Below, piece by piece: positions 1-64,000 of a DNA stretch of 64,000 nucleotides. Numbering within the stretch: the first letter of the stretch is position 1; every line of letters starts with the position of its first letter. Source of the stretch: Granulicella rosea (lineage in GTDB: Bacteria; Acidobacteriota; Terriglobia; Terriglobales; Acidobacteriaceae); assembly GCF_900188085.1 (NCBI RefSeq), contig NZ_FZOU01000002.1, positions 124,001-188,000 of the forward strand. Direction: 5' to 3'. Both the position numbers and the translations under genes were made by a program. The notes under the pieces are model-generated. The model did not search any database and was not told the DNA's origin. It saw only the letters and a list, made by a program, of their open reading frames with translations.

Positions 1-939
1 CGTATTGTGCAGCACCGCGCGACCGCCCTGCCAGATCACCAGCGCCATCGCGAACGAGCTGAGGAACTCGACCACGGGGTAGTAGAGCGCGTAGGCGAAG
101 ATCGCGTCCGTCCACGCGATCTTGTTCTCGAGATTCACATCCGAGAAGTCCTTGTATGCCCGGCGCTCGCGGTTGAAGAGCTGCACGACCGACATGCCGG
201 AGACGTACTCCTGCGTAAACGTATTGATCTTCGCCGTGGCCGCGCGCTGGCGGCGGTAGCTCTCGCGCACATGCCGGCGGAACACACCCGTCACATACAG
301 AATTGCCGGGATGACCGACAGCGTCAGCAGCGCCAGCGGCCAGCTCATCTTGAGCATGATCGTCACAATGAAGCCAAGGATGAAGATGTCTTCGAAGATC
401 GCCAGCACGCCCGAGGTGAACATCTCGTTCAGCGCGTCGACGTCCGAGGTCACGCGCGTCACCAGTCGGCCGACGGGGTTCTTGTCGAAGAAGCCCGCGT
501 CCTGATTCTGAATGTGTCGGAAGATCTGGCTGCGCAGGTCGAACATGATCTTCTGCCCGGTCCACTGCATCAGGTAGGTCTGGGCCAGCTCCAGCAGAAA
601 GGTCAGCAGCAGGGAGCCGAGATAGAGCACGGCGATCTGCGAGATGCCCGTCATCGCGACCGGGCTCAGGTGTTGCGCCAGCCAGCTCAGCTTCTCCGGC
701 CGCTTGCCCATATACGTGTCGACCGCGGTCTTGACCAGGAACGGTCCAATCACGTCGCTGCCCGCCTTCAACACGATGGCGACGAGTGAAAACGCAACCT
801 GCGGCTTATAGGGACGCAGATAGACCAGCAACCGGCGCATCAGCCGGCTGTCGTAGACCTTGCCGACTACATCGTCGTCGTGGGCGGTCTTCTTCTCGGG
901 TTTCTTCTTCGCCTGCTCGTCCTGCTTTTTCTCGGCCAT
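1..939 (-). CDS. ABC exporter, membrane-spanning domain (3' part outside window)
   Basis: Minus-strand reading starts at ATG 937-939 with a lysine-rich cytoplasmic leader (MAEKKQDEQAKKKPEKK) and continues off the window edge. The translated part is a type I exporter transmembrane domain: hydrophobic helices (for example VAFSLVAIVLKAG, IAVLYLGSLLLTFLLEL) separated by the conserved intracellular stretches GQKIMFDLRSQIFRHIQ and FFDKNPVGRLVTRVTSDVD, which are typical of MsbA/MdlB-type half-transporters. The nucleotide-binding domain must lie beyond base 1. By family it would work as a homo- or heterodimer exporting lipid or drug-like substrates from the inner membrane; the substrate cannot be read from the sequence. 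It is divergent from hemW, separated by about 80 bases. Confidence 0.9.
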   Translation of the reverse strand, partial: MAEKKQDEQAKKKPEKKTAHDDDVVGKVYDSRLMRRLLVYLRPYKPQVAFSLVAIVLKAGSDVIGPFLVKTAVDTYMGKRPEKLSWLAQHLSPVAMTGISQIAVLYLGSLLLTFLLELAQTYLMQWTGQKIMFDLRSQIFRHIQNQDAGFFDKNPVGRLVTRVTSDVDALNEMFTSGVLAIFEDIFILGFIVTIMLKMSWPLALLTLSVIPAILYVTGVFRRHVRESYRRQRAATAKINTFTQEYVSGMSVVQLFNRERRAYKDFSDVNLENKIAWTDAIFAYALYYPVVEFLSSFAMALVIWQGGRAVLHNT

Positions 940-1019
940 GGGTTATCTCGATTTTAGATGCTTTGGGGCGTTGGTCGATGCGAATCAATCCGGTGGCCGG
1001 GCAGGCCACACGTGAAAGA

Positions 1020-2255
1020 ATGGGAGGGATGAACCAAGCGGCTGGCATCTACCTCTCGATCCCGTTCTGCAAGGCCAAGTGCAGCTTCTGCAACTTCGCC
1101 TCGGACGTCTTCGCCGCCAGCCGGATGCAGGGCTACATCGACCGCCTCTGCGCGGAGATTCGCGCCGCCCGCGCCGTCGCCCGGTCGCGCGGGGCGGCCT
1201 TTCCGGACTCTTTCGACAGCATCTACTTCGGCGGCGGCACGCCCAGCCTGCTCGAACCCGCGCTCTTCCGGCAGATCTTCGACTGTCTGCGCGACGAGTT
1301 CGCCTTCACCGGCATGCCCGAGATAACCGTCGAATGCGCGCCCGGCCAGCTCAGCGACGCGACGCTCGAAGAGCTGCAGCGGCAGGGGATGAATCGGCTC
1401 AGCTTCGGCGTGCAGAGCTTCGTCGACCGCGAAACCTCCGCCGTCGGCCGTCTCCACAGCCCGCAGGATTGCCTAGACGAGCTGGCTCGCGTCGGCCGCG
1501 CCGGAGTCGGACGGCTGGCGCTCGACCTGATCGTCGGCCTGCCGCACCAGACGGCGGAGAGCTGGCTGCACTCCGTCGACCAGGCCATCACGAGCGGCGT
1601 CGAGCACGTCAGCGTCTACATGCTCGAGGTCGATGAAGACTCCCGGCTCGGACGCGAGGCGCTCGCCCACGGCAGCCGATACCACGCGCCCCACCTGCCG
1701 GACGAAGACGCCGCCGCCGACTGGTACGTCGCGGCCTGCGAGCGACTCGCGGACGCCGGTATCGAACAATACGAGATCTCGAACTTTGCACGCACCGGCG
1801 GCGAATCGCGCCACAACCTTAAATACTGGAGCCGCGATCCGTACCTCGGCTTCGGTCTCGACGCGCATTCGATGCTCCACACCAGCGCTTCACAGACGCA
1901 GGCCGTTCGCTGGGCCAATACGAGCGACTTCGACGCCTACCTCGGTTCACCTTCGAACAATCCGCTGGCCGCGCGTTTCGTCCCTTCCTCTAAGCCGGAG
2001 GTCGACCGCGTCGATGAGGACGCCGCTTTCGAGGAGACGATGTTCCTCGGGCTGCGGCTAAACCGGGGGATCGACCTTGACTCCGTACAGGCGAAGTTCG
2101 GCATCTCGCGAGTCGCTGCGATGTTGGAAGGACTGCGCGATGTCGAGACCGCCGGACTTGTCGAGGGGCAGGGAAATCGCCTGCGACTGACCGACCGGGG
2201 CCGCATGGTTTCGAATGAGGTCTTCAGTCGGCTGCTTCTCCAACCGGCAACTTAG
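1020..2255 (+). CDS. hemW: HemW, radical SAM heme chaperone family
   Basis: The protein is about 410 residues. Near the N terminus, after YLSIPFCKAKCSFCNF, it has the CxxxCxxC cluster that binds the radical-SAM [4Fe-4S]. It then shows YFGGGTPS and the HemN/HemW segments NRLSFGVQSF and ALDLIVGLPHQT, and ends with the HemN C-terminal domain. HemW proteins are often annotated as oxygen-independent coproporphyrinogen oxidases but act as heme-binding chaperones; the CxxxCxxC without the extra HemN N-terminal residues fits HemW. The start is ambiguous between ATG 1020 and ATG 1029. The frame is open further upstream but has no family similarity there. A methyltransferase follows 22 bases downstream. 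Confidence 0.88.
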   Translation: MGGMNQAAGIYLSIPFCKAKCSFCNFASDVFAASRMQGYIDRLCAEIRAARAVARSRGAAFPDSFDSIYFGGGTPSLLEPALFRQIFDCLRDEFAFTGMPEITVECAPGQLSDATLEELQRQGMNRLSFGVQSFVDRETSAVGRLHSPQDCLDELARVGRAGVGRLALDLIVGLPHQTAESWLHSVDQAITSGVEHVSVYMLEVDEDSRLGREALAHGSRYHAPHLPDEDAAADWYVAACERLADAGIEQYEISNFARTGGESRHNLKYWSRDPYLGFGLDAHSMLHTSASQTQAVRWANTSDFDAYLGSPSNNPLAARFVPSSKPEVDRVDEDAAFEETMFLGLRLNRGIDLDSVQAKFGISRVAAMLEGLRDVETAGLVEGQGNRLRLTDRGRMVSNEVFSRLLLQPAT

Positions 2256-2277
2256 GCCGAAGCGATACTTTATTGCT

Positions 2278-2943
2278 ATGAGCCAACAAACCTGGACCGC
2301 CGTAGACGATTACTTCACCGACTGTCTGATTGCCGCCGACCCGCCGCTCGATGCCGTTCTGAAGGCCAACACAAAGGCTGGGCTTCCAGCGCACGATGTC
2401 TCGCCGACCCAAGGTAAGCTGCTTCATCTGCTGGTTCGTTTGAAGGGTGCAAAGCGCATCCTTGAGATCGGCACATTGGGTGCTTACAGCACCATCTGGT
2501 TGGCGCGCGCACTCCCAGAGGACGGCCGGATCGTTACCCTAGAGGCTGATCCAAAGCATGCCCAGGTGGCCGCCGCGAACATCGAACGATCCGGCTTGGG
2601 CTCCCGGATCGAACTCAGGGTCGGTCTTGCGCTGGAGTCTCTTGCCGACCTGCATGCGGAGAACTCGGGGCCCTTTGACTTCATCTTCATCGATGCGGAT
2701 AAGCCGAACAACCCTGCCTATCTCGAATGGGCGCTTCGTCTTTCCCGGCCAGGCTCCGTCATCATCGGAGACAATGTCGTGCGGGATGGCGCCGTCGTCG
2801 ATCCAGATGATCCCGATCCACGCGTTCAAGGAGTTCGGCGTTTCCTTGAGATGATGAAAGCCGATCCGCGGCTGGATGCGACCGCGCTCCAAACCGTGGG
2901 CAGCAAGGGGTACGACGGGTTTACGCTGGCAATCGTCAGATAA
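2278..2943 (+). CDS. SAM-dependent O-methyltransferase (class I, family 3)
   Basis: A 221-residue soluble protein. It carries the family-3 O-methyltransferase pattern (catechol/caffeoyl-CoA type): [25 protein letters not shown] contains the glycine-rich SAM loop, [17 protein letters not shown] is the second SAM-binding strand, and [11 protein letters not shown] followed by [12 protein letters not shown] supplies the metal-binding acidic residues. Start ATG 2278 gives a normal family length. The substrate is unknown; bacterial members methylate varied small catechol-like molecules. It sits 11 bases before the threonine aldolase start and is probably co-transcribed with it. Confidence 0.88.
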
Positions 2944-2954
2944 GATTGCGAAAG

Positions 2955-4007
2955 ATGATGAACACGAACTTTGCCCCGATCGATCTGCGCAGCGACACCG
3001 TCACCAAACCTACCCCGGCCATGCGCCGCGCCATGGCCGAAGCCGAGGTCGGCGACGACGTCTACAGCGAAGACCCCACCATCAATCGCCTGGAGGCCCG
3101 CGCCGCCGAGATCTTCGGACGCGAGGCCGCCATCTTCGTCCCGACCGGCACGATGGGGAACCAGATCGCCATCCGCCTACACACCCGGCACGGCCAGGAG
3201 GTCATCTGCGAGGCTCGCTCGCACGTCCTCGACTGGGAGATGGCCATGATGGCCGCCTTCTCCGGCTGTCAGGCCCGAACGGTGGCGGCGCCGCGCGGCA
3301 TCCTGACTTGGCAACTCATCCAGCCGGCCATTGGGGCGAAGATCTACTACCGCGCTCAGACCGGGCTGATCTGCCTGGAAAACACGCACAACATGGCCGG
3401 CGGCACGGTCACGCCGCTGCCGGTCTTTGAAGAGATCTGGGCCGGGGCAAAGGCCGCCGGACTTCCGCTTCACCTCGACGGCGCACGCGTCTTCAACGCC
3501 GCCGCAGCGCTGGGTCTGCCGGTCGCCAAGCTGACCAGCGGCTTCGATACGGTGATGTTCTGCCTGTCGAAGGGCCTCGGCGCGCCGGTTGGTTCCATAC
3601 TGGTCGGTAGCCGGGAGGCGATCGCGGAGGCGCGCAGCGTTCGCAAGGCGCTCGGCGGTGGCATGCGACAGGCAGGAATCCTTGCCGCAGCCGGTCTGAT
3701 CGCGCTCGAAGAGATGCCCGCCCGCCTGCATGAGGATCACTCCAACGCCCGCTTGCTGGCCGAGGCAGTCGCCGGTGCGCCCGGCGCGTCGATCGACCTC
3801 GAGGCCGTCCAGACGAACATCGTCATCTTCACACTCGACGCGGGCGACGCGCCCGGCTTCGTCGCAAAGCTGAAGCAGCAGGGGGTTCTGGCCAGCGCCA
3901 TCAATCCGACAACCGTCCGCTTCGTCACCCACTACGACGTCGACCGCGCCGCGTGCGAGCGTGCCGCAGCGCTGACGGTTCAGGAGTTGAAGGCGCGAAC
4001 AGTCTAG
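2955..4007 (+). CDS. ltaE: Low-specificity L-threonine aldolase
   Basis: A 350-residue PLP enzyme of the beta-eliminating lyase/threonine aldolase family. Diagnostic segments are [16 protein letters not shown] at the N terminus, the Gly-rich [10 protein letters not shown] region, the [11 protein letters not shown] segment that contacts PLP, and [12 protein letters not shown], which holds the Schiff-base lysine. By family it cleaves L-threonine or L-allo-threonine to glycine and acetaldehyde in the cytoplasm. Two adjacent ATGs (2955, 2958) are possible starts. It converges on trmD with only four bases between the stop codons. Confidence 0.92.
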
Positions 4008-4011
4008 GCGC

Positions 4012-4818
4012 CTACTGCTCCCGCAGCTTCCGCAGAAACGCTTGATCCGCCTTCGAGAGAGTCGTTCCTTCGAGCAACTCCGGGCGATTGCGGAAGGTCT
4101 TTTCGAGCGACATCTGCCGCCGCCAGCGGCGAATCTGCTCGTGATTGCCGCCCTGCAGCACATCGGGGATCGGCACGCCCTGAAACTCCGCGGGCCGCGT
4201 GTAGTGCGGGTAGTCGAGCAGGCCGCCCGATCCGTGCGTCGACGGAGGGACCGCGCCAGGCTCGTGTGCATTCCCCGTATCTTCCGCGCCGAAACTTTCA
4301 AATTTCGCGGAGTCGGGATTGCCCAGCACGCCGGGCAGCAGCCGCACAACCGAGTCCACGATGACCGCCGCAGCCAGTTCGCCGCCCGAGAGCACATAGT
4401 CGCCAATGGACAGCTCTCGGTCGCAGTACAGCTCGTTCACACGCTCGTCCACGCCCTCGTAGCGTCCGCAGATGAAGACGACGCGGTCAAGCGCGGCCAG
4501 CTCATGCGCGACCGCCTGCGTAAACGGTCGACCCTGGGCGGAGAGCAGCACGACCGATTCGCGGCTGGTGTCGCGGCCGGCCTTCAAACCGATGTGGATC
4601 GAGGCAAGCGCGTCCGAGATCGGCTCGGCCTTCAGAACCATGCCTTCGCCACCGCCGAAGGGGCGGTCGTCGACCGTGCGGTGGCGGTCGTGCGTGAACT
4701 GACGCAGGTCGTGGCTCGCGACCGAAACCGTCCCCGTCTGGATGGCGCGACGCAGCACGCCGTGGTCGAATGGCCCGGAGAAGAAGTTCGGAAAAATGGT
4801 GATGAGGTCGAAGTGCAT
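4012..4818 (-). CDS. trmD: tRNA (guanine-N1-)-methyltransferase TrmD
   Basis: A 268-residue SPOUT methyltransferase that makes m1G37 in tRNAs. The N terminus FDLITIFPNFF and the motif RPFGGGEGMVLK are hallmarks of TrmD. ICGRYEGVDERV and LSIGDYVLSGGELAA form the trefoil-knot SAM site, including the catalytic Asp region. The C-terminal helical domain ends RRWRRQMSLEKTFRNRPELL as in the family. It is the last gene of a minus-strand operon rpsP-khpA-rimM-trmD. The usual next gene, rplS, is absent; a convergent threonine aldolase follows instead. Confidence 0.97.
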   Translation of the reverse strand: MHFDLITIFPNFFSGPFDHGVLRRAIQTGTVSVASHDLRQFTHDRHRTVDDRPFGGGEGMVLKAEPISDALASIHIGLKAGRDTSRESVVLLSAQGRPFTQAVAHELAALDRVVFICGRYEGVDERVNELYCDRELSIGDYVLSGGELAAAVIVDSVVRLLPGVLGNPDSAKFESFGAEDTGNAHEPGAVPPSTHGSGGLLDYPHYTRPAEFQGVPIPDVLQGGNHEQIRRWRRQMSLEKTFRNRPELLEGTTLSKADQAFLRKLREQ

Positions 4819-4845
4819 GGCGCCTCTCGATCTTACCCTGACCGC

Positions 4846-5418
4846 TTACAGGTTCAGGTCGATCAGGCCCGCAGGCAGGTTCATCTCGATGCGCTTGGTT
4901 CCGGTATCGGTGGAAATCAGGTAGGCCGTGACATAGGGGATCAGCACCTCGTCGCCGGCCGGGGTCGTCACGGTCAGCAGCGGAGCGGCATCTTCGAGCC
5001 GGCGCGTGCCGTCGGGAGTGGTGGGGAAGTCGACGCCCGAGACCTCGCCGACGGGGGTTGCGCCGTCGTAGACAGTGCAGCCAATCAGGTCGTCGATATA
5101 CTCGGCGTCTTCTTCAAGCTCCAGCCGCTCTTCCTCGGGAATGAGGACCTCGAGCCGCTCGAGCTTTTCGGCGTCGTTGATGGATTCGATTCCGGCAAAA
5201 GAGAGCACGATCCGGCCGGCGTTCTTGCCTACGGGCAGCCAGAAACCGGTAACCTCCGCCTCGCGGGCTGCGGCGACGTGGCCGTTGAAGCCTGCGGGTG
5301 CGAGGTAGACGCGGGGTTGAGTCTGAAAGCGCTCGGGAAAGTCGGTCAGTAGTTCGGCGAGCATCTCGCCTTTTCGTCCCTGCGGCCGGAGAAGCTGGGC
5401 AAGCGTAACCCAACGCAC
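4846..5418 (-). CDS. rimM: Ribosome maturation factor RimM
   Basis: A 190-residue protein with the two RimM parts. The N-terminal beta-barrel starts VTLAQLLRPQGRKGEMLAEL (equivalent of the usual G-x-G-KGE segment). A C-terminal PRC-barrel begins around residue 100, with EDAEYIDDLIGCTVYD and the typical DEVLIPYVTAYLISTD segment. RimM binds the 30S head near protein S19 and assists 16S rRNA processing. It is 27 bases upstream of trmD and 28 bases downstream of khpA on the minus strand, the standard gene order, so co-transcription is likely. Confidence 0.94.
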   Translation of the reverse strand: MRWVTLAQLLRPQGRKGEMLAELLTDFPERFQTQPRVYLAPAGFNGHVAAAREAEVTGFWLPVGKNAGRIVLSFAGIESINDAEKLERLEVLIPEEERLELEEDAEYIDDLIGCTVYDGATPVGEVSGVDFPTTPDGTRRLEDAAPLLTVTTPAGDEVLIPYVTAYLISTDTGTKRIEMNLPAGLIDLNL

Positions 5419-5446
5419 GCTTTGGCGTTCGGTTTCGTCCTGCGCG

Positions 5447-5797
5447 CTACTCGTCGGAGTCGGAATCTTGATGTTCTTCCAGGGTTGGGGGCGTGCTTTT
5501 ATCTTTTTTCCAGCCGTCTTCCTGCTGAATGTCCAGCGAGAAACGGTGTTGCGCCTTCATACTGGCGGCGCCGAGGATCGTACGCATGGAACGTGCCGTT
5601 CGCCCTTGTTTCCCAATGACTTTTCCTAAATCGCTGGGGGCGACGCGAAGGAGAAGCATGGTGGAATCGCGATCGGCGACAGCTTCCACCGTAACGCGAT
5701 CCGGGTTGTCTACCAGGGCTTTGGCCATACCTGCTACAAGGTTAACCATGGAGTTCGCAAGGTCTCCCTGCGACTCCAGTAGAGTCGTTTCTGTCAT
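5447..5797 (-). CDS. khpA: KH-domain RNA-binding protein KhpA, with extended acidic tail
   Basis: The start at ATG 5797 is chosen because AAGAGG lies eight bases upstream on the minus strand; a GTG three codons earlier is the alternative. The product (116 residues) has a single KH domain with the GxxG loop in VIGKQGRTARSMRTIL. KhpA proteins bind RNA with KhpB and influence cell division and translation in other bacteria. Family members are usually near 80 residues; this one carries about 30 further residues, rich in Asp, Glu and Ser (ending HQDSDSDE). It sits in the normal place between rpsP and rimM. Confidence 0.9.
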   Translation of the reverse strand: MTETTLLESQGDLANSMVNLVAGMAKALVDNPDRVTVEAVADRDSTMLLLRVAPSDLGKVIGKQGRTARSMRTILGAASMKAQHRFSLDIQQEDGWKKDKSTPPTLEEHQDSDSDE

Positions 5798-5942
5798 CAC
5801 ACACACACCTCTTGGGATTTTCGAATGCTTTGGTCTGGCGCATCCGACGATCCGTCTAACGCGGAGCTGAGAGGGAGGCGACCAGAACGACCATCACACC
5901 GAACCCGGGAGCTGAGTCGGAGAAATCTCCGTTCAGATCACG

Positions 5943-5972
5943 GCAGACCGTTCCTTTAGAGGAGCGGTCTGC
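5943..5972 (-). other. Stable hairpin in the rpsP-khpA gap
   Basis: Inside the 279-base gap between rpsP and khpA, GCAGACCG pairs with CGGTCTGC, extended by TTCC with GGAG (one wobble) around a six-base loop. This gives about 12 base pairs. No clear U-tract follows on the minus strand, so an attenuator, RNA-processing site or protein-binding site is as likely as a terminator. Confidence 0.5.
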
Positions 5973-6076
5973 GATGAGTTTACGTGAGGAAACATGAAAC
6001 GGACTCGCTAAACCAAGCTATTCAATACTCTTTAGATACTCAAGGTAAGCGAATGTATGGTTACCGGTAACCAGCG

Positions 6077-6325
6077 CTAGGCTGCGGCAACAACCTCAGC
6101 CGGCGCTGCGGCAAGCAGCTTGCCGACGCGATCCGACAGTTGTGCGCCATTGCCGGTCCAGTAGTCGATGCGATCGCGCTTGAGATCAACGGTTGCCGGG
6201 TTGGTGCGGGGATTGTACGTGCCGACAACTTCGATGGAACGGCCGTTGCGGGCGCGGTCCTTCTCAATAACAACGACGCGGTAGTGGGGCTGCTTACGGG
6301 CGCCAACGCGCGCCAGGCGAATCAT
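6077..6325 (-). CDS. rpsP: 30S ribosomal protein S16
   Basis: An 82-residue protein starting MIRLARVGARKQPHYRVVV, with GTYNPRTNP and the segment RIDYWTGNGAQLSDRVGKLL, all conserved in bS16. The start at 6325 is fixed by family alignment; the frame is open further upstream without similarity. It is the first gene of the rpsP-khpA-rimM-trmD operon on the minus strand. bS16 is needed for assembly of the 30S 5' domain. Confidence 0.97.
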   Translation of the reverse strand: MIRLARVGARKQPHYRVVVIEKDRARNGRSIEVVGTYNPRTNPATVDLKRDRIDYWTGNGAQLSDRVGKLLAAAPAEVVAAA

Positions 6326-6368
6326 CAACACTAGGAAACCTCTCAAAACAGTTTTGTTTGGGTAAATT

Positions 6369-6393
6369 AAGGACGCCGCTTCGGGCGGTCCTT
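6369..6393 (-). terminator. Hairpin between the esterase gene and rpsP
   Basis: AAGGA pairs with TCCTT and the inner CCGC with GCGG around a TTCGG loop, with a small bulge. On the minus strand it is followed by TTAATTTA. It lies downstream of the esterase stop (6518) and 44 bases before rpsP, so it may terminate the esterase transcript or form part of the rpsP leader. Confidence 0.45.
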
Positions 6394-6517
6394 TGGATGG
6401 AGCCGCAGAACCCAACAACTAAGTATGGCGGAGATTGCGAAAATCCGCAATTGGAAAGCCCAGAAAAAGCGTCCGCAGGCTGCCGAGCCCTGTTAACTGG
6501 ATGGTAAACAAAAGTGG

Positions 6518-7414
6518 TTACCTGTGCTCAAAGACGCTTTTGGCCGGGTAGAGGAAAAGTAGGACGCTATCAAAACGATCCGCCCACGCGTCCTCGCTGT
6601 GAACCCCATCCGGGATCGTCCGGTAGGCGAGATCGACCTCGTCGCGCCAGCCGAGACCGACCAGCAACCGGTGCAGCAGCGCGGTGTCGCGCACGTGGCG
6701 AGCCCCTTCGGCGGTTCCGATATCCAGCCAGAGCCGCAGGTTCGGCCGCTTCTTCAACTGTCTAACCTCGGACAAGATGCTCCGCTGATCCCACCAGATC
6801 GAAGGCGAGATAATCGCCGCCCGGCCGAAGATCTCCGGATGCCGCAGCGCGAGGTGCAGCGAGATCAGCCCGCCCAGCGACGAGCCGCCGATGCCGGTCG
6901 AATCCGCGTCGGCGCGGGTGCGCAGGGTGCGGTCGACCCAGGGCTTCAGCTCCTCGACCAGCAGCCGGCCGTACCGGTCGCCGTCGCCGCCGCCCATCTT
7001 ATAGTCCTCGGTTGGGGTGTACTCCGCCATGCGTCGCACGCCGGTGTTATCGACGCCGACGAGGATCACCGGCTCGATCAGACCCGCCTCCGCCAGCCGG
7101 TCGGCGGCGGTGTGCGCACGCCAGGTGTGGCCGGGGATGTAGGAGGTTTCGGGATCGAAGAGGTTCTGGCCGTCGTGCAGATAGAGGACAGGAAAGCGGC
7201 GGCCGGGTTCGAGCGCGTACTGCGGCGGCAGATAGATGGAGACGTCGCGGTCGTCGGGCAGAATGGCGGAGTGCAGCCGGAACTTAAGCATCCGACCGCT
7301 TGAAAAGCTCTCCGGCGCAGCCAGCGGCAGAATGGAGAGACCGCGCGGTGGTTCCGGCGGCGCGACAGGGTGCGCCGGGTTGGAAATGGTTTGGGTTCTG
7401 GGCTGAATCTTCAA
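6518..7414 (-). CDS. Alpha/beta-hydrolase, enterochelin-esterase-like
   Basis: A 298-residue protein of the putative esterase family (esterase D/Fes-like). It has RRFPVLYLHDGQNLFD, characteristic of this family, the nucleophile elbow GGSSLGGLISLHLALRHPEIF (Ser in GSSLG), and a terminal YRTIPDGVHSEDAW supplying the catalytic His. No clear secretion signal is seen. It is divergent from a second hydrolase gene (7471), and the 56 bases between them would hold both promoters. This arrangement may tie it to the amidoligase cluster on the plus strand. Substrate unknown. Confidence 0.85.
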   Translation of the reverse strand: MKIQPRTQTISNPAHPVAPPEPPRGLSILPLAAPESFSSGRMLKFRLHSAILPDDRDVSIYLPPQYALEPGRRFPVLYLHDGQNLFDPETSYIPGHTWRAHTAADRLAEAGLIEPVILVGVDNTGVRRMAEYTPTEDYKMGGGDGDRYGRLLVEELKPWVDRTLRTRADADSTGIGGSSLGGLISLHLALRHPEIFGRAAIISPSIWWDQRSILSEVRQLKKRPNLRLWLDIGTAEGARHVRDTALLHRLLVGLGWRDEVDLAYRTIPDGVHSEDAWADRFDSVLLFLYPAKSVFEHR

Positions 7415-7470
7415 TGCGTTACGAGGCTCCGAGTGCGCTACGATTGCATCAGACTAGCAGAGGCCACGCC

Positions 7471-8181
7471 ATGAAACGGGAATATCACAAGTGGTTTTCG
7501 TCGAGCCTCGGACGCGACATGGAGATGCTTCTCTTCGGCCACGGCGGCTTGCCGGTGCTCGTCTTTCCTACGTCCTGCGGCCGCTTTCACGAGTTCGAAG
7601 ACCGAGATATGGTGGGCGCGGTCGCGGGTGAGATCGAGGCCGGGCGCATCCAGCTCTTCTGCGTGGACTCGGTCGACGCAGAGAGCTGGTACAACCGCGG
7701 CGTGGGTCCGCGATGGCGCATCGCCCGGCACATGCAGTACGAGCAATACTGCATGACCGAGGTGCTGCCGCTCATCCGCAACCTCAACGGCAACCACGGC
7801 CTGGCGGCGATCGGTTGCAGCTTTGGCGGCTATCACGCGGCCAACATCGCGCTGCGCCACCCGGACGTCTTTACAGCATTCCTCTCCATGGGTGGGGCGT
7901 TCGACGTTTCGAGCTTCCTGCACGGGTACTATGACGACGACTGCTACTACAATCTGCCGACGCACTTCCTGCCCGGCATGAACGATCCGTGGTTCCTCGA
8001 CCGGTATCGCCACAACTCGTATGTGCTGGCGACGGGCGAACATGACTTCTGCTGGAACCAGAATGAGGCGCTCGCTGGTATCCTGCGATCCAAGGGCGTG
8101 CCCTGCCGGCTGGATGTGTGGGGCGGCGGCGCTACGCACGATTGGCCGGACTGGCGGCGGATGCTTCAGACCTATCTGTAA
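7471..8181 (+). CDS. Esterase-like alpha/beta-hydrolase opening the ligase cluster
   Basis: A 236-residue cytoplasmic protein, with ATG 7471 chosen by family-like start MKREYHKWFSSSLGRDMEML. It has the nucleophile elbow AAIGCSFGGYHAANIALRHPD (Ser in GCSFGG) and a likely catalytic His near the end in GGGATHDWPDW. It resembles the uncharacterised COG4947-type esterases. It is the first plus-strand gene of a run in which each gene follows the last within 33-97 bases: ATP-grasp, GCS2 ligase, aminopeptidase, aldo/keto reductase, ATP-grasp-like. In such a context it may hydrolyse or transfer an ester or amide product; that is inference. Confidence 0.8.
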   Translation: MKREYHKWFSSSLGRDMEMLLFGHGGLPVLVFPTSCGRFHEFEDRDMVGAVAGEIEAGRIQLFCVDSVDAESWYNRGVGPRWRIARHMQYEQYCMTEVLPLIRNLNGNHGLAAIGCSFGGYHAANIALRHPDVFTAFLSMGGAFDVSSFLHGYYDDDCYYNLPTHFLPGMNDPWFLDRYRHNSYVLATGEHDFCWNQNEALAGILRSKGVPCRLDVWGGGATHDWPDWRRMLQTYL

Positions 8182-8217
8182 CGTTGGCTCTGTACAGTGC
8201 AAGCTCAGGGGGTGTGA

Positions 8218-9231
8218 ATGGCTGCGAAGAAGACGGTAAAGAAGAAGGCGGCGGCAAAGATCAGGAAGATCGGTGTGCTCTTCGGCGTGGAGAATACCTT
8301 TCCCGGCGCGCTGGTCGAGCACATCAACGCGTTGGAGATCGACGGCATTCAGGCAGAGTTCGTCCATTTGGGCGGCGTGCAGGAGGCGTCCGACTCGGGG
8401 TATGCCGTCATCGTCGACCGCATCTCGCACGACATGCCGTTCTACCGGTCGTACCTGAAGAACGCCGCGCTGAGCGGGACGCAGATTGTGAACAACCCGT
8501 TCTGGTGGTCGGCGGACGATAAATTCTTCAATTACGCGCTGGCCTCGAAGCTGGGCGTGGCGGTGCCGAAGACCGTGCTGTTGCCACCGAAGGACTACCC
8601 GCCGCAGATCAACACCCGCTCGCTGCGAAACTTGGAATACCCGCTCGACTGGGCCGGCATCTTCGACTACATCGGCTTTCCGGCCTTCCTGAAGCCGCAC
8701 GACGGCGGCGGCTGGCGCGACGTCTTCCACGTCCACAATCCTGAAGAATTCTTCCGCGCCTACGACCAGACGCGCGACCTCTGCATGACCCTGCAGGCGG
8801 CCGTAAAGTTCAACGAATACTTCAGGTGTTACGTGGTAGGGCAGGAGAAAGTGCGGATTATGCCCTACGACCCGCGCCGTCCGCACGAGCATCGCTACGT
8901 GCTCGACTCGCCGGAGTACGACCCGAAGCTGCTGGCGCGCGTCGAGAAAGACGCCCTCACCTTATGTAAGGCGCTGGGCTATGACCTGAACACAGTGGAG
9001 TTCGCGGTTGAAGACGGCATCCCCTACGCCATCGACTTCATGAATCCCGCGCCGGATGCGGACCTGCACTCGGTCGGCAAGGAGAGCTTTACGTGGATCG
9101 TCGACGAGGTGGCGAAGCTGGCCATCAAGAAGGCGCAGGCTGGGCCAGGGACGCTGGATCTGAACTGGAGCGCGTTCTTGAAAGGGCCGGCGCCGGCGAA
9201 GAAGGCTGCGGCAAAGAAAGTGGCGAAGTAG
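8218..9231 (+). CDS. ATP-grasp carboxylate-amine ligase with lysine-rich ends
   Basis: A 337-residue protein. A basic leader (AAKKTVKKKAAAKIRK) precedes a pre-ATP-grasp domain (IGVLFGVENTFPGALVEHI). It then has the ATP-grasp core: FPAFLKPHDGGGWRDVF is the phosphate-binding loop with the ATP-binding Lys. The C-terminal part NTVEFAVEDGIPYAIDFMNPAPDADLHS carries the metal-binding D/N pair (IDFMNP). The protein ends in another Lys/Ala tail (AKKAAAKKVAK). Enzymes of this fold join a carboxylate to an amine through an acyl phosphate, as in D-Ala-D-Ala ligase or RimK. Substrates are unknown. The next gene is another amide-forming ligase, so both may act on one product. Confidence 0.85.
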   Translation: MAAKKTVKKKAAAKIRKIGVLFGVENTFPGALVEHINALEIDGIQAEFVHLGGVQEASDSGYAVIVDRISHDMPFYRSYLKNAALSGTQIVNNPFWWSADDKFFNYALASKLGVAVPKTVLLPPKDYPPQINTRSLRNLEYPLDWAGIFDYIGFPAFLKPHDGGGWRDVFHVHNPEEFFRAYDQTRDLCMTLQAAVKFNEYFRCYVVGQEKVRIMPYDPRRPHEHRYVLDSPEYDPKLLARVEKDALTLCKALGYDLNTVEFAVEDGIPYAIDFMNPAPDADLHSVGKESFTWIVDEVAKLAIKKAQAGPGTLDLNWSAFLKGPAPAKKAAAKKVAK

Positions 9232-9255
9232 CCCAAGCCTTGCAATAAGACACAA

Positions 9256-9285
9256 GCAGATCCTTCGCTTCGCTCAGGATGACAA
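9256..9285. repeat. Dispersed palindromic repeat, copy 1
   Basis: Copy of the intergenic element GCAGA-TCCTTCGC-TTCGCTCAGGA-TGACAA. It is an imperfect palindrome (TCCT...AGGA) in the gap before the GCS2 ligase gene, and a partial second copy (GCGAAGGATGACAA) follows at about 9294-9307. Near-identical copies occur at 31436-31465 and, more divergent, at 34099-34121 and 30476-30505. Confidence 0.8.
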
Positions 9286-9328
9286 GCAGATTTGCGAAGG
9301 ATGACAAAACCCAGAGGTGAGGTAGGGA

Positions 9329-10432
9329 ATGCGGCCAAGTTTTACGCTGGGCATTGAAGAGGAGTACCAGACCATCGATCCTGTGACCCGCGACCTCCGC
9401 TCGCACATTGCGACCGAGATGCTGGCCAAGGGCAAGGTGCGGCTGGAGGAGCGCGTCAAGGCCGAGATGCACCAGTCCGTCATCGAGGTCGGCACGCGTA
9501 TCTGCAAGAACATCCAGGAGGCCCAGCAGGATCTCTTCGACCTGCGCCGGAACATGATCTCGCTCGCCGAGGAGCACGGCCTCGTGCTGGTCGCCGGCGC
9601 GACGCATCCCTTCGCCGACTGGCAGATGCAGGAGATCTACCCCGATCCGCGCTACGCCCAGGTCGTGGAAGACCTGCAGCTTGTTGCAAGGTCCAACTTG
9701 ATCTTTGGTCTGCATGTGCATGTAGGGATTGAGGATAGAGAAGCGGCAATTCGCATCATGAATTCGCTGCGCTACTTTCTCCCGCACATCCTCGCGCTCT
9801 CGACCAACTCGCCCTTCTGGATGGGGCTTGAGACGGGTTATAAGAGCTATCGCGCAAAGGTCTTCGAGCACTTTCCGCGAACGAATCTGCCGGATTCCTT
9901 CGCCAGCTACTCGGAGTTCGAGAGCTACGTGAACCTGCTCATCAAGACCAACTGCATCGACAATGCGAAGAAGATCTGGTGGGATATCCGGCCGCATCCG
10001 TTCTTCGAGACGGTCGAGGTCCGCATCTGCGACATTCCGCTCTCGGCGAAGGAGTCGATTGCGATTGCGGCGCTCATTCAGGCGACGGCCTGCAAGCTGT
10101 GGCACCTGCATTCGGGCAACGTGGACTTCCGCCAGTACTCGCGCGCGCTGCTGATGGAGAACAAGTTCCGCGCCGTGCGCTACGGGCTCGACGGCAAACT
10201 GATCGACTTCGGCAAGCAGACCGAGGTTCCGGTGCGTGACTTGATCATCGAGTACCTCGCCTTCGTCGACGACGTGCTGGACGAGCTGGGCAGCCGGGAA
10301 GAGATTGGCTACATCCACACGATGCTCGAACGCGGCTCCGGCGCCGACCGGCAGTTGAAGGTCTTTCGCGAGACCGGCGACCTGAAGGCGGTGGTCGACT
10401 ACATGGCGGCGGAGACGCGCGCCGGATTGTAG
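9329..10432 (+). CDS. GCS2-type carboxylate-amine ligase (YbdK family)
   Basis: A 367-residue protein of the glutamate-cysteine ligase 2 fold (glutamine-synthetase superfamily). Signatures are the N-terminal metal-binding TLGIEEEYQTID, LIFGLHVHVGIED, NSPFWMG, and WWDIRPHPFFETVEVRICD. E. coli YbdK has weak gamma-glutamylcysteine ligase activity in vitro, but most members act on unknown carboxylate/amine pairs. A Shine-Dalgarno-like AGGTGAGGTAGGG precedes ATG 9329. It lies between an ATP-grasp ligase and an M29-like aminopeptidase, so a role in making or trimming a small peptide or amide is likely. Confidence 0.9.
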   Translation: MRPSFTLGIEEEYQTIDPVTRDLRSHIATEMLAKGKVRLEERVKAEMHQSVIEVGTRICKNIQEAQQDLFDLRRNMISLAEEHGLVLVAGATHPFADWQMQEIYPDPRYAQVVEDLQLVARSNLIFGLHVHVGIEDREAAIRIMNSLRYFLPHILALSTNSPFWMGLETGYKSYRAKVFEHFPRTNLPDSFASYSEFESYVNLLIKTNCIDNAKKIWWDIRPHPFFETVEVRICDIPLSAKESIAIAALIQATACKLWHLHSGNVDFRQYSRALLMENKFRAVRYGLDGKLIDFGKQTEVPVRDLIIEYLAFVDDVLDELGSREEIGYIHTMLERGSGADRQLKVFRETGDLKAVVDYMAAETRAGL

Positions 10433-10500
10433 AACGAGGGAACAGGGACAAGGGAATCGGCTCTGCGTTTCCGCATTGCCGATTGCGGTATGCTAAAGAC

Positions 10501-11592
10501 ATGTTAATGGGTGTTGAACAACAGATAACGGTCGTCTCTCCCGAAGCTCCGGCTGGACGGACCGATCTGCGTTCGGTCCCGTTTCCGGAATCCTTTACCG
10601 ATGGCGCGCGCAACGCCGTCACCACCTGCCTGCGCATCCAGCGGGAAGAAAAAGTGACGTTGATCACGGATCGCAGTTGCATCGCGATTGCCGCGTCGCT
10701 GGCGCTCGAACTCGATGCAATCGGCTGCGCCTGGAACGCCTTCGTGCTCGAAGACATTGCGCCGCGGCCCCTTGCCGGGATGCCGGAGGTTGTCCTCGAA
10801 GACATGGAGTCCTCGCAGGTCAGCATCTTCGCGGTCGAGGTGCAGCCGAACGAGCTGCGCAGTCGGATGGAGATGACCGACGTGGTCAATCGCCGGCGCA
10901 TGCGCCACGCGCACATGGTGAACATCACCGCTGAGATTATGACGCAGGGCATGCGCGCGGACTTTCTCGCCATCGACCGGTTGAGCCAGGCGGTGCTGGA
11001 TAAGGTCCGCCAGGCAACCTACGTCCGCGCGACCACGCCCGCGGGCACCGACATCCACGCGCAGCTCTCGCCCGACTATCGCTGGTTCAAGACCTCTGGC
11101 ATCATCAGCACGGAGAAGTGGGGCAATCTGCCCGGCGGCGAGTGCTTCACCGCGCCGGGAGAGGTCAATGGCGTCTTCGTGGTCGACGGCGTTGTCGGCG
11201 ACTTCCTTTGCAAGACATACGGCCTGTTGCAGAAGTATCCGCTGACGATCCATATCGAAGGCAACCGCATCGTGCGCGCCACCTCGCCGAACAAGGAGCT
11301 CGAACGCGATTTCTGGGCCTACACGCATACGGATGAGAACTCCGACCGTGTAGGCGAATTTGCCATCGGGACCAACATCGGGGTCGAGCGCGTGATCGGC
11401 AATATCCTCCAGGACGAAAAGTTTCCCGGCATCCACATCGCCTTCGGCGACCCATACGGCGCTCACACCGGCGCGCCGTGGAAGAGCTCGACCCACATCG
11501 ATGTCGTGGGGCTGGAGTTCAGCATCTGGCTTGGAAACGCTGCGGGCGAAGAGCAGATCATGCGTGACGGCGTCTTCCTGCTCGACGTATAG
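10501..11592 (+). CDS. M29-like aminopeptidase (AmpS/aminopeptidase T family)
   Basis: A 363-residue soluble protein. The C-terminal half has the pattern of M29 metallo-aminopeptidases: acidic ligands in NLPGGECFTAPGE and VGEFAIGTNIG, then HIAFGDPYG and STHIDVVG (HxD), with the family's split His/His/Asp metal site. The N-terminal half has the related Rossmann-like region. M29 enzymes remove N-terminal residues from short peptides with a two-metal centre. The start is ATG 10501, with ATG 10507 as an alternative. Placed after two amide-forming ligases, it might process the product or recycle it. Confidence 0.75.
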   Translation: MLMGVEQQITVVSPEAPAGRTDLRSVPFPESFTDGARNAVTTCLRIQREEKVTLITDRSCIAIAASLALELDAIGCAWNAFVLEDIAPRPLAGMPEVVLEDMESSQVSIFAVEVQPNELRSRMEMTDVVNRRRMRHAHMVNITAEIMTQGMRADFLAIDRLSQAVLDKVRQATYVRATTPAGTDIHAQLSPDYRWFKTSGIISTEKWGNLPGGECFTAPGEVNGVFVVDGVVGDFLCKTYGLLQKYPLTIHIEGNRIVRATSPNKELERDFWAYTHTDENSDRVGEFAIGTNIGVERVIGNILQDEKFPGIHIAFGDPYGAHTGAPWKSSTHIDVVGLEFSIWLGNAAGEEQIMRDGVFLLDV

Positions 11593-11625
11593 CGGCCCAG
11601 GCCCGGTCGGGTGCATCATAGACAC

Positions 11626-12585
11626 ATGAGCTTGGGACAGACGAAAAACCTTGGAAATTCGGAGATGGCTCTCACTGCCATCGGCTTTGGCGCATGGGCG
11701 ATCGGCGGCGGCGACTGGCAGTTTGCCTGGGGGCATCAAGAAGACAAGGAGTCGATCGAAGCGATCCTCCGCGCACTTGATGCTGGAATCAACTGGATCG
11801 ACACCGCGGCCGTCTACGGTCTCGGGCACTCGGAAGAGGTGGTCGGCCAGGCTCTCAAGCAGAGTTCCGCCAAGCCGTATGTCTTCACCAAGTGCAGCAT
11901 GACCTGGGGTGAAGATCGCAAGATCGTCCAAACGATGAAGAAGATTCGCGAGGAGGCGGAAGCAAGCCTGCGCCGCCTCGGCGTCGACGTCATCGATCTC
12001 TATCAGATCCACTGGCCGGTTCCGGACAATGAGATCGAAGAGGGCTGGACAACAATGGCCGAGCTTCAGCGCGAAGGCAAGGTGCGGTACATCGGCGCGT
12101 CCAACTTTTCGGTTGCGCAGATGGAGCGCGCGCTGAAGATTGCGCCCATCACCTCGTTGCAGCCGCCCTATTCCATGCTGAATCGCAACGTCGAGGCGGA
12201 GATTCTGCCATTCTGCGCGAAGCACGGCATTGGCGTCATCAACTACTCGCCGATGCAGTCCGGGCTGTTGACGGGCGCGATGACGAAAGAACGTGTCCAG
12301 CAGATGCCAAAGGACGACTTCCGCCGCAACGCGAAGCAGTTTCAGGAGCCGCTCCTTTCGCGCAACCTGGAGCTGGCGAGCCTGCTCGGAGAGATTGGCG
12401 CGCCGCACGGCGTGAGCGCCGGTGTGGTCGCGATCGCATGGACCCTGGCAAACCCTGCCATCACCGCAGCTATCGTCGGCGGACGCAGCGGAAAGCAGGT
12501 TGACGGCATCCTGCCGGCGGCGAGCTTCCGGCTGAGTGAGCCCGAGATGAAAAAGGTTGCAGATTTCCTTGCATCTCATCAATAA
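11626..12585 (+). CDS. Aldo/keto reductase
   Basis: A 319-residue AKR. It has the TIM-barrel segments TAIGFGAWAIGGG, the catalytic Asp and Tyr in NWIDTAAVYGLGHSEE, Lys in YVFTKCS, and the active-site His in LYQIHWPVP. The NADPH-binding C terminus is AITAAIVGGRSGKQVD. The family reduces aldehydes and ketones with NAD(P)H. The spacing (33 bases after the aminopeptidase, 39 before the next gene) and shared direction argue it belongs to the ligase operon. Substrate unknown. Confidence 0.9.
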   Translation: MSLGQTKNLGNSEMALTAIGFGAWAIGGGDWQFAWGHQEDKESIEAILRALDAGINWIDTAAVYGLGHSEEVVGQALKQSSAKPYVFTKCSMTWGEDRKIVQTMKKIREEAEASLRRLGVDVIDLYQIHWPVPDNEIEEGWTTMAELQREGKVRYIGASNFSVAQMERALKIAPITSLQPPYSMLNRNVEAEILPFCAKHGIGVINYSPMQSGLLTGAMTKERVQQMPKDDFRRNAKQFQEPLLSRNLELASLLGEIGAPHGVSAGVVAIAWTLANPAITAAIVGGRSGKQVDGILPAASFRLSEPEMKKVADFLASHQ

Positions 12586-12624
12586 CAGGAGTCTGCAAGG
12601 GAAGGCGCAGGATAGACTCACACC

Positions 12625-13848
12625 ATGCTTCAGCCGCTTCGCGCAGAGTTCAACCAGACGAAGTTCAGCCCGGAGCGGTACGCCGCGCTGGTGGAGCATC
12701 TCTGCGAACGGACGCGCGCTCGCATTGAGTTTCGCATCTGTGAGACGCCGGTCTTTCTGCCGCAGGCTTTGCTCGAAGAGATGGCTGACGCTGGCCGCGT
12801 CCTGACCCACCAGTTGATCGACAACCCAGAGTACATGCGGCTTTCGGACGGCGCCATTCCTGAGCGGTACCGGCTGGGCAACGACAACCCCCGGCCAAAC
12901 TTCATGACGGTCGACTTCGGCGTCGTTCGCGGCGAGGACGGTCTGCTGCGTCCGAAGCTGGTGGAGCTGCAGGCATTCCCATCGGTCTTCGGCTATCAGG
13001 ATTTGCTGGCCCGGTCGTATCGCGAGGTCTACGGACTGGACCCATCGCTGAGCGGCTACCTCGACGGCCACACCGAGGCGAGCTACTGGGAGTTGCTACG
13101 CCGAACCATCGTCGGCAGTCACGACCCGCGGCATGTTGTGTTGCTGGAGGTCGATCCCGAAGGCCAGAAGACGCTGCCCGACTTCCATGTCTACGAGGAC
13201 CGTCTGAGCATCGCGACCGTCGATATTGCGAAGGTGAAGCAGGAGGGCCGCAGGCTTTTCTACCAGCGCGACGGGGAGTGGATCGCGATCAAGCGCATCT
13301 TCAACCGCACCATCGTCGACGAGCTGGAGCGCCGGGGCATCGTGCCGGGCTTCGACTACCGCGATGAACTCGACGTCGAGTGGGCCGGGCATCCGAACTG
13401 GTACTTTCGGATCAGCAAGTTCTCGATCCCGCACCTCCATCACCCATCGGTGCCGACGGCGGTCTTTCTGGACGACTGGTTCGCGGGGCGCGGACGTGAT
13501 CGTCTTCCCGAGTCGCGCGAGGAGATTCTGTTAAAGCCGCTCTATTCGTTTGCCGGAAAGGGAATCCAGTTCGCGCCGACCGATGCGGAGCTGGCGGCGA
13601 TTCCAGAGGCGGACCGGTCTCTCTATCTGTTGCAGGAGCGCGTCCACTTCGAGCCGCTGATCGAAACGCCGTTCGGCATGACGCAGGCCGAAGTTCGCAT
13701 TATGTATGTGTGGCCGGACGACGAACCGGCGATGCGGCCGCTCATCAGCCTGGTGCGGCTTGGCCGCGGATTGATGATGGGCGTAGACCATAACAGGAAT
13801 CAGGAGTGGGTTGGCGGCTCGGCTGCGCTCGTCCCAAAACAGTTGTAG
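12625..13848 (+). CDS. ATP-grasp-like protein of unknown substrate
   Basis: A 407-residue soluble protein not assignable to a named family by eye. The segment EEILLKPLYSFAGKGIQF looks like the glycine-rich ATP-phosphate loop of ATP-grasp enzymes. MTVDFGVVRGEDGLLRPKLVELQAFPSVFGYQDLL suggests an acidic metal-binding region in the N-terminal half, as in the glutathionylspermidine-synthetase-like or permuted ATP-grasp proteins. It ends with a conserved-looking LVRLGRGLMMGVDHNRNQEWVGG. It is the last gene of the ligase operon. A second ATP-grasp beside the one at 8218 would allow a two-step ligation; a fold search is needed to confirm the fold. Confidence 0.6.
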   Translation: MLQPLRAEFNQTKFSPERYAALVEHLCERTRARIEFRICETPVFLPQALLEEMADAGRVLTHQLIDNPEYMRLSDGAIPERYRLGNDNPRPNFMTVDFGVVRGEDGLLRPKLVELQAFPSVFGYQDLLARSYREVYGLDPSLSGYLDGHTEASYWELLRRTIVGSHDPRHVVLLEVDPEGQKTLPDFHVYEDRLSIATVDIAKVKQEGRRLFYQRDGEWIAIKRIFNRTIVDELERRGIVPGFDYRDELDVEWAGHPNWYFRISKFSIPHLHHPSVPTAVFLDDWFAGRGRDRLPESREEILLKPLYSFAGKGIQFAPTDAELAAIPEADRSLYLLQERVHFEPLIETPFGMTQAEVRIMYVWPDDEPAMRPLISLVRLGRGLMMGVDHNRNQEWVGGSAALVPKQL

Positions 13849-13911
13849 AACCGCCCCTCATAATAAAGCCCTGATGGGGCAGTGGTTGAGATAAACTTTT
13901 CGCGGTGGACT

Positions 13912-14280
13912 ATGTCGATGAAGCTGGTTGCGGATCTTCCGCGAGGAGAACGAAAAGGCTCCTGGAGCACAGCGGGATCAACCGATCCGGTCAGAACGGC
14001 CGTGCGGTTCCCGATGCAGTTGGCAATCCGGATCAAGACCGAAGACGGCGAGATCGAGGCCGTGACGGAGAACATTTCGGCGAATGGAATTCTGTTTAGT
14101 GGTGAAAGTCTGCCAGCGGTCGATAGCAGAATCGAGTTCACTATCGATATGCCGGCTTCGGTGATGGGTTCCGCGAGCGATGTCTCGATCCACTGCACCG
14201 GACGTGTCGTACGGCATCAGGTTAAAGGTGACTTGAAGCAGGCGGCGGCAATTATCGATGAATATTTTTTGAAGGCTTGA
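13912..14280 (+). CDS. PilZ-domain protein (c-di-GMP-binding type)
   Basis: A 122-residue protein with a PilZ domain from about residue 25: RTAVRFPMQLAIRIKT, the NISANGILFSG segment (equivalent of the D/NxSxxG motif), and a closing beta-strand region CTGRVVRHQ. The canonical RxxxR is only partly present: basic residues precede the domain, but the exact pair is unclear. PilZ proteins couple c-di-GMP to motility, exopolysaccharide or transcription. The stop is three bases from the start of the response-regulator gene, so the two are almost certainly translated from one transcript. ATG 13918 is an alternative start. Confidence 0.75.
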   Translation: MSMKLVADLPRGERKGSWSTAGSTDPVRTAVRFPMQLAIRIKTEDGEIEAVTENISANGILFSGESLPAVDSRIEFTIDMPASVMGSASDVSIHCTGRVVRHQVKGDLKQAAAIIDEYFLKA

Positions 14281-14283
14281 TGG

Positions 14284-15069
14284 ATGGCATTAATGGACTT
14301 TAGTTCGAATGCGGCACCCGAGGGGATGGAGACGGAGCTCGACGGCACGCCGGCGATCCGGGTCATTCTGGCCGATTCGCAGGCGATCTACCGGGTTGGC
14401 ATGAAGAAGGTCTTCGCTCTGGAGGACGACATTCGCGTCGTTGCCCAGGCGGAGACGCTGACGCATCTCTATACGGCTTTGCAGCGATTCCCGACAGACG
14501 TAGTTGTGCTCGAAGGTCAACTGATCGCCGGCACGGTCAACGCGATTCCCGAGCTCGTGCGTCGCGCTCCTGACGCGAAGCTGATCGTGCAGGTGGTGGA
14601 GAGCGACGAGACGAACACCGTGGAACTCTATCGGCGCGGTGTGCGCGGGGTTGTCCCGCGGTCGATCTCGCCCGATCTGCTGATCAAGTGCGTGCGCAAG
14701 ATCGCCGACGGCGAAACCTGGATCGATAACCAGTCGATCAGCTGGGTCATCGAGGCTTACCGCGCTCAGGCCAGCTCGCTGACCAGCCCGCGCAGCCAGC
14801 CGAAGCTCTCGAAGAAGGAGCTGGCGATTATCTCCTGCATCACGCGCGGTATGCGCAATAAGGAGATCGCCTACCAGATCGGCACCACCGAGCAGGTCAT
14901 CAAGAACTACCTGCGCAAGGTCTACGATAAGCTCGGCGTCTCCGACCGGCTGGAGCTGGCGCTCTACTGCCTGCACCATCAGATTCTGAAGAAGTACAAC
15001 AGCGAGCCAGAGGATGTGCTTCTGGCTGCTCCTGAGGCCAACGGCGGCGCGCGGACGGCCAAGGTCTAG
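14284..15069 (+). CDS. LuxR/NarL-type regulator with degenerate receiver domain
   Basis: A 261-residue protein. An N-terminal receiver-like domain (about residues 22-140, from AIRVILADSQAIYRVGM) is joined to a C-terminal LuxR-type helix-turn-helix (KLSKKELAIISCITRGMRNKEIAYQIGTTEQVIKNYLRKVYDKLGV). At the position of the phosphoacceptor Asp the sequence reads DVVVLEGQL, with Glu. The usual acidic pair is reduced to LADS, and the conserved Lys region reads VVPRSIS. This suggests a phosphorylation-independent or constitutively active receiver. It is linked to the PilZ gene and followed by a strong bidirectional terminator. Confidence 0.88.
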   Translation: MALMDFSSNAAPEGMETELDGTPAIRVILADSQAIYRVGMKKVFALEDDIRVVAQAETLTHLYTALQRFPTDVVVLEGQLIAGTVNAIPELVRRAPDAKLIVQVVESDETNTVELYRRGVRGVVPRSISPDLLIKCVRKIADGETWIDNQSISWVIEAYRAQASSLTSPRSQPKLSKKELAIISCITRGMRNKEIAYQIGTTEQVIKNYLRKVYDKLGVSDRLELALYCLHHQILKKYNSEPEDVLLAAPEANGGARTAKV

Positions 15070-15097
15070 GGGAGAGCGGTATCGGTGATTCACAAGA

Positions 15098-15127
15098 AAA
15101 GGCCTCGCGGTCATCCGCGAGGCCTTT
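15098..15127. terminator. Bidirectional terminator between LuxR regulator and yceI
   Basis: A perfect 13-bp stem (AAAGGCCTCGCGG / CCGCGAGGCCTTT) with a four-base TCAT loop and A/T flanks on both sides, lying between convergent genes. It should stop transcription in both directions. Confidence 0.9.
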
Positions 15128-15144
15128 GTTGACTACGCTGCTGC

Positions 15145-15726
15145 TTACTGCTTGTCCATCTCGATATCGATCGTGAACTTTACATCGTCGCCGAGGATGG
15201 GAGCCGAGAACTTCGGTCCGAACTTGAAGTCCGTCCGATGAAGGACGCCCGAAGCCGAGAAGCCGCTGATGGTCTTGCCACCCTGGCCCTTTTGCGCCGG
15301 CGCCGGGCCGTCGAGGTCGAGCGTCACGGGCTTGGTCACGCCGCTGATGGTCAGCAGGCCGACGAGCTGCAGCTTGCCGCCTGCGTTGGTGACGCCGGTG
15401 GACTTGAAGCTCATCGTCGGGTTGTTCGCGATGTCGAAGAAGTCCGGGCTCTTGAGGTGCGTGTCGCGCGCGTCCACGCCCGTGGATACGGTCTTGGTCT
15501 CGATGGTGGCCTCGACGCTGGACTTGGTCAGGTTCTTCTCGTCGAGCAGAACCGTGCCCTTGACGCCGCCGAGCGAGCCGTGCACATTCGAGACGCCCAT
15601 GTGGCGGATGGTGAACTCGACGCTTGAGTGGGCGGTGTCGATCGTCCAGGCCGAGGTCTGGGCGAAGGCTGGGGCGGACAGGAGCGTGGCTCCGGCGAGG
15701 GCAAGCAGGGCGGTACGAATCTTCAT
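15145..15726 (-). CDS. YceI family periplasmic protein
   Basis: A 193-residue secreted protein with a signal peptide ending in LLSAPAFAQT. It has the YceI lipocalin-like barrel: SAWTIDTAHSSVEFTIRHMGVSNVHGSLGGVKG near the N terminus and HRTDFKFGPKF near the C terminus, which are conserved in the family. YceI proteins bind polyprenoid or long-chain lipids in the periplasm. Shine-Dalgarno AGAGG precedes ATG 15726. It converges on the regulator gene across the shared terminator. Confidence 0.92.
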   Translation of the reverse strand: MKIRTALLALAGATLLSAPAFAQTSAWTIDTAHSSVEFTIRHMGVSNVHGSLGGVKGTVLLDEKNLTKSSVEATIETKTVSTGVDARDTHLKSPDFFDIANNPTMSFKSTGVTNAGGKLQLVGLLTISGVTKPVTLDLDGPAPAQKGQGGKTISGFSASGVLHRTDFKFGPKFSAPILGDDVKFTIDIEMDKQ

Positions 15727-15847
15727 GGGTCTAACCTCTTTCGAATGGGCTGACGTTCGCAGCTAAATCATGTTAGCTGAAACAGTTGAAATTTTGATGT
15801 TGCAACTTGTAATTTGATTCGAGAGAATTTTCAGGCCGGATGCTAGC

Positions 15848-17107
15848 ATGGCCTCCATGTCCCTTGTCTCCACGATGAAATCGCTGACGGTCGCCCAGCG
15901 GCGCACCTTTACGGCCTGCTTTCTCGGCTGGACGCTCGATGCCTTCGACTTCTTCCTGCTGACGCTGTGCCTGACGTCGATCGCGGCGGACTTCCACGTG
16001 GGCCTGCCGCAGATCGCGGAGTCGCTCTTCTGGACGCAGGTGATGCGGCCGGTCGGCGCCTTCCTCTTCGGTACGATGGCGGAGAAGTATGGGCGGCGGC
16101 CGACGCTGATGCTGAACGTCGTCGCGTTCTCGATCTTCGAGCTGGCCTCGGCGTTCATGCCGGGTCTGCACAGCTTCCTGATCTGCCGCGCGCTCTTCGG
16201 GATTGCGATGGGTGGGGAGTGGGGCGTCGCCTCTGCGTTGGCGCTCGAGACGCTGCCGGCGGAGGGCCGGGGCTTCTTCTCCGGCCTGTTGCAGGAGGGA
16301 TACGTAACCGGCAACCTGCTGGCGGCGTTGCTCTTCGCGTTGCTGTTTCCGCATCTGCATGGCGTGGGCGTGTGGGCGCCGTGGCGGGTGATGTTCATGA
16401 TCGGCGCGCTGCCGTCGCTGCTGGCGTTTTACGTGCGGATGCACGTAAAGGAGTCGCCCGCGTGGGAGGAGAGCCGCGCGGCCAGGGCGAAGGCGCCGAA
16501 ACAGGGGCTGGACTGGAAGCTGATGCGCAGCTACCTACCGACCTTTCTGCTGCTGGTCGTGCTGATGACGGCGTTTACTTCGTTCAGCCACGGTAGCCAG
16601 GATCTCTACCCGGCGTTCCTGGGCAAGGTGTTGGGGCCGAAGAACATCGGCTTTGTGGTCGTGATTGCCAACCTGGGCGCGCTCTTCGGCGGTATCTGCT
16701 GCGGCACGTTGTCGGAGAAGTTCGGCCGCAAGCGCACGATCGTCTGCGCCGCGCTGCTGTCGATCCCGATGATCCCGCTGTGGGCGTACTCGCGCTCGGC
16801 GTGGATGCTGGCGCTCGGCGGCTTCCTGATGCAGTTCATGGTGCAGGGCGCCTGGGGAGTCATTCCGGCGCATCTGAACGAACTCTCGCCCGGCCCGGTG
16901 CGCGCGGTCTTTCCGGGCTTCGTCTACCAGCTTGGCAACCTGTTCTCGTCGCGGAACCAGCCGCTGCAGGCGAAGCTGGCAGCGCGTTATCCCGGTGGTC
17001 TACAGTTGGTGATGTCGGTGACGGTGCTGGTGGTGGCGCTGATCGTCGCCCTGCTGACCGGACTGGGACGCGAGGCCAAGGGCGCCGACCTGACGGTGGT
17101 CGATTAA
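15848..17107 (+). CDS. MFS transporter (metabolite:H+ symporter type)
   Basis: A 419-residue, 12-helix major facilitator protein. It begins TACFLGWTLDAFDFFLLTLCL, with the charged Asp in helix 1 typical of the lactate/sialate/aromatic-acid symporters. The loop 2-3 motif is GTMAEKYGRRPTLM, followed by RALFGIAMGGEWGVASALALE, and a second-half repeat of the loop motif is GTLSEKFGRKRTI. By family it imports an organic acid with protons; the exact substrate is not decidable. ATG 15857 is an alternative start. It stands alone on the plus strand. Confidence 0.9.
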   Translation: MASMSLVSTMKSLTVAQRRTFTACFLGWTLDAFDFFLLTLCLTSIAADFHVGLPQIAESLFWTQVMRPVGAFLFGTMAEKYGRRPTLMLNVVAFSIFELASAFMPGLHSFLICRALFGIAMGGEWGVASALALETLPAEGRGFFSGLLQEGYVTGNLLAALLFALLFPHLHGVGVWAPWRVMFMIGALPSLLAFYVRMHVKESPAWEESRAARAKAPKQGLDWKLMRSYLPTFLLLVVLMTAFTSFSHGSQDLYPAFLGKVLGPKNIGFVVVIANLGALFGGICCGTLSEKFGRKRTIVCAALLSIPMIPLWAYSRSAWMLALGGFLMQFMVQGAWGVIPAHLNELSPGPVRAVFPGFVYQLGNLFSSRNQPLQAKLAARYPGGLQLVMSVTVLVVALIVALLTGLGREAKGADLTVVD

Positions 17108-17267
17108 TCTGGCCCTCGATGTTTCGTCTTTGCTTTTCCTGTTTACCCTCCTTGCAGGAGGATCTGCTTTTAGCTGTTGCAGTTGCGCTTGTTTCGAGGA
17201 CCGGGCGGCAGTCCGACCGCACTCGACAGCCGCTGTACCGGGCGCCGGCATAGGGTAATCTGTCCGC

Positions 17268-18725
17268 ATGAGGATTCGGAAAATCGGCTTGATCCTGCTG
17301 TGCTGCTCCATGCTGTTTCTGTCGGACGCGATCGGCCTGTCCGCGCAGATGGCATCTCCACGGAATCAGGCTGCGGTGAACGCGGTCCTCCTGAGCGACG
17401 TGCACCTCGACCCGTTTCTTGACCCAAGCAAGGTCGAGCGGCTGCAGGCCTCGCCGATCGGCCAGTGGGATGCGATCCTGAGCGAGCCGAATGCTCCCGA
17501 CGCGGCCGAGCGCAACGCAGCCGTGCAGAAGGCCTGCGGCGCGCGTGGGCTGGATTCGTCCTATGCGCTGATGACCTCGACGCTCGCGGCGGCGAAGGCG
17601 CAGGCGGCCGGAGCGCGCTTCGTCATGGTCGGCGGCGACATGCTGGTCCATCAGTTCGACTGTCACTTCAAGACGATTCTCCCCGGCAAGACCGCGGCAG
17701 ATGAGGCCGAGTTCGCCGCGCGCACGGCGAACTTCGTCATGGCCAGCATCGATAAGACCTTTCCCGGAATCCCGATCTACAGCGCGCTGGGCAACAACGA
17801 CGTGGGCTGCGGAAACACGAAGCTGAACGTCCGCGATCCATTCCTCACGGGAACGGTCGACGCGGTCCTGCATGGTCTGCGCGGGGCGAGACCTGCGGAG
17901 CTGCGACAGGCGCGGCTGGACTACACGGAGGCCGGCTACTACACCCTGCGCATGGGCGGCGCGATGCGAGGCACGCGGCTGATCGTGATCGACGACACCT
18001 ACCTGCTCGAAAAGCACTACGACTGTACTGGTGCGAAGGAGTTCAAGGGCGGGGAGGAGCAGCTCGCCTTCCTGACGCGCGAACTCGACCGGGCGAAACG
18101 GCGCGGCGAGCACGTCTGGGTGCTCGGCCATGCGGCGCCCGGCGTGAACACCTTCGACACCTTCTCCAAGCTGAAGAACATGTGTACGGACGGGCAGTTG
18201 ACTCAATTTCTGCGCGACGACTCGCTGGCGAAGGTCATGCAGCGCTATCCGGCGCAGATTCGGCTTGGCCTCTTCGCGCATTCGCACATGGACGAGTTGC
18301 GCCTGCTGCCTGCCGCAGGTGGCGGAGTTCCGGTAAAGATCCTCTCGTCGATCTCGCCTGTAAACGGCAATCTGCCGGCCTTCGTGACGGCCAAAGTAAA
18401 CCCCAGAACGGCTACGCTGGTCGATTACACGCTCTATACCGGCTCGAACGTGACCGGTGCGGCGGAGGATTGGACGCGCGCGTACCGGTTTGGAGAGAGC
18501 TTTCACGAGCCGGATTTTTCGGCGCGATCGCTGGCGGAGTTGGTGGGGCGACTCCAGGCAGACCCCGCGGCGGAGTCTCCCGAGAGCCAGGCGCTTGTGA
18601 AGTTCTACGGCCCCGGCATCACGCCATCGCCGCTGGAGACAATCTGGCCCGCCTTCGCCTGTCTCGTGAACCATTACGACGAGGCCGGCTTCAAGGCTTG
18701 TTTCTGCAAGGCGGAGAAGCCGTAG
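17268..18725 (+). CDS. Secreted metallophosphoesterase (acid sphingomyelinase-like)
   Basis: A 485-residue protein with an N-terminal signal (IGLILLCCSMLFLSDAIGLSAQ). All metallophosphoesterase motifs are visible: LLSDVHLDPF (DxH), VMVGGDMLVHQ (GGD), SALGNNDVGC (GNND/H), LGHAAPG, and GLFAHSHMDEL (GHxH-like). Spacing and the late Cys-rich end (CLVNHYDEAGFKACFCK) resemble eukaryotic-type acid sphingomyelin phosphodiesterases. It probably hydrolyses a phosphodiester or phosphomonoester outside the inner membrane; substrate unknown. Confidence 0.85.
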   Translation: MRIRKIGLILLCCSMLFLSDAIGLSAQMASPRNQAAVNAVLLSDVHLDPFLDPSKVERLQASPIGQWDAILSEPNAPDAAERNAAVQKACGARGLDSSYALMTSTLAAAKAQAAGARFVMVGGDMLVHQFDCHFKTILPGKTAADEAEFAARTANFVMASIDKTFPGIPIYSALGNNDVGCGNTKLNVRDPFLTGTVDAVLHGLRGARPAELRQARLDYTEAGYYTLRMGGAMRGTRLIVIDDTYLLEKHYDCTGAKEFKGGEEQLAFLTRELDRAKRRGEHVWVLGHAAPGVNTFDTFSKLKNMCTDGQLTQFLRDDSLAKVMQRYPAQIRLGLFAHSHMDELRLLPAAGGGVPVKILSSISPVNGNLPAFVTAKVNPRTATLVDYTLYTGSNVTGAAEDWTRAYRFGESFHEPDFSARSLAELVGRLQADPAAESPESQALVKFYGPGITPSPLETIWPAFACLVNHYDEAGFKACFCKAEKP

Positions 18726-18768
18726 TAGACCATCGGAATCATGTCTCGGAATCGAGACGTCGAACGCC

Positions 18769-21513
18769 TTATTTTGTGTCGGGCTTTGCCGTGGAGGCAG
18801 TGGTCGGGTTTGCTGCCTTCGTCGTTCCGTGTTTCGCGGCGGTTGGGTCGGTGGGCAAAGGCAGAATCGGCAGGTTCACCTGCTGGACCTTCTCCGGGTC
18901 GTCACGCAGCTTCAGGTAGAGCAGTCCGGCGGTGGGGTGCGGTACCGGCAGCATCTGGTCGACAAAGCCCTCCGGCACCGGTGCCGGCTGGGTGAAGGCC
19001 GGGTCGGCCGAGACCGAGTCGATCAGGTAGAGACTCGAACCCGAGAGCTGGCAGGGCTTGGTGACGTCGGTCGCGCAATGAAGCTGGTCGAGCGTCGGCA
19101 GGCGAACCATCGTCGCCAGCGGCAACCACTCGCCGCCCGTGCCGTCGTTCGTGACAGCGCGCAGACGCAGCGGCCCGAAGGCCGAGGTGCCGAAGGTCTT
19201 CAGCGGGTCGAGTGTCGCAAGAATGGTGTGCGCGTCCTGCAGGATCAGCGAGCCCGCGCCCACGCTCAGGCTCGTGTGCAGCGAGTCGTCCGCGTTCGCG
19301 ACCTCGATCTGCTCGTTTCTCGGGAAGCTGGACGGCGATTTAAGGAAAAAAACGAGTTGGTCGCCAAGCGGCAGGTCGTCCGGGCTGGCCAGCGTGATGG
19401 GCGAGGGCGCGGCCTGGGCAGGAGGCTGGATGCGTCGACTCAGGATCGTCACCGATGGACGCGAGGCCTCGATGATGACCGGCGCCTCCAGCGTACGTCC
19501 GTCGCGCAGTTCGACCTTTGCGGTCAGCTTTTCGCCCGCCTTGAACGGAGGAACCTTGGCGTCCTTCGGGAGCGTAACGGTCAGCGAGCCTGTCGAGCTG
19601 CCCGCGGAGGCGTCGACCGGCTCCAGCTTCAGCGAGTTGAGTACGACCTCTTTCACCTGATCCAGACTCGTCCCGGTGAGCGCGGCCGAGACATCGCCCG
19701 CGTGCATGCGGACGCTCTCGATCTTCGCCGGCTCGGAGAAGGTCTTTGTGCCCAACTGGTCGGGCTTCGGCTGGCCGAACTGCTGGATGGCGAGTTGGAT
19801 CGTGCCGGGCGTCGCGGCATGCTGCAGATTCAGGGTCAGGTCGACCGGCTGCGCTTCGTTCGTAGCCGGAGGTGGCTCCTTGGCGCTATCGACCAGGGTG
19901 GGCGTCGCGAGCTTCCATTCGGCCTTCAGGTCGCCCGGCTCCACGCCGATGGACTGAATGCAGGCCGTGCCCGTGGAGGTTAACAAAAGGTGATTGGGCT
20001 GGCCGACGATCAGCACGGCTGGGGTCTGCGGCGTGGGCACGATCTTCCAGCCTTCGCCCGGCACGCGCTGGACATTTAATACAGGTCCGGTGAAGTTGTC
20101 GAAGCCCCACTTGCCTTGAACCGTCGCCTGCACGACCACGCCTGGCGGAGCCGACGAGATTTCGGGCTTCTTCGCATCGGTCATGTCGCTGGCAGGCTTC
20201 GGCTCCGGCTGACCGTCGATATGAATCGTGACGGGCTTTGCCTCTGGCTGAGATTGCTTGTACTCCGGTGCGCCCAGGAGGTTGGGCATATCCGGCTGCT
20301 TCTTCGCATCCGGATTTGGCAGCTCGCGCCGCGCTTTGTCGTCGGTGGGAAGAATGGCGAGCCCCCCGCGGAAGGCGTCCGGGTAAAGCGGAATGTCGGT
20401 CGGCTCGCCCTTCGCGACGTTCTGCGGCTCGATGTGGAGCGCGAGATCATGGGCGAAGGCAGTGGAAAAGACGAGCGGAGCGCCCTCGACCGGCAGCACC
20501 ATCTTGGTGTCGAGCAGGCAGGAGATGTGCTTTGGATCGGTAGGGCGCAACGGCGGCAGTACCGCCTTCTGCACGCCGGGCAGCCCGATCACGATGACCG
20601 ACTTCGGGTTGTGGAAGCTCGGCGCGGCGTTCAGCCGCAGGTTCAGGCTCTCGTGCTCAGGAAACGCGATGGCCGGGATGTACTGATACTGCGCGGTGTG
20701 CAGCGTGCTGGTCAGGCGCACCAGGTCCACGATGGCGCCCACGTACGCGGAGTACACGCCGGCTCCGGCCATCTGCGTATACGACGCCTGGTTAATGAAG
20801 TCCGACCCCGGCCCATTCGAAAGCGCCGTCACGATGGACTGCCCGTGGCCGTCATCGAGCAGGGTCTGGGTTCCGGTCTGAGTCAGGCAGTTGTACTGCT
20901 GATCGACAGGTTTCTTAAAGCAGTCCGGGTTCGGCTTCAGGTTCAGCGTGCGGGCCAGCAGGTTGCTATGGTCGGCGAGCGCCTTTTCGTCTCCAGGCGG
21001 GACATTCTTCATCTCGGCGAGATACTTCTCGATGCGTGCCTGCTCGAATCCGGCCTCGGTTAGATCCTGTGAGGCGCGGACGAAGATGCCGGGGCGGCCC
21101 TTGACCGCCGACCGCAGCGTGCTGAAGTCGCCGCCTGTCTCGGGCGCCAGCAGCAACAGCGCCTGCTGAGCGTCCTTGGGAACGGTGATCGTCACGCCCT
21201 CATCCTTCACCTTCTTGTCCCAGGTTTGGATGCGGATGAACCAGTTATCGGGCGGGGGATTGGTCGTGCCGCGTAAAAACACGGCTACCAATAAATAGTG
21301 AACCGACTGCGTCGGCGGCAGGTCGGCGTGCAGCCAGAGCTGATCCCCCTCCTGCAGATTCGGCACCATGGAGATGGGCAGCGCGGCGCCGTCGCGTGTG
21401 ACGCGCACATCGATCTTCGGACCCGTCAGGTCGAATCGCGCAGGGTCGGCGAACGCACAGGCGGCGGAGAGAAGCAGCGCAACGATCGTCAGGCGATGGA
21501 ACGTCTTAGCCAT
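18769..21513 (-). CDS. Large secreted protein of unknown function
   Basis: A 914-residue protein with a signal peptide ending in LLSAACAFADP. I do not recognise a named family. It is rich in beta-strand-like, Ig-type stretches and Pro/Lys linkers (for example IHIDGQPEPKPASD and TLPKDAKVPPFKAGEKLTAKVELRDGRTLEAPV), suggesting several beta-sandwich modules. Few cysteines are present: one in NPDCFKKPVDQQYNCL, one in ISCLLD and a late pair in LHCATDVTKPCQ. It is a periplasmic, outer-membrane or exported scaffold-like protein by inference. It is encoded on the same strand 65 bases downstream of the MacB-like ATPase gene. Confidence 0.7.
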   Translation of the reverse strand: MAKTFHRLTIVALLLSAACAFADPARFDLTGPKIDVRVTRDGAALPISMVPNLQEGDQLWLHADLPPTQSVHYLLVAVFLRGTTNPPPDNWFIRIQTWDKKVKDEGVTITVPKDAQQALLLLAPETGGDFSTLRSAVKGRPGIFVRASQDLTEAGFEQARIEKYLAEMKNVPPGDEKALADHSNLLARTLNLKPNPDCFKKPVDQQYNCLTQTGTQTLLDDGHGQSIVTALSNGPGSDFINQASYTQMAGAGVYSAYVGAIVDLVRLTSTLHTAQYQYIPAIAFPEHESLNLRLNAAPSFHNPKSVIVIGLPGVQKAVLPPLRPTDPKHISCLLDTKMVLPVEGAPLVFSTAFAHDLALHIEPQNVAKGEPTDIPLYPDAFRGGLAILPTDDKARRELPNPDAKKQPDMPNLLGAPEYKQSQPEAKPVTIHIDGQPEPKPASDMTDAKKPEISSAPPGVVVQATVQGKWGFDNFTGPVLNVQRVPGEGWKIVPTPQTPAVLIVGQPNHLLLTSTGTACIQSIGVEPGDLKAEWKLATPTLVDSAKEPPPATNEAQPVDLTLNLQHAATPGTIQLAIQQFGQPKPDQLGTKTFSEPAKIESVRMHAGDVSAALTGTSLDQVKEVVLNSLKLEPVDASAGSSTGSLTVTLPKDAKVPPFKAGEKLTAKVELRDGRTLEAPVIIEASRPSVTILSRRIQPPAQAAPSPITLASPDDLPLGDQLVFFLKSPSSFPRNEQIEVANADDSLHTSLSVGAGSLILQDAHTILATLDPLKTFGTSAFGPLRLRAVTNDGTGGEWLPLATMVRLPTLDQLHCATDVTKPCQLSGSSLYLIDSVSADPAFTQPAPVPEGFVDQMLPVPHPTAGLLYLKLRDDPEKVQQVNLPILPLPTDPTAAKHGTTKAANPTTASTAKPDTK

Positions 21514-21578
21514 GTCCTCAGTTTAGACGCACGCCGGGGCCTCAGAGTTTGAATCGTCCTGTGAACTTCGTACCCACA

Positions 21579-22397
21579 TTAGTAGTTCGTCAGCGGCGGC
21601 GCATTCGCAAGGCGGGCCTCGATGGCCGAGCGGTCGCGGGTGGAGAGTCGGTCGCTGGCGACGACGCCGTCGCGAATCGTCACCACGCGGTGCGCATATT
21701 CGGCGATGTCCGGCTCGTGCGTGACCAGGATGATGGTGTTGCCCTGCGCGTGCAGATCGTCGAAGAGGCCCATGATCTCGTCGCCGGTGCGGGAGTCGAG
21801 GTTACCGGTCGGCTCGTCAGCCAGGATAATGCTGGGCCGGTTGACCAGCGCGCGGGCGATCGCCACGCGCTGGCGCTGACCGCCGGATAACTCGTTCGGC
21901 TTGTGCATCATGCGGGTGCCGAGGTTTACCGACTGCAGCACCTCCTTCGCACGGATGGTCCGCTCCGCCGCAGGCGTGCCGTTGTAGATCAGCGGCAGCT
22001 CGACGTTGTGGAGCGACGTGGCGCGCGCCAGCAGGTTGAAGGTCTGGAAGACGAAGCCGATCTCCTTGTTGCGGATGCGGGCAAGCTGATCGTCGTTCAG
22101 CTCGGAGACGTTGTGCCCATTCAGCCAGTACTTGCCCACCGTCGGCGAGTCCAAACAGCCCAGCAGGTTCATCAGGGTCGACTTACCCGAGCCGGACGGA
22201 CCCATGATTGCGACATACTCATTATGGCGGATGCGCAGATTGACGCCGCGCAGCGCATGCACCTGCTGGTCGCCCATCTCGTAGGTCTTCCACAGGTTGC
22301 TGGTCACAATGACGTCGCCCTCCTGCGGGCCGTCCGCGTTGACCAGGCTCAGGTCCTGCGGCGTGGGTTCGATCGTGGCTGCGGGTTCTTGGGACAT
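21579..22397 (-). CDS. ABC transporter ATPase, MacB/LolD type
   Basis: A 272-residue stand-alone nucleotide-binding subunit. It has Walker [11 protein letters not shown]-loop VFQTFNLL, signature [15 protein letters not shown], Walker [13 protein letters not shown] and the switch His in LVTHEPD. This DEPTGNLD form with [14 protein letters not shown] is typical of the MacB/LolD/FtsE group (type VII, mechanotransmission). It is 39 bases downstream of a MacA-like adaptor and probably in one operon, but no FtsX-like permease gene lies next to it, so the partner permease must be elsewhere. Confidence 0.92.
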
Positions 22398-22436
22398 CGG
22401 TCTCTCCGGTTTTGCAACTGCGGGGTTGGAGGCTGC

Positions 22437-23849
22437 TTATGCTTTGGATGCGTCCGGCGTCGTATCGACGGAGTTATCCGGTTTGACGGTCGTGCCGCTG
22501 GTGAGCGCACGAAGAATCTTGTAGCGGCCCGTAACGATCGTATCGCCCGCCTTGACGCCGCTAAGCACCTCGATATCGGTCGTTCCGGTCACGCCGGTCG
22601 AGACCGGAACGAAGCTGGCGCGGAACTTCTTGCCCTCGGGCTTCAGAATATAGACGCCCTGCACGAGCACAGGCTTCGTCTTCGCGGCGGGTTCGGAGCT
22701 GGGCGTGGCCTTCACCTTGCCGTCGTGCTGTTCGAGCACCGCCTCCGCGGCGATGTCGCGCTGCACCAGCGCCTGGATCGGCAGGGTGAGAGCGTCGGGC
22801 TTGTGCGCGGTGGTGATCTTCGCGGTGGTCGAAAGCCCGGGCCGCAACTCGTCGAGATCGGCGCCGCCGGGAACGGCATCGACGGTGACGACGACCTTGA
22901 AGTCCTTCGCCTCCTCCGTGCCGGTCGTGCTCTGGCTGGTGGCGATGCCGGTCGTACGCAGCAGCGCCTGGTCGCCAACCTCGGTTACGTGGCCCTTGAA
23001 CAGCCGGCCGGGCAGGGCGTCGACGCTGACATCGACCGTCTGCCCCAGCCGCACGTTGACGATGTCGGTCTCGTCGACCTTCACCTCGGCGGTGATGACG
23101 GACATGTCGGCAAGCGTCATCAGGGTGGAACCCTCGGCGTTCTGGATGCCGACGACGACCGTCTCGCCCTCGCGGACGGGCACGTTGGTGACGAGGCCGT
23201 CGAAGGGCGCGCGGCTGACGGTCTTGTCGAGCGCGTCGAAGTTCGAACGCTGGCTGGCGACGGCCTGGTTCACCTTCGCGATCTGCGAGTTGGTCTGCGC
23301 CTTCGCCTGGTCGAGCGCGGCCTGCCGCTGCTGCAATGTGGCGGCGGAGACGTCGATCGCCATCTTCTTCGCGTCAAAGTCCTGCTTGGCGATCAGTTTC
23401 TCGTCATAGAGCGCCTTGGCGCGGGTGTAGTCGAACTGCTTCTGTTCGAGGTCGGCCTTGGCGGCGGCTATGTTGGCGACGGCGGTCTGCTCGGCGGCTT
23501 TGAACGACTCGACGTCGGTGCGGGAGGAGACGATGGTCGCCTGCTGAGCCGCGACCGTAGCCGTCGGCTGCACGTTTTCGACCGTCGCAAGCACCGCGCC
23601 AGCCTTCACATGGTCGCCTTCCTTCACGTTCAGGTGCGTGATGCGTCCGAAGGAGGTCGCGCCGACGTTGACGTAGGTCTTCGGCTTGATCTGGCCGGTG
23701 CCGCTGACGACGGAGACGAGATCCTCACGCGCGACGACCGAAGTGGTGACCTTGACGATGCCAGCCTGGGCGTGGAAGTACGCGCCCGCGGAGACGCCCG
23801 CTACGATCAGGACGCCGCCTGTAATCAGAAGAATCTTCTTGATGCTCAT
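22437..23849 (-). CDS. MacA/HlyD-family periplasmic adaptor
   Basis: A 470-residue membrane fusion protein with an N-terminal anchor (ILLITGGVLIVAGVSAGAYF). The lipoyl halves are GRITHLNVKEGDHVKAGAVLATVENV and FDGLVTNVPVREGETVVVG, flanking a long Ala/Gln-rich coiled-coil hairpin (about residues 95-200). A beta-barrel and membrane-proximal domain follow (VLVQGVYILKPEGKKFRASFVPVSTGVTGTTDIEVLSG). ATG 23849 is preferred; a TTG at 23873 is the only upstream option. Such adaptors link an inner-membrane pump to a TolC-type channel. Gene order adaptor-ATPase without permease is unusual. Confidence 0.9.
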   Translation of the reverse strand: MSIKKILLITGGVLIVAGVSAGAYFHAQAGIVKVTTSVVAREDLVSVVSGTGQIKPKTYVNVGATSFGRITHLNVKEGDHVKAGAVLATVENVQPTATVAAQQATIVSSRTDVESFKAAEQTAVANIAAAKADLEQKQFDYTRAKALYDEKLIAKQDFDAKKMAIDVSAATLQQRQAALDQAKAQTNSQIAKVNQAVASQRSNFDALDKTVSRAPFDGLVTNVPVREGETVVVGIQNAEGSTLMTLADMSVITAEVKVDETDIVNVRLGQTVDVSVDALPGRLFKGHVTEVGDQALLRTTGIATSQSTTGTEEAKDFKVVVTVDAVPGGADLDELRPGLSTTAKITTAHKPDALTLPIQALVQRDIAAEAVLEQHDGKVKATPSSEPAAKTKPVLVQGVYILKPEGKKFRASFVPVSTGVTGTTDIEVLSGVKAGDTIVTGRYKILRALTSGTTVKPDNSVDTTPDASKA

Positions 23850-24067
23850 AAGGTCGAATGATCTTTCGTTCAAAGGAGATACGCAGGGTCGATCCCGGCG
23901 GTTCCGTGCCTGGGCCGGTTTTCGCGAAACTAAATTTTCGACCCAAATCCATGTCGCGGCCAGATGTCTTTTTCAGACTGCGAACGTCTAACGATCACGG
24001 AATCCAGATTGGGTCTTTGACTTCAGATTCTAGCAGTCATTATCCATCTGCCGATGCGGTCTGAGGT

Positions 24068-24096
24068 TTGTCTGTTGCCCCGTTTGGGCCTACAAT
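24068..24096 (+). promoter_or_regulatory. Sigma-70-like promoter for the GWxTD gene
   Basis: TTGTCT (24068-24073) and TACAAT (24091-24096) are separated by 17 bases. Transcription would start near 24103, shortly before AGGAG (24112-24116) and ATG 24128. Confidence 0.5.
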
Positions 24097-24127
24097 CTTC
24101 AGTATCTATAGGAGTGTTTGTACCGCT

Positions 24128-25885
24128 ATGACCAGATTGCGCCTTTCCTTTGTGAATCCCCTCGTTCTGTCGCTGGCTCTTGCCGGGGGAAGTGCGCTTG
24201 CGGCCCAGACAACCCAGACGAATAACCAGAGCACTGCTCCGATCCCGGTCCAGCCGGATGGCGTCAACAAAGCCCCCGCCATCACCGAGAAGCCCGACCC
24301 GACCAAGCGCCGGCTCTCCGATAAGGAGCGCTTTCAGCAGCAGAAGGACCTGAAGGGCGAACTTCACGGATCGTACAAGACCTGGGTCGACCAGGACGTC
24401 CGGTGGATCATCACGGACGAAGAACTCTCTGCCTTCAAGCATCTGAGCAACGACGAGGAGCGCGACCAGTTTATCGAGAACTTCTGGCTGCGTCGCAACC
24501 CGAACCCGGATTCGCCCGACAACGAGTATCGCGAAGAGCATTACGCCCGCATTGCCTATGCGAATGAACACTTTGCGGCCGGTAAGGCAGGCTGGCGCAC
24601 GGATCGCGGCCACATCTATATTGCATACGGCAAGGCCGACAGCATCGACTCCCATCCGAGCGGCGGAAATTACGAGCGCCCGATGGAAGAGGGCGGCGGC
24701 AGCACCTCGACCTATCCTTTTGAGGTCTGGCACTATCGCTATCTCGAAGGCATCGGCGACAACATCGACATTGAGTTCGTCGACACCTGCATGTGCGGCG
24801 ACTATCACATGACGATCGACCGCTCGGAGAAAGACGCGCTGAAGTACGTTCCTGGCGCCGGCGAGACGATGGCCGAGCAGAATGGTCAGGCGAAGAAGGC
24901 AGACCGCTTCAACGGCGGTGGTCTGGAGCAGCTTGGCGCGGGCCCCGGCCAGTCCAACAATCAGACGAAGCAGTTCGACCGTCTCGACCGTGCGGCGAAA
25001 CTAATGGCCCCGCCGGTGATCAAGTTCAAGGATCTCGAGTCCTTCATGGTCTCGTCGAAGATCCTTACCGGACCGCCCTTCCTCTTCGACGTTCGAACCG
25101 ACTACGTGAAGGTGACGAACGATACGGTGCTGGTGCCGCTCACGCTTCAGATTCATAACAAAGACGTTACCTTCAATACCAAGGAAGGCGTCTCGATGGG
25201 CACGGTCAATATTCTTGGCCGCGTGTCGAATCTGAACCATCGGGCCATCCAGACCTTCGAGGATACGGTTGCAGTACAGGTGCCGAGCGAGTTGCTCCCT
25301 CGCACCCTGAACAATGTTTCGGTCTACTGGAAGTCGCTGCCGCTACGTCCGGGCCTCTACAAGATCGACATCGTCATCAAGGACGTCAACAATCCAGATC
25401 ACGTCGGCCGCTGGCAGCGCAGCATCAACGTGCCGAAGTTCGACGACGATCGCCTGGGTCACTCCTCGCTGATTCTTGCCGACGTGATGGAGCGCGTTCC
25501 GTCGAAGGATATCGGCGCGGGTAACTTCGTTATCGGCAACACCCGGCTTCGTCCGCGTGTGCCGACCGGGCCTGCTGTGCCGATCGTCTTCCACCGCAAT
25601 CAGAATCTGAACTTCTGGATGCAGGTCTACAACCTCGGCATCGGCGACAACAAGCAGAACGGCGCTACCATCGAGTACCAGATCGAGGATCTCGCGACGA
25701 ATAAGAACATTCTGGATTCGAAGGAGTTGACCAGCAAGCTCAGCCCGAACGCCGACCAGGTAACGCTCGAGAAGAGCATGCCGCTCGCCAGCCTGCAACC
25801 GGGCAAGTATATGGTTACGATCAAAATCAACGATGGCGTGACAAAGCAGGAGACTGCGGAGTCCGCTCCATTTACAGTAGATTGA
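24128..25885 (+). CDS. GWxTD domain-containing secreted protein
   Basis: A 585-residue protein with a signal peptide (PLVLSLALAGGSALAAQ). A GWxTD domain spans roughly residues 80-230: RWIITDEELSAFKHLSNDEERDQFIENFWLRRNP, then AGWRTDRGHIYIAYGKAD, the segment that names the family, and FEVWHYRYLEGIG. The C-terminal half is rich in beta-strands and resembles the uncharacterised C-terminal region common in acidobacterial members. Function is unknown; the domain is widespread in Acidobacteriota. The downstream gene may start within its stop codon (TGATG). Confidence 0.88.
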   Translation: MTRLRLSFVNPLVLSLALAGGSALAAQTTQTNNQSTAPIPVQPDGVNKAPAITEKPDPTKRRLSDKERFQQQKDLKGELHGSYKTWVDQDVRWIITDEELSAFKHLSNDEERDQFIENFWLRRNPNPDSPDNEYREEHYARIAYANEHFAAGKAGWRTDRGHIYIAYGKADSIDSHPSGGNYERPMEEGGGSTSTYPFEVWHYRYLEGIGDNIDIEFVDTCMCGDYHMTIDRSEKDALKYVPGAGETMAEQNGQAKKADRFNGGGLEQLGAGPGQSNNQTKQFDRLDRAAKLMAPPVIKFKDLESFMVSSKILTGPPFLFDVRTDYVKVTNDTVLVPLTLQIHNKDVTFNTKEGVSMGTVNILGRVSNLNHRAIQTFEDTVAVQVPSELLPRTLNNVSVYWKSLPLRPGLYKIDIVIKDVNNPDHVGRWQRSINVPKFDDDRLGHSSLILADVMERVPSKDIGAGNFVIGNTRLRPRVPTGPAVPIVFHRNQNLNFWMQVYNLGIGDNKQNGATIEYQIEDLATNKNILDSKELTSKLSPNADQVTLEKSMPLASLQPGKYMVTIKINDGVTKQETAESAPFTVD

Positions 25886-26028
25886 TGATCAGGCAGAAGA
25901 TGCCGGGCGGATCCATGGTTACGCGGATGGAAGGCGATAGCCGGGGCTCGGTATCCTCTGGACACCACCCGAACTGGGTGGTTGCAGCACTTTTCGGAGA
26001 AGGCCAACGACGCACAGGTGAGCGTACT

Positions 26029-27765
26029 GTGCAACGTTTCGTGAGACGATTCGACGAACTCGGAGACCTCGGCTTGCTGCTCCTCTTCGGGGCTGCGATG
26101 CTGATGCTCGCGCCTGCCGCGCGCGCCGTCGTCACCACGGCGGCCGTAACCGGTGTCGTGCAGGATGCACAGGGAGTCGCCCAGATGGGAGCTCTGGTGC
26201 AGTTGTTGGCCGCCGACGCCTCACCCGTGGGGACCGCGTTTACCGATCTGCACGGACATTATCTGATTCGCAATGTGCGTCCCGGCACCTACCAGGTGCG
26301 GGCCAGCGCGACGCTCTTCGTTCCAACCACACGCGGAAATCTCCAGCTTCGCACCGGCGCTCGCACGGTCGTCAACCTGACGCTCGCGACACTCTTCGAC
26401 ACCAGCTCCTGGCTGCCGGCGGAGCGCCGCCGTTCGGACGAGCCAGCGGACGACTGGCGCTGGACGCTGCGCTCCTCGGCGAATCGGCCGATCCTCCGGG
26501 TTCTGGGCGACGGCACGCTGGTGCTCGCGAGCGCCGAGACGCCCACACCGCGGATGCAGGGCGCACGCGTTGCGGTCACCGGAGGCGACGGCGGCTTCGG
26601 AAATGGCGGCGTACACTCGGTCGTCTCCGCGGCCAGGATGCGCAAGGATGGCGCGGATATCCTGCTGCGCGCCGATATTGGTTCACCCGGCTTTCAGGCC
26701 GGCGATGTGGCTTCGAACGAGGTGGCGCTTGGCTACGAGCGGCCTATCGGACTCGCCGGCTCCGCGCGCACAGTGCTGAGCTATCGCTCGCATCCCGAGA
26801 TTATTGCGCCGGACGGCAGCCGTGGCGTCGCGCTGCTGGAGATGGGCGGGTCACAGCAGACCTCATTCGGTGACCTCATTGATATGGAGTTCGGCGGCAG
26901 CCTGCGCGGCATTCATACGGCGACCGGCGACGGCTTTTCAAGCTCGCCCTTCGTTCGTCTGACGGCGCATCCTGCGGGTACGTGGACGCTCCGCTACCGC
27001 ATGGCGACATCGAAGGATCTGCAGAGCGCGGAGGATCTCAGCCCGCAGGGCGATCTTCCCGCATTGGCGGTCCTGCCTACGGGCAAGGTGTTGCTCGAAA
27101 AGGGAAGGCATCAGGAGATCGCGATCTCGCATGGCGCCGGCTCGGGTGTGATTCAGGTCTCGGTCTATCACGACGTGCTGGATCGCATGGCGGTGAATGG
27201 CCTCGCGAACCGGTTGGAGCTGGGCGGCGTTCCAACGGGCGGCTTCATGCTGGACCAGATCTCGGGCAACTTCCGCGCGCTGCGCTCCGGCTATGTGGGG
27301 AATGGCGTGCAGGTGCAGGCTAGCGCGCCGCTGCCTTCCGGCATGCGTGCGACTGTGGAGTACAGCACGGGGCGTGCTCTGGGCGCGGACTTCCGCGCTA
27401 CGACCAGCATCCAGAACGCGATGTCGAACCTGACCGCACGCGGCGGGCAGGCGGCTGCTGTCTCGCTGAAGGGCCGCATCAAGGGCACAGGGACGTCGCT
27501 GCGGACGATGTATCGCTTCCAGCCGTCACGGCTGGTGACGGCGGTGAATCCCTACGCGGCGTTCAGCGATCAGGGCTTCCTGAGCCTCTCCGTGCGCCAG
27601 CCGATCCGCTGGGGCAATCGCCTGCCGGTTGGCTTGGAGGCGACGATCGATGTGACCAACCTGCTCGCGCAGGGATACCGGCCGTTCCTCTCGGCTGACG
27701 GTCAGACGCTCTACTTCGCGCAGGCGCCACGGACCATGCAGGCCGGTCTATCGTTTTCGTTCTGA
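26029..27765 (+). CDS. Secreted carboxypeptidase-regulatory-like / small barrel-like protein
   Basis: The start is uncertain. GTG 26029 is preferred because AGGTGAG lies eight bases upstream and it gives a clean signal peptide (LGLLLLFGAAMLMLAPAARA). ATG 25885, overlapping the upstream stop, would add 48 residues of unsignal-like leader. After the signal comes a carboxypeptidase-regulatory-like domain (VTGVVQDAQGVAQMGALVQLL ... YLIRNVRPGTYQVRASA, about residues 40-110). Then come about 400 residues of alternating strand-forming sequence ending in LSFSF, an aromatic C terminus typical of outer-membrane barrels. It resembles a shortened version of the large CarboxypepD_reg/TonB-receptor proteins common in this phylum, but no plug domain is evident. 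Confidence 0.65.
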   Translation: MQRFVRRFDELGDLGLLLLFGAAMLMLAPAARAVVTTAAVTGVVQDAQGVAQMGALVQLLAADASPVGTAFTDLHGHYLIRNVRPGTYQVRASATLFVPTTRGNLQLRTGARTVVNLTLATLFDTSSWLPAERRRSDEPADDWRWTLRSSANRPILRVLGDGTLVLASAETPTPRMQGARVAVTGGDGGFGNGGVHSVVSAARMRKDGADILLRADIGSPGFQAGDVASNEVALGYERPIGLAGSARTVLSYRSHPEIIAPDGSRGVALLEMGGSQQTSFGDLIDMEFGGSLRGIHTATGDGFSSSPFVRLTAHPAGTWTLRYRMATSKDLQSAEDLSPQGDLPALAVLPTGKVLLEKGRHQEIAISHGAGSGVIQVSVYHDVLDRMAVNGLANRLELGGVPTGGFMLDQISGNFRALRSGYVGNGVQVQASAPLPSGMRATVEYSTGRALGADFRATTSIQNAMSNLTARGGQAAAVSLKGRIKGTGTSLRTMYRFQPSRLVTAVNPYAAFSDQGFLSLSVRQPIRWGNRLPVGLEATIDVTNLLAQGYRPFLSADGQTLYFAQAPRTMQAGLSFSF

Positions 27766-27909
27766 CCCTCATATTTGTGAAGGTATCCTGTAACGAATAG
27801 CTTGCGGGAGTTGTTGGCTGCAAAATACAGAGTTGAAGATCTTCGCGGCGAATAGCAGCGGTGGAGCGGATACTCGCTAAAGAATGACCACAAGGATGAA
27901 GGCAAGTGC

Positions 27910-27948
27910 AAAAGCGAAACGCACCCGAGATGGGTGCGTTTCGCTTTT
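27910..27948. terminator. Strong bidirectional terminator
   Basis: A 17-bp stem with arms at 27910-27926 and 27932-27948, beginning AAAAGCGAAACG and ending CGTTTCGCTTTT, around a five-base GAGAT loop. It separates the convergent barrel-like gene (plus) and tRNA-Lys (minus). Confidence 0.9.
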
Positions 27949-27959
27949 TACGCAGGACT

Positions 27960-28035
27960 TGGTGGACGCGGTAGGAATCGAACCTACAACCAGTCGATTA
28001 AGAGTCGAATGCTCTGCCAGTTGAGCTACGCGTCC
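27960..28035 (-). tRNA. tRNA-Lys (anticodon CTT)
   Basis: Minus-strand cloverleaf. The acceptor stem is GGACGCG/CGCGTCC, the D arm is AGCTCAACTGGCAGAGC, and the anticodon loop is ACTCTTAAT with CTT at 34-36. The T loop is GGTTCGATTCC. The 3' CCA is encoded (27960-27962). Confidence 0.96.
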
Positions 28036-28193
28036 GTTGGTGAGGGAACCTACTGGGACGAGCCCAAGTTCAAATGATTTGCTGACTAAAGCCCATGCTC
28101 CGAAACTTCCGGGCTGGCAGGCTTGCCGCGCTCAACCATCACTCTCAAAGAATAGCACAACTTTGCGTGCGTGGTGGTTGAAAAACGCGGCGT

Positions 28194-29045
28194 TTAGCCC
28201 ACGAAATCCACATTCGCACGAATGGGGATGATGCCGCGCTCGTGACCCAGCTCCAGCAGCTTATGGATCGCCACACGACCATCGTCGCCATAGTTCAGCG
28301 TACGCTCGTTGACATACATGCCGACGAAGCGGTTGGCGAGGTTGGTGTCGAGGTCGCGTGCAAACTGCATCGCGTACTCGAGCGCCGCCTCGCGGTTGTC
28401 GAGCGCGTGCTGGATGCTGTCGCGCAGAGCCTGGGTGGTAATCTTCATAGCTTCGGGGCCAAGGGCGCGCCGGATGGCGTTGCCGCCGAGGGGCAGGGGC
28501 AGGCCGGTCTCGCCGTGCCACCACTGGCCGAGGTCGAGGATCTTGATGAGGCCGTCGTTCGCATAGGTGAGTTGGCCCTCGTGGATGATGAGGCCGGCGT
28601 CGAACTCGCCTGCGAGCACGGCGGGGATGATCTTGTCGAAGGGAACGGTGACGGTCTCGATCTCGGGGCAGAAGAGCTTCATCGCGAGGTACGCGGTGGT
28701 GAGCGTGCCGGGAACGGCGATGCGCAGTTTCTTCACCTCGTCCAGCGTGTACTTGCGTGCGCTGACGATCATGGGGCCGTAGCCGTCGCCGACGCTACCG
28801 CCGCAGGCCATGAGGGTGTAGTTGTCCTGCAGATAGGGATAGGCGGCGAAGCTGATGGCGGTCACGTCGTAGAACTGCTCGTTGATCGCTTTGTGGTTCA
28901 GGGTCTCGATATCGGTCAGCGTGTGTGTGAACTTGAAGCCTGGGACGCGAATCTTGTTGGTGGCGAGGCCGTAGAACATGAATGCGTCGTCGGAGTCGGG
29001 GCTATGGGCGATGCTGATTTCCTGGATGCTGCCGGGTGCTGTCAT
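28194..29045 (-). CDS. mqnD: 1,4-dihydroxy-6-naphthoate synthase (futalosine pathway)
   Basis: A 283-residue protein with the periplasmic-binding-protein-like fold of MqnA/MqnD. SIAHSPDSDDAFMFYGL at the N terminus, IPAVLAGEFDAGLIIHEGQLTY and the following LDLGQWWHGETGLPLPLGGNAI are diagnostic of MqnD. It converts cyclic dehypoxanthinyl futalosine to 1,4-dihydroxy-6-naphthoate in the alternative menaquinone pathway, with the His of HEGQ as the expected catalytic residue. Other mqn genes are not in the window. It is 52 bases downstream of bioY on the same strand. Confidence 0.92.
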   Translation of the reverse strand: MTAPGSIQEISIAHSPDSDDAFMFYGLATNKIRVPGFKFTHTLTDIETLNHKAINEQFYDVTAISFAAYPYLQDNYTLMACGGSVGDGYGPMIVSARKYTLDEVKKLRIAVPGTLTTAYLAMKLFCPEIETVTVPFDKIIPAVLAGEFDAGLIIHEGQLTYANDGLIKILDLGQWWHGETGLPLPLGGNAIRRALGPEAMKITTQALRDSIQHALDNREAALEYAMQFARDLDTNLANRFVGMYVNERTLNYGDDGRVAIHKLLELGHERGIIPIRANVDFVG

Positions 29046-29097
29046 AAGGCTTTGTGTTCCTGACTTTCTGTGGTTCTGCTGCGGTGGAGAAAAAAGA

Positions 29098-29697
29098 CTA
29101 AGCGCGCTTCCAGCGCTCGATGCCGGCGTAAATGCCGGCGGCGGCTGCGATCTTCAACGCCTCGGCGGCAAGGAACGGAATAGCGCCGAGCTTCAGAGCG
29201 GTCACAAGATTCAGATGCATCCAGACCGCAAGCCAGGCAGAGCCGGCCGAGAGAATAACGACGGTCGCGGCCGAGCAGGCCAGCACCGCAGCGGTGAAGC
29301 GGCTCGCGGTGAACTTCAGGTTGCGGACGACGGCGGAGGCAATCGCCGCGGCAGCCGGGTAGGCGAAGAGGTAGCCGGCGTTCGGGCCGAGCAGGTGCGC
29401 GATGCCGATGGGGCCGCCGGTGGGGGTGAAGACGGGCAGGCCCATGGCGCCTTCGACGAGGTAGAGCACCAGTGCGCCGAAAGCCGTCGCCGGGCCGAGC
29501 ATCAGGCCGACCAGCAGTACAGCCGCATTGCCAAGCGTCAGCGGCACGGGGGTGAAGGGCAGCGGCAACGAGACGTGCGCGGCGACGGCGACCAGCGCGC
29601 TGGCGGCGATGGCGAGGAAGATGCGGCCGGGAACGGTCTGGCTTGCTGAATCAAGGGCAAGGACGCGGCGGGTCTGGCTCGGATTGGCGAGATGCAT
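29098..29697 (-). CDS. bioY: Biotin transporter substrate-binding protein BioY
   Basis: A 199-residue S component of an ECF transporter. Six hydrophobic helices are predicted, with the BioY signatures AAHVSLPLPFTPVPLTLGNAAVLLVGLMLGP and LYLVEGAMGLPVF, followed by GPNAGYLFAYPAAA. A good Shine-Dalgarno (AAAGGA, with ATATCC spacing) fixes ATG 29697. No BioM/BioN genes are adjacent, so it either shares a global energising module or works alone. A small membrane protein gene ends 11 bases upstream. Confidence 0.95.
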   Translation of the reverse strand: MHLANPSQTRRVLALDSASQTVPGRIFLAIAASALVAVAAHVSLPLPFTPVPLTLGNAAVLLVGLMLGPATAFGALVLYLVEGAMGLPVFTPTGGPIGIAHLLGPNAGYLFAYPAAAAIASAVVRNLKFTASRFTAAVLACSAATVVILSAGSAWLAVWMHLNLVTALKLGAIPFLAAEALKIAAAAGIYAGIERWKRA

Positions 29698-29708
29698 GGA
29701 TATTCCTT

Positions 29709-29903
29709 TCAGCGTGGCTGCGGCTGTTTGGAGTGATTGCCGGGGTTGCCGACGAAGGTGTTCTTCTTTTTCGTGCTCCCGGTTGCGGTCTCCGATGGTT
29801 TTGGAGCGGCGGAGGAGGCGAGGCGTATGTGCCGCGTGATCGCGAAGGCAGCCCAGACCAGGGCGCAGAACGAGATAAGCGAGATGGCGTAGAGGATCAA
29901 CAT
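29709..29903 (-). CDS. Small single-pass membrane protein
   Basis: A 64-residue protein with one N-terminal membrane helix (LILYAISLISFCALVWAAFAI) and a Ser/Lys/Pro-rich polar tail (GSTKKKNTF, ending SKQPQPR). ATG 29903 is preferred, with GGAG eight bases upstream. It is directly in front of bioY and probably co-transcribed. No family was recognised; a partner or accessory role is speculation. Confidence 0.5.
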   Translation of the reverse strand: MLILYAISLISFCALVWAAFAITRHIRLASSAAPKPSETATGSTKKKNTFVGNPGNHSKQPQPR

Positions 29904-30082
29904 GCGGCAACTCCAAGCATAGCAAGCTGGAGCAGGTTTGTGCGCGGATCTTCGCTTGCTCTTTGCCGTCTTTCTCCCGTGGGGCCGACGGCGCTGCAGG
30001 AGGTGTCTTGGTTGGTTCATATCGTCAACGGTCGCGATTGCTGCTTGACCGGAGGGCGGGCTGCGGTTTCACTGGTAGAGTC

Positions 30083-30457
30083 ATGGCCTCAGCTAAATCT
30101 TCTCGTATCGCGGCGCCGCTTGCCTGGATTCGCAGCCAGCGCGATCGCGTGTTCCTGAACCGCCGCCGGTTCGCGACGGCTGCCGCGGGTGTGCTGGCCC
30201 TGGGGCTTGGGTACCATGTGGTCTTTGGGCAGAACGGGCTTACGGTCTATCAGCAAAAACGGATGAACGCCCAGGCGCTGGAGCAGCAGGTCAACGACCT
30301 CTCGCGCGAGAACGAGGACCTGAAGGGCCATGTCGACCGGCTGCAGAAGGATCCCGATGCGATCGAGCACCAGGCGCGCGAGGAGCTGCACTACACCCGG
30401 CCGGGTGAGGTCATCTATACGCTGCCGGTGAAGCCTGCGAGTACGGCGAAGCGTTAG
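30083..30457 (+). CDS. FtsB/DivIC-type septum formation initiator
   Basis: A 124-residue bitopic protein. A basic N terminus is followed by one membrane helix (FATAAAGVLALGLGYHVVFG), then a coiled coil (MNAQALEQQVNDLSRENEDLKGHVDRLQKDPDAIE) and the family end AREELHYTRPGEVIYTLP. This layout and the REELxxxRPGEVxY ending are typical of the septum formation initiator family. FtsB links FtsL and FtsQ in the divisome. It is divergent from the small membrane protein/bioY unit. Confidence 0.88.
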   Translation: MASAKSSRIAAPLAWIRSQRDRVFLNRRRFATAAAGVLALGLGYHVVFGQNGLTVYQQKRMNAQALEQQVNDLSRENEDLKGHVDRLQKDPDAIEHQAREELHYTRPGEVIYTLPVKPASTAKR

Positions 30458-30475
30458 GGCTGCGGTCTGAAAAGT

Positions 30476-30505
30476 GCAGAAGCACATCCTCTTCGAGGGT
30501 GACAA
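30476..30505. repeat. Dispersed repeat, degenerate copy
   Basis: GCAGAAGCACATCCTCTTCG-AGGGTGACAA keeps the flanks of the repeat (GCAGA ... TGACAA) with a diverged centre. It is located just after the FtsB-like gene. Confidence 0.45.
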
Positions 30506-30596
30506 AGCAAGAAAAGCAAAGACAAAGAAGAAAAGCTGAGGCGAGAGTGCGGCGGTTGTTTGCATCTGCCGGGCGACTTTGCGCGTCTTCTGAACA

Positions 30597-31418
30597 ATGG
30601 ATGTTCTTGGGCGTACGCCGGCGGTTGCCGATCATCGAATCCACTATGGTCCGGGCGAGTTTCAGTTTGGCGATCTGCGTCTTCCGGCGCCGGGACGGCC
30701 TGCGCCGTTGGTCGTGTTCGTCCACGGCGGCTGGTGGAAGTCGGAGTATGACCTCACCTATGGCGGCCACCTTTGCCATGCGCTGAAGGCGGACGGGATC
30801 GCGACCTGGTCGCTGGAGTACCGACGCGTGGGGGATGCGGGCGGCGGCTGGCCGGGGACGTTTCAGGATGTGGCCGCCGGCTTCGACTACGTGGCGACGT
30901 TGGCGAAGAGCTATCCGCTCGATCTGAGCCGGGTGATCGTGATGGGGCATTCGGCGGGCGGACACCTGGCGTTCTGGCTTGCCGGGCGGCACCATATTCC
31001 GGAGTCGAGCCCACTGTATCTTCCCCGGCCGATCGTGCCGGTGCATGGCGCCATCTCGCTTGCCGGGGCGGTCGACCTGCGGCTGACGATCGAACTCGCG
31101 GGCTACTTCACCTTCGCGCACGACAAGCAGGAGGTTTACGATCTGATGGGCGGTTCGCCGAAGGTACACCCGGATCGGTATGCAGCGGGCGATCCAGGCG
31201 AGTTGGTCCCGCTCAATGTCCCGCAGGCGCTGGTGCAGGGGGCCGAGGATAGCCAGATTCCGCCACAGCTTCCGGCGCGCTGGGCGGAGCGTGGCAGACG
31301 GCTGGGCGAGCAGGTTACGGTCAGGATGGTTCCGAACGCCGGGCATTTCGAGGTCGTCGACCCGGAAAGTGCGGCGTGGCAGGTGGTGCGCGCATCTTTG
31401 AGGGATATGTTGAAGTAG
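30597..31418 (+). CDS. Alpha/beta-hydrolase (carboxylesterase-like)
   Basis: A 273-residue soluble hydrolase. The oxyanion-hole motif is LVVFVHGGWWKSEYD (HGGWW), the nucleophile elbow is VIVMGHSAGGHLAFWLA (GHSAGG), and the catalytic Asp and His are in QGAEDSQIP and PNAGHFEVVDPES. This resembles the BD-FAE/kynurenine-formamidase-like esterases, but the substrate cannot be set from sequence. It is followed by a dispersed repeat and the flavin reductase gene. Confidence 0.88.
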   Translation: MDVLGRTPAVADHRIHYGPGEFQFGDLRLPAPGRPAPLVVFVHGGWWKSEYDLTYGGHLCHALKADGIATWSLEYRRVGDAGGGWPGTFQDVAAGFDYVATLAKSYPLDLSRVIVMGHSAGGHLAFWLAGRHHIPESSPLYLPRPIVPVHGAISLAGAVDLRLTIELAGYFTFAHDKQEVYDLMGGSPKVHPDRYAAGDPGELVPLNVPQALVQGAEDSQIPPQLPARWAERGRRLGEQVTVRMVPNAGHFEVVDPESAAWQVVRASLRDMLK

Positions 31419-31435
31419 TGGCGGGTCGAGAAAAG

Positions 31436-31465
31436 GCAGATCCTTCGCTGCGCTCAGGATGACAA
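31436..31465. repeat. Dispersed palindromic repeat, copy 2
   Basis: GCAGA-TCCTTCGCTGCGCTCAGGA-TGACAA is nearly identical to the copy at 9256-9285, and again sits in the gap between two same-strand genes. Confidence 0.85.
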
Positions 31466-31493
31466 ATTCATTTGGACTGAAGATTGGGTGATC

Positions 31494-32132
31494 ATGGTTT
31501 TTGAGGTAGAGAAGGCGAGCACGCGCGAGGTGTACAACCTGTTGATCGGACTGGTGGCTCCGCGACCGATTGCGCTGGTGACCAGCATGGATGAGGAGGG
31601 CCGGTTGAATGCAGCGCCGTTCAGCTCCTACAACTATGTCTGTACCGATCCGCCGATCGTTGCGATGGGGGTGATGGACCGGCCGGGTGGCGGGTTCGTC
31701 CCCAAGGACACGGCGCGGAACATTCGGCGGACGGGGGAGTTTGTCGTGAACGTCGTAACCGAGGACCTGTTGCAGCAGATGAACATCTGCGCGACGGACT
31801 TTCCTCCAGAGGTCTCCGAACTGGAGATGGCGGGGCTCGAGACCGCGCCGTCGTCACTGGTGAAGGTTCCGCGCATCCGGCAGGCGCATGCGGCGCTGGA
31901 GTGCCGGGAGCATATGACCATCGAGATCGGGCGGTCGCGCGTCGTGCTGGGACAGGTGGTGGCGATGTATGTGGAGGACGAGTTCGTCGATCCGGCCGGT
32001 CCATATATCAAGGCCAGGGATCTGCATGCCGTCGGCCGGATGAACGGGCTGGGCGGATATGTGAGGACTCGCGACGCGTTTGTGGAGGTGCCGAGGATTC
32101 CTTACGCGGAGTGGGTGAAGGGGAAGCGCTAG
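31494..32132 (+). CDS. Flavin reductase-like FMN-binding protein
   Basis: A 212-residue protein of the flavin reductase-like/DIM6-NTAB split-barrel family. LIGLVAPRPIALVTSMDEEGRLNAAPFSSYNYVCTDPPIVAMGV is the FMN-binding core, followed by KDTARNIRRTGEFVVNVV. These bind FMN and often act as flavin reductases or as the reductase half of monooxygenases. ATG 31494 is preferred over GTG 31488. Its stop codon is interleaved with the stop of the convergent epimerase gene (CTAG shared at 32129-32132). Confidence 0.9.
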   Translation: MVFEVEKASTREVYNLLIGLVAPRPIALVTSMDEEGRLNAAPFSSYNYVCTDPPIVAMGVMDRPGGGFVPKDTARNIRRTGEFVVNVVTEDLLQQMNICATDFPPEVSELEMAGLETAPSSLVKVPRIRQAHAALECREHMTIEIGRSRVVLGQVVAMYVEDEFVDPAGPYIKARDLHAVGRMNGLGGYVRTRDAFVEVPRIPYAEWVKGKR

Positions 32133-33112
32133 AGCAGGTCGGCGTTGCGGGTGCGGCTTACCAGGTCGCGGGCGGCGTCTGGCCAGGCGGGGAAGCCGAA
32201 CTTGAAGCCGTGCTGCAACAGAACCGTAGGGACGGCGCGCCGCGACTTGAGGATCAGTTCGGTCTCGGTACGCATCAGAAAGGCGCCGATCTCCAGCATC
32301 CAGCGGCTGGCCGGCAGTCCGATGGGAACGCCGGCGGCCTCGCGCAGATCGCGCAGGAAGTCGCGATTGGGCAGCGGCTGGGGCGCGGTCAGATTCACGG
32401 GGCCGGAGATCTCCGGGTGGCGGATGAGGAAGTCGATGGCTCCGCAGTAGTCGTGATCGTGGATCCACGAGACGTACTGGTCGCCCGGCCCCTCGGTTCC
32501 GCCCAGACCCATGCGGACGAGTCCGAGCAAAACGCGGAAGACGCCGCCGCGATCCGGACTCATCGTCATGGAGCTGCGCAGAGCGATCTTGCGCGTGGCA
32601 GGCGTGTTCGAGGCGTAGAAGGCCTTCTCCCAGTGGCTTGCGACGTCGACGGAGAAGTTCCACGTCTCGGGAACGCCCGTCTCGGAGCCGCCGGGCTCGC
32701 CCGTGAACTCGTCCTGCGGATGGTCGTCGGGGCCGTTGAGCGTGTGGCGGTAGAAGGTGCTGGTGCTGGCGTTCATCCACAACTTTGGCGGGTCGGCGCA
32801 ACGCTCGATGGCGTGGCCGAGGAGCAATGTCGGCTGTACGCGGGAATCGAGGATCTCGCGGCGATTGCGCGCGGTATAGCGGCAATCGACAGAGCGGCCG
32901 GACATGTGGATGACCGCGTCCAGACCTTCGAGCGAGCGCGTCCACGAAGGCTCCAGCGTCAGGCCGTCCCAGCGGCGCGTCGTCCAGGGTGCTGCGACCG
33001 GGCGGCGGGAGAGGACGGTGACGTCGTGGCCCGCGGTGTAGAGATAGCGGGCGAGGATGGTGCCGATCTGGCCGCTGCCGCCGGGAATCAGGATGCGCTT
33101 CTTGCTCGTCAT
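32129..33112 (-). CDS. NAD(P)-binding epimerase-like protein (TIGR01777/SDR39U1)
   Basis: A 327-residue extended-SDR protein. The Rossmann loop reads ILIPGGSGQIGTILARYL. Further signatures are AVIHMSGRSVDCRYTARNRREILDSRV, typical of TIGR01777, and ISGPVNLTAPQPLPNRDFLRDL with the DUF1731 end. SDR39U1 members are often annotated as cell-division inhibitor SulA-like, but that function is unproven. It is downstream of the MlaF-like gene on the same strand, with a 116-base gap. Confidence 0.85.
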   Translation of the reverse strand: MTSKKRILIPGGSGQIGTILARYLYTAGHDVTVLSRRPVAAPWTTRRWDGLTLEPSWTRSLEGLDAVIHMSGRSVDCRYTARNRREILDSRVQPTLLLGHAIERCADPPKLWMNASTSTFYRHTLNGPDDHPQDEFTGEPGGSETGVPETWNFSVDVASHWEKAFYASNTPATRKIALRSSMTMSPDRGGVFRVLLGLVRMGLGGTEGPGDQYVSWIHDHDYCGAIDFLIRHPEISGPVNLTAPQPLPNRDFLRDLREAAGVPIGLPASRWMLEIGAFLMRTETELILKSRRAVPTVLLQHGFKFGFPAWPDAARDLVSRTRNADLL

Positions 33113-33228
33113 GGAACCTCGGAACGGTGCTGCTCGGTGCGTCCGGCGAAGAGTATCTCAGGTTAGACGTTTACAGTATTCGATGCGGCGTGGATCGGGT
33201 AGGTGGGTGGCGTTCGCAAGACAAAAAG

Positions 33229-34065
33229 CTAAGAGAGATATTCGCGAAGCCAAGGGTCGGTGGTGTGGACGAGTTCTTGCGTGGAGCCATGGAAGACGAT
33301 GCCGCCGTCGTTCAGGACGAGGAACCTGGTGCTGTCGTCGATCTTGCCGTCGGGAATCGGCTCCATGTGGCCGGCCTCGGGATTCCAGCGGTGGGTTGCG
33401 AGGGTGAAGGCGTCCTGCAGGCGATGCGTGATGAGCAGCGAGGTGGTGTGCGAGACGTCGCGCTGCTTCACGATCAGCTCGATGATGGTGGTCGAGGTGA
33501 TGGGGTCGAGTCCGCCGGTCGGCGAGTCATAGAGGATGAGGTCCGGGGCGGTGATGATGGCGCGGGCGATCGAGACGCGCCGGCGCATGCCGCCCGAGAG
33601 CTCAGACGGATTCTTGTCGATGGCCTGCGACAACTCAACGAAGCGCAGGACCTCCTCGACCTTCGCGTGCGCCTCGTCGTAGGGCACGCCCTCCTCGTTC
33701 AGCCGGTAGGCGACGTTGTTCTCGACCGAGAGCGAGTCGAAGAGCGCCGACTCCTGGAAGACCATGCCGATGCGCTTGCGCAGTGCGAAGCGGTCGGTCT
33801 CGCGCATGTGCGAGATGTCCTGGCCGAAGACGCGGATCGTGCCGGAGTCGGGCTCGATGAGGCCGTTGGCGAGCTTCATCAGCACGGATTTGCCGCAGCC
33901 CGCCGGGCCGAGGATGATGAGCGTCTCACCCTGCGCGACCTCGAACGAGATGTGGTGCAGCACGGGCTTCAGGTCGAAGGTGATGGAGACATCGTCGAAG
34001 ACGACGATGGGAGCGGACCCAGTCTCCGGGACTTCGGCGGGTTGGGCGAGAGTGGTCGTGGTCAT
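33229..34065 (-). CDS. MlaF-like ABC ATPase
   Basis: A 278-residue nucleotide-binding subunit. Walker A is GPAGCGKSVLMK, the Q-loop is MVFQESALFDSLSV, the signature is LSGGMRRRVSIARAI and the switch His is LITHRL. This pattern and the downstream partner of the MlaE gene identify the MCE/Mla lipid transporter type. At Walker B the sequence is LILYDSPTGGLDP, with Ser where the catalytic Glu of DEP is expected. By family it powers phospholipid trafficking between the membranes. It is 72 bases downstream of the permease gene, with a dispersed repeat in the gap. Confidence 0.9.
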   Translation of the reverse strand: MTTTTLAQPAEVPETGSAPIVVFDDVSITFDLKPVLHHISFEVAQGETLIILGPAGCGKSVLMKLANGLIEPDSGTIRVFGQDISHMRETDRFALRKRIGMVFQESALFDSLSVENNVAYRLNEEGVPYDEAHAKVEEVLRFVELSQAIDKNPSELSGGMRRRVSIARAIITAPDLILYDSPTGGLDPITSTTIIELIVKQRDVSHTTSLLITHRLQDAFTLATHRWNPEAGHMEPIPDGKIDDSTRFLVLNDGGIVFHGSTQELVHTTDPWLREYLS

Positions 34066-34098
34066 GATCTTCCGAACCGCAAAGGCAAAATACAGGGG

Positions 34099-34121
34099 TC
34101 CTTCACTTCGTTCAGGATGAC
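34099..34121. repeat. Dispersed palindromic repeat, divergent copy
   Basis: TCCTTCACTTCG-TTCAGGATGAC matches the repeat core with two substitutions. It is in the short gap between the MlaE-like and MlaF-like genes, so it would lie inside their shared transcript. Confidence 0.75.
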
Positions 34122-34137
34122 GAGCATCTTGCTGGGC

Positions 34138-34914
<777 letters not shown>

Positions 34915-35004
34915 GGCGTCTCAGGCTCACTTTATCAGATGCCGGATAAGCAGTTTCGTCGCGCGGGTCGAAATGATGCGGGTGGAGATGAGAAGATAGT
35001 CAGG

Positions 35005-36090
35005 ATGACGTTCGAGCAACCGAAGACGATGGCCGCAGTGGTGCTTTACGGCAAGGAAGACCTCCGGGTGGAGCAACTGCCCGTTCCCGTGGCTGGGCCG
35101 GGGGAGTTGGTGGTGAAGGTAGGCGCCGCGCTGACCTGTGGGACCGACCTGAAGGTCTATCGGCGGGGATACCATGCGATGATGCTGACGCCGCCGATCC
35201 CGTTCGGCCATGAACTGGCCGGGGTGGTGACCGAGGTTGGCTCGGGCGTGACGGAGTTTGCCGTGGGCGACCGGGTCGTGCCGCTTAACTCCGCGCCCTG
35301 CGACGCGTGCTACTTCTGCGCGAAGGGCCAGCCGAATCTCTGCACGGACCTGCTCTTCAACAATGGCGCCTATGCCGAGTATCTGAAGATTCCCGCTCGG
35401 ATCGTTGCGAAGAACACTCTGCGCGTCCCGGAGGGCGTGCCGTTCGAGCATGCGGCGCTGACCGAGCCGCTGGCGTGCGTGGTGCGCGGGCTGGAGGAGA
35501 GTGGCGCGCAGGCGGGCGACTCCATGGTGGTCATCGGCGCCGGACCGATCGGGCTGATGTTCATGCATGCGGCGGAGCTTGCCGGGGTGGACGTGATCGC
35601 GGTGGTCAAGCGCGAGGACCAGGTGGCGACGGCGAAGCTCTTCGGCGCGCGGCAGGTGGTGCGTGTGGACGAGGTCGACGATATCGTCGCGGCCACGCGC
35701 GCGCTGACGCCCGATGCTCGTGGCGCGGACATTGTGATCGAGGCCGTCGCGACGCCCGCGACATGGGAGTGGGCTGTCGGCATGGTCCGCAAGGGCGGGC
35801 TGGTGAACTTCTTCGGCGGACCGCCGAGCGGCACGGTCGTTGCGCTGGACACGAACCGCCTGCACTACGGCGACATCACGTTGAAGGCTAGCTTCCACCA
35901 TACGCCGTCGACCTCGCGGACGGCCTTTGCGCTGATCACCAGCGGACGGTTCAAGGCGGCGGAGTTTTTGACCGGCACGGCGACGCTCGACGAAGTTCCG
36001 GCGGTGTTCGCGAAGATGATGACGCGCTCGACGGATGCGATGCGGGACATCAAGACGGCCATCTTTCCGGACGGAGCAATCGCACGATGA
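35005..36090 (+). CDS. Zinc-dependent alcohol dehydrogenase (MDR)
   Basis: A 361-residue medium-chain dehydrogenase. The catalytic zinc ligands are Cys in ALTCGTDLK and the GHE in PFGHELAG. The structural zinc site is CDACYFCAKGQPNLC (four Cys). The NAD(P) loop is VVIGAGPIGLMFMHAA. It resembles sorbitol/threonine-type dehydrogenases more than classical ethanol dehydrogenases. Its stop overlaps the hpnC start by ATGA (36087-36090), so it is translationally coupled to the squalene operon. Whether it acts on an isoprenoid or hopanoid-linked alcohol is unknown. Confidence 0.9.
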   Translation: MTFEQPKTMAAVVLYGKEDLRVEQLPVPVAGPGELVVKVGAALTCGTDLKVYRRGYHAMMLTPPIPFGHELAGVVTEVGSGVTEFAVGDRVVPLNSAPCDACYFCAKGQPNLCTDLLFNNGAYAEYLKIPARIVAKNTLRVPEGVPFEHAALTEPLACVVRGLEESGAQAGDSMVVIGAGPIGLMFMHAAELAGVDVIAVVKREDQVATAKLFGARQVVRVDEVDDIVAATRALTPDARGADIVIEAVATPATWEWAVGMVRKGGLVNFFGGPPSGTVVALDTNRLHYGDITLKASFHHTPSTSRTAFALITSGRFKAAEFLTGTATLDEVPAVFAKMMTRSTDAMRDIKTAIFPDGAIAR

Positions 36091-37043
36091 GCACGGAGAC
36101 GACCTTGTCTATGGACGACCGTTTGATCGGCGCTCCCGCGGAGTACCTGACGCCTGCCGAGCGGCCCACGCTGGCAGCGGCGCAGGAGTGGTGCCGGACG
36201 CTGGCGACCACGCACTACGAAAACTTCCACGTCGCAACGTGGTTTCTGCCGAAGCGTATCCGGCCCTACTTCGAAAGTATTTACGCCTTCAGCCGCGTCT
36301 CGGACGATCTGGGCGACGAGGTGGCGGATACTGCGGTAGCGACGCGTCTGTTGACCTCGTGGCGCGCCATGCTGGATGAGTGCTACGACCAGCCGGAGCG
36401 CTCGCGGCATCCCGTCTTCGTTGCGCTGCAGCAGACGACCTCCGAGACGCAGGCGCCAAAGCAGCTCTTCGCCGACCTGATCCATGCCTTCCAGATGGAT
36501 CAGACGGTGACGCGGTATGAGTCGCTGGAGCAGCTTGTGGGCTACTCGCACTACTCGGCGAACCCCGTGGGCAGGCTGGTGCTTTGGGTTTCGGGGTATC
36601 GCGACGAGGAGCGCGCGATGCTCTCGGACAAGGTATGCACGGCGCTGCAGCTCATCAACTTCTGGCAGGATGTGGTCGAGGATTGGGAGCGTGACCGGCG
36701 CTATCTGCCGGCGGATACGATGGCGCGCTTCGGCGTTACGGATGCGACGATCGCGGGCAAGCAGTTCACGCCGGAGTATCGCGCGATGATGGTCTATCTG
36801 GTCGACTATGCGCGGACGATGCTGGCCGAAGGCGCGGCGATCTCCGGCACGGTGGACCGCGAGCTGGCGGTGACGCTCCAGCTCTTCTCGAAGGGCGGAT
36901 TCGCCGCTATCGACGGCATCGTCGCACAGGGGTACGATGTTCTGGCGAAGCGGCCATCGGTCTCGAAGGCGACCAAGGCGAAGCTGCTGGCGGGAGCGCT
37001 GGCGGGCAAGTTCCTCGGACTGTTCAGTGGGGGCAGGCAATGA
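36087..37043 (+). CDS. hpnC: Hydroxysqualene synthase HpnC
   Basis: A 318-residue squalene/phytoene-synthase-family protein. It has the first Asp-rich motif in YAFSRVSDDLGDEVAD and the second in LQLINFWQDVVEDWERDRRYLP. HpnC converts presqualene diphosphate to hydroxysqualene in the HpnCDE route to squalene, a hopanoid precursor. Closer similarity to HpnC than HpnD is inferred from the N-terminal YENFHVATWFLPKRIRPYF. It overlaps hpnD by ATGA (37040-37043). Confidence 0.9.
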   Translation: MSTETTLSMDDRLIGAPAEYLTPAERPTLAAAQEWCRTLATTHYENFHVATWFLPKRIRPYFESIYAFSRVSDDLGDEVADTAVATRLLTSWRAMLDECYDQPERSRHPVFVALQQTTSETQAPKQLFADLIHAFQMDQTVTRYESLEQLVGYSHYSANPVGRLVLWVSGYRDEERAMLSDKVCTALQLINFWQDVVEDWERDRRYLPADTMARFGVTDATIAGKQFTPEYRAMMVYLVDYARTMLAEGAAISGTVDRELAVTLQLFSKGGFAAIDGIVAQGYDVLAKRPSVSKATKAKLLAGALAGKFLGLFSGGRQ

Positions 37044-37969
37044 CCGTCGCCGAGGCCTACGCGATCTGCCAGGAGATCGCACGCCGCGAGGCGAAGAATT
37101 TTTACTATGCTTTTCGCGTGCTGCCGGCGCATAAGCGCGACGGCATCTGCGCGGTCTACGCCTTCATGCGCAAAGCGGACGACCTGGCCGACGATGAGTC
37201 GATGAGCATTCCGGAGCGGCGCGTGGCGATGGCGGCGTGGCTGGACGCATGGCGTGCGGCGCGCGCCGGTGGCGCGACCGACGACCCGGTCTTTATCGCG
37301 CTGGCCGATGCGCAGCGGCGGTTCGATATCTCGGACAAGCTGCTGGAGGAGCTGGTGCAGGGAACCTGCATGGACCTCGCCGACCCGGGCGCCGCGACGG
37401 GGGACGGGCAGGCGGTCGACCTGGGCGAGGATCTGCAGGGCTACCGGACCTTCGAGGATCTGTATCGTTATTGCTACCTTGTGGCTTCGGTCGTCGGGCT
37501 GGTCTGCATCAAGATCTTCGGCTATACGAACCCCGATGCGGAGCTGCTCGCGGAGAAAACCGGCATCGCCTTCCAGTTGACGAATATTCTGCGCGACGTG
37601 AAGGAAGATGTGGAGCGCGGTCGCATCTACCTGCCGCAGAGCCTGCTGCAGGAGTTCGGTGTGACGAACGAGGATGTGGTCGCGATGTCCGAGGGGCAGG
37701 CGATGCGTCCGCAGGACCGCGCGATGCTGGGCGCGCTGACGGCGCAGGCGTGGGGATACTACCGGGCGTCGGAGCAGCTGCTGCCGATGATCGACCCGGA
37801 TAGCCGGCCCGCGCTGTGGGTGCTCGTCGAGATCTACAGCGACCTGCTGGAGCGGATCGACCGGCGCGGATGCGACGTCTTTTCGACCCGGGTGAGCGTA
37901 CCTACGGGGAAGAAGCTGGCGATTCTGGCCCAGGGCTTCGTGAAGTCGCTGGGGGCGAAGCGCGCATGA
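37040..37969 (+). CDS. hpnD: Presqualene diphosphate synthase HpnD
   Basis: A 309-residue trans-isoprenyl synthase. The N terminus is ARREAKNFYYAFRVLPAHKRDGICAVYAFMRKADDLADDE with the DDxxDD motif. The second motif is TNILRDVKEDVERGRIYLP. HpnD condenses two farnesyl diphosphates to presqualene diphosphate. It overlaps hpnC upstream and hpnE downstream by ATGA, so three enzymes of one pathway are coupled. Confidence 0.93.
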   Translation: MTVAEAYAICQEIARREAKNFYYAFRVLPAHKRDGICAVYAFMRKADDLADDESMSIPERRVAMAAWLDAWRAARAGGATDDPVFIALADAQRRFDISDKLLEELVQGTCMDLADPGAATGDGQAVDLGEDLQGYRTFEDLYRYCYLVASVVGLVCIKIFGYTNPDAELLAEKTGIAFQLTNILRDVKEDVERGRIYLPQSLLQEFGVTNEDVVAMSEGQAMRPQDRAMLGALTAQAWGYYRASEQLLPMIDPDSRPALWVLVEIYSDLLERIDRRGCDVFSTRVSVPTGKKLAILAQGFVKSLGAKRA

Positions 37970-39363
37970 GTTCGCGGCAGGATGTAGTCGTTATCGGCGC
38001 GGGACTTGCGGGGCTGTCGGCGGCGGTGGCGCTGGCGGGCGACGGAGCGAAGGTGACGCTGCTGGACCGGCGGCCGGAGATCGGCGGTCGCGCATACTCG
38101 TACCTGCATCCGGCGCTGCAGGAGACGGTCGACTCGCAGCATGTGGTGCTGGGCTGCTGCACGAATCTGCTGGACCTGTGTGGGCTGGCGGGCAGCGCCG
38201 GACTTGTGCGGTGGTACGACGAGCTGGTCTTCCTGGAGCCGAACGGCGCACGGAGCTGGATGAAGCCGGGTGTACTGCCCGCGCCGTCGCACCAGACGCT
38301 GAGTTTTCTGCGCGCACCGATGCTCTCGCTGCGCGACAAGGCCGGGATCGCCACGGGGTTGATGGAGTTCCTGCGCGGCTACCCGGCGGACGACTCTGAG
38401 AGCTTTCGAACCTGGCTGAAGCGGACAGGCCAGACCGAGCGTGCGATTCTGCACTTCTGGGAGCCGGTGGTTGTCGGCGCGCTGAACGATGGGTTCGATA
38501 ACTGTTCGACCAAGTATGCGGGCAAGGTCTTCCACGAGACCTTCCTGCGCTCGCCCGAGGGTGGGCGGCTGGGGATTCCGGCGGCGCCGCTGACCGAGTT
38601 TTTCACCCCCGTCGCGGAGCTGGCGATGCGGCTCGGCGTGCAGTTGGAGTTGAAGTCCGGGGCGGACGCCATTGAGCCTCTGCCCGGCGGCGGCTGGGCG
38701 GTGCGGTCGGGCGAGCGGGTGATCGAGACGCGGAACCTTGTGCTGGCAACGGCTTTTCGCGAGGCCGGGCGTCTGATGGCCGGGCTGCCGGGTGCTGCGG
38801 CCGAGGCCGAAAGTCCTTTCGTTGCAGCGCCGATCACGACGGTTCACCTCTGGTATGACCGCGAGGTGACGGAGCTGGACCACGCCGTGCTGCTCGATAC
38901 GCGGATCCAGTGGATGTTCGCGAAGTCGCGTATTCGCCGCTGGGAGGCGAGCCGGGGCAGCTACCTGGAGCTGGTCATCAGCGCCTCGTGGCCGGAGCTG
39001 AAGCTGGGGCGCGAGGAGATTCTGGCCTCGGCGCTGCGCGAGGCGGAGATCTTCTTTCCCCGCATGCGGCAGGCGAAGCTGGTGAAGAGCAGTGTGCTGA
39101 AGGAGGCGCGGGCGACGTTTTCCGTCACGCCGGGACTGGACAGGTTCCGGCCTGCGCAGGCTACGGCTTATCCTGGGCTGTTTCTGGCGGGAGACTGGAC
39201 CGCAACCGAGTGGCCTTCGACGATGGAGGGTGCGGTGCGCAGCGGACGGCTGGCGGCGGGGGCCGTGCGCGGGGACACCACGCGGTTTCTTGCGCCGGAG
39301 CTTCCTGCGACCGGACTGATGCGCTGGCTGAGCACGCGCCGTCTGCCGCTCTCGAAAGGCTAG
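37966..39363 (+). CDS. hpnE: Hydroxysqualene dehydroxylase HpnE
   Basis: A 465-residue FAD-dependent amine-oxidase/desaturase-family protein. The N-terminal dinucleotide motif is VVIGAGLAGLSAAVALAGDG, followed by the ERR-like LDRRPEIGGRAYS. The C-terminal FAD contact is LFLAGDWTATEWPSTMEGAVRSG. HpnE reduces hydroxysqualene to squalene. It ends the operon; the squalene-hopene cyclase gene does not follow and is not in the window. Confidence 0.93.
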   Translation: MSSRQDVVVIGAGLAGLSAAVALAGDGAKVTLLDRRPEIGGRAYSYLHPALQETVDSQHVVLGCCTNLLDLCGLAGSAGLVRWYDELVFLEPNGARSWMKPGVLPAPSHQTLSFLRAPMLSLRDKAGIATGLMEFLRGYPADDSESFRTWLKRTGQTERAILHFWEPVVVGALNDGFDNCSTKYAGKVFHETFLRSPEGGRLGIPAAPLTEFFTPVAELAMRLGVQLELKSGADAIEPLPGGGWAVRSGERVIETRNLVLATAFREAGRLMAGLPGAAAEAESPFVAAPITTVHLWYDREVTELDHAVLLDTRIQWMFAKSRIRRWEASRGSYLELVISASWPELKLGREEILASALREAEIFFPRMRQAKLVKSSVLKEARATFSVTPGLDRFRPAQATAYPGLFLAGDWTATEWPSTMEGAVRSGRLAAGAVRGDTTRFLAPELPATGLMRWLSTRRLPLSKG

Positions 39364-39529
39364 TCATTCCAGTGCTAAAGCCTTATCGCAGCCATAGGTT
39401 TCCGGCGTAGCTTCGCCGCGAAGTCTTTTCTTTGCCTATGCTTGGAAGTGCCCTCTCATTCATAAAATTGTCGATCTAACGGTCGGCCCCACACTTCCTC
39501 TGCACTTCGTTGTACGGCCAAAGGATGGT

Positions 39530-40621
39530 ATGAATCAGACCCAGACCCCTGTCTACAATCCGGCGTTGAGCGGAAATCCTTCCTCCTCGAACCGCGCCTA
39601 TCCCAATGGGAACCCGGCGGACCCTCTGAATCCAGTGGGGGCTAAGAACACGGATTCGGTCGTCCCGCTGCACCGGACTGGTGAGGTGACGCACGACTAT
39701 CGGTGCGACGGTCCCGCGCCGGGAACGATCGGCTTCCGCTGGATCTTCGGTTCGATCGTGGCCGCGAAGAACACCGACCCGCGTGTGCAGGTCATGCAGT
39801 ACAACGAGGACACCTACCTGATGCGCGAAAACATCTGCGTGCACTGGGAGGGACCGTTCACCTACCTGCTTTTTGGAAACAAGGGCGCGCTGCTGATCGA
39901 TACCGGTGCGACCTCGAACGCGGAGTGGTATCCGCTGCGCAAGACCGTCGACGGCATCATCGCACGCTGGGCGAAGGCTCGTGGAAAGACGAACGTTCCG
40001 CTCACGGTGGTGATGACCTCTGGTGAGGATGCCGCGCAGAATCAGGGCCTGTCGCAGTTCGTGGGACGAACGCACACGAGGCTGGCGCCAAAGTCGCTGG
40101 CGGAGGTAAAGGCCTTTTACAAACTGGAGAGCGCATGGCCGGCCGGGACAGGGAAGATCGACCTGGGCGACCGCGTGATTGAGGTGATCCCGACACCGGG
40201 CTCGCACCGGGACGGCGTCAGCTTCTATGACCCGTACTGCGACATCCTGTTTACAGGCGACCTGATCTATCCGGGCAAGATTCAGATCGGCAACGACAAG
40301 GACTTTGTACGCTCCATCGAGCGCCTGAAGGCATGGCGGGAGAGTCATCCGGTGAAGTGGATTCTGGGTGGGCACGTCGAGATGCAGTTTCTGCCGGGTA
40401 AGGCGTATCCGCGCTTCTACGCATATAAACCGTACGAGCGGCTGCTGGAGATGAAGCCGGAGCTGATCGATGATGTGCTGGCCTCCGCAAAGCTGGTGGT
40501 GGGGAAGCAGATGGTGCTGGTGCGTCCGGACTTTCAACTGCTGAACGGGGTGAGCCCGGACCAGAAGACGCTGGAGTTTCCCGCGGGCGTCGCGAATATC
40601 AACGGGCCGCGTGCGTTCTAA
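39530..40621 (+). CDS. MBL-fold protein lacking the HxHxDH motif
   Basis: A 363-residue protein related to the next gene. It shows the metallo-beta-lactamase fold with LFGNKGALLIDTGA, PTPGSHRDGVSFYD, CDILFTGDLIYPGKI and WILGGHVEM. Where the zinc-binding HxHxDH should be, the sequence reads VVMTSGEDAAQN, so three metal-binding His are missing while the later ligands remain. No signal peptide is seen. SD AAAGGA precedes ATG 39530. It may be a pseudoenzyme partner of the active-looking paralogue at 40667, or carry only one metal. Confidence 0.85.
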   Translation: MNQTQTPVYNPALSGNPSSSNRAYPNGNPADPLNPVGAKNTDSVVPLHRTGEVTHDYRCDGPAPGTIGFRWIFGSIVAAKNTDPRVQVMQYNEDTYLMRENICVHWEGPFTYLLFGNKGALLIDTGATSNAEWYPLRKTVDGIIARWAKARGKTNVPLTVVMTSGEDAAQNQGLSQFVGRTHTRLAPKSLAEVKAFYKLESAWPAGTGKIDLGDRVIEVIPTPGSHRDGVSFYDPYCDILFTGDLIYPGKIQIGNDKDFVRSIERLKAWRESHPVKWILGGHVEMQFLPGKAYPRFYAYKPYERLLEMKPELIDDVLASAKLVVGKQMVLVRPDFQLLNGVSPDQKTLEFPAGVANINGPRAF

Positions 40622-40666
40622 GCGGTGTCGACAGGCAATCTCTAAATCGCAAAAGGATCGTGAATC

Positions 40667-41680
40667 ATGCAACTGAATCGCAGAGCCTTCGTCTCGCTCC
40701 CAGTTCTTTCGTTCATCGTGCCGGCGGCGCAAGCTGCGTTTACCGACGTTGCGGAGGCGGCCGTCGCTCCCGTCACGATCGACTTCAAGAGCAGGTTGCC
40801 CGCTGCCGGGACTCTACCCAAGCGTTGGATCTGTGGGTCCGAGTCGGCCATGGACAACACCGACCCGCCGACACAGGTGCATTGGTACAACGAACATACG
40901 GTCGTGCTGCGGCAGAATAAGTGCTACAGCTACGAAGCCCCGTTCATGATGCTGTACTTCGGCAACGAACGTGTCCTGATGGTCGACCAGGGATTCAACC
41001 AGCTCCGCACGGACTGGCCGCTTCGCGATACGGTGGATGCCTGCATCTCCGAATGGGCGAAGAAGCATGGGCGTAAAGCAGAGGATCTGGAGCTGCTGCT
41101 CGCGTTCAGCCATCTGCACGCCGATCACTATGCGGCGCAAAACGAGTTTGTGGATCGCCCCAATACTCGCATCATGGGGCTTACCCATGAGGAGATGGTG
41201 GGCTTCTGGGGGATGACCCACTACCCGGAGCAACGTGTGACGCTCGACCTGGGTGGCCGCGAGATCTGGATCTGGGGAAGCCCAGGGCATGTGATGAGCG
41301 AGTTCGCCTACTACGATACGTATACCCAGATTCTGTACACGGGCGACATGTTCTATCGGGGCCGCTGTTACATCAGCTTCTGGCAGCCGTGGTTCGATTC
41401 CATGACGCGGCTGATGAAGTTCCTGGACGAGTATCCGGTGACGCACGTCGTTGGATGCCACGTGGAGATGGGCAGCAGGGGTGAGGACTATCCCTACGGC
41501 GTAACCTGGCAGCCGGATGAGGCGCCGTGGCAGTTGACCGTTGCCGAGCTGCGTCATGCGTACGAGGTCGCGAAGACGATCACCCAACCCGGAATCTACT
41601 TTACCGGCGGCGTCTATCTCTGCAACCAGACGCGCGGAACCACGACGATCGACAAGAATCCTTACGCTTACGAGTCCTAA
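40667..41680 (+). CDS. MBL-fold metallohydrolase, secreted
   Basis: A 337-residue protein with a putative signal (RRAFVSLPVLSFIVPAAQAAF; the RRAF start resembles a weak Tat-type leader). The MBL motifs are intact: LAFSHLHADHYAAQ (HxHxDH), SPGHVMSEFAYYD, ILYTGDMFYRGR and VVGCHVEM. By family it would hydrolyse a phosphoester, amide or lactone with two metals. It shares the layout FGNxxxLxxDxG...GDxxY...GxHVEM with the preceding gene, so the two are tandem paralogues. The gap to the upstream gene is 45 bases. Confidence 0.88.
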   Translation: MQLNRRAFVSLPVLSFIVPAAQAAFTDVAEAAVAPVTIDFKSRLPAAGTLPKRWICGSESAMDNTDPPTQVHWYNEHTVVLRQNKCYSYEAPFMMLYFGNERVLMVDQGFNQLRTDWPLRDTVDACISEWAKKHGRKAEDLELLLAFSHLHADHYAAQNEFVDRPNTRIMGLTHEEMVGFWGMTHYPEQRVTLDLGGREIWIWGSPGHVMSEFAYYDTYTQILYTGDMFYRGRCYISFWQPWFDSMTRLMKFLDEYPVTHVVGCHVEMGSRGEDYPYGVTWQPDEAPWQLTVAELRHAYEVAKTITQPGIYFTGGVYLCNQTRGTTTIDKNPYAYES

Positions 41681-41683
41681 GTC

Positions 41684-42076
41684 CTACTTGGTGAGCAGAT
41701 AGACGCCGACGCAGACGAAGAGTGCAGCCATCCAGCGGCGGCGGTCTACGTTCTCGTGCAGGAAATACTTGGCGGCGATGGCGTTGCCGACATAGGTGCA
41801 GGAGCCGACGGCAGGCAGGGCCAGCGAGAGGTCGACGCGGGAGACGAGGAAGAGCTGCGCGAAGTAGTTGAAGGCCATGCAGAAGGCGCCGACCAGGAAG
41901 AGCGGGCTGCCGAGGACCGCGCGGATGGTTCCCGGTAAGCCGGATTTCGCGCGGATGAGGTCGAGGTCGCCGAGGTTGCGCATGGCGGCCGCGATGAGCA
42001 CCTCGCCCGCTATAGCGAAGAGCGCGACGCAGGCGATGGCGGTCCAGGTGACGGCGGTTGAGGTGTGATGAGTCAC
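41684..42076 (-). CDS. Half-size EamA/SMR-type carrier, second subunit
   Basis: A 130-residue protein with about four hydrophobic helices (TAIACVALFAIAGEVLIAAAM, LFLVGAFCMAFNYFAQLFLV, ALPAVGSCTYVGNAIAAKYFL, AALFVCVGVYLL). Start GTG 42076 overlaps the stop of the upstream half-carrier (GTGA), so the pair is coupled. It resembles the EamA/SMR fold used by the paired ArnE/ArnF undecaprenyl-aminoarabinose flippase subunits, but specificity is not readable. Confidence 0.75.
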   Translation of the reverse strand: MTHHTSTAVTWTAIACVALFAIAGEVLIAAAMRNLGDLDLIRAKSGLPGTIRAVLGSPLFLVGAFCMAFNYFAQLFLVSRVDLSLALPAVGSCTYVGNAIAAKYFLHENVDRRRWMAALFVCVGVYLLTK

Positions 42077-42528
42077 AGGCCGATCCCGGGGTCTACCTGC
42101 GTGAGCTTGGGTCCGGCGAAGGGATCGGAGTCCGGCGAGTGCTCGGTGCGGGCGGGGCTGTTGGCGATGAAGCCTACGGCGCAGGTGATGAGCAGGATGC
42201 CGATCCAGCGCGAGAGCGACAGGTGCTCGTGCAGCCAGAAACGGCTGAGCAGCGCGATCATGACATTGCCGAATGCCGTGGCCGGCATCACGAAGGTGAG
42301 ATCGGCCCAGGAAAGGGCGGTCATGTAGGAGGCGAAGAAGCCGACGAGCAGGATGGTGCCGGCGATGATATTCAGGTTGGCGAGTGCGCGAAAGAGGAGC
42401 AGCAGGTGGTGGAGGTCGACGGCGCCGATCTGGCTCATGCCGCGAGAGAGCAGAGTGTCGCCCAGCGACGCGGTGATCATCACCGTGAGCAGAATCAGAT
42501 ACTGCTGGAGTGAGAGGCGGTGTTTCAT
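42073..42528 (-). CDS. Half-size EamA/SMR-type carrier, first subunit
   Basis: A 151-residue protein with four predicted helices (YLILLTVMITASLGDTLLS, LLLFRALANLNIIAGTILLVGFFASYMTALSW, LTFVMPATAFGNVMIALL, WIGILLITCAVGFIANSP) and a polar C-terminal tail. Its stop overlaps the GTG of the second half-carrier. Two unequal SMR-like halves in tandem usually form a heterodimeric antiporter or flippase. The gene follows hpnJ on the minus strand but is separated from it by a strong hairpin. Confidence 0.78.
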   Translation of the reverse strand: MKHRLSLQQYLILLTVMITASLGDTLLSRGMSQIGAVDLHHLLLLFRALANLNIIAGTILLVGFFASYMTALSWADLTFVMPATAFGNVMIALLSRFWLHEHLSLSRWIGILLITCAVGFIANSPARTEHSPDSDPFAGPKLTQVDPGIGL

Positions 42529-42547
42529 GGAGACCCCAGAGCTGTGG

Positions 42548-42574
42548 CGGACGCCTGGAGCGAGTAGGCGTCCG
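42548..42574. other. Inverted repeat in the leader of the EamA pair
   Basis: CGGACGCCT pairs perfectly with AGGCGTCCG around a nine-base loop, 20 bases upstream of the first half-carrier start on the minus strand. It could be a protein-binding operator or a leader hairpin. Confidence 0.45.
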
Positions 42575-42603
42575 ATCGGCTTTCAAAACGCCGTTAAGTG
42601 AAA

Positions 42604-42630
42604 GGAGGGCGGAGTGTGTCTCCGCCCTCC
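42604..42630 (-). terminator. Terminator between hpnJ and the EamA pair
   Basis: A perfect 11-bp stem (GGAGGGCGGAG / CTCCGCCCTCC) with a TGTGT loop, followed on the minus strand by TTTCACTT. It lies just after the hpnJ stop codon. Confidence 0.75.
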
Positions 42631-42653
42631 GGGAATTGTTTCCAGAGCAGGGA

Positions 42654-44144
42654 TCAGGCGTTCATGCTGACGGATTCCTGCGCCTTGAGGGCGTTGGCTT
42701 CCTTCATCGCGCGGCTGGCCTTGTTGCGCTGGGCGCGGAGCTTCATGAAAGACTTCGCCTCGACGTAAAGGCGCGGGACATCGCGGTTGACGATCGCCTT
42801 CCAGACCACGCGGAAGGCTGCCTTCGGACGGAAGTAGTACTCGTCGTAGAAGCGGTGCACCATCTCCATGACGTACTCGACCGGCAGGCCGGGGTACTCG
42901 ATGTGCGCCATCTGGTGACCGGCGTCGTCTTCCATCTTCTGGTTGGTGATGTAGCCGTTCTTGGCGGCGAAGTCGTAGAACTCCGTGCCCGGATAGGCGT
43001 GCGCGATGGAGACCTGGATGGTCTCGCAGTCGAGCGACTTGGCGAAGTCGATCGTGTTGCGGATCGACTGCTTCGTCTCGCCCGGCAGGCCGAGGATGAA
43101 GTCGGCGTGAATGATGAGGCCGAGGTCGTGGCAGTCCTTGACGAAGTCGCGTGCGCGCTCGACGGTGGCGCCCTTCTTGATATTCTTGAGGATCTGCGGA
43201 TCGCCGGACTCGAAGCCGACGATGAGCAGGCGGCAGCCGGCCTCCTTCATGGCCTTGAGGGTATCGCGGTCTGTGGTGACGCGCGAGGTGCAGGACCAGG
43301 TCAGGCCGAGCGGCTTCAGCTTGGCGCAGAGCTCGATCGTGCGCGCCTTCTGGATGTTGAAGGTGTCGTCGTCGAAGAAGAACTCCTTGACATGGGGGAA
43401 GAGCTGCTTGGCGTGCGCCATCTCGGCGGCGACGTCATCGGTGGAGCGCTTGCGCCACGCGTGGCCCGAGAGCGTCTGCGGCCAGAGGCAGAAGGTGCAC
43501 TGCGCCGGGCATCCGCGGGTCGAGTAGAGCGAGACATACGGGTGCAGCAGGAACGGCACGTTGTACTTGGTGACGTCCATGTCGCGGGCGTAGATGTCGG
43601 TGACCCAGGGCATGTCGGGCTTGTCGAGCTTCTCGACCTGCGGACGATCCGGATTGTGGATGTGCTGTCCGTCGGCGCCGCGATAGCTGATGCCGAGGAT
43701 CTCCTCGAGCGGCTTGTAGTTCGCGAACTCGACGACCGAGTAGTCGAACTCACGGCGGCAGACGAAGTCGATGGCGGAGCACTCGTTCAGCGCGCGGTCC
43801 GGGTCGGTGGTCACCGGGGGGCCGACGAAGGTGATCTTGATCGTCGGGTTCGCCTTCTTGATGGCCTGCGCGAGGGCGTGATCGCCGGCCCAGCCGACGG
43901 TCGAAGTGAAGAGCACGAGGAATTCGTAGCCCTTGGCGATTTCAATGGTCTCGTCAGCCGAGACGTGGTGCGGCGGAGCATCGAGCAACTTGGAACCTTC
44001 GAGCAAGCCAGCCGGATAGGCGAGCCAGACGGGGTACCAGTAGGATTCGATCTCACGCACAGCGGGCCAACGGGAGCTGGCGCCGCCATCGAAGTTCTCA
44101 AAGGAGGGCGGATTCAGGAGCAGGGTCTTCAGCGGCTTGTTCAT
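42654..44144 (-). CDS. hpnJ: Hopanoid-associated B12-binding radical SAM protein HpnJ
   Basis: A 496-residue protein (ATG 44144; ATG 44165 possible). The N-terminal B12-binding part begins KTLLLNPPSFENFDGGASSRW and REIESYWYPVWLAYPAGLLEGSKLLDAPP, which is the HpnJ pattern. The radical-SAM cluster follows in STRGCPAQCTFCLWP (CxxxCxxC). HpnJ takes part in making the cyclitol ether head group of composite bacteriohopanepolyols. The partners HpnI and HpnK are not in the window. The gene is about 3 kb from hpnCDE, on the opposite strand. Confidence 0.85.
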   Translation of the reverse strand: MNKPLKTLLLNPPSFENFDGGASSRWPAVREIESYWYPVWLAYPAGLLEGSKLLDAPPHHVSADETIEIAKGYEFLVLFTSTVGWAGDHALAQAIKKANPTIKITFVGPPVTTDPDRALNECSAIDFVCRREFDYSVVEFANYKPLEEILGISYRGADGQHIHNPDRPQVEKLDKPDMPWVTDIYARDMDVTKYNVPFLLHPYVSLYSTRGCPAQCTFCLWPQTLSGHAWRKRSTDDVAAEMAHAKQLFPHVKEFFFDDDTFNIQKARTIELCAKLKPLGLTWSCTSRVTTDRDTLKAMKEAGCRLLIVGFESGDPQILKNIKKGATVERARDFVKDCHDLGLIIHADFILGLPGETKQSIRNTIDFAKSLDCETIQVSIAHAYPGTEFYDFAAKNGYITNQKMEDDAGHQMAHIEYPGLPVEYVMEMVHRFYDEYYFRPKAAFRVVWKAIVNRDVPRLYVEAKSFMKLRAQRNKASRAMKEANALKAQESVSMNA

Positions 44145-44257
44145 GAGTATGCTAGATTTTACCATTTTGCAACGGGGTTGAGGGCGGATAGTGCACGAAT
44201 CTCCAGCCGTGTGGTTGATTTGGTTCCGGCCAATGCCGCCCTGCCAACCGGAGCAGC

Positions 44258-45628
44258 CTAAGGTTTAGACGGACTTGCCAGGGAATTGGAGGACGCCGCC
44301 GCCGATCCGGCGGAGATTTTCAGCCAACCTTCCAGCTCGCCCGTCTGGCGCAGCAGGTTGATGCCGGTCTGGCGCAGTTGTCCCTCGGCGTCGAGCATCT
44401 CGACATAGCGTTGACGCTCCTGGATGCGGGCGTTCTGCTCGTCCTTGGGAGTCAGCGCCGCGGCGCCGCCCACGGCTGGAGCCTGCAACTGGACCAGGAT
44501 CGCCTCGAGCTGTTCCTCGGCAAGCTCCTTGTCGAGCGAAGCGAGGTCGGACTTCGCGGAGAGTTCGGCCATGCTGTGGCGTAGCTTCAACTGGCCCTCC
44601 TGCGCCTGGTCGCGGTGGTAGATGGCGTCGTTCTGCGCGTGTACCGCCTCGGCCATGGACTCGCGCGCCTTCGCCTCGTGGCTTTTGTCGAAGAGCGGGA
44701 TAGTGACGTTGACGGAGAAGCCGACGGCGTTCGATTCGAGCCCGCTCACCGAGGGGTAGTACTTGACGTACTGGTTGTTGAAGGTGCTGAACCGGCTGTA
44801 CTCGGCGCCGAAGGCGAACTGCGGCCGGAAGCGATAGCGGTCGTCGCCGAAGGCCCGCTCGTATTTGGATTTGGCGGTGGCGAAGGCTGCTTTGACGCCG
44901 GGTGTCTCGGCGGGCACGAAGGACCCGCTGGGATGGGGCACCTCGGGGATGCTGTCGGATACGGTGGTCAGCGGATTGCCCGGCAGGCCGATCAACCGCG
45001 CGAGGTGGTCGGCGGAGTTGGCGATCTCGTCGTCGAGCTGCAAAAGCTGCAGGCGAAGCTGGACGCCGGTGCGGCGGCTCCTGGTCAGCTCCATCTTCGT
45101 GTCGCGGCCGGCGTCGAGGCGATCCTGCACGATGCTCTGCAGATGCTCGGCATAGCCCAACTCTTCGGCGAGCGCCGCGCGCTGGCGCTGGGCGCGGTCG
45201 AGCGAGATATACGTGGTAGCCGCGTCTTCGGCGACCTGCGAGCGCACGTCCTTCAGGGCAAAGTTCGCGGCGACCAGCCCCGAGCGCGCCGAGCGGACGT
45301 AATCTTTCTGGGAGTAGCTGAAGACCAGCGACTGCGCCGTGAAGCTATAGATCGTCGGCGGGCCGAGCGGAAATCCGTAGGCATAACCCAGGCCGCTGGT
45401 CGCACCCACGACGGTGGGGATATAGACGTCGATCGCCTCGTCAATGGCTGCGCGCGCGTGCATGACGTCGGACTCGGCCATGCGGACCTGCGGGCTGTTC
45501 TTCAACGCCATATCGACGGCGGCGGTAAAGGAGATCTGCGCCTGGGCCGATGCGCCGGCCAGCGTCAGCAGCGCGAGGCCGGCCATGCGTCCTGCGAGCC
45601 GCGCCGAAGATCGAGTTGCTGCGTTCAT
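44258..45628 (-). CDS. TolC-family outer membrane efflux protein
   Basis: A 456-residue protein with a signal peptide ending GASAQAQ. It has two outer-membrane-efflux repeats dominated by long amphipathic helices, from ISFTAAVDMALKNSPQVRMAESDVMHARAAIDEA to ALTPKDEQNARIQERQRYVEMLDAEGQLRQTGINLLRQTGELEGWL. Its start overlaps the upstream TPR gene by four bases (45625-45628). It is the last gene of an adaptor-TPR-TolC operon and would form the outer-membrane channel. Confidence 0.9.
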   Translation of the reverse strand: MNAATRSSARLAGRMAGLALLTLAGASAQAQISFTAAVDMALKNSPQVRMAESDVMHARAAIDEAIDVYIPTVVGATSGLGYAYGFPLGPPTIYSFTAQSLVFSYSQKDYVRSARSGLVAANFALKDVRSQVAEDAATTYISLDRAQRQRAALAEELGYAEHLQSIVQDRLDAGRDTKMELTRSRRTGVQLRLQLLQLDDEIANSADHLARLIGLPGNPLTTVSDSIPEVPHPSGSFVPAETPGVKAAFATAKSKYERAFGDDRYRFRPQFAFGAEYSRFSTFNNQYVKYYPSVSGLESNAVGFSVNVTIPLFDKSHEAKARESMAEAVHAQNDAIYHRDQAQEGQLKLRHSMAELSAKSDLASLDKELAEEQLEAILVQLQAPAVGGAAALTPKDEQNARIQERQRYVEMLDAEGQLRQTGINLLRQTGELEGWLKISAGSAAASSNSLASPSKP

Positions 45629-46635
45629 CGTGTTCCTTTGGACGTCGAAGCCGAGGGCTGCGGTTCAGCCGGCAGCGATTGCAGTCCCTTGCGCGCCGGC
45701 CCGTAGCCGGATGCCAGTGCGAGTGCGGCCTGATACTCCCGCCGCGCGCCTTCGGGGTCTTTGGACTTCAGCAGATCGCCGAGCTGGGTATGAACCTTGA
45801 ATGCAGGGGTCTCGTCGGTCTGGGCGTCGGAGCGAAGGTAGTCGCGGAGGGCTTTCTGTGCGATCTGCGGTGCGAGGCCGGATTTGGTGAGGATGCTGGC
45901 TGCATCCACCTCGGCCGGTCCGTGCGTGCGATCGGCGGCGAGCGCCTTGTTGATCGTCGGCAGTATCTGATCGGTACGCTTGGTCTGCTGATAGAAGATA
46001 GCTAGGTCGATGTAGGTCTCGGCCGTCTTGCCTGAGTCGATCGCCGCCTTGAACTCGTTCTCGGCCGTGGTCATGTCGCCGTTCTTCTGCGCCAGTTGCG
46101 CCAGCAGCCGGTGCGACCGGGCGGGCGAATATTGCTGGAGCGATGCGGCGAGGCTGCGCGCTTTATCGGCGCCGCCGCCGACCATGCCCGGCGCATGAAT
46201 GTAGAACTCGCCCAGATCGCTGGCGGCGTGGACGTTCGAAGGAGAGAGCTGTACGGCGCGTTCGAAGGCGGTGCGCACCTGCTTGGCGAGACCCATCTGC
46301 GAGAACAGGCTGGAGTGGGTGGTCTTCAGACCCAGCGCACGCCCAAGCCACATCTGCGCGTCGCTGCTGGAGGGCTCGCCTGCGACGGCCTTGCGGCACT
46401 CGTCCACAGCGGCATCGGCTTGATCCTGCGCGTAGGCCGCGCGGCAGAGCAGCAGGTGCGCGGTCGCGTTCGATGGGTTCGAGGCAAGCTCGGACTTCAG
46501 CATCGCCGTCGCTTCGTCGACGCGGCCGTGAAGCAGCGCGGCGTTGGCCGCAGCCGTATCCGCGTGAAGCGGAAGGGCGCCGAGCACAACGAAGGAGAGC
46601 CCGGCAAATGCGTTTGCAGGTAGGCGTGGTCTCAT
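45625..46635 (-). CDS. Secreted TPR-repeat protein
   Basis: A 336-residue protein with a signal peptide (AGLSFVVLGALPLHADTAAA) and several tetratricopeptide repeats (for example AAYAQDQADAAVDECRKAVAGEPSSSDAQMWLGRALGL and GDMTTAENEFKAAIDSGKTAETYIDLAIFY). TPRs mediate protein contacts. It overlaps both neighbours by four bases (adaptor upstream, TolC-like downstream). Its location suggests a periplasmic assembly or stabilising role in the efflux complex, by inference. Confidence 0.85.
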   Translation of the reverse strand: MRPRLPANAFAGLSFVVLGALPLHADTAAANAALLHGRVDEATAMLKSELASNPSNATAHLLLCRAAYAQDQADAAVDECRKAVAGEPSSSDAQMWLGRALGLKTTHSSLFSQMGLAKQVRTAFERAVQLSPSNVHAASDLGEFYIHAPGMVGGGADKARSLAASLQQYSPARSHRLLAQLAQKNGDMTTAENEFKAAIDSGKTAETYIDLAIFYQQTKRTDQILPTINKALAADRTHGPAEVDAASILTKSGLAPQIAQKALRDYLRSDAQTDETPAFKVHTQLGDLLKSKDPEGARREYQAALALASGYGPARKGLQSLPAEPQPSASTSKGTR

Positions 46636-47876
46636 TCGATCGGCTTGACTTCGAGTCCGTTCTTCAGTTCCTGGTTGGTGGTCGCGCTGACCACGATCTG
46701 ATCGTTCTCCTTCAAGCCGGAGGTAATCTCGACGCGGGTCAGGTTGACGACGCCGACCTGCACGGTTGTCCGCGACAGCTTACCCTGCCTGACGGTGTAG
46801 ACGAAGTTGCTGGCGCCGTCGGTGTGGAGCGCCTCGCGGGGGATGCTGAGCACGTTGAAGCGCTGCGAGGTGGTGACGGTCACGGTGACGTTGGTGTTGG
46901 GTAGCAGGTCGCCCTTCGCGTCGTCCACCGTGATGAGGCATTCGCCGACGTTGCGCGTGCCGTAGGTGATGACGGTCGTGGGGGCGCGCTCGATGTGACC
47001 GTGCCAGCGCTGGTTGGGCTTTGCGTCCCAGACGATGCTGACGGCCTGGCCGCGCAGGAGCTTGCCGATCTCCGGCTCGTCGAAGTAGGCGCGGATCTGA
47101 ATGCGGTTCAGGTCGGCGATGTCGAGGAGGTCGTCGCCCGCCGGGACGAAGTCGTATTGCGAGACGGGAATCGAGTAGACGGTGCCGGGAATCGGCGAGA
47201 CGATGTTCGCATTCGCATGCGCCGAGTGAGCCGCCGCAAGTCCGGCCTGCGCCTCGGCGACCTGTGCGTCGGCGCGGGCGATGTCGTCCTTGCTGTAGCG
47301 CCCGGCGGTGTGCGACTGGGCGGCGGCAAGGGTGCGGTTTGCGGAGTCCAGTTGCGACTGCGCGCTGGCGACCTCGCCGGCCGAAGCGGCGCCCTTGGCC
47401 TGCAGCGCCTGCACCTGCGCGAGGCTGCGCGCCGCGGTGGCCTGTTCTGCCTGTGCGTTCTGCAGATCGGCCGCGGCGCGGTTGCGCTCTTCCTGCGTGC
47501 CGCCGAGCGTGAGGTCGTTGCGGCTCACCTGGGCGCTCTTCAGCGACGACTCGGCGGCGGCGACCTTGGCGTTCACATCGGCGTCGTCCATGCGCAGCAG
47601 CGGTGTGCCGGGCTTGACCACCTGGCCGACATCAACGTAGATCTCTTTGATGACGCCGGGATAGGGTGCATGCGCCTGGAACTCTTCCACGGGCTCGACC
47701 TTGCCGTTGGTCGAGACGGTGCTCAACAGGTTCTGGTTGGTCGCGGTCGAGGTGCGAACGCCGACCTGCTCGTGCGTCAGGGCGCGCACGCCGAAGACGA
47801 TGATAACGACGATGACGGCTCCCGCGATCCAGAGGAGGGCGGGTCCTACGCGTCTTGGCTGCTCGACATTGGGCAT
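46632..47876 (-). CDS. Periplasmic efflux adaptor (HlyD/MFP family)
   Basis: A 414-residue protein; ATG 47876 is followed by an N-terminal anchor (ALLWIAGAVIVVIIVFGVRAL). Lipoyl-like halves (YPGVIKEIYVDVGQVVKPGTPLLRMDDADV and SPIPGTVYSIPVSQYDFVPAGDDLLDIADL) flank an Ala/Gln-rich coiled coil. A beta-barrel (QIRAYFDEPEIGKLLRGQAVSIVWDAKPNQRWHGHIERAP) and the membrane-proximal domain follow. It is the first gene of a run that also encodes TPR and TolC-like proteins. No inner-membrane transporter gene adjoins it. Confidence 0.9.
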   Translation of the reverse strand: MPNVEQPRRVGPALLWIAGAVIVVIIVFGVRALTHEQVGVRTSTATNQNLLSTVSTNGKVEPVEEFQAHAPYPGVIKEIYVDVGQVVKPGTPLLRMDDADVNAKVAAAESSLKSAQVSRNDLTLGGTQEERNRAAADLQNAQAEQATAARSLAQVQALQAKGAASAGEVASAQSQLDSANRTLAAAQSHTAGRYSKDDIARADAQVAEAQAGLAAAHSAHANANIVSPIPGTVYSIPVSQYDFVPAGDDLLDIADLNRIQIRAYFDEPEIGKLLRGQAVSIVWDAKPNQRWHGHIERAPTTVITYGTRNVGECLITVDDAKGDLLPNTNVTVTVTTSQRFNVLSIPREALHTDGASNFVYTVRQGKLSRTTVQVGVVNLTRVEITSGLKENDQIVVSATTNQELKNGLEVKPIE

Positions 47877-48100
47877 AAGTAAGTCTTGAAGAGACAGTAT
47901 ATAAGACGCTGGCCCCGTAAAAACGGTCCATCTCTTTTCGACCTGTACCCGGGGAGTGTCCTGCGAGGCGCCTTGCCGTATCCGGCCGGGTTGCACCAAC
48001 GGTGGTTCAACCCGAAACGAGGGGTTAGGCCAATGAAATCAGCGTGCCGACGCCTGCCGGGTGGGCGTTTCGGAGCTGCCCGAATTGGTGCGGGATATCC

Positions 48101-49636
48101 TCAGCCGTTGGCGGAGCTGTAGTGAAAACGGCGTACGCTGTCCACCAGTTCGTCCGACATGGTCTGCAGCGAGTGGCTGAGCTGGCCGACCTCGCCCAGG
48201 CTGGTCGAATTCGCCGCCACCGATTCGCCGATCTTGCGCATGCGGTCGACGACGTCGCCGGTCAGCTCGCGATGCCGGTCGGCGAGCTTGATGACCTGCT
48301 CGGCGCGTTCGGCGACCTGCGGAAGCTGCGCGACGGCGCTCTGCAGGCTTTTGCCGGCGCGGCTGAGCTGTTCGCCGCCGCTGATGGCCTGACCCCGGCA
48401 GTTGTCGGCGATGCGCCGGACGCGGTCGGTCTTGGTGCGCACCTGCCCGACCACGGCCTGCGCCTGAACGAGCGAGCCCTGGGTGCGCTGCGAAAGTTCG
48501 CGGACCTCCTGCGCGACGACGGCGAAGCCGCGGCCGAGGTCGCCTGCGCGGGCGGCCTCGATGGCGGCGTTCAGGGCGAGGAGGCTGGTCTGGTCGGCGA
48601 TCTCGGAGACGATGCGGATGATCTCCTCGATGCGGCTGCTCTCCTGGTGGAGATCGTCGATCTGCGCGGAGAGACCGGTGACGGCGGCGACGACCTCTTC
48701 CATGACGGTCTGACTGAGACCCATATTCTCGCGCCCGTCGACGATCAGGTTTCCGGCCTTCTTGACGACGCTGACGACCTCCTCGAAGTCGTGGGTCATG
48801 GAGAGCGTGGAGCTGGCCATCTGCTGCACGGCCTGCAGCACGCCGTCGGCGTCCCGCTGCTGGGTGTGGCCTGCCTGGAGCATGCGTCCGGCGGCCTGGG
48901 TCATGGTTCCGGAGATGCCTCCGATGCCGAATGCGACCGAGCCGGCGTGGCTGACGGCGTCGTTGATCGTCCCCAGAAATTTGAGCATGCTGTGGCCGGA
49001 GGAGGTGCGGGCGTCGAGCCCAGGGCTGGTCAGGTCGATGACGCCGTCGTTCGAGTCGGACAGGCGTTGTCCGAGCTGGGCGATCGCCGCGGCTTCGAGC
49101 GCCTCGGTCCGGATCATCTCGCTAAGATAGACAAGGCCCGCGACCTCGAAGACCACGAAGCCGACATGCAGCCAGACGAGGTCGCAGTTGTGTCCGGGGG
49201 GAAAGACGTAGAAGCCGGTACCCGCCATCTGCAGGCGGCAGCCGATGAGATGATGCAGCGCCACGGTGACGGCGCCGGCCACGACCGGACGCCAGTCGCG
49301 GTAATAAAGGAGAAAGGCCAGGAAGGCGAAGATGCCGAAGTGCGCCTCGATGAGTCCATGCCATTGATGGATGAGCACGCCGGCGTAGGCCATCAGGACG
49401 ATACTGCCGGCGAGCCGCGTGACGATCGAACCGGGCCGGAGCATCAACAGCGCCGTCATGGCGAGCGAGAGCGAGAGCGCGATCGTGAAGCTGACCATCC
49501 ATGTGCCGTAGAGCGCGGCAACGCAGAGCGAGACGAGCCAGAGGATCCAGGAGAGCGCGCACATCAGCCGGTCGCCGTTGATCCGGATCGACGCGAGGAC
49601 TGCCTCCTCTTCACGGCTGGAATGTAGTGCTGACAT
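48101..49636 (-). CDS. Methyl-accepting chemotaxis protein
   Basis: A 511-residue chemoreceptor. About five to six hydrophobic helices fill the first 190 residues (for example [34 protein letters not shown] and [18 protein letters not shown]), and no large periplasmic sensor domain is present. The C-terminal signalling hairpin includes [46 protein letters not shown] domain is not evident. The sensor may be the multi-pass membrane domain itself. Other che genes are not in the window. Confidence 0.92.
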
Positions 49637-49700
49637 CGGTCTCCTGGGCGGGGATGCGTTCCTCGCTCTGTTCGTCTATCGGCGGTAGACCGGGAAAGGC

Positions 49701-51518
49701 TTACGCCGGATCGATATCGATCAGCTCCAACTCCAAACCTCCGTACTGCGGGTGGAGGTTGCGGCGCAGGCGGAAGAGCGTATCGATGTTGGACCCAGTC
49801 GTGAGCGCGGCTGTTCGTTCGGACCATGCAGCGGCGCCGGTGCGGCTCCAGCCCATGGCGTTGATGGGCTTCGCGCCCTGCGCGTCGGTGAGCTGCAGGC
49901 AGATGTGGCGGTCCTTGATGATGCGCGGCGGCGCGGAGAGGCGCAGGCCGCGCGCGACGAAGACTGGCTCCGGATTGTCCATGCCGAAGGGCGCGCAGCG
50001 GTCGAGCCAGTCGAAGAGTTCGGGCGTGATCTCGGGCAGGCTGATGGCGAGGTCGCAGGCAACCTCCGGCGTGAGGATCTCGCCGGTGAGCAGCTTCGCG
50101 CCGTATGCCTCGAGCCGTTCGCGCAGAGCCGCGAGCCGGAGCTTCGGCAGCGAGAAGCCGACGGCATGGGCATGTCCGCCAAAGCGGGTGAAGATATCGT
50201 CTTCGCCCTCGTCGTGGATGGCTGTGAGGGCGTCGAGCAGATGGAAGCCGGGGATGGACCGGCCGGAGCCGTGCGACTGCCCATCCTCTTCCGTCAGGAT
50301 CAGTGCTGGTCGACCGGTGCGTTCGACCACGCGCGAGGCGAGGATTCCAAGGACGCCGCGGTGCCACTCCGGGTGGTCGAGCACGATGGGATGCGGCGGA
50401 TAGGAGCCGTCGGCGTCGCGCATGCCCAGAAGCTGAAGTTCGATGGCCTCGAGCGCGGCGGCCTCGGTCGCGCGGCGGTCCTGGTTCAGGTCGTCGAGCT
50501 TCTGGGCGAGCGATTTTGCCAGTTCGACATCGCGCGTCAGGAAGAGTTCGACGACGTCGCTGGCGATGTCCATGCGGCCTGCGGCGTTGATGCGCGGGGC
50601 GAGGCGGAAGCCGACCTCGGTCGCCGTGGGCGCTCGGTCGAGCGGCAGCTTGGCGACCTCCATCAGCGCGCGCAGCCCGCTCTGGACGGGATTCTTCAAC
50701 TCCCGCAGGCCGAGCCAGACGATGGCGCGATTCTCGCCCGTGAGCGAGACGGAGTCCGCGACCGTGGCGATGGCGACCAGCTTGAGGAAGGAGGGAAGCA
50801 GCAGACGGTTCAGGCGGTCGGTCTGTTGTTCGGGCTGGGCCGACCTGGCTGCCGCGGAGGCCAGCAGCGCGTGCGCGAGCTTGAACGCGACCGCGGCGCC
50901 GCAGAGCTGCTTGTAAGGATACGGGCAGCCCTCCTGCGCGGGGTTGATGACCGCCACTGCCTCCGGAACGCCAGCCATGCCGTCGGGCAGGTGATGGTCG
51001 GTGACGATCAGGTCGAGGCCGAGCGCCTTCGCCTCCTCGGCGGCCGCGAATGCGCGAATGCCGGTGTCGACCGAGATGACGAGGCGTACGCCCGACTCCG
51101 CCGCCAGCCCGAGACGGCTGTTCTGGATGCCGTAGCCCTCGCGCAGCCGGTGGGGGACGTGATAGGTCACCTGCGCCGGAAGCTCGGGCGCGGCGATGCG
51201 CTCGATGGCGGTCTTCAGCAGGACGGTTGCGGTCGTGCCGTCGACGTCGTAGTCGCCGTAGATCAGGATGGGTTCGCCGTCGCGTACGGCGCGTTCGATG
51301 CGCTCGACCGCCGACGCCATGCCGAGCATGAGCAGGGGATCGTGGAGGTCGGCGAGTGCCGGAGAGAAGAAGGTGGAAGCCTTGGCGGGTGTGTCTACGC
51401 CGCGCGAGACGAGCAGACGGGCGATGGACTCCGGGCAGCCGACGGCCTGAGCCAGCTCACGGACGGCGGAATCGGGTGCTTCACAGACGACCCAGCGCTT
51501 CGTCGCTTCTTTGGTCAT
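49701..51518 (-). CDS. recJ: Single-stranded-DNA-specific exonuclease RecJ
   Basis: A 605-residue DHH-superfamily nuclease. The phosphoesterase motifs are LIYGDYDVDGTTATVLL, RLVISVDTGI, IVTDHHLPDG (DHH), INPAQEGCPYPYKQLCGAAVAFKL and the DHHA1 motif TRFGGHAHAVGFSL. An OB-fold follows (RLSAPPRIIKDRHICLQLTDAQG). ATG 51518 gives a family-length protein; the frame stays open upstream without similarity. RecJ degrades ssDNA 5' to 3' in recombination and mismatch repair. The gene for a small acidic protein lies 11 bases upstream. Confidence 0.95.
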   Translation of the reverse strand: MTKEATKRWVVCEAPDSAVRELAQAVGCPESIARLLVSRGVDTPAKASTFFSPALADLHDPLLMLGMASAVERIERAVRDGEPILIYGDYDVDGTTATVLLKTAIERIAAPELPAQVTYHVPHRLREGYGIQNSRLGLAAESGVRLVISVDTGIRAFAAAEEAKALGLDLIVTDHHLPDGMAGVPEAVAVINPAQEGCPYPYKQLCGAAVAFKLAHALLASAAARSAQPEQQTDRLNRLLLPSFLKLVAIATVADSVSLTGENRAIVWLGLRELKNPVQSGLRALMEVAKLPLDRAPTATEVGFRLAPRINAAGRMDIASDVVELFLTRDVELAKSLAQKLDDLNQDRRATEAAALEAIELQLLGMRDADGSYPPHPIVLDHPEWHRGVLGILASRVVERTGRPALILTEEDGQSHGSGRSIPGFHLLDALTAIHDEGEDDIFTRFGGHAHAVGFSLPKLRLAALRERLEAYGAKLLTGEILTPEVACDLAISLPEITPELFDWLDRCAPFGMDNPEPVFVARGLRLSAPPRIIKDRHICLQLTDAQGAKPINAMGWSRTGAAAWSERTAALTTGSNIDTLFRLRRNLHPQYGGLELELIDIDPA

Positions 51519-51529
51519 CGCGGCGAAGG

Positions 51530-51991
51530 CTAATCCTGGTCGTGGTCGTCGAGGACGACTCCGCCGAAGTCGGTGGCGGTCTCCATCAGGTCCTGGAAGC
51601 GGTCGTACCAGTCGGTGGCGATCTCGAAGAGGAACATGACGCCCTGGTGGGCGAATCCGAGCTGCAGGTAGCCGAGCTTGCCGACGTGGCGCAGCAGCGA
51701 TTCGGCGTCGTCGATGTCGAGGATGCCGTCGTCCGAGAAGCCGTGCTCGCGCAGTTGCTGGATGAGGATGGCGACGTCGGATTTCTCGAGCACGACCTCG
51801 CTCATGGTGACGAAGGGCGCGCCGGCGGCCTTGGCATGTTCGACGAAGTCCTTCCAGCCGTCGGGGTTTTCTTCCTCGAAGAGAACGGTGGGGACCTCTT
51901 CGGTGACGTAGCCGGGAAGCCGGCGCATGCCATGTCCGGCGATGAACGCCACCATGTCGTCTTTGAGCGAAATGAGATTGTCTGCCTGCAT
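51530..51991 (-). CDS. Conserved small acidic protein of unknown function
   Basis: A 153-residue soluble, Asp/Glu-rich protein (from ADNLISLKDDMVAFIAGHG to GGVVLDDHDQD). No named family was recognised. It is predicted to be mixed alpha/beta, with conserved-looking aromatic patches (LGFAHQGVMFLFEIATDWYDRF). The start ATG 51991 lies closely behind AAAGG. It is upstream of recJ in the same direction and may be co-transcribed. No homology to nucleases is apparent, so a role with RecJ is only positional. Confidence 0.65.
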   Translation of the reverse strand: MQADNLISLKDDMVAFIAGHGMRRLPGYVTEEVPTVLFEEENPDGWKDFVEHAKAAGAPFVTMSEVVLEKSDVAILIQQLREHGFSDDGILDIDDAESLLRHVGKLGYLQLGFAHQGVMFLFEIATDWYDRFQDLMETATDFGGVVLDDHDQD

Positions 51992-52097
51992 CAACCTTTA
52001 TTGTCTCACCGTTAGGGTGGTTGCGATGGTGGAAATACAGACGTTTGCGGCGCCCCGTACCGGGTGCATGGCGGTGGTATACTTCGATTCCAAGACC

Positions 52098-52376
52098 ATG
52101 ATTTTCTCCAAGGATTACGTCGGGTATCTGGCGCGCCAGACGGTGAAACACCTCGTCGCCGAAAAGATGATTCATACGGATAAGGTTGGGCCGGTGAGTG
52201 AGAAGGTTGCGACCGCGATGGTCGATGAGCTTTCGCTCGAAGACCGGATCAACGATGAGGTCCGCGCCATTCTGGAGGCGATCCAGGAGGACATGCGCAA
52301 GGGCGGCGTCAGCTATCCGGAGATGTTCAAGAAGGTAAAGATCAAGCTGGTGAACCAGTACAAGGCGGTGCTATGA
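52098..52376 (+). CDS. DUF507 family protein, first copy
   Basis: A 92-residue helical protein of the DUF507 type. MIFSKDYVGYLARQTVKHLVAEKMIH aligns with the family start, and a charged second helix pair follows (LEDRINDEVRAILEAIQEDMRKGG). It overlaps the next DUF507 gene by ATGA (52373-52376). Function unknown. It is a diverged paralogue of the following gene. A TATACT box at 52078-52083 might serve as a -10 element with a very short leader, but no matching -35 is evident. Confidence 0.75.
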   Translation: MIFSKDYVGYLARQTVKHLVAEKMIHTDKVGPVSEKVATAMVDELSLEDRINDEVRAILEAIQEDMRKGGVSYPEMFKKVKIKLVNQYKAVL

Positions 52377-52648
52377 GGATCTCGCGCGACAAGCTGAACA
52401 AGCTTGCCCACACGATCGCAGACGCGCTGGCCGAGATTCCCGAGTGCGACTTTCTGGAGGATCGGAATACGATCCGGCAGGAGGCGCGCAAGGCGCTCGA
52501 AAAGCTGCTGATGGAAGAGACGAAGATCGACGCGGCCGCGCGCCTGAAGATCTCGTCGCAGCGTAAGATCATCGTCGAAGGCTCGCAGGAGTGGGAGATC
52601 CTCTACCGCAAGTACTACAACGACGAGGTCAAGAAACTGGGTCTGTAA
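52373..52648 (+). CDS. DUF507 family protein, second copy
   Basis: A 91-residue protein with the typical DUF507 layout: MRISRDKLNKLAHTIADAL at the start, AARLKISSQRKIIVEGSQEWEILYRKYYNDEVKKLG at the end. It closely matches the widespread family of unknown function. It is translationally coupled to the first copy. tRNA-Glu follows 101 bases downstream. Confidence 0.85.
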   Translation: MRISRDKLNKLAHTIADALAEIPECDFLEDRNTIRQEARKALEKLLMEETKIDAAARLKISSQRKIIVEGSQEWEILYRKYYNDEVKKLGL

Positions 52649-52666
52649 CGACCGGTTTTCCTAAGG

Positions 52667-52701
52667 GCAGGGATTGCGCAAACCGTAATCCCTGCTATAC
52701 T
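52667..52701 (+). promoter_or_regulatory. Possible promoter of tRNA-Glu with overlapping inverted repeat
   Basis: TTGCGC (52674-52679) and TATACT (52696-52701) are 16 bases apart, about 49 bases before the tRNA. The same stretch forms a nine-bp inverted repeat (GCAGGGATT / AATCCCTGC, 52667-52675 and 52687-52695). Confidence 0.4.
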
Positions 52702-52749
52702 TAGAAAGTCGCAAACGGGTGGATGCAACGTCCGCCCGGCAACAAATAT

Positions 52750-52826
52750 GGCGTTATGGTGTAACTGGTTAACACGTCGCCCTCTCAAGGCGAAGAGTCC
52801 GGGTTCGAGCCCCGGTAACGCTACCA
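52750..52826 (+). tRNA. tRNA-Glu (anticodon CTC)
   Basis: Cloverleaf with acceptor GGCGTTA/TAACGCT (a G-U first pair). The anticodon stem TCGCC/GGCGA encloses CTCTCAA with CTC at 34-36, the T loop is GGGTTCGAGCCC, and the encoded CCA ends at 52826. Confidence 0.93.
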
Positions 52827-53142
52827 AAATCAAATTCCCACTACAATCCAATTTCCTGCGAAGCCGATTCGTCATGCCTGTGGGTATGGTGTGATTGCCG
52901 TTTTGAAAGCAATGGCCCATTGCCGGCGTGCATCGAGGAAGCAGTCGGACACCCTAAAGGCAATTCGCTCTGAAAGCGTGTGACCGACCACTTGGCTGCA
53001 TGCGATGATGTGAGCGCTGCGTCTGGGAGGCTGCGGATTCGTGAAGTAGGGGTTATCCGGGGAGTCGGCTTCCTGCCGCTCCGTCTGCGCTTCATCGCGA
53101 TAGAAATCGGGTGTGAAAGCTGAGATGTGATGGAAGTGAAAT
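52827..53142. other. Gap between the two tRNA-Glu genes, no gene seen
   Basis: 316 bases with no convincing gene, Shine-Dalgarno or conserved RNA. The only structure noticed is the tRNA flanks. The region separates convergent tRNA-Glu genes. Confidence 0.6.
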
Positions 53143-53218
53143 TGGCGTCCCCGACGGGATTCGAACCCGTGTTCTCGCCTTGAAAGGGCGGCGTCCTAGG
53201 CCTCTGGACGACGGGGAC
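53143..53218 (-). tRNA. tRNA-Glu (anticodon TTC)
   Basis: Minus-strand cloverleaf. The acceptor is GTCCCCG/CGGGGAC, the anticodon loop is CTTTCAA with TTC at 34-36, the T loop is GGGTTCGAATCCC, and CCA is encoded at 53143-53145. It is the second glutamate isoacceptor, convergent with the CTC one. Confidence 0.95.
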
Positions 53219-53332
53219 GCAACAGATAAGAGGCAGCCCCACGCCGCGCTCATCTCTTTCAGATTAACAACATATGGTGTGCATGTCAAAAGGGGGCTTA
53301 CGCTGCTGCCGTTCTTACGGGATACTGGTGCG

Positions 53333-54046
53333 ATGGATGCCCAAGTTGAATCACGCCGCTTCCGCTATCTGGATGCACTGACAACCACGTTCGTGGTCGT
53401 GCTGCTGGTCTCGAATCTGGTCGCGCAGAAGATCTGCCAGATCGGGCCGGTCTTCGGTCACACCTTCTTTGTATCGGGCGCGGTCCTGCTGTTTCCGGTC
53501 ACATATATCTTTGGGGATGTCTTTACCGAAGTTTACGGGTTCGCCGCGTCGCGTCGCGCCATCTGGCTGGGGTTCTTTGGAACGGCGTTACTCTACGGTA
53601 TGGGCGCGACCGTCATCGCGTTGCCGGCGGCGCCGGGCTGGCCGAATCAGAAGGCGTTTGAGACGGTCTTCGGCATCATTCCGCGCATCCTGGTTGCCAG
53701 TCTGATCGCCTTCTGGGCGGGCGAGTTCGTTAACTCCTACACCATGGCCAAGCTGAAGCTGGCGACCGGCGGCCGCATGCTGTGGACGCGCACCGTCGGC
53801 TCGACCGTGGCCGGGCAGGCGGTCGATACGGCGCTCGTGATCGCGCTGACCTTCGGCGGCACGATACCGGTGAGGACGCTTGTGAACATGATCCTCACCG
53901 GCTACGGGTTGAAGGTGGGATACGAGGTGCTGGCGACGCCGCTGACCTATCTCGTCATCCACGGCCTGAAGCGCGCCGAGGGCGTGGATGTATTCGATCG
54001 CGGCATCAGCTTCAATCCCTTTGCCTTCGGCGCTCGCCGCGATTAG
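53333..54046 (+). CDS. Queuosine precursor transporter (YhhQ/QPTR family)
   Basis: A 237-residue integral membrane protein of the YhhQ/DUF165 family. LVSNLVAQKICQIG in the first helix, LLFPVTYIFGDVFTEVYGFAASRRAIWLGF and VGSTVAGQAVDTALVIALTFGG are family hallmarks. YhhQ imports queuosine precursors (preQ0/preQ1) in E. coli. ATG 53333 is chosen by helix position; the open frame extends far upstream into the tRNA. Its last four bases overlap the convergent hydratase stop (54043-54046). No preQ1 riboswitch was recognised upstream. Confidence 0.92.
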   Translation: MDAQVESRRFRYLDALTTTFVVVLLVSNLVAQKICQIGPVFGHTFFVSGAVLLFPVTYIFGDVFTEVYGFAASRRAIWLGFFGTALLYGMGATVIALPAAPGWPNQKAFETVFGIIPRILVASLIAFWAGEFVNSYTMAKLKLATGGRMLWTRTVGSTVAGQAVDTALVIALTFGGTIPVRTLVNMILTGYGLKVGYEVLATPLTYLVIHGLKRAEGVDVFDRGISFNPFAFGARRD

Positions 54047-54831
54047 GCGAAGGTCAACGTGACCCGGCCCACCGTGCCGAACCGGACGTCTACATCCGAG
54101 GTCGCCGTCGCGAGAGTGTTGCCGGTCCAGCTTCCGGTGGTGATCCACTGTCCGGCCTTCAAACCGCCGGTGCGCGACGCGCCTTCGTTCGCGAGCCAGG
54201 GGATGAGCTTCAGGAAGTCGCCCGAGGTGTTCGAGCCGGTGCGGTCGACGCGGATGCTGCCGTCGACCGCCAGCGTCACGTGCTCCTGGGTGAAGTCGAC
54301 CGACTCCCACCCCGCGAAAGCCGGACCGTAAACGAAGCCGCCGTGCATCTGCATGTCGGCGATCATGGAAAATCGATTGGCAGCGGAGGGATCGGCGAGG
54401 CCCGCCTCCAGAATTTCGATCACCGGATGGCAGCTTGCGATGGCGGCCAGCGCCTCTTCGCGCGTGTAGGGCGTGGCGCGCGGCGGCAGGTCTTTGCCGA
54501 GGAGGAATGCGATCTCCGCCTCGAGCCCTCGATAGCGCCAGGTCTTGCCGGAGAGCACGCTGCCGGCCGGCGCGATCCAGGCGAGCGGCATGGGCGCGAA
54601 GATGGGCGTGGCCTCGGGCGTCGGCGCGCCGACCTTCCATCCACCGATGGTCTCGTAGGCCTCGGCCATGGCGTCCTGCACGAAGTAGGCCTCGTCGAGC
54701 GTGGTGGGCTGCAGTTCGGCGGGCAGTTCGGCGATGGGGCTTGCGTTGCGGCGCGCGTTCAGGAGGAGGTTGGCGGCTTCGATCAGTTGCTGTTCGCGGA
54801 GTCCAGTCATAGTCCTGCCAGTGTCGCTCAT
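54043..54831 (-). CDS. 2-keto-4-pentenoate hydratase-like (FAA hydrolase family)
   Basis: A 262-residue protein of the fumarylacetoacetate hydrolase/MhpD family. The metal-binding Glu pair is in YRGLEAEIAFLLGKDLP, with GGWKVGAPTPEA upstream and a closing NEGASRTGGLKAGQWITTGSWTG segment. By family it hydrates 2-hydroxypentadienoate-type acids in catechol degradation, or hydrolyses related acyl-pyruvates. No other catabolic genes adjoin it, so the substrate is uncertain. It is on the same strand as the NTF2-fold and PIG-L genes. Confidence 0.85.
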   Translation of the reverse strand: MSDTGRTMTGLREQQLIEAANLLLNARRNASPIAELPAELQPTTLDEAYFVQDAMAEAYETIGGWKVGAPTPEATPIFAPMPLAWIAPAGSVLSGKTWRYRGLEAEIAFLLGKDLPPRATPYTREEALAAIASCHPVIEILEAGLADPSAANRFSMIADMQMHGGFVYGPAFAGWESVDFTQEHVTLAVDGSIRVDRTGSNTSGDFLKLIPWLANEGASRTGGLKAGQWITTGSWTGNTLATATSDVDVRFGTVGRVTLTFA

Positions 54832-54870
54832 TCAGCAGTCGTATGTCATGTGCGGCTCACATCTAGTGTG

Positions 54871-55182
54871 CTATTTACCGTGGATCATCCCGACGATCCG
54901 GCCGTCTGCCTTTCGAATCTTCACCGTCGCAACGCCGCCTTCACATCCTGATTTTGCGCAGGGAATTGTTCCACTCACGACCCAGACCCCGCCTTCGAGA
55001 ATCGCTGTGAAGGGCCTTTCGGATTCGATGAGCGCTTTGCCGTAGACCGGTTTCAAAACTGCTTCTGCGATCTCGCGGGCAGTTGCCGCATCCGGGACGT
55101 AACCATCCTTCGGCACAACGTTCTGCGCAAGAGAGGATGAAGCAAGAAGCAGCAATAGCCAAATGCATCTCGTTCGGCCCAT
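54871..55182 (-). CDS. Secreted NTF2-fold immunity-like protein
   Basis: A 103-residue protein. GAGGAG seven bases upstream selects ATG 55182 over ATG 55197. The signal peptide is RCIWLLLLLASSSLAQ. The mature part GYVPDAATAREIAEAVLKPVYG ... ILEGGVWVVSGTIP ... GGVATVKIRKADGRIVGMIHG matches the NTF2-fold immunity domain (YbbC/YhhH-type). Such domains neutralise polymorphic toxins in other bacteria, but stand-alone secreted versions exist. No toxin gene is next to it. It begins 16 bases after the PIG-L stop, so the two are co-transcribed. Confidence 0.75.
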   Translation of the reverse strand: MGRTRCIWLLLLLASSSLAQNVVPKDGYVPDAATAREIAEAVLKPVYGKALIESERPFTAILEGGVWVVSGTIPCAKSGCEGGVATVKIRKADGRIVGMIHGK

Positions 55183-55198
55183 CGACAAACTCCTCATG

Positions 55199-58006
55199 CT
55201 ACTTCGCCGCCGGCGCCTTGCCCAGACTGAGCAGATTCGCAAACAGCCGGTAGCCGCCGGGAACACCCTCGGGCAACTGACGGTACAGCGCCAGCGACGT
55301 GTAGATGTACTTGCCCTTGCCGGTTTCGGCGATCAGCAGGCCGCCCTTCTGCGGGGCCTGGCCTGCATCGTGGGTCTCCAGGAGAGGGGTGAAGTGTGGG
55401 TCCCATGAGGCCATGAAGCCGTGGCCACGCTCTTCCACCCAACCGTCGAAGTCCTTCGAGCCGATTTTGTTCGGCCAGTTCAGCAGGGCCGCGTCGGGTT
55501 CGAGAATCTTCACCGGCGCGGTCTCTTCGACGACCTTTTCGTTGTCTCCCAGCGAGAGCGGATACGGCGTTACGCCAGAGGGAAATTCCCGGTAGGCATA
55601 CTGCGCGATGACCACGCCGCCGGCCTGCGCGTAGGCGAGCAAGGCAGGGCTGGCCGCTGCGAGGTCTGGATGCGCCTCATATGGCCGCACCCCCAGCACG
55701 ACCGCGTCGAAGTTCTTCAGGTTGTCGGCGGTCAGGTCGGCGACCGTCAACATCTTTGCGTGGACGCCGAGGTTTTCAAGCGTTGCCGGCACGTCGTCGC
55801 CGGTGCCGGGCAGGTAGCCGACCTTGAGGTCCGGCGCGATTTTGACATCGACGCCGTAGGCCCGGTAGGTCGCGGGCCGGTAGAGGTTCGTGCCCTGCAG
55901 GCCGGGGTATCCGGCTGTGCGATAGCCCTCGCGATACTTGTGGCCGTCGACCTCGGCGACGGCGGTCAGGGTGTACTCCGTTCCGGGAACCAGCTTCGCC
56001 GGCGTGACGGTGAAGGTCACGTCGCGCTCGGCGCCGCGCTGGGCGGAGTCGAGCGCGACCGTCTCGGGCGAGGAGGTCCAGCCAGACGGCAGCTCCAGCT
56101 TGAGTGTGCCTTTGGTCTGGCCTGTGCCGTTCTGCCCAAGGCCATCGATGCGAACATGCGTGGTCAGCGAGAGCGTCTTTTCGGTCAGCGGGATGATGCC
56201 CGCGCCCGGCGAGACCGACACCGAGACCGGCGGCACGACCACCAGAGGGCCATTGGAGCCGCGCACCACCTGCCGCATGATCAGGTCGACGCCGTCATAG
56301 CGAAAGCGCGCCACGGCCACCAGCGGGTAGGGCGTGATGGGCGAGTCGCGCAGTGCGGGGGCGGCGATGTCGTAGTACGGCTGCTCGATGCCGGGACGGA
56401 AGAAGTAGGGGCGCGTCGGCTTGGCATCGCTCGGGACGACAACCGTCACCTGGTCCTTGCAGGACGGCGTCGCGGAGTCGGACGAGAGCGCCGTGCCGTC
56501 CGCCGACTCGACCGTCAGGCCGACTGAATCAAGCTGGGTCTCTTCGTTGTGTTTCAGTCCGATGGCCAGCGGCAGCTTCTCGCCGGGCGCCAGCGGCTGC
56601 GCGGTCATCTCCTGCCCGCAGGCAGGGCCGACGGTCAGGGTGAGCGAGAGCGCCTGCACCAGCGCATCGTTGAACTGCGTATGCTTCACCCGCAGATCGT
56701 GCAGGACCAGCTCTTTTTCGACCGGCGTGATGTTGCTGGCGCGGACGTGGTCGGTCAGATCGGTAACAGCGATAAAGCCGTCGCGGAGGAAGGGCGCTAT
56801 CTTCTCCGGCTCAGCGGGCGTGAAGGTGGCCTGCGCCTGATCCACGAGGGCTTGAATCTTCTTCAGCTCGGTCTGCAGCGCGGCCTTCTCGGTGGGAGAG
56901 GAGGTCACATAGCTCGCGATTCCCGCAAGGCTGGTGTCGATGCCGTCGAAGAAGCCCGTCTCCTTGCCGCTGATCTCGCCGTCCGGCTGGCCGAGGTGCG
57001 ATCCATAGCGGTGATACTCGACATCGTGGACGCCGGCGGATGGCGGCCGCATCATTCCGCCCATCTGGCTCCTCTGCATCGAAAGACCCTTCCGCGCGAA
57101 CTGCAGGTAGCTCATACCCAACAGCGGATCGGCATCTCCTTCGGGCACGACGACGTTCGCCTTCGGCACTGTCGTCGTGGTGACGCCCGAGACGTAGTTG
57201 TAAAACTTCGTCGGCGCGTACTGGTTGGTCGCGTAGTCGAACATGCCCTTGTCGTCGATGCGGGCGAAGGGGATGCGTGCGTAGACCTTCAACGGAGTCC
57301 AGGGCGGCAGCTTCATCTCGGGGAAGACCTTCGGATCGCCCGCCGCGTTGAAGACCTCCTGATCGATCTGTCCCGCGACCTGGTGGTGGCCGTGGCCGTC
57401 GGTGACGCCGCCGACGAAGACGCTCGCCAGCACCAGCGGGCGATAGAGCCGCACGGCGCGCACCGCGTCGTAGAGCACGCGGTCGTGGCCCCACTTCGCC
57501 AACGTCTCCTCTTTGGTCTTCGAAAAGCCGAAGTCGACGACCGAGCCGAACATCTGGTCCACGCCCATGTAGCGGTCCGCGGCCAGCAGCTCCTGCGTGC
57601 GGTCGAGGCCGAGCGCATCGTAAAAGTCGGCAGACATCACGTTCTGTCCACCTTCGCCGCGATTCAGCGTCAGCATGGCGACGCGTACGCCTTTGCCGCG
57701 CGACTCGTAGGTCAGCATGCCGCCGTCCTCGTCGTCCGGGTGGGCGACGATCATCATCATCGACGCGCGCGTGGCGAGCCTGCGCAGACTGGTCGCGAGC
57801 GCGATGGCGCCGGTGTTCTCGGGGATCGGGTCGGCGATGGGGTTGGCTTTGACGCGATCGGCGGCCAGGTTCGCGGGATCGGTCTGCTGAGGCGTCGGAT
57901 TCTGGTTGCGAGCTGGATTCTGTCCCGCGCCGGGCAGGGTGTCGGCGAGCAGCAGCGAGAGCGCAAGCGCGGTGACGAGTCTAGGGGAGCTGCCAGAATT
58001 AGCCAT
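55199..58006 (-). CDS. Large secreted PIG-L (LmbE-like) deacetylase
   Basis: A 935-residue protein. ATG 58006 has GAGAGAT upstream; ATG 58030 is possible. A signal-like N terminus (LVTALALSLLLADTLPGAGQ) is followed by a PIG-L domain with the zinc motif ASMMMIVAHPDDEDGGML. The LmbE-fold deacetylase core runs through about residue 330. The rest is Ig-like and beta-rich (VTVVVPSDAKPTRPYFFRPG) and ends with a GATase-like region (LKNFDAVVLGVRPYEAHPDL, AYAQAGGVVIAQYAYREF). PIG-L enzymes de-N-acetylate sugars. The substrate is probably an extracytoplasmic glycan. Confidence 0.88.
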   Translation of the reverse strand: MANSGSSPRLVTALALSLLLADTLPGAGQNPARNQNPTPQQTDPANLAADRVKANPIADPIPENTGAIALATSLRRLATRASMMMIVAHPDDEDGGMLTYESRGKGVRVAMLTLNRGEGGQNVMSADFYDALGLDRTQELLAADRYMGVDQMFGSVVDFGFSKTKEETLAKWGHDRVLYDAVRAVRLYRPLVLASVFVGGVTDGHGHHQVAGQIDQEVFNAAGDPKVFPEMKLPPWTPLKVYARIPFARIDDKGMFDYATNQYAPTKFYNYVSGVTTTTVPKANVVVPEGDADPLLGMSYLQFARKGLSMQRSQMGGMMRPPSAGVHDVEYHRYGSHLGQPDGEISGKETGFFDGIDTSLAGIASYVTSSPTEKAALQTELKKIQALVDQAQATFTPAEPEKIAPFLRDGFIAVTDLTDHVRASNITPVEKELVLHDLRVKHTQFNDALVQALSLTLTVGPACGQEMTAQPLAPGEKLPLAIGLKHNEETQLDSVGLTVESADGTALSSDSATPSCKDQVTVVVPSDAKPTRPYFFRPGIEQPYYDIAAPALRDSPITPYPLVAVARFRYDGVDLIMRQVVRGSNGPLVVVPPVSVSVSPGAGIIPLTEKTLSLTTHVRIDGLGQNGTGQTKGTLKLELPSGWTSSPETVALDSAQRGAERDVTFTVTPAKLVPGTEYTLTAVAEVDGHKYREGYRTAGYPGLQGTNLYRPATYRAYGVDVKIAPDLKVGYLPGTGDDVPATLENLGVHAKMLTVADLTADNLKNFDAVVLGVRPYEAHPDLAAASPALLAYAQAGGVVIAQYAYREFPSGVTPYPLSLGDNEKVVEETAPVKILEPDAALLNWPNKIGSKDFDGWVEERGHGFMASWDPHFTPLLETHDAGQAPQKGGLLIAETGKGKYIYTSLALYRQLPEGVPGGYRLFANLLSLGKAPAAK

Positions 58007-58102
58007 TGGTTTAAATCTCTCATATCGCATGCGGCGGTGGAGGGGAAAGAATCAGGGCTTCGACTGGATTGGACGCGGGTTTGGATTCTGTAGACTCACC
58101 AT

Positions 58103-59518
58103 ATCTCTACTTTCGACCAACCCGGCGCCCAGCTTACCCGCACGCTCACGCTGCGTTCAGCCGTTGCGCTGAACATGCTGGACATGATCGGCGTCGGCCC
58201 GTTCATCACGCTGCCGCTGATTCTCTCGGCCATGGGCGGCCCGCAGGCGATGCTCGGCTGGATTCTGGGCGCGCTGCTGGCGCTGTGCGACGGGCTGGTA
58301 TGGGCGGAGCTGGGCGCGGCAATGCCCGAGGCTGGCGGCTCCTACCAGTTCCTGCGCCGGATCTACCCCGGCAGGCTCGGTCGTTTTCTCGCCTTCCTGT
58401 TCGTCTTTCAACTGACATTTTCGGCGCCGCTCTCGGTCGCCAGCGGATGCATCGGACTCAGTCAGTACGCGACGTATCTCGTGCCGGCGCTGGGCGGCCA
58501 TACGGTGCATGTCGGCTCGCGGATTACGGCAGGGCCGGGGACCGCGCTCGCCATCGGCGCCGTGGTGCTGGCAGTCGTTCTGCTCTATCGGAATCTGGCG
58601 AATCTGAAGGCGCTTTCGCTGGTGCTCTGGACGACGGTGCTCGCGACGATCGCCTGGGTGCTGGCGACCGCGCTGCTGCATGGGCATCTGGCGCAGGCCT
58701 TCACGCTGCCGCCCGATGCATTTCGCCCCAGCCCCGCGTTCTTTTCCGGGTTGGCGTCGGCGATGCTGATCGCGACCTACGACTTCTGGGGTTACTACAA
58801 CATCACCTTCCTGGGCGCGGAGGTGAAGGATCCGGCGAGGACGATTCCGCGCGCGATCCTGATCTCGATCGGATGCGTGGGCGTGCTCTACCTGCTGCTG
58901 AATGTCGCGGTACTGGCGGTGCTGCCGTGGCAGCCGCTGCTTTCCGCGCAGAATCTCGACGCGCGCCGTGCGCTGATCTCGGTCTTCATGCAGACGGCCT
59001 ATGGTCCGCGCTATGGCCATTTGATGGGAGAGATCGCGGCGGTCTTTGTCATGATCACGGCGTTCGCGAGCGTCTTCTCGCTGCTGCTTGGCTACTCGCG
59101 CATTCCGTATGCGGCGGCGCGGGACGGCAGCTTCTTCCGGGCGTTCGGCAAACTGCATCCGAGACGCGGCTTTCCGTATGTCTCGCTGCTGTACCTTGGC
59201 GTGGCGGCGTCGCTCTTCTGCTTCTTCTCGCTGGGAGAGGTGATCGCGGCGCTGGTGGTCATCCGCATCCTGCTGCAGTTCGTGATGCAGCATGTGGGCG
59301 TGCTGTATCTGCGGCGTTCGCAGCCGGGGCTGCCGAGGCCGTTCCGACTTTGGCTCTATCCGGCGCCGCCGCTGCTGGCGTTGGCGGGATTTCTCTATAT
59401 CGTGTTCAAGCGGGCAGGCTCGGGCCGGGAGGTTGCGATGGCGGCGGTCGTCGTGGCGCTGGGCACGGCGGTCTTTTTCCTCTCGGGGAGAGCTTCGAGA
59501 TCGGGTCATTCGGGTTAA
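58103..59518 (+). CDS. APC-family amino acid permease with no ATG at the expected start
   Basis: A membrane protein with about 12 helices of the amino acid-polyamine-organocation type. The first is ALNMLDMIGVGPFITLPLI, with the conserved GVGPF loop, followed by CDGLVWAELGAAMPEAGGSYQFLRRIYP. The only ATG (58175) lies inside helix 1. The in-frame upstream segment from ATC 58103 (ISTFDQPGAQLTRTLTLR) is a plausible cytoplasmic leader after a TAG at 58091. So translation may start at ATC 58103 or CTG 58151. Substrate unknown. Confidence 0.75.
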   Translation: MSTFDQPGAQLTRTLTLRSAVALNMLDMIGVGPFITLPLILSAMGGPQAMLGWILGALLALCDGLVWAELGAAMPEAGGSYQFLRRIYPGRLGRFLAFLFVFQLTFSAPLSVASGCIGLSQYATYLVPALGGHTVHVGSRITAGPGTALAIGAVVLAVVLLYRNLANLKALSLVLWTTVLATIAWVLATALLHGHLAQAFTLPPDAFRPSPAFFSGLASAMLIATYDFWGYYNITFLGAEVKDPARTIPRAILISIGCVGVLYLLLNVAVLAVLPWQPLLSAQNLDARRALISVFMQTAYGPRYGHLMGEIAAVFVMITAFASVFSLLLGYSRIPYAAARDGSFFRAFGKLHPRRGFPYVSLLYLGVAASLFCFFSLGEVIAALVVIRILLQFVMQHVGVLYLRRSQPGLPRPFRLWLYPAPPLLALAGFLYIVFKRAGSGREVAMAAVVVALGTAVFFLSGRASRSGHSG

Positions 59519-59589
59519 GCGAAACAAAAGGCTCGGGCCGACGCAACTTTGCCCTCCGTTTTCGGTTCCAATCAGACAGAGGTCCAGCT

Positions 59590-61725
59590 ATGCGTGTGCT
59601 CTCGTCCACCCTCGCCCTTGCACTGATCCCGCTTTCCGCTACCGCTCAGAATACGAAGCTCAAGCTGCCTCCGCCGTCGGCCTCGCCGCAGACGCCGCTC
59701 GACCAGCGCGAGCGAGCTGTTCAACTGCTCAATCGGTTCACCTTCGGCGCGCGTCCGGGCGATGTGGAGGCTGTGCTCGCCAGTGGGACGGACCATTGGT
59801 TCGACCAGCAGCTTGACCCCGCCTCCATCAAAGACGATGCCCTTAACAGGCGGCTCGCCGACTATCCGACCCTGGCCATGACGCCCGAGCAGGCGCTCAC
59901 CGTCTACCCCGATCGCGGCACGGTGGAGCAGGTAGCCGACGGCAAGCGCCCCTACCCAACGGACCCGCTGCTGGCCTGCGTCTACGAGGTGCAGGTCCAC
60001 AAGTTGATGGACGAGCGCGACCAGAAGAAGCAGCTTGCGCTCGCCAGGCCCGAACCCACCGACGCCGAAAAGGCCGCCGCGAAGAAGGCGGATCAGGAGA
60101 CTGCGGCCCGCGTTGCCGGCGAACTCTTCTCGCTGCCCAAGGCTCAGCGCATGGCGACGCTGATCAAGATGCCGGTGGAGGATCGCATCGCCTTCGCGAA
60201 CAACGTTGCGGGCGACCAGAAGAATCTGCTGCTTGCCGACTTCACGCCGCGCGAACGCGAGACCTTCTACGGCATGCAGGGCGGCGTTGGAGTGCAGTAT
60301 CAGATCGGCAACGAGCTGGCGCAGGCCAAGATCGTCCGCGCCATCCTGACCGAGCGGCAGGTGCAGGAGGTGATGACCGACTTCTGGTTCAACCACTTCA
60401 ACATCTATGTGAACAAAGATTCGGACCAGTGGTATACCACCAGCTACGAGCGCGATGTCATTCGCCCGCACGCGCTGGGCAAGTTCCGCGACCTGCTGCT
60501 TGCGACCGCCGAGTCGCCGGCCATGATGGTCTACCTCGACAACTGGCTGTCGATCGGGCCGGAGTCGCTCGCGAACGGCGTTAACCCCGCGAACCCCAAG
60601 TCGAAGAAGGGCGCGAAGGGCCTCAACGAGAACTATGGCCGCGAAGTCATGGAGCTGCACACGGTCGGCGTGAACGGCGGTTATACCCAGGCCGATGTGA
60701 CGCATCTTTCGGCGATCCTTACGGGATGGAGCGTCGACCGCCCGAACCAGGCGGGACCGTTTATCTTCGATCCCAAGAAGCATGAGCCGGGTACGAAGGA
60801 CTGGTTCGGCTATCGCATCGACGAGGACGGCAACGCCTCGAGGATCGGCCCGGCCGACGCCAAGGGGGATTCCGCCCCGGCTGGCGCCGCTCCCGTGGTG
60901 CGCGCCGCCGCCGTACCCGGGGCCGTGCCTGAGGCCCCCGGCCTGAAGCAGGGAATCACCGCGCTGAACCTGCTGGCCGCCAGCCCGAAGACCGCTCACT
61001 TCATCTGCTACCTGCTGGCCCAGCGCTTTGTCGCGGACGATCCACCGGCGGCGCTCGTCGACCGCATGGCCGCAACGTATATGTCGTCCGACGGCGACAT
61101 CAAGGCCATCCTGCACATGTTGGTCGGCTCGCCGGAGTTCAACTCGCACCGCTACTTCCGCAACAAGGTGAAGACGCCGGTGGAGTTCATGGCTTCAGCC
61201 TTCCGCTCGACCGCGACAGACCCGCAGAACCCCGGCGCCCTGACCAATGCGATCCGCGATATGGGCATGCAGCTTTACTACGCGCTGCCGCCGACTGGCT
61301 ACTATCTGACCGCCGATCATTGGATGAACACCTCCGCACTGGTGGGCCGGCTGAACTTCGCCGACCAGCTCACCCACAATCGCTTCTCGAACCAGAAGTT
61401 CGACGCGCCGCGCGTGCTGGCCTTTGGTCTGATGTCGCAGCCCGCCGCCGCAGGTTCGGCCACGCAGGTTGGCTTCGGTGGCGGTTCGAGCAAGCCGCGC
61501 CCGATGAACATTGCGGACCATGTCGCGACCGCGGAGTCGCCAGCAACCGGCGCCGACGTCGCGCTGCATGTGCTTGAGGGAACGCTGATCGGCGGTGATG
61601 TCTCCGCCCAGACCAATCAGTTGATTCGCAAGCAGGTGACCTCGCAGGCGGCGAACAATCCTACTGAGAAGCTAAACCTGCTCACAGCGCTGGTGCTCGG
61701 CTCGCCGGAGTTCCAGTTGCGCTAA
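59590..61725 (+). CDS. Secreted DUF1800 protein
   Basis: A 711-residue protein with a signal peptide (STLALALIPLSATAQ). It has the DUF1800 pattern: LLNRFTFGARPGDVEAVLASGTDHWFDQQLDPASIKD near the N terminus, MTDFWFNHFNIYVNKD and NENYGREVMELHTVGVNGGYTQADV in the middle, and SPEFNSHRYFRNKVKTPVEFM near the C terminus. The family is of unknown enzymatic function. Members often sit beside DUF1501 genes, but no such gene is adjacent here. An Ala-rich insert (DPQNPGALT and flanks) is present. Confidence 0.9.
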   Translation: MRVLSSTLALALIPLSATAQNTKLKLPPPSASPQTPLDQRERAVQLLNRFTFGARPGDVEAVLASGTDHWFDQQLDPASIKDDALNRRLADYPTLAMTPEQALTVYPDRGTVEQVADGKRPYPTDPLLACVYEVQVHKLMDERDQKKQLALARPEPTDAEKAAAKKADQETAARVAGELFSLPKAQRMATLIKMPVEDRIAFANNVAGDQKNLLLADFTPRERETFYGMQGGVGVQYQIGNELAQAKIVRAILTERQVQEVMTDFWFNHFNIYVNKDSDQWYTTSYERDVIRPHALGKFRDLLLATAESPAMMVYLDNWLSIGPESLANGVNPANPKSKKGAKGLNENYGREVMELHTVGVNGGYTQADVTHLSAILTGWSVDRPNQAGPFIFDPKKHEPGTKDWFGYRIDEDGNASRIGPADAKGDSAPAGAAPVVRAAAVPGAVPEAPGLKQGITALNLLAASPKTAHFICYLLAQRFVADDPPAALVDRMAATYMSSDGDIKAILHMLVGSPEFNSHRYFRNKVKTPVEFMASAFRSTATDPQNPGALTNAIRDMGMQLYYALPPTGYYLTADHWMNTSALVGRLNFADQLTHNRFSNQKFDAPRVLAFGLMSQPAAAGSATQVGFGGGSSKPRPMNIADHVATAESPATGADVALHVLEGTLIGGDVSAQTNQLIRKQVTSQAANNPTEKLNLLTALVLGSPEFQLR

Positions 61726-62261
61726 ACCGGCCCCATCTTCCGGTGCGGCAGCGGCGGCAGTTCGATACGGATGGAGTCTCCGGGTCGGACCTCACCGCCG
61801 CTGAGCACAGTGCCCATGATGCCGGCCTTCCGGACCAGTTCGCCATCCGCGTCGCGCGCGATGCAGGCCTTCATCAGCCCTGGTTGCAGGTCGTTCATCA
61901 GGTTGCAGGGGTCGCGTAGTCCGGTGACCTCGACGACCGCCTCCGCGCCGATCGAGATCAGCGCTCCGACGGGAAGCGAGAGCAGGTCGACGCCGGCGGT
62001 TGTGATGTTCTCGCCCATCTCTCCCGGCCCGATTTGCAGACCCTGAGAACGCAGCTCGTCGAATAGCTCGGCATGGATGAGATGGACCTGGCAGAGGTTC
62101 GGCGCGGTGGGATCTTTACGGACGCGGTAGCGATGCTTCACCAGCGCGCCGGCGTGAGCGTCGCCCTCGACGCCGTAGTTTTCGATCAGCCGGATGGCGA
62201 GTTGCGGCGACTTCGAGAAGCTGTGCGTCGGACTCAGGCTGACGGCGATGACGGAACTCAT
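61722..62261 (-). CDS. MOSC-domain protein
   Basis: A 179-residue protein with a MOSC domain: SPTHSFSKSPQLAIRLIENYGVEGDAHAG, IGPGEMGENITTAGVDLLSLPVGALISIG, and VTGLRDPCNLMNDL with the conserved Cys. MOSC proteins transfer sulfur or bind molybdenum cofactor. ATG 62261 is set by the domain start. Its stop overlaps the DUF1800 stop by four bases (CTAA, 61722-61725). It diverges from the RNB gene by 39 bases. Confidence 0.88.
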   Translation of the reverse strand: MSSVIAVSLSPTHSFSKSPQLAIRLIENYGVEGDAHAGALVKHRYRVRKDPTAPNLCQVHLIHAELFDELRSQGLQIGPGEMGENITTAGVDLLSLPVGALISIGAEAVVEVTGLRDPCNLMNDLQPGLMKACIARDADGELVRKAGIMGTVLSGGEVRPGDSIRIELPPLPHRKMGPV

Positions 62262-62300
62262 GCATACGAGAATACTGCAGGCGTGATAGCCTTCCCGAGA

Positions 62301-63776
62301 ATGTCTATCGCGCCCTCTGTTCATCCGTTCGATCTCGCTGCGGCCGCCCTTTCGGAGATGATCCGCGATGGCTTTCATGTCGGTCCGGTTGCCGGAGCGG
62401 ACGAGCAGGTCGCCGCGATTCGCGCCGCCGAGGCCGCCGAATCGCACCGGCCCACGTTGCTCGACCTGCGCGGGCTGGAGTGGTCGTCGATCGATAACGA
62501 CACCTCACGCGATCTCGACCAGATCGAATACGCCGAGCGCGTTCCGGGCGGCATCCGGGTGCTGGTTGGAATCGCCGATGTGTCGGCGGTTGTGGAAAAA
62601 GACACGCCGCTCGACCAGTTCGCCCGTGCGCAGACCCAGACCATCTACACCGCGGTACACAACTTTCCCATGCTGCCGCTGGCGCTCTCGACCGATCTCA
62701 CTTCGCTGAACGAGGGCGAGGATCGAGCATCGCTGGTGATTGAGTTCACGGTCGATCCGCAGGGCGTGCTGATCGATACAAAGATCTATCCCGCGCTGGT
62801 GCGGAACAGGACGCAGCTTGCGTATTCACGCGTCGGGCCGTGGCTTGAAGGGACGGCGCACGCGGACGAGAAGCTGGCCGCCTCGCCTAGCCTGCAGGCG
62901 CAGATCCGGCTGCAGGACGAAGCCTCTCGGCTGCTGCGTGCGCAACGCATTCAGCTTGGCGCGCTGGACTTCAGCCGCGCCGAGGCCGATCCCGTCGTCA
63001 TCGACGGCAAGGTGCAGGCGCTGCGGTCCTCGGTGCAGAATCGCGCTGGCGAGCTGATCGCCGACTTCATGATCGCCGCGAACGAGACCATGGCGCGTAC
63101 GCTGCGTGCGTCGGGCCGGTCGAGCATCCGCCGCGTCGTCCGCTCGCCGGAGCGCTGGTCACGCATCGTGGCGCTGGTCGCGGCGAAGGGAACGACGCTG
63201 CCCGCAACGCCCGACTCCGCTGCGCTGAACCAGTTCCTGCAGGCGCAGCGCGCGGCCGACCCGCTGCGTTATCCCGACCTGTCGCTCTCGATCATCAAGC
63301 TGATGGGGCCAGGGGAGTATGTGCTCGCGCGTGGCGGCGAGCCCGACCAGCCGGGACACTTCGGCCTTGCTGCGCTCGACTACACGCACTCCACCGCGCC
63401 GAATCGCCGCTTTGCCGATCTCGTGACGCAGCGCGTGGTGAAGGCGATGCTCGCCGGCACGCCCGCGCCCTATACCGACGACGAACTCGCCGCCATCGCG
63501 CAGCACTGTACCGAGCGCGACTCGGCCGCACGCAAGGTCGAGCGCGCCATGCAGAAGCGCGTCGCCGCCGTCGGTCTGCAATCCAGCATCGGCCACCAGT
63601 TTCACGGGGTCATCACCGGCGCCAAGGACAAGGGCACCTTCGTCCGTGTCTTCGATCCGCCGGTGGAGGGCAAGATCATCCGCGGGGCCGAGGGTCTGGA
63701 CGTCGGCGACACCGTCACGGTCACGCTGGCGAACGCCGATCCGGTCCACGCGTTTATCGACTTCACCCGGCCTTGA
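62301..63776 (+). CDS. RNB-domain exoribonuclease (RNase II/R-like)
   Basis: A 491-residue nuclease. The RNB catalytic Asp-rich motif is SIDNDTSRDLDQIEYAE, a central region follows, and the signature HSTAPNRRFADLVTQR, a hallmark of RNase II/R, lies past two thirds. A C-terminal S1-like barrel (GVITGAKDKGTFVRVF) follows. It lacks the N-terminal cold-shock domains, so it is shorter than RNase R or RNase II. By family it degrades RNA processively 3' to 5'. Confidence 0.9.
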   Translation: MSIAPSVHPFDLAAAALSEMIRDGFHVGPVAGADEQVAAIRAAEAAESHRPTLLDLRGLEWSSIDNDTSRDLDQIEYAERVPGGIRVLVGIADVSAVVEKDTPLDQFARAQTQTIYTAVHNFPMLPLALSTDLTSLNEGEDRASLVIEFTVDPQGVLIDTKIYPALVRNRTQLAYSRVGPWLEGTAHADEKLAASPSLQAQIRLQDEASRLLRAQRIQLGALDFSRAEADPVVIDGKVQALRSSVQNRAGELIADFMIAANETMARTLRASGRSSIRRVVRSPERWSRIVALVAAKGTTLPATPDSAALNQFLQAQRAADPLRYPDLSLSIIKLMGPGEYVLARGGEPDQPGHFGLAALDYTHSTAPNRRFADLVTQRVVKAMLAGTPAPYTDDELAAIAQHCTERDSAARKVERAMQKRVAAVGLQSSIGHQFHGVITGAKDKGTFVRVFDPPVEGKIIRGAEGLDVGDTVTVTLANADPVHAFIDFTRP

Positions 63777-63802
63777 GCATGCGCAGGCGTACCATGAGGG
63801 CT

Positions 63803-64000
63803 ATGGTCAAGCGTTTGTTTGCCTCATCCGCCGTGCTGGTCGTGCTGCTGACTGCCTGTAACTCGAAGACGGCCGCGACGCCGGAGAACTATACCGCCGC
63901 GTTGAATGCCTGGTTCGTCGATCACCCCGAGTGCCTGCTCGACGGCTCGGTCCACTTTCCGCTGGAGACGACCGACGCCGCTCAGACGAAGCAGATGGAC
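63803..64000 (+). CDS. Lipoprotein, 5' part only
   Basis: An N-terminal fragment (66 residues) with signal peptide and lipobox LLTAC after ATG 63803 (ATG 63794 is in frame and possible). The mature part begins NSKTAATPENYTAALNAW. The rest is outside the window, so family cannot be told. Confidence 0.7.
   Translation, partial: MVKRLFASSAVLVVLLTACNSKTAATPENYTAALNAWFVDHPECLLDGSVHFPLETTDAAQTKQMD

Follow-up and report, generated by a model that had tools for sequence, protein, structure and literature searches.

The reading frame at positions 14284-15069 on the forward strand of the window, i.e., of the whole stretch of 64,000 nucleotides of Granulicella rosea DNA that was analyzed, encodes a DNA-binding regulator of the NarL type from soil acidobacteria, and its receiver appears, from alignment and structure prediction, to have kept its fold and lost its phosphorylation chemistry. 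Because the phosphorylation switch is worn and a PilZ gene lies ahead of the regulator gene almost constantly, the regulator probably listens to c-di-GMP and not to a kinase. We place slightly better than even trust in the proposal that it binds DNA independently of phosphorylation and that its input is the PilZ protein encoded in the same operon. The frame of 261 amino acids was found in the list of open reading frames and its translation as the first-pass annotation had described it, and the nearest named relatives of the protein belong to Granulicella, Edaphobacter and Acidobacteriaceae.

The C-terminal helix-turn-helix of the NarL/FixJ class was recognized by Pfam GerE with 46.3 bits (cut-off 23.5) at residues 174-228 (14803..14967, +), and its recognition helix, EQVIKNYLRKVYDK, was the most conserved of the elements scored (0.96). 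Pfam Response_reg reached 25.0 bits at residues 27-137, which is below the cut-off of 30.2; despite this score, the predicted fold identifies a NarL/FixJ receiver domain. The receiver is complete in the AlphaFold2 model of the regulator (mean pLDDT 85.7), and residues 25-145 (14356..14718, +) adopt a (ba)5 fold in the high-confidence part of the predicted model m6e71c6fcf4ad. The best whole-chain fold matches were LiaR, VraR, RcsB and NarL, with VpsT ranked 33rd, and the receiver in a model of a PilZ-regulator fusion matched the VraR receiver 7ve6_A with Z 20.9 and 1.3 Å over 130 residues. A search of NCBIfam returned matches to 19 families, none near its cut-off, the best being MadR with 89.5 of 300 bits.

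Alignment with Asp-bearing relatives set the motifs ADSQ, VVLEG, VQVV and VPRS of the regulator against ADDH, LLLDL, LTA and LKQ or similar. Thus, Glu77 (codon GAA; 14512..14514, +) stands at the phosphoacceptor Asp, Ser32 at the second acidic residue, Val104 at the Thr/Ser and Arg126 (14659..14661, +) at the switch Lys, which is Lys in all eight canonical relatives compared, and Asp31 is the sole survivor. In the AlphaFold2 model Glu77 is the final residue of strand b3 and Arg126 follows immediately past b5, the places which in CheY-like proteins are held by the Asp and the Lys. The substitution of the phosphoacceptor by Glu, the reduction of the acidic pair in the LADS motif to D31-S32 (14374..14379, +), where the first acidic residue is retained and the second is gone, and the alteration of the switch-Lys region had all been read from the letters by the first-pass annotation and were borne out by alignment and model. 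The protein therefore lacks the set of acidic pair, phospho-Asp, Thr/Ser and Lys that makes a receiver phosphorylatable, and it is an aspartate-less receiver (ALR), i.e., a receiver fold without the phospho-Asp. Of the five residues that define a canonical receiver, four have been replaced, and at the level of sequence this gives good support to the loss of control by phosphorylation.

Conservation was followed in two locus sets that share genomes: the best match per genome of the Glu-type class down to 43% identity (58 loci), and the best 80 of 488 confirmed matches of a contig search, in which divergent members are under-sampled. Glu occupied the Asp site in 58/58 loci of the former, where the border between Glu-type and Ala/Ser/Gly-type was set in knowledge of the residues and the most divergent two, L064 and L065, are Glu-type partly by definition. 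In the best 80 of 488 it was found in 79, the single Asp being that of L114, and it was kept in 71 of the 72 representatives of this set below 90% identity. A conserved Asp at this position, which according to the first-pass annotation would speak against its reading, was looked for in the alignment of homologues and not found. Arg126 was likewise present in 58/58 loci and in 79/80 (best 80 of 488; Pro in L155). Among those of the best 80 of 488 that have a residue there, position 31 was Asp in 79/79 and position 32 Ser or Thr in 78/79; Thr occurred in the Thr/Ser column in 6/80. Glu77 and Arg126 also belong to the 34 invariant columns of a 31-row alignment with a mean column identity of 57%. 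The codons at the Asp site in the best 80 of 488 were GAA (58), GAG (21) and GAC (1), and fourfold sites of the 72 representatives were identical at a level of 0.413 as compared to 0.344 expected from composition, i.e., silent positions are near randomised. Since Asp is one base away from the Glu codon and was reached once in this sample of the best 80 of 488, purifying selection on Glu77 is strong in the Glu branch; Arg126 is under strong purifying selection as well. Besides the recognition helix, the most conserved parts were what remains of the acidic loop and the receiver helices a1 and a5 (a5 0.90, b5 0.83), and a2 and a3 were least conserved. The a6 helix has gained conserved Y159 and R160, each in 80/80 of the best 80 of 488. 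L114 is a natural E-to-D variant, namely a Glu-type orthologue with intact Ser32 and Arg126 and an otherwise equally degenerate site.

The first gene of the pair (13912..14280, +; the start codon is uncertain, since GTG at 13882 is also in frame) encodes a PilZ-domain protein of 122 aa (Pfam PilZ, 39.7 bits, cut-off 22.5), and three bases separate its end from the ATG of the regulator gene, which lies in the same frame. A same-strand PilZ frame was found directly upstream of the regulator in 56/58 loci, the misses being the divergent L064 and L065, the latter with only about 1 kb of upstream sequence, and in 78/80 loci (best 80 of 488), where both misses are contig edges. L064 and L065 could reveal how a Glu receiver acts alone. 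Binding of c-di-GMP by PilZ domains depends on the motifs RxxxR and [D/N]xSxxG, and both are present in the protein of the window as R28xxxR32 and N54xS56xxG59. Their columns are nearly constant in the 80-locus set (best of 488): R28 in 77/78, R32 in 78/78, N/D54 in 77/78, S56 in 78/78 and G59 in 78/78. The partner is thus a likely c-di-GMP sensor, judged by its motifs, and the suspicion of a PilZ coupling with a c-di-GMP link, raised when the window was first read, has been strengthened. The genome of G. rosea contains 21 GGDEF domains and four PilZ domains, and the PilZ domain of the pair lies in the shortest of the four reading frames (137 residues; the others have 1545, 1516 and 297 residues). 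Because 21 GGDEF domains face only four PilZ domains, the pair could be a main c-di-GMP output of this genome. A model of the read-through PilZ-regulator fusion reached a pTM of 0.56 and placed the domains without confidence. Among the best 80 of 488 loci, many of which are short so that counts are lower bounds, other neighbours of the pair were MFS (at least 41), a 407-residue protein (at least 36), YceI (at least 35), AKR (at least 25) and M29 peptidase (at least 16), so that none of them was seen as often as PilZ.

Histidine kinases were sought with a profile built from the kinases next to the Asp-bearing relatives L178 and L180, which matches these two and L179 and may miss other kinase families. 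With this profile the 80 Glu-type loci (best of 488), of which 52 include more than 3 kb ahead of the regulator and 2 kb behind it, yielded no related HisKA_3 kinase. In the genome of the window the nearest HATPase_c domain lies 34.6 kb from the regulator, and 10 of 13 related regulators of this genome have one within 5 kb, both determined by hand. Flanks of greater length were retrieved for six Asp-bearing relatives. All three of one family (f7) have a HisKA_3-type kinase gene immediately ahead of the regulator (recognized by Pfam in L178 and L180 and by the profile in L179), and in two of them (L178, L179) a PilZ gene follows the regulator; this row of kinase, canonical regulator and PilZ is a possible ancestral arrangement. 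The other three (L181, L182, L183) showed neither kinase nor PilZ in the fetched flanks, which for L183 comprised less than 200 bases upstream.

In a tree of 65 chosen rows (LG+G4, diagnostic columns included, with long branches meeting, as of L171 with L174), all rows that combine a degenerate receiver with an upstream PilZ fell into one clade of 49 rows (support 100/98), which Asp-bearing relatives adjoin. The clade comprises a Gln-type (family f5), the Glu-type and an Ala/Ser/Gly-type paralogue with Arg for Lys, and a PilZ gene lies upstream in 6/7, 25/27 and 7/15 of their rows, respectively. The deep forks of the Glu and Ala/Ser/Gly part were not resolved by this tree, and the Glu-type may or may not be monophyletic. 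The f5 rows (L071, L072, L074, L075, L166-L168), from another family, represent a further variety of phosphate-free receiver, with Gln at the Asp site (Lys in L166) and the switch Lys kept. In the genome of the window the paralogue (L002/L184; G000:C11:1234511-1235131) has Gly at the Asp site, Arg at the Lys and a recognition helix near-identical to that of the regulator; no PilZ lies within 2 kb of it, and some relatives in other genera have one. L060 (G281:C4, f6) is a Glu-type regulator with PilZ, 51% identical and located in a genome of another family, either by transfer or by mis-binning. Outside the clade, L170 and L171 (f8) and L174 (f3) also have Glu in place of the phospho-Asp but, like CmrT, retain Lys and Thr/Ser, and their short flanks showed no PilZ gene; from these rows, Glu at the Asp site does not appear to require a PilZ neighbour.

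Within this tree, loss of the Asp and acquisition of an upstream PilZ coincide on one branch, and loss of the kinase was likely their companion. As there is one clade and hence one evolutionary event, the correlation between PilZ and Asp loss offers no repetition by which it could be checked. We propose tentatively that the ancestor was a kinase-regulator-PilZ operon of the kind seen in one family of Asp-bearing sisters, that its kinase and phospho-Asp were lost, that PilZ moved in front and that the receiver became a docking surface through which a c-di-GMP sensor would command a NarL-type regulator; with phosphate no longer required, the Asp site may then have changed by drift to Gln, Ala, Ser or Gly in part of the branches, and in Acidobacteriaceae a structural pair of Glu and Arg may have become fixed. 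The finding that just three of the six Asp-bearing relatives have a kinase lowers the probability of this history.

With regard to mechanism, a salt-bridged pocket of Glu77, Arg126 and Asp31 might fix the receiver in a single conformation in the absence of phosphate, and the PilZ protein, which from its motifs should bind c-di-GMP, would dock on the receiver or leave it according to the c-di-GMP level. The change in docking would alter dimerization or DNA binding, in a direction that we can only infer, and the net result would be a two-component regulator rewired into one read by c-di-GMP. In favour of PilZ as input we count the selection on Glu77 and Arg126, the adjacency and the motifs of PilZ, the single clade, the lack of a related kinase nearby, the precedents TssZ-HinK and mrkHI and the ratio of GGDEF to PilZ domains. 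Against it count the fusion model, which gave no confident PilZ-regulator interface, the dependence of the link on a single clade, 8/15 Ala/Ser/Gly rows together with L064 and L065 in which no PilZ was seen, the three outside rows with Glu in which none was found, the failure of the upstream-region search to reveal a binding site or regulon and the fact that c-di-GMP binding is read from motifs.

Glu77 might instead be a built-in phosphomimic, with the regulator always active and dimeric, its output set by its amount alone, and PilZ acting separately and being merely co-transcribed. The strict retention of Glu with avoidance of Asp would fit this, as would the appearance of Glu also in L170, L171 and L174, where no PilZ neighbour was found and Lys and Thr/Ser are kept. 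Moreover, a Glu occupies the site in CmrT of C. difficile, the nearest parallel with mutational data, for which constitutive activity is inferred, and Glu accounts for 26% of the substitutions in aspartate-less receivers according to the available text of the same paper (PMC12548384). However, a phosphomimic would exert its effect via Lys and Thr/Ser, which are retained in CmrT and replaced here, and the co-occurrence with PilZ is left without explanation. CmrT with Glu53 exchanged for Ala gave surface motility much like that of the wild type, and two-hybrid assays revealed no substantial effect of the exchange (PMC12548384). Furthermore, the site is Gln, Lys, Ala, Ser or Gly in sister groups that fall within the PilZ-linked clade, which rules out phosphomimicry as the mechanism of the whole clade; for the Glu branch by itself it is the chief alternative to the preferred reading, but we regard it as unlikely, with roughly one chance against three. 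The proposal of the first-pass annotation that the protein is constitutively active or controlled by another signal therefore fares better in its latter half, whereas mimicry by Glu is the less likely, given sisters that lack Glu, an orthologue (L114) with Asp in a site that is just as degenerate, and the mild phenotype of CmrT E53A. An ordinary phosphorylated regulator with Glu owed to an alignment slip or a sequence error is hardly credible, although the receiver fold is intact and the L114 orthologue has Asp, since Glu recurs in 58/58 and 79/80 loci (best 80 of 488) and the second acidic residue, Thr and Lys are gone as well; a slip or error at Glu77 was ruled out by this conservation and by the alignment with Asp-bearing relatives.

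It is also conceivable, if quite improbable, that the degenerate receiver or the a6 linker helix itself binds c-di-GMP or another small ligand in the manner of VpsT or the ShkA pseudo-receiver, with PilZ as a parallel effector. In ShkA, c-di-GMP docks on the b5-a5 surface of the pseudo-receiver, and a5 is highly conserved here; the newly conserved Y159 and R160 of a6 (best 80 of 488) could serve a ligand as well. VpsT of V. cholerae has a NarL-type fold and binds c-di-GMP itself through the motif W[FLM][ST]R after a5. It matches the regulator in sequence, over the second half of VpsT, and in fold (structures 3kln and 3klo). However, it ranks below LiaR, VraR, RcsB and NarL in fold, a second sensor would be superfluous given the adjacent PilZ, and a VpsT-type c-di-GMP receiver was rejected as its motif is absent, the two Trp of the regulator lying in TWIDN and SWVIE. 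A further reading, to which we give very little weight, is that the regulator acts mainly as partner of the Ala/Ser/Gly paralogue of the same genome, via the same DNA sites and by mixed dimers or competition. As compared to Asp-bearing relatives, the recognition helix of the regulator differs by T to V at 205, H to Y at 209, R at 211 and F to Y at 214, and V205, Y209, R211 and Y214 are common to the Glu-type and the Ala/Ser/Gly paralogue. This suggests, from the helix residues, overlapping DNA targets for both types, and the genome of the window holds one of each. Like helices can be explained by plain common descent, though, and an Ala/Ser/Gly-type protein is the best match in two genomes (G158, G179), so it can occur alone.

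The preferred reading, i.e., PilZ as the input of a phosphate-free regulator, combines kinds of systems that are already known. Both aspartate-less receivers and PilZ-regulator pairs have been described, and the replacement by Glu is likewise of a known type. Acidobacteria are among the groups with the most ALRs per genome, and ALRs resemble the regulator in joining a receiver fold that lacks the phospho-Asp to a DNA-binding output; the word PilZ is absent from the main text of that paper as available (Maule et al., 2015; PMC4395418). Unlike ALRs in general, the regulator has lost Lys and Thr too, and its Glu and Arg are fixed family-wide. CmrT and AtvR, the latter named in the same report, likewise have Glu at the phospho-Asp site and are inferred to act without a kinase. 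By contrast, CmrT is of the OmpR type with Lys and Thr kept, and a PilZ gene is unmentioned in the part of the article at hand (PMC12548384). The regulator does not combine Glu with retained Thr/Ser and Lys in an active-like hydrogen-bond network, as a CmrT-like Glu receiver does.

With respect to PilZ, a likeness in gene order is offered by mrkHI of Klebsiella, where a PilZ gene and, behind it, the gene of a FixJ/LuxR-type regulator are co-transcribed. In contrast to the role proposed here for PilZ, MrkH directly activates its target promoter, and the role of MrkI is left open in the text available (PMC3161979). In Pseudomonas aeruginosa the small PilZ protein TssZ controls the transcription regulator HinK by c-di-GMP-dependent binding, which is weaker at high c-di-GMP; unlike the present regulator, HinK is of the LasR type and, according to the accessible text, was found by yeast two-hybrid screening (PMC10912698). 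None of the titles listed from the open-licence literature names the PilZ-paired acidobacterial lineage. This lineage, with its Asp-bearing and partly kinase-led sisters, is the more interesting part of the finding. The signal heard by aspartate-less receivers is open for many of them, and the lineage offers a testable answer in the neighbouring c-di-GMP sensor. It represents one widespread family of Acidobacteria, which are abundant in soil, and the stages still extant (Asp next to a kinase, PilZ being present or absent; Gln, Glu or Ala/Ser/Gly next to PilZ) provide a way to trace how a phosphorelay regulator may have been rewired.

Additional observations concern the surroundings of the pair. 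The 407-residue protein mentioned among the neighbours (at least 36 of the best 80 of 488 loci) is encoded in the window at 12625-13845 and was matched by neither Pfam nor NCBIfam families at the thresholds applied. In a dyad search of 79 upstream regions no binding site or regulon of the regulator was found, nor an autoregulatory palindrome before the PilZ gene, with no 5-base dyad in more than 2/79 regions, which equals shuffled sequences. A promoter-like element is located ahead of the PilZ gene at 13885-13900; its AAACTTT occurs in 34/79 upstream regions, that of the window included, as compared to about one occurrence expected by a rough hand count, and other loci read TGCGGTAGACTCCTGTG.
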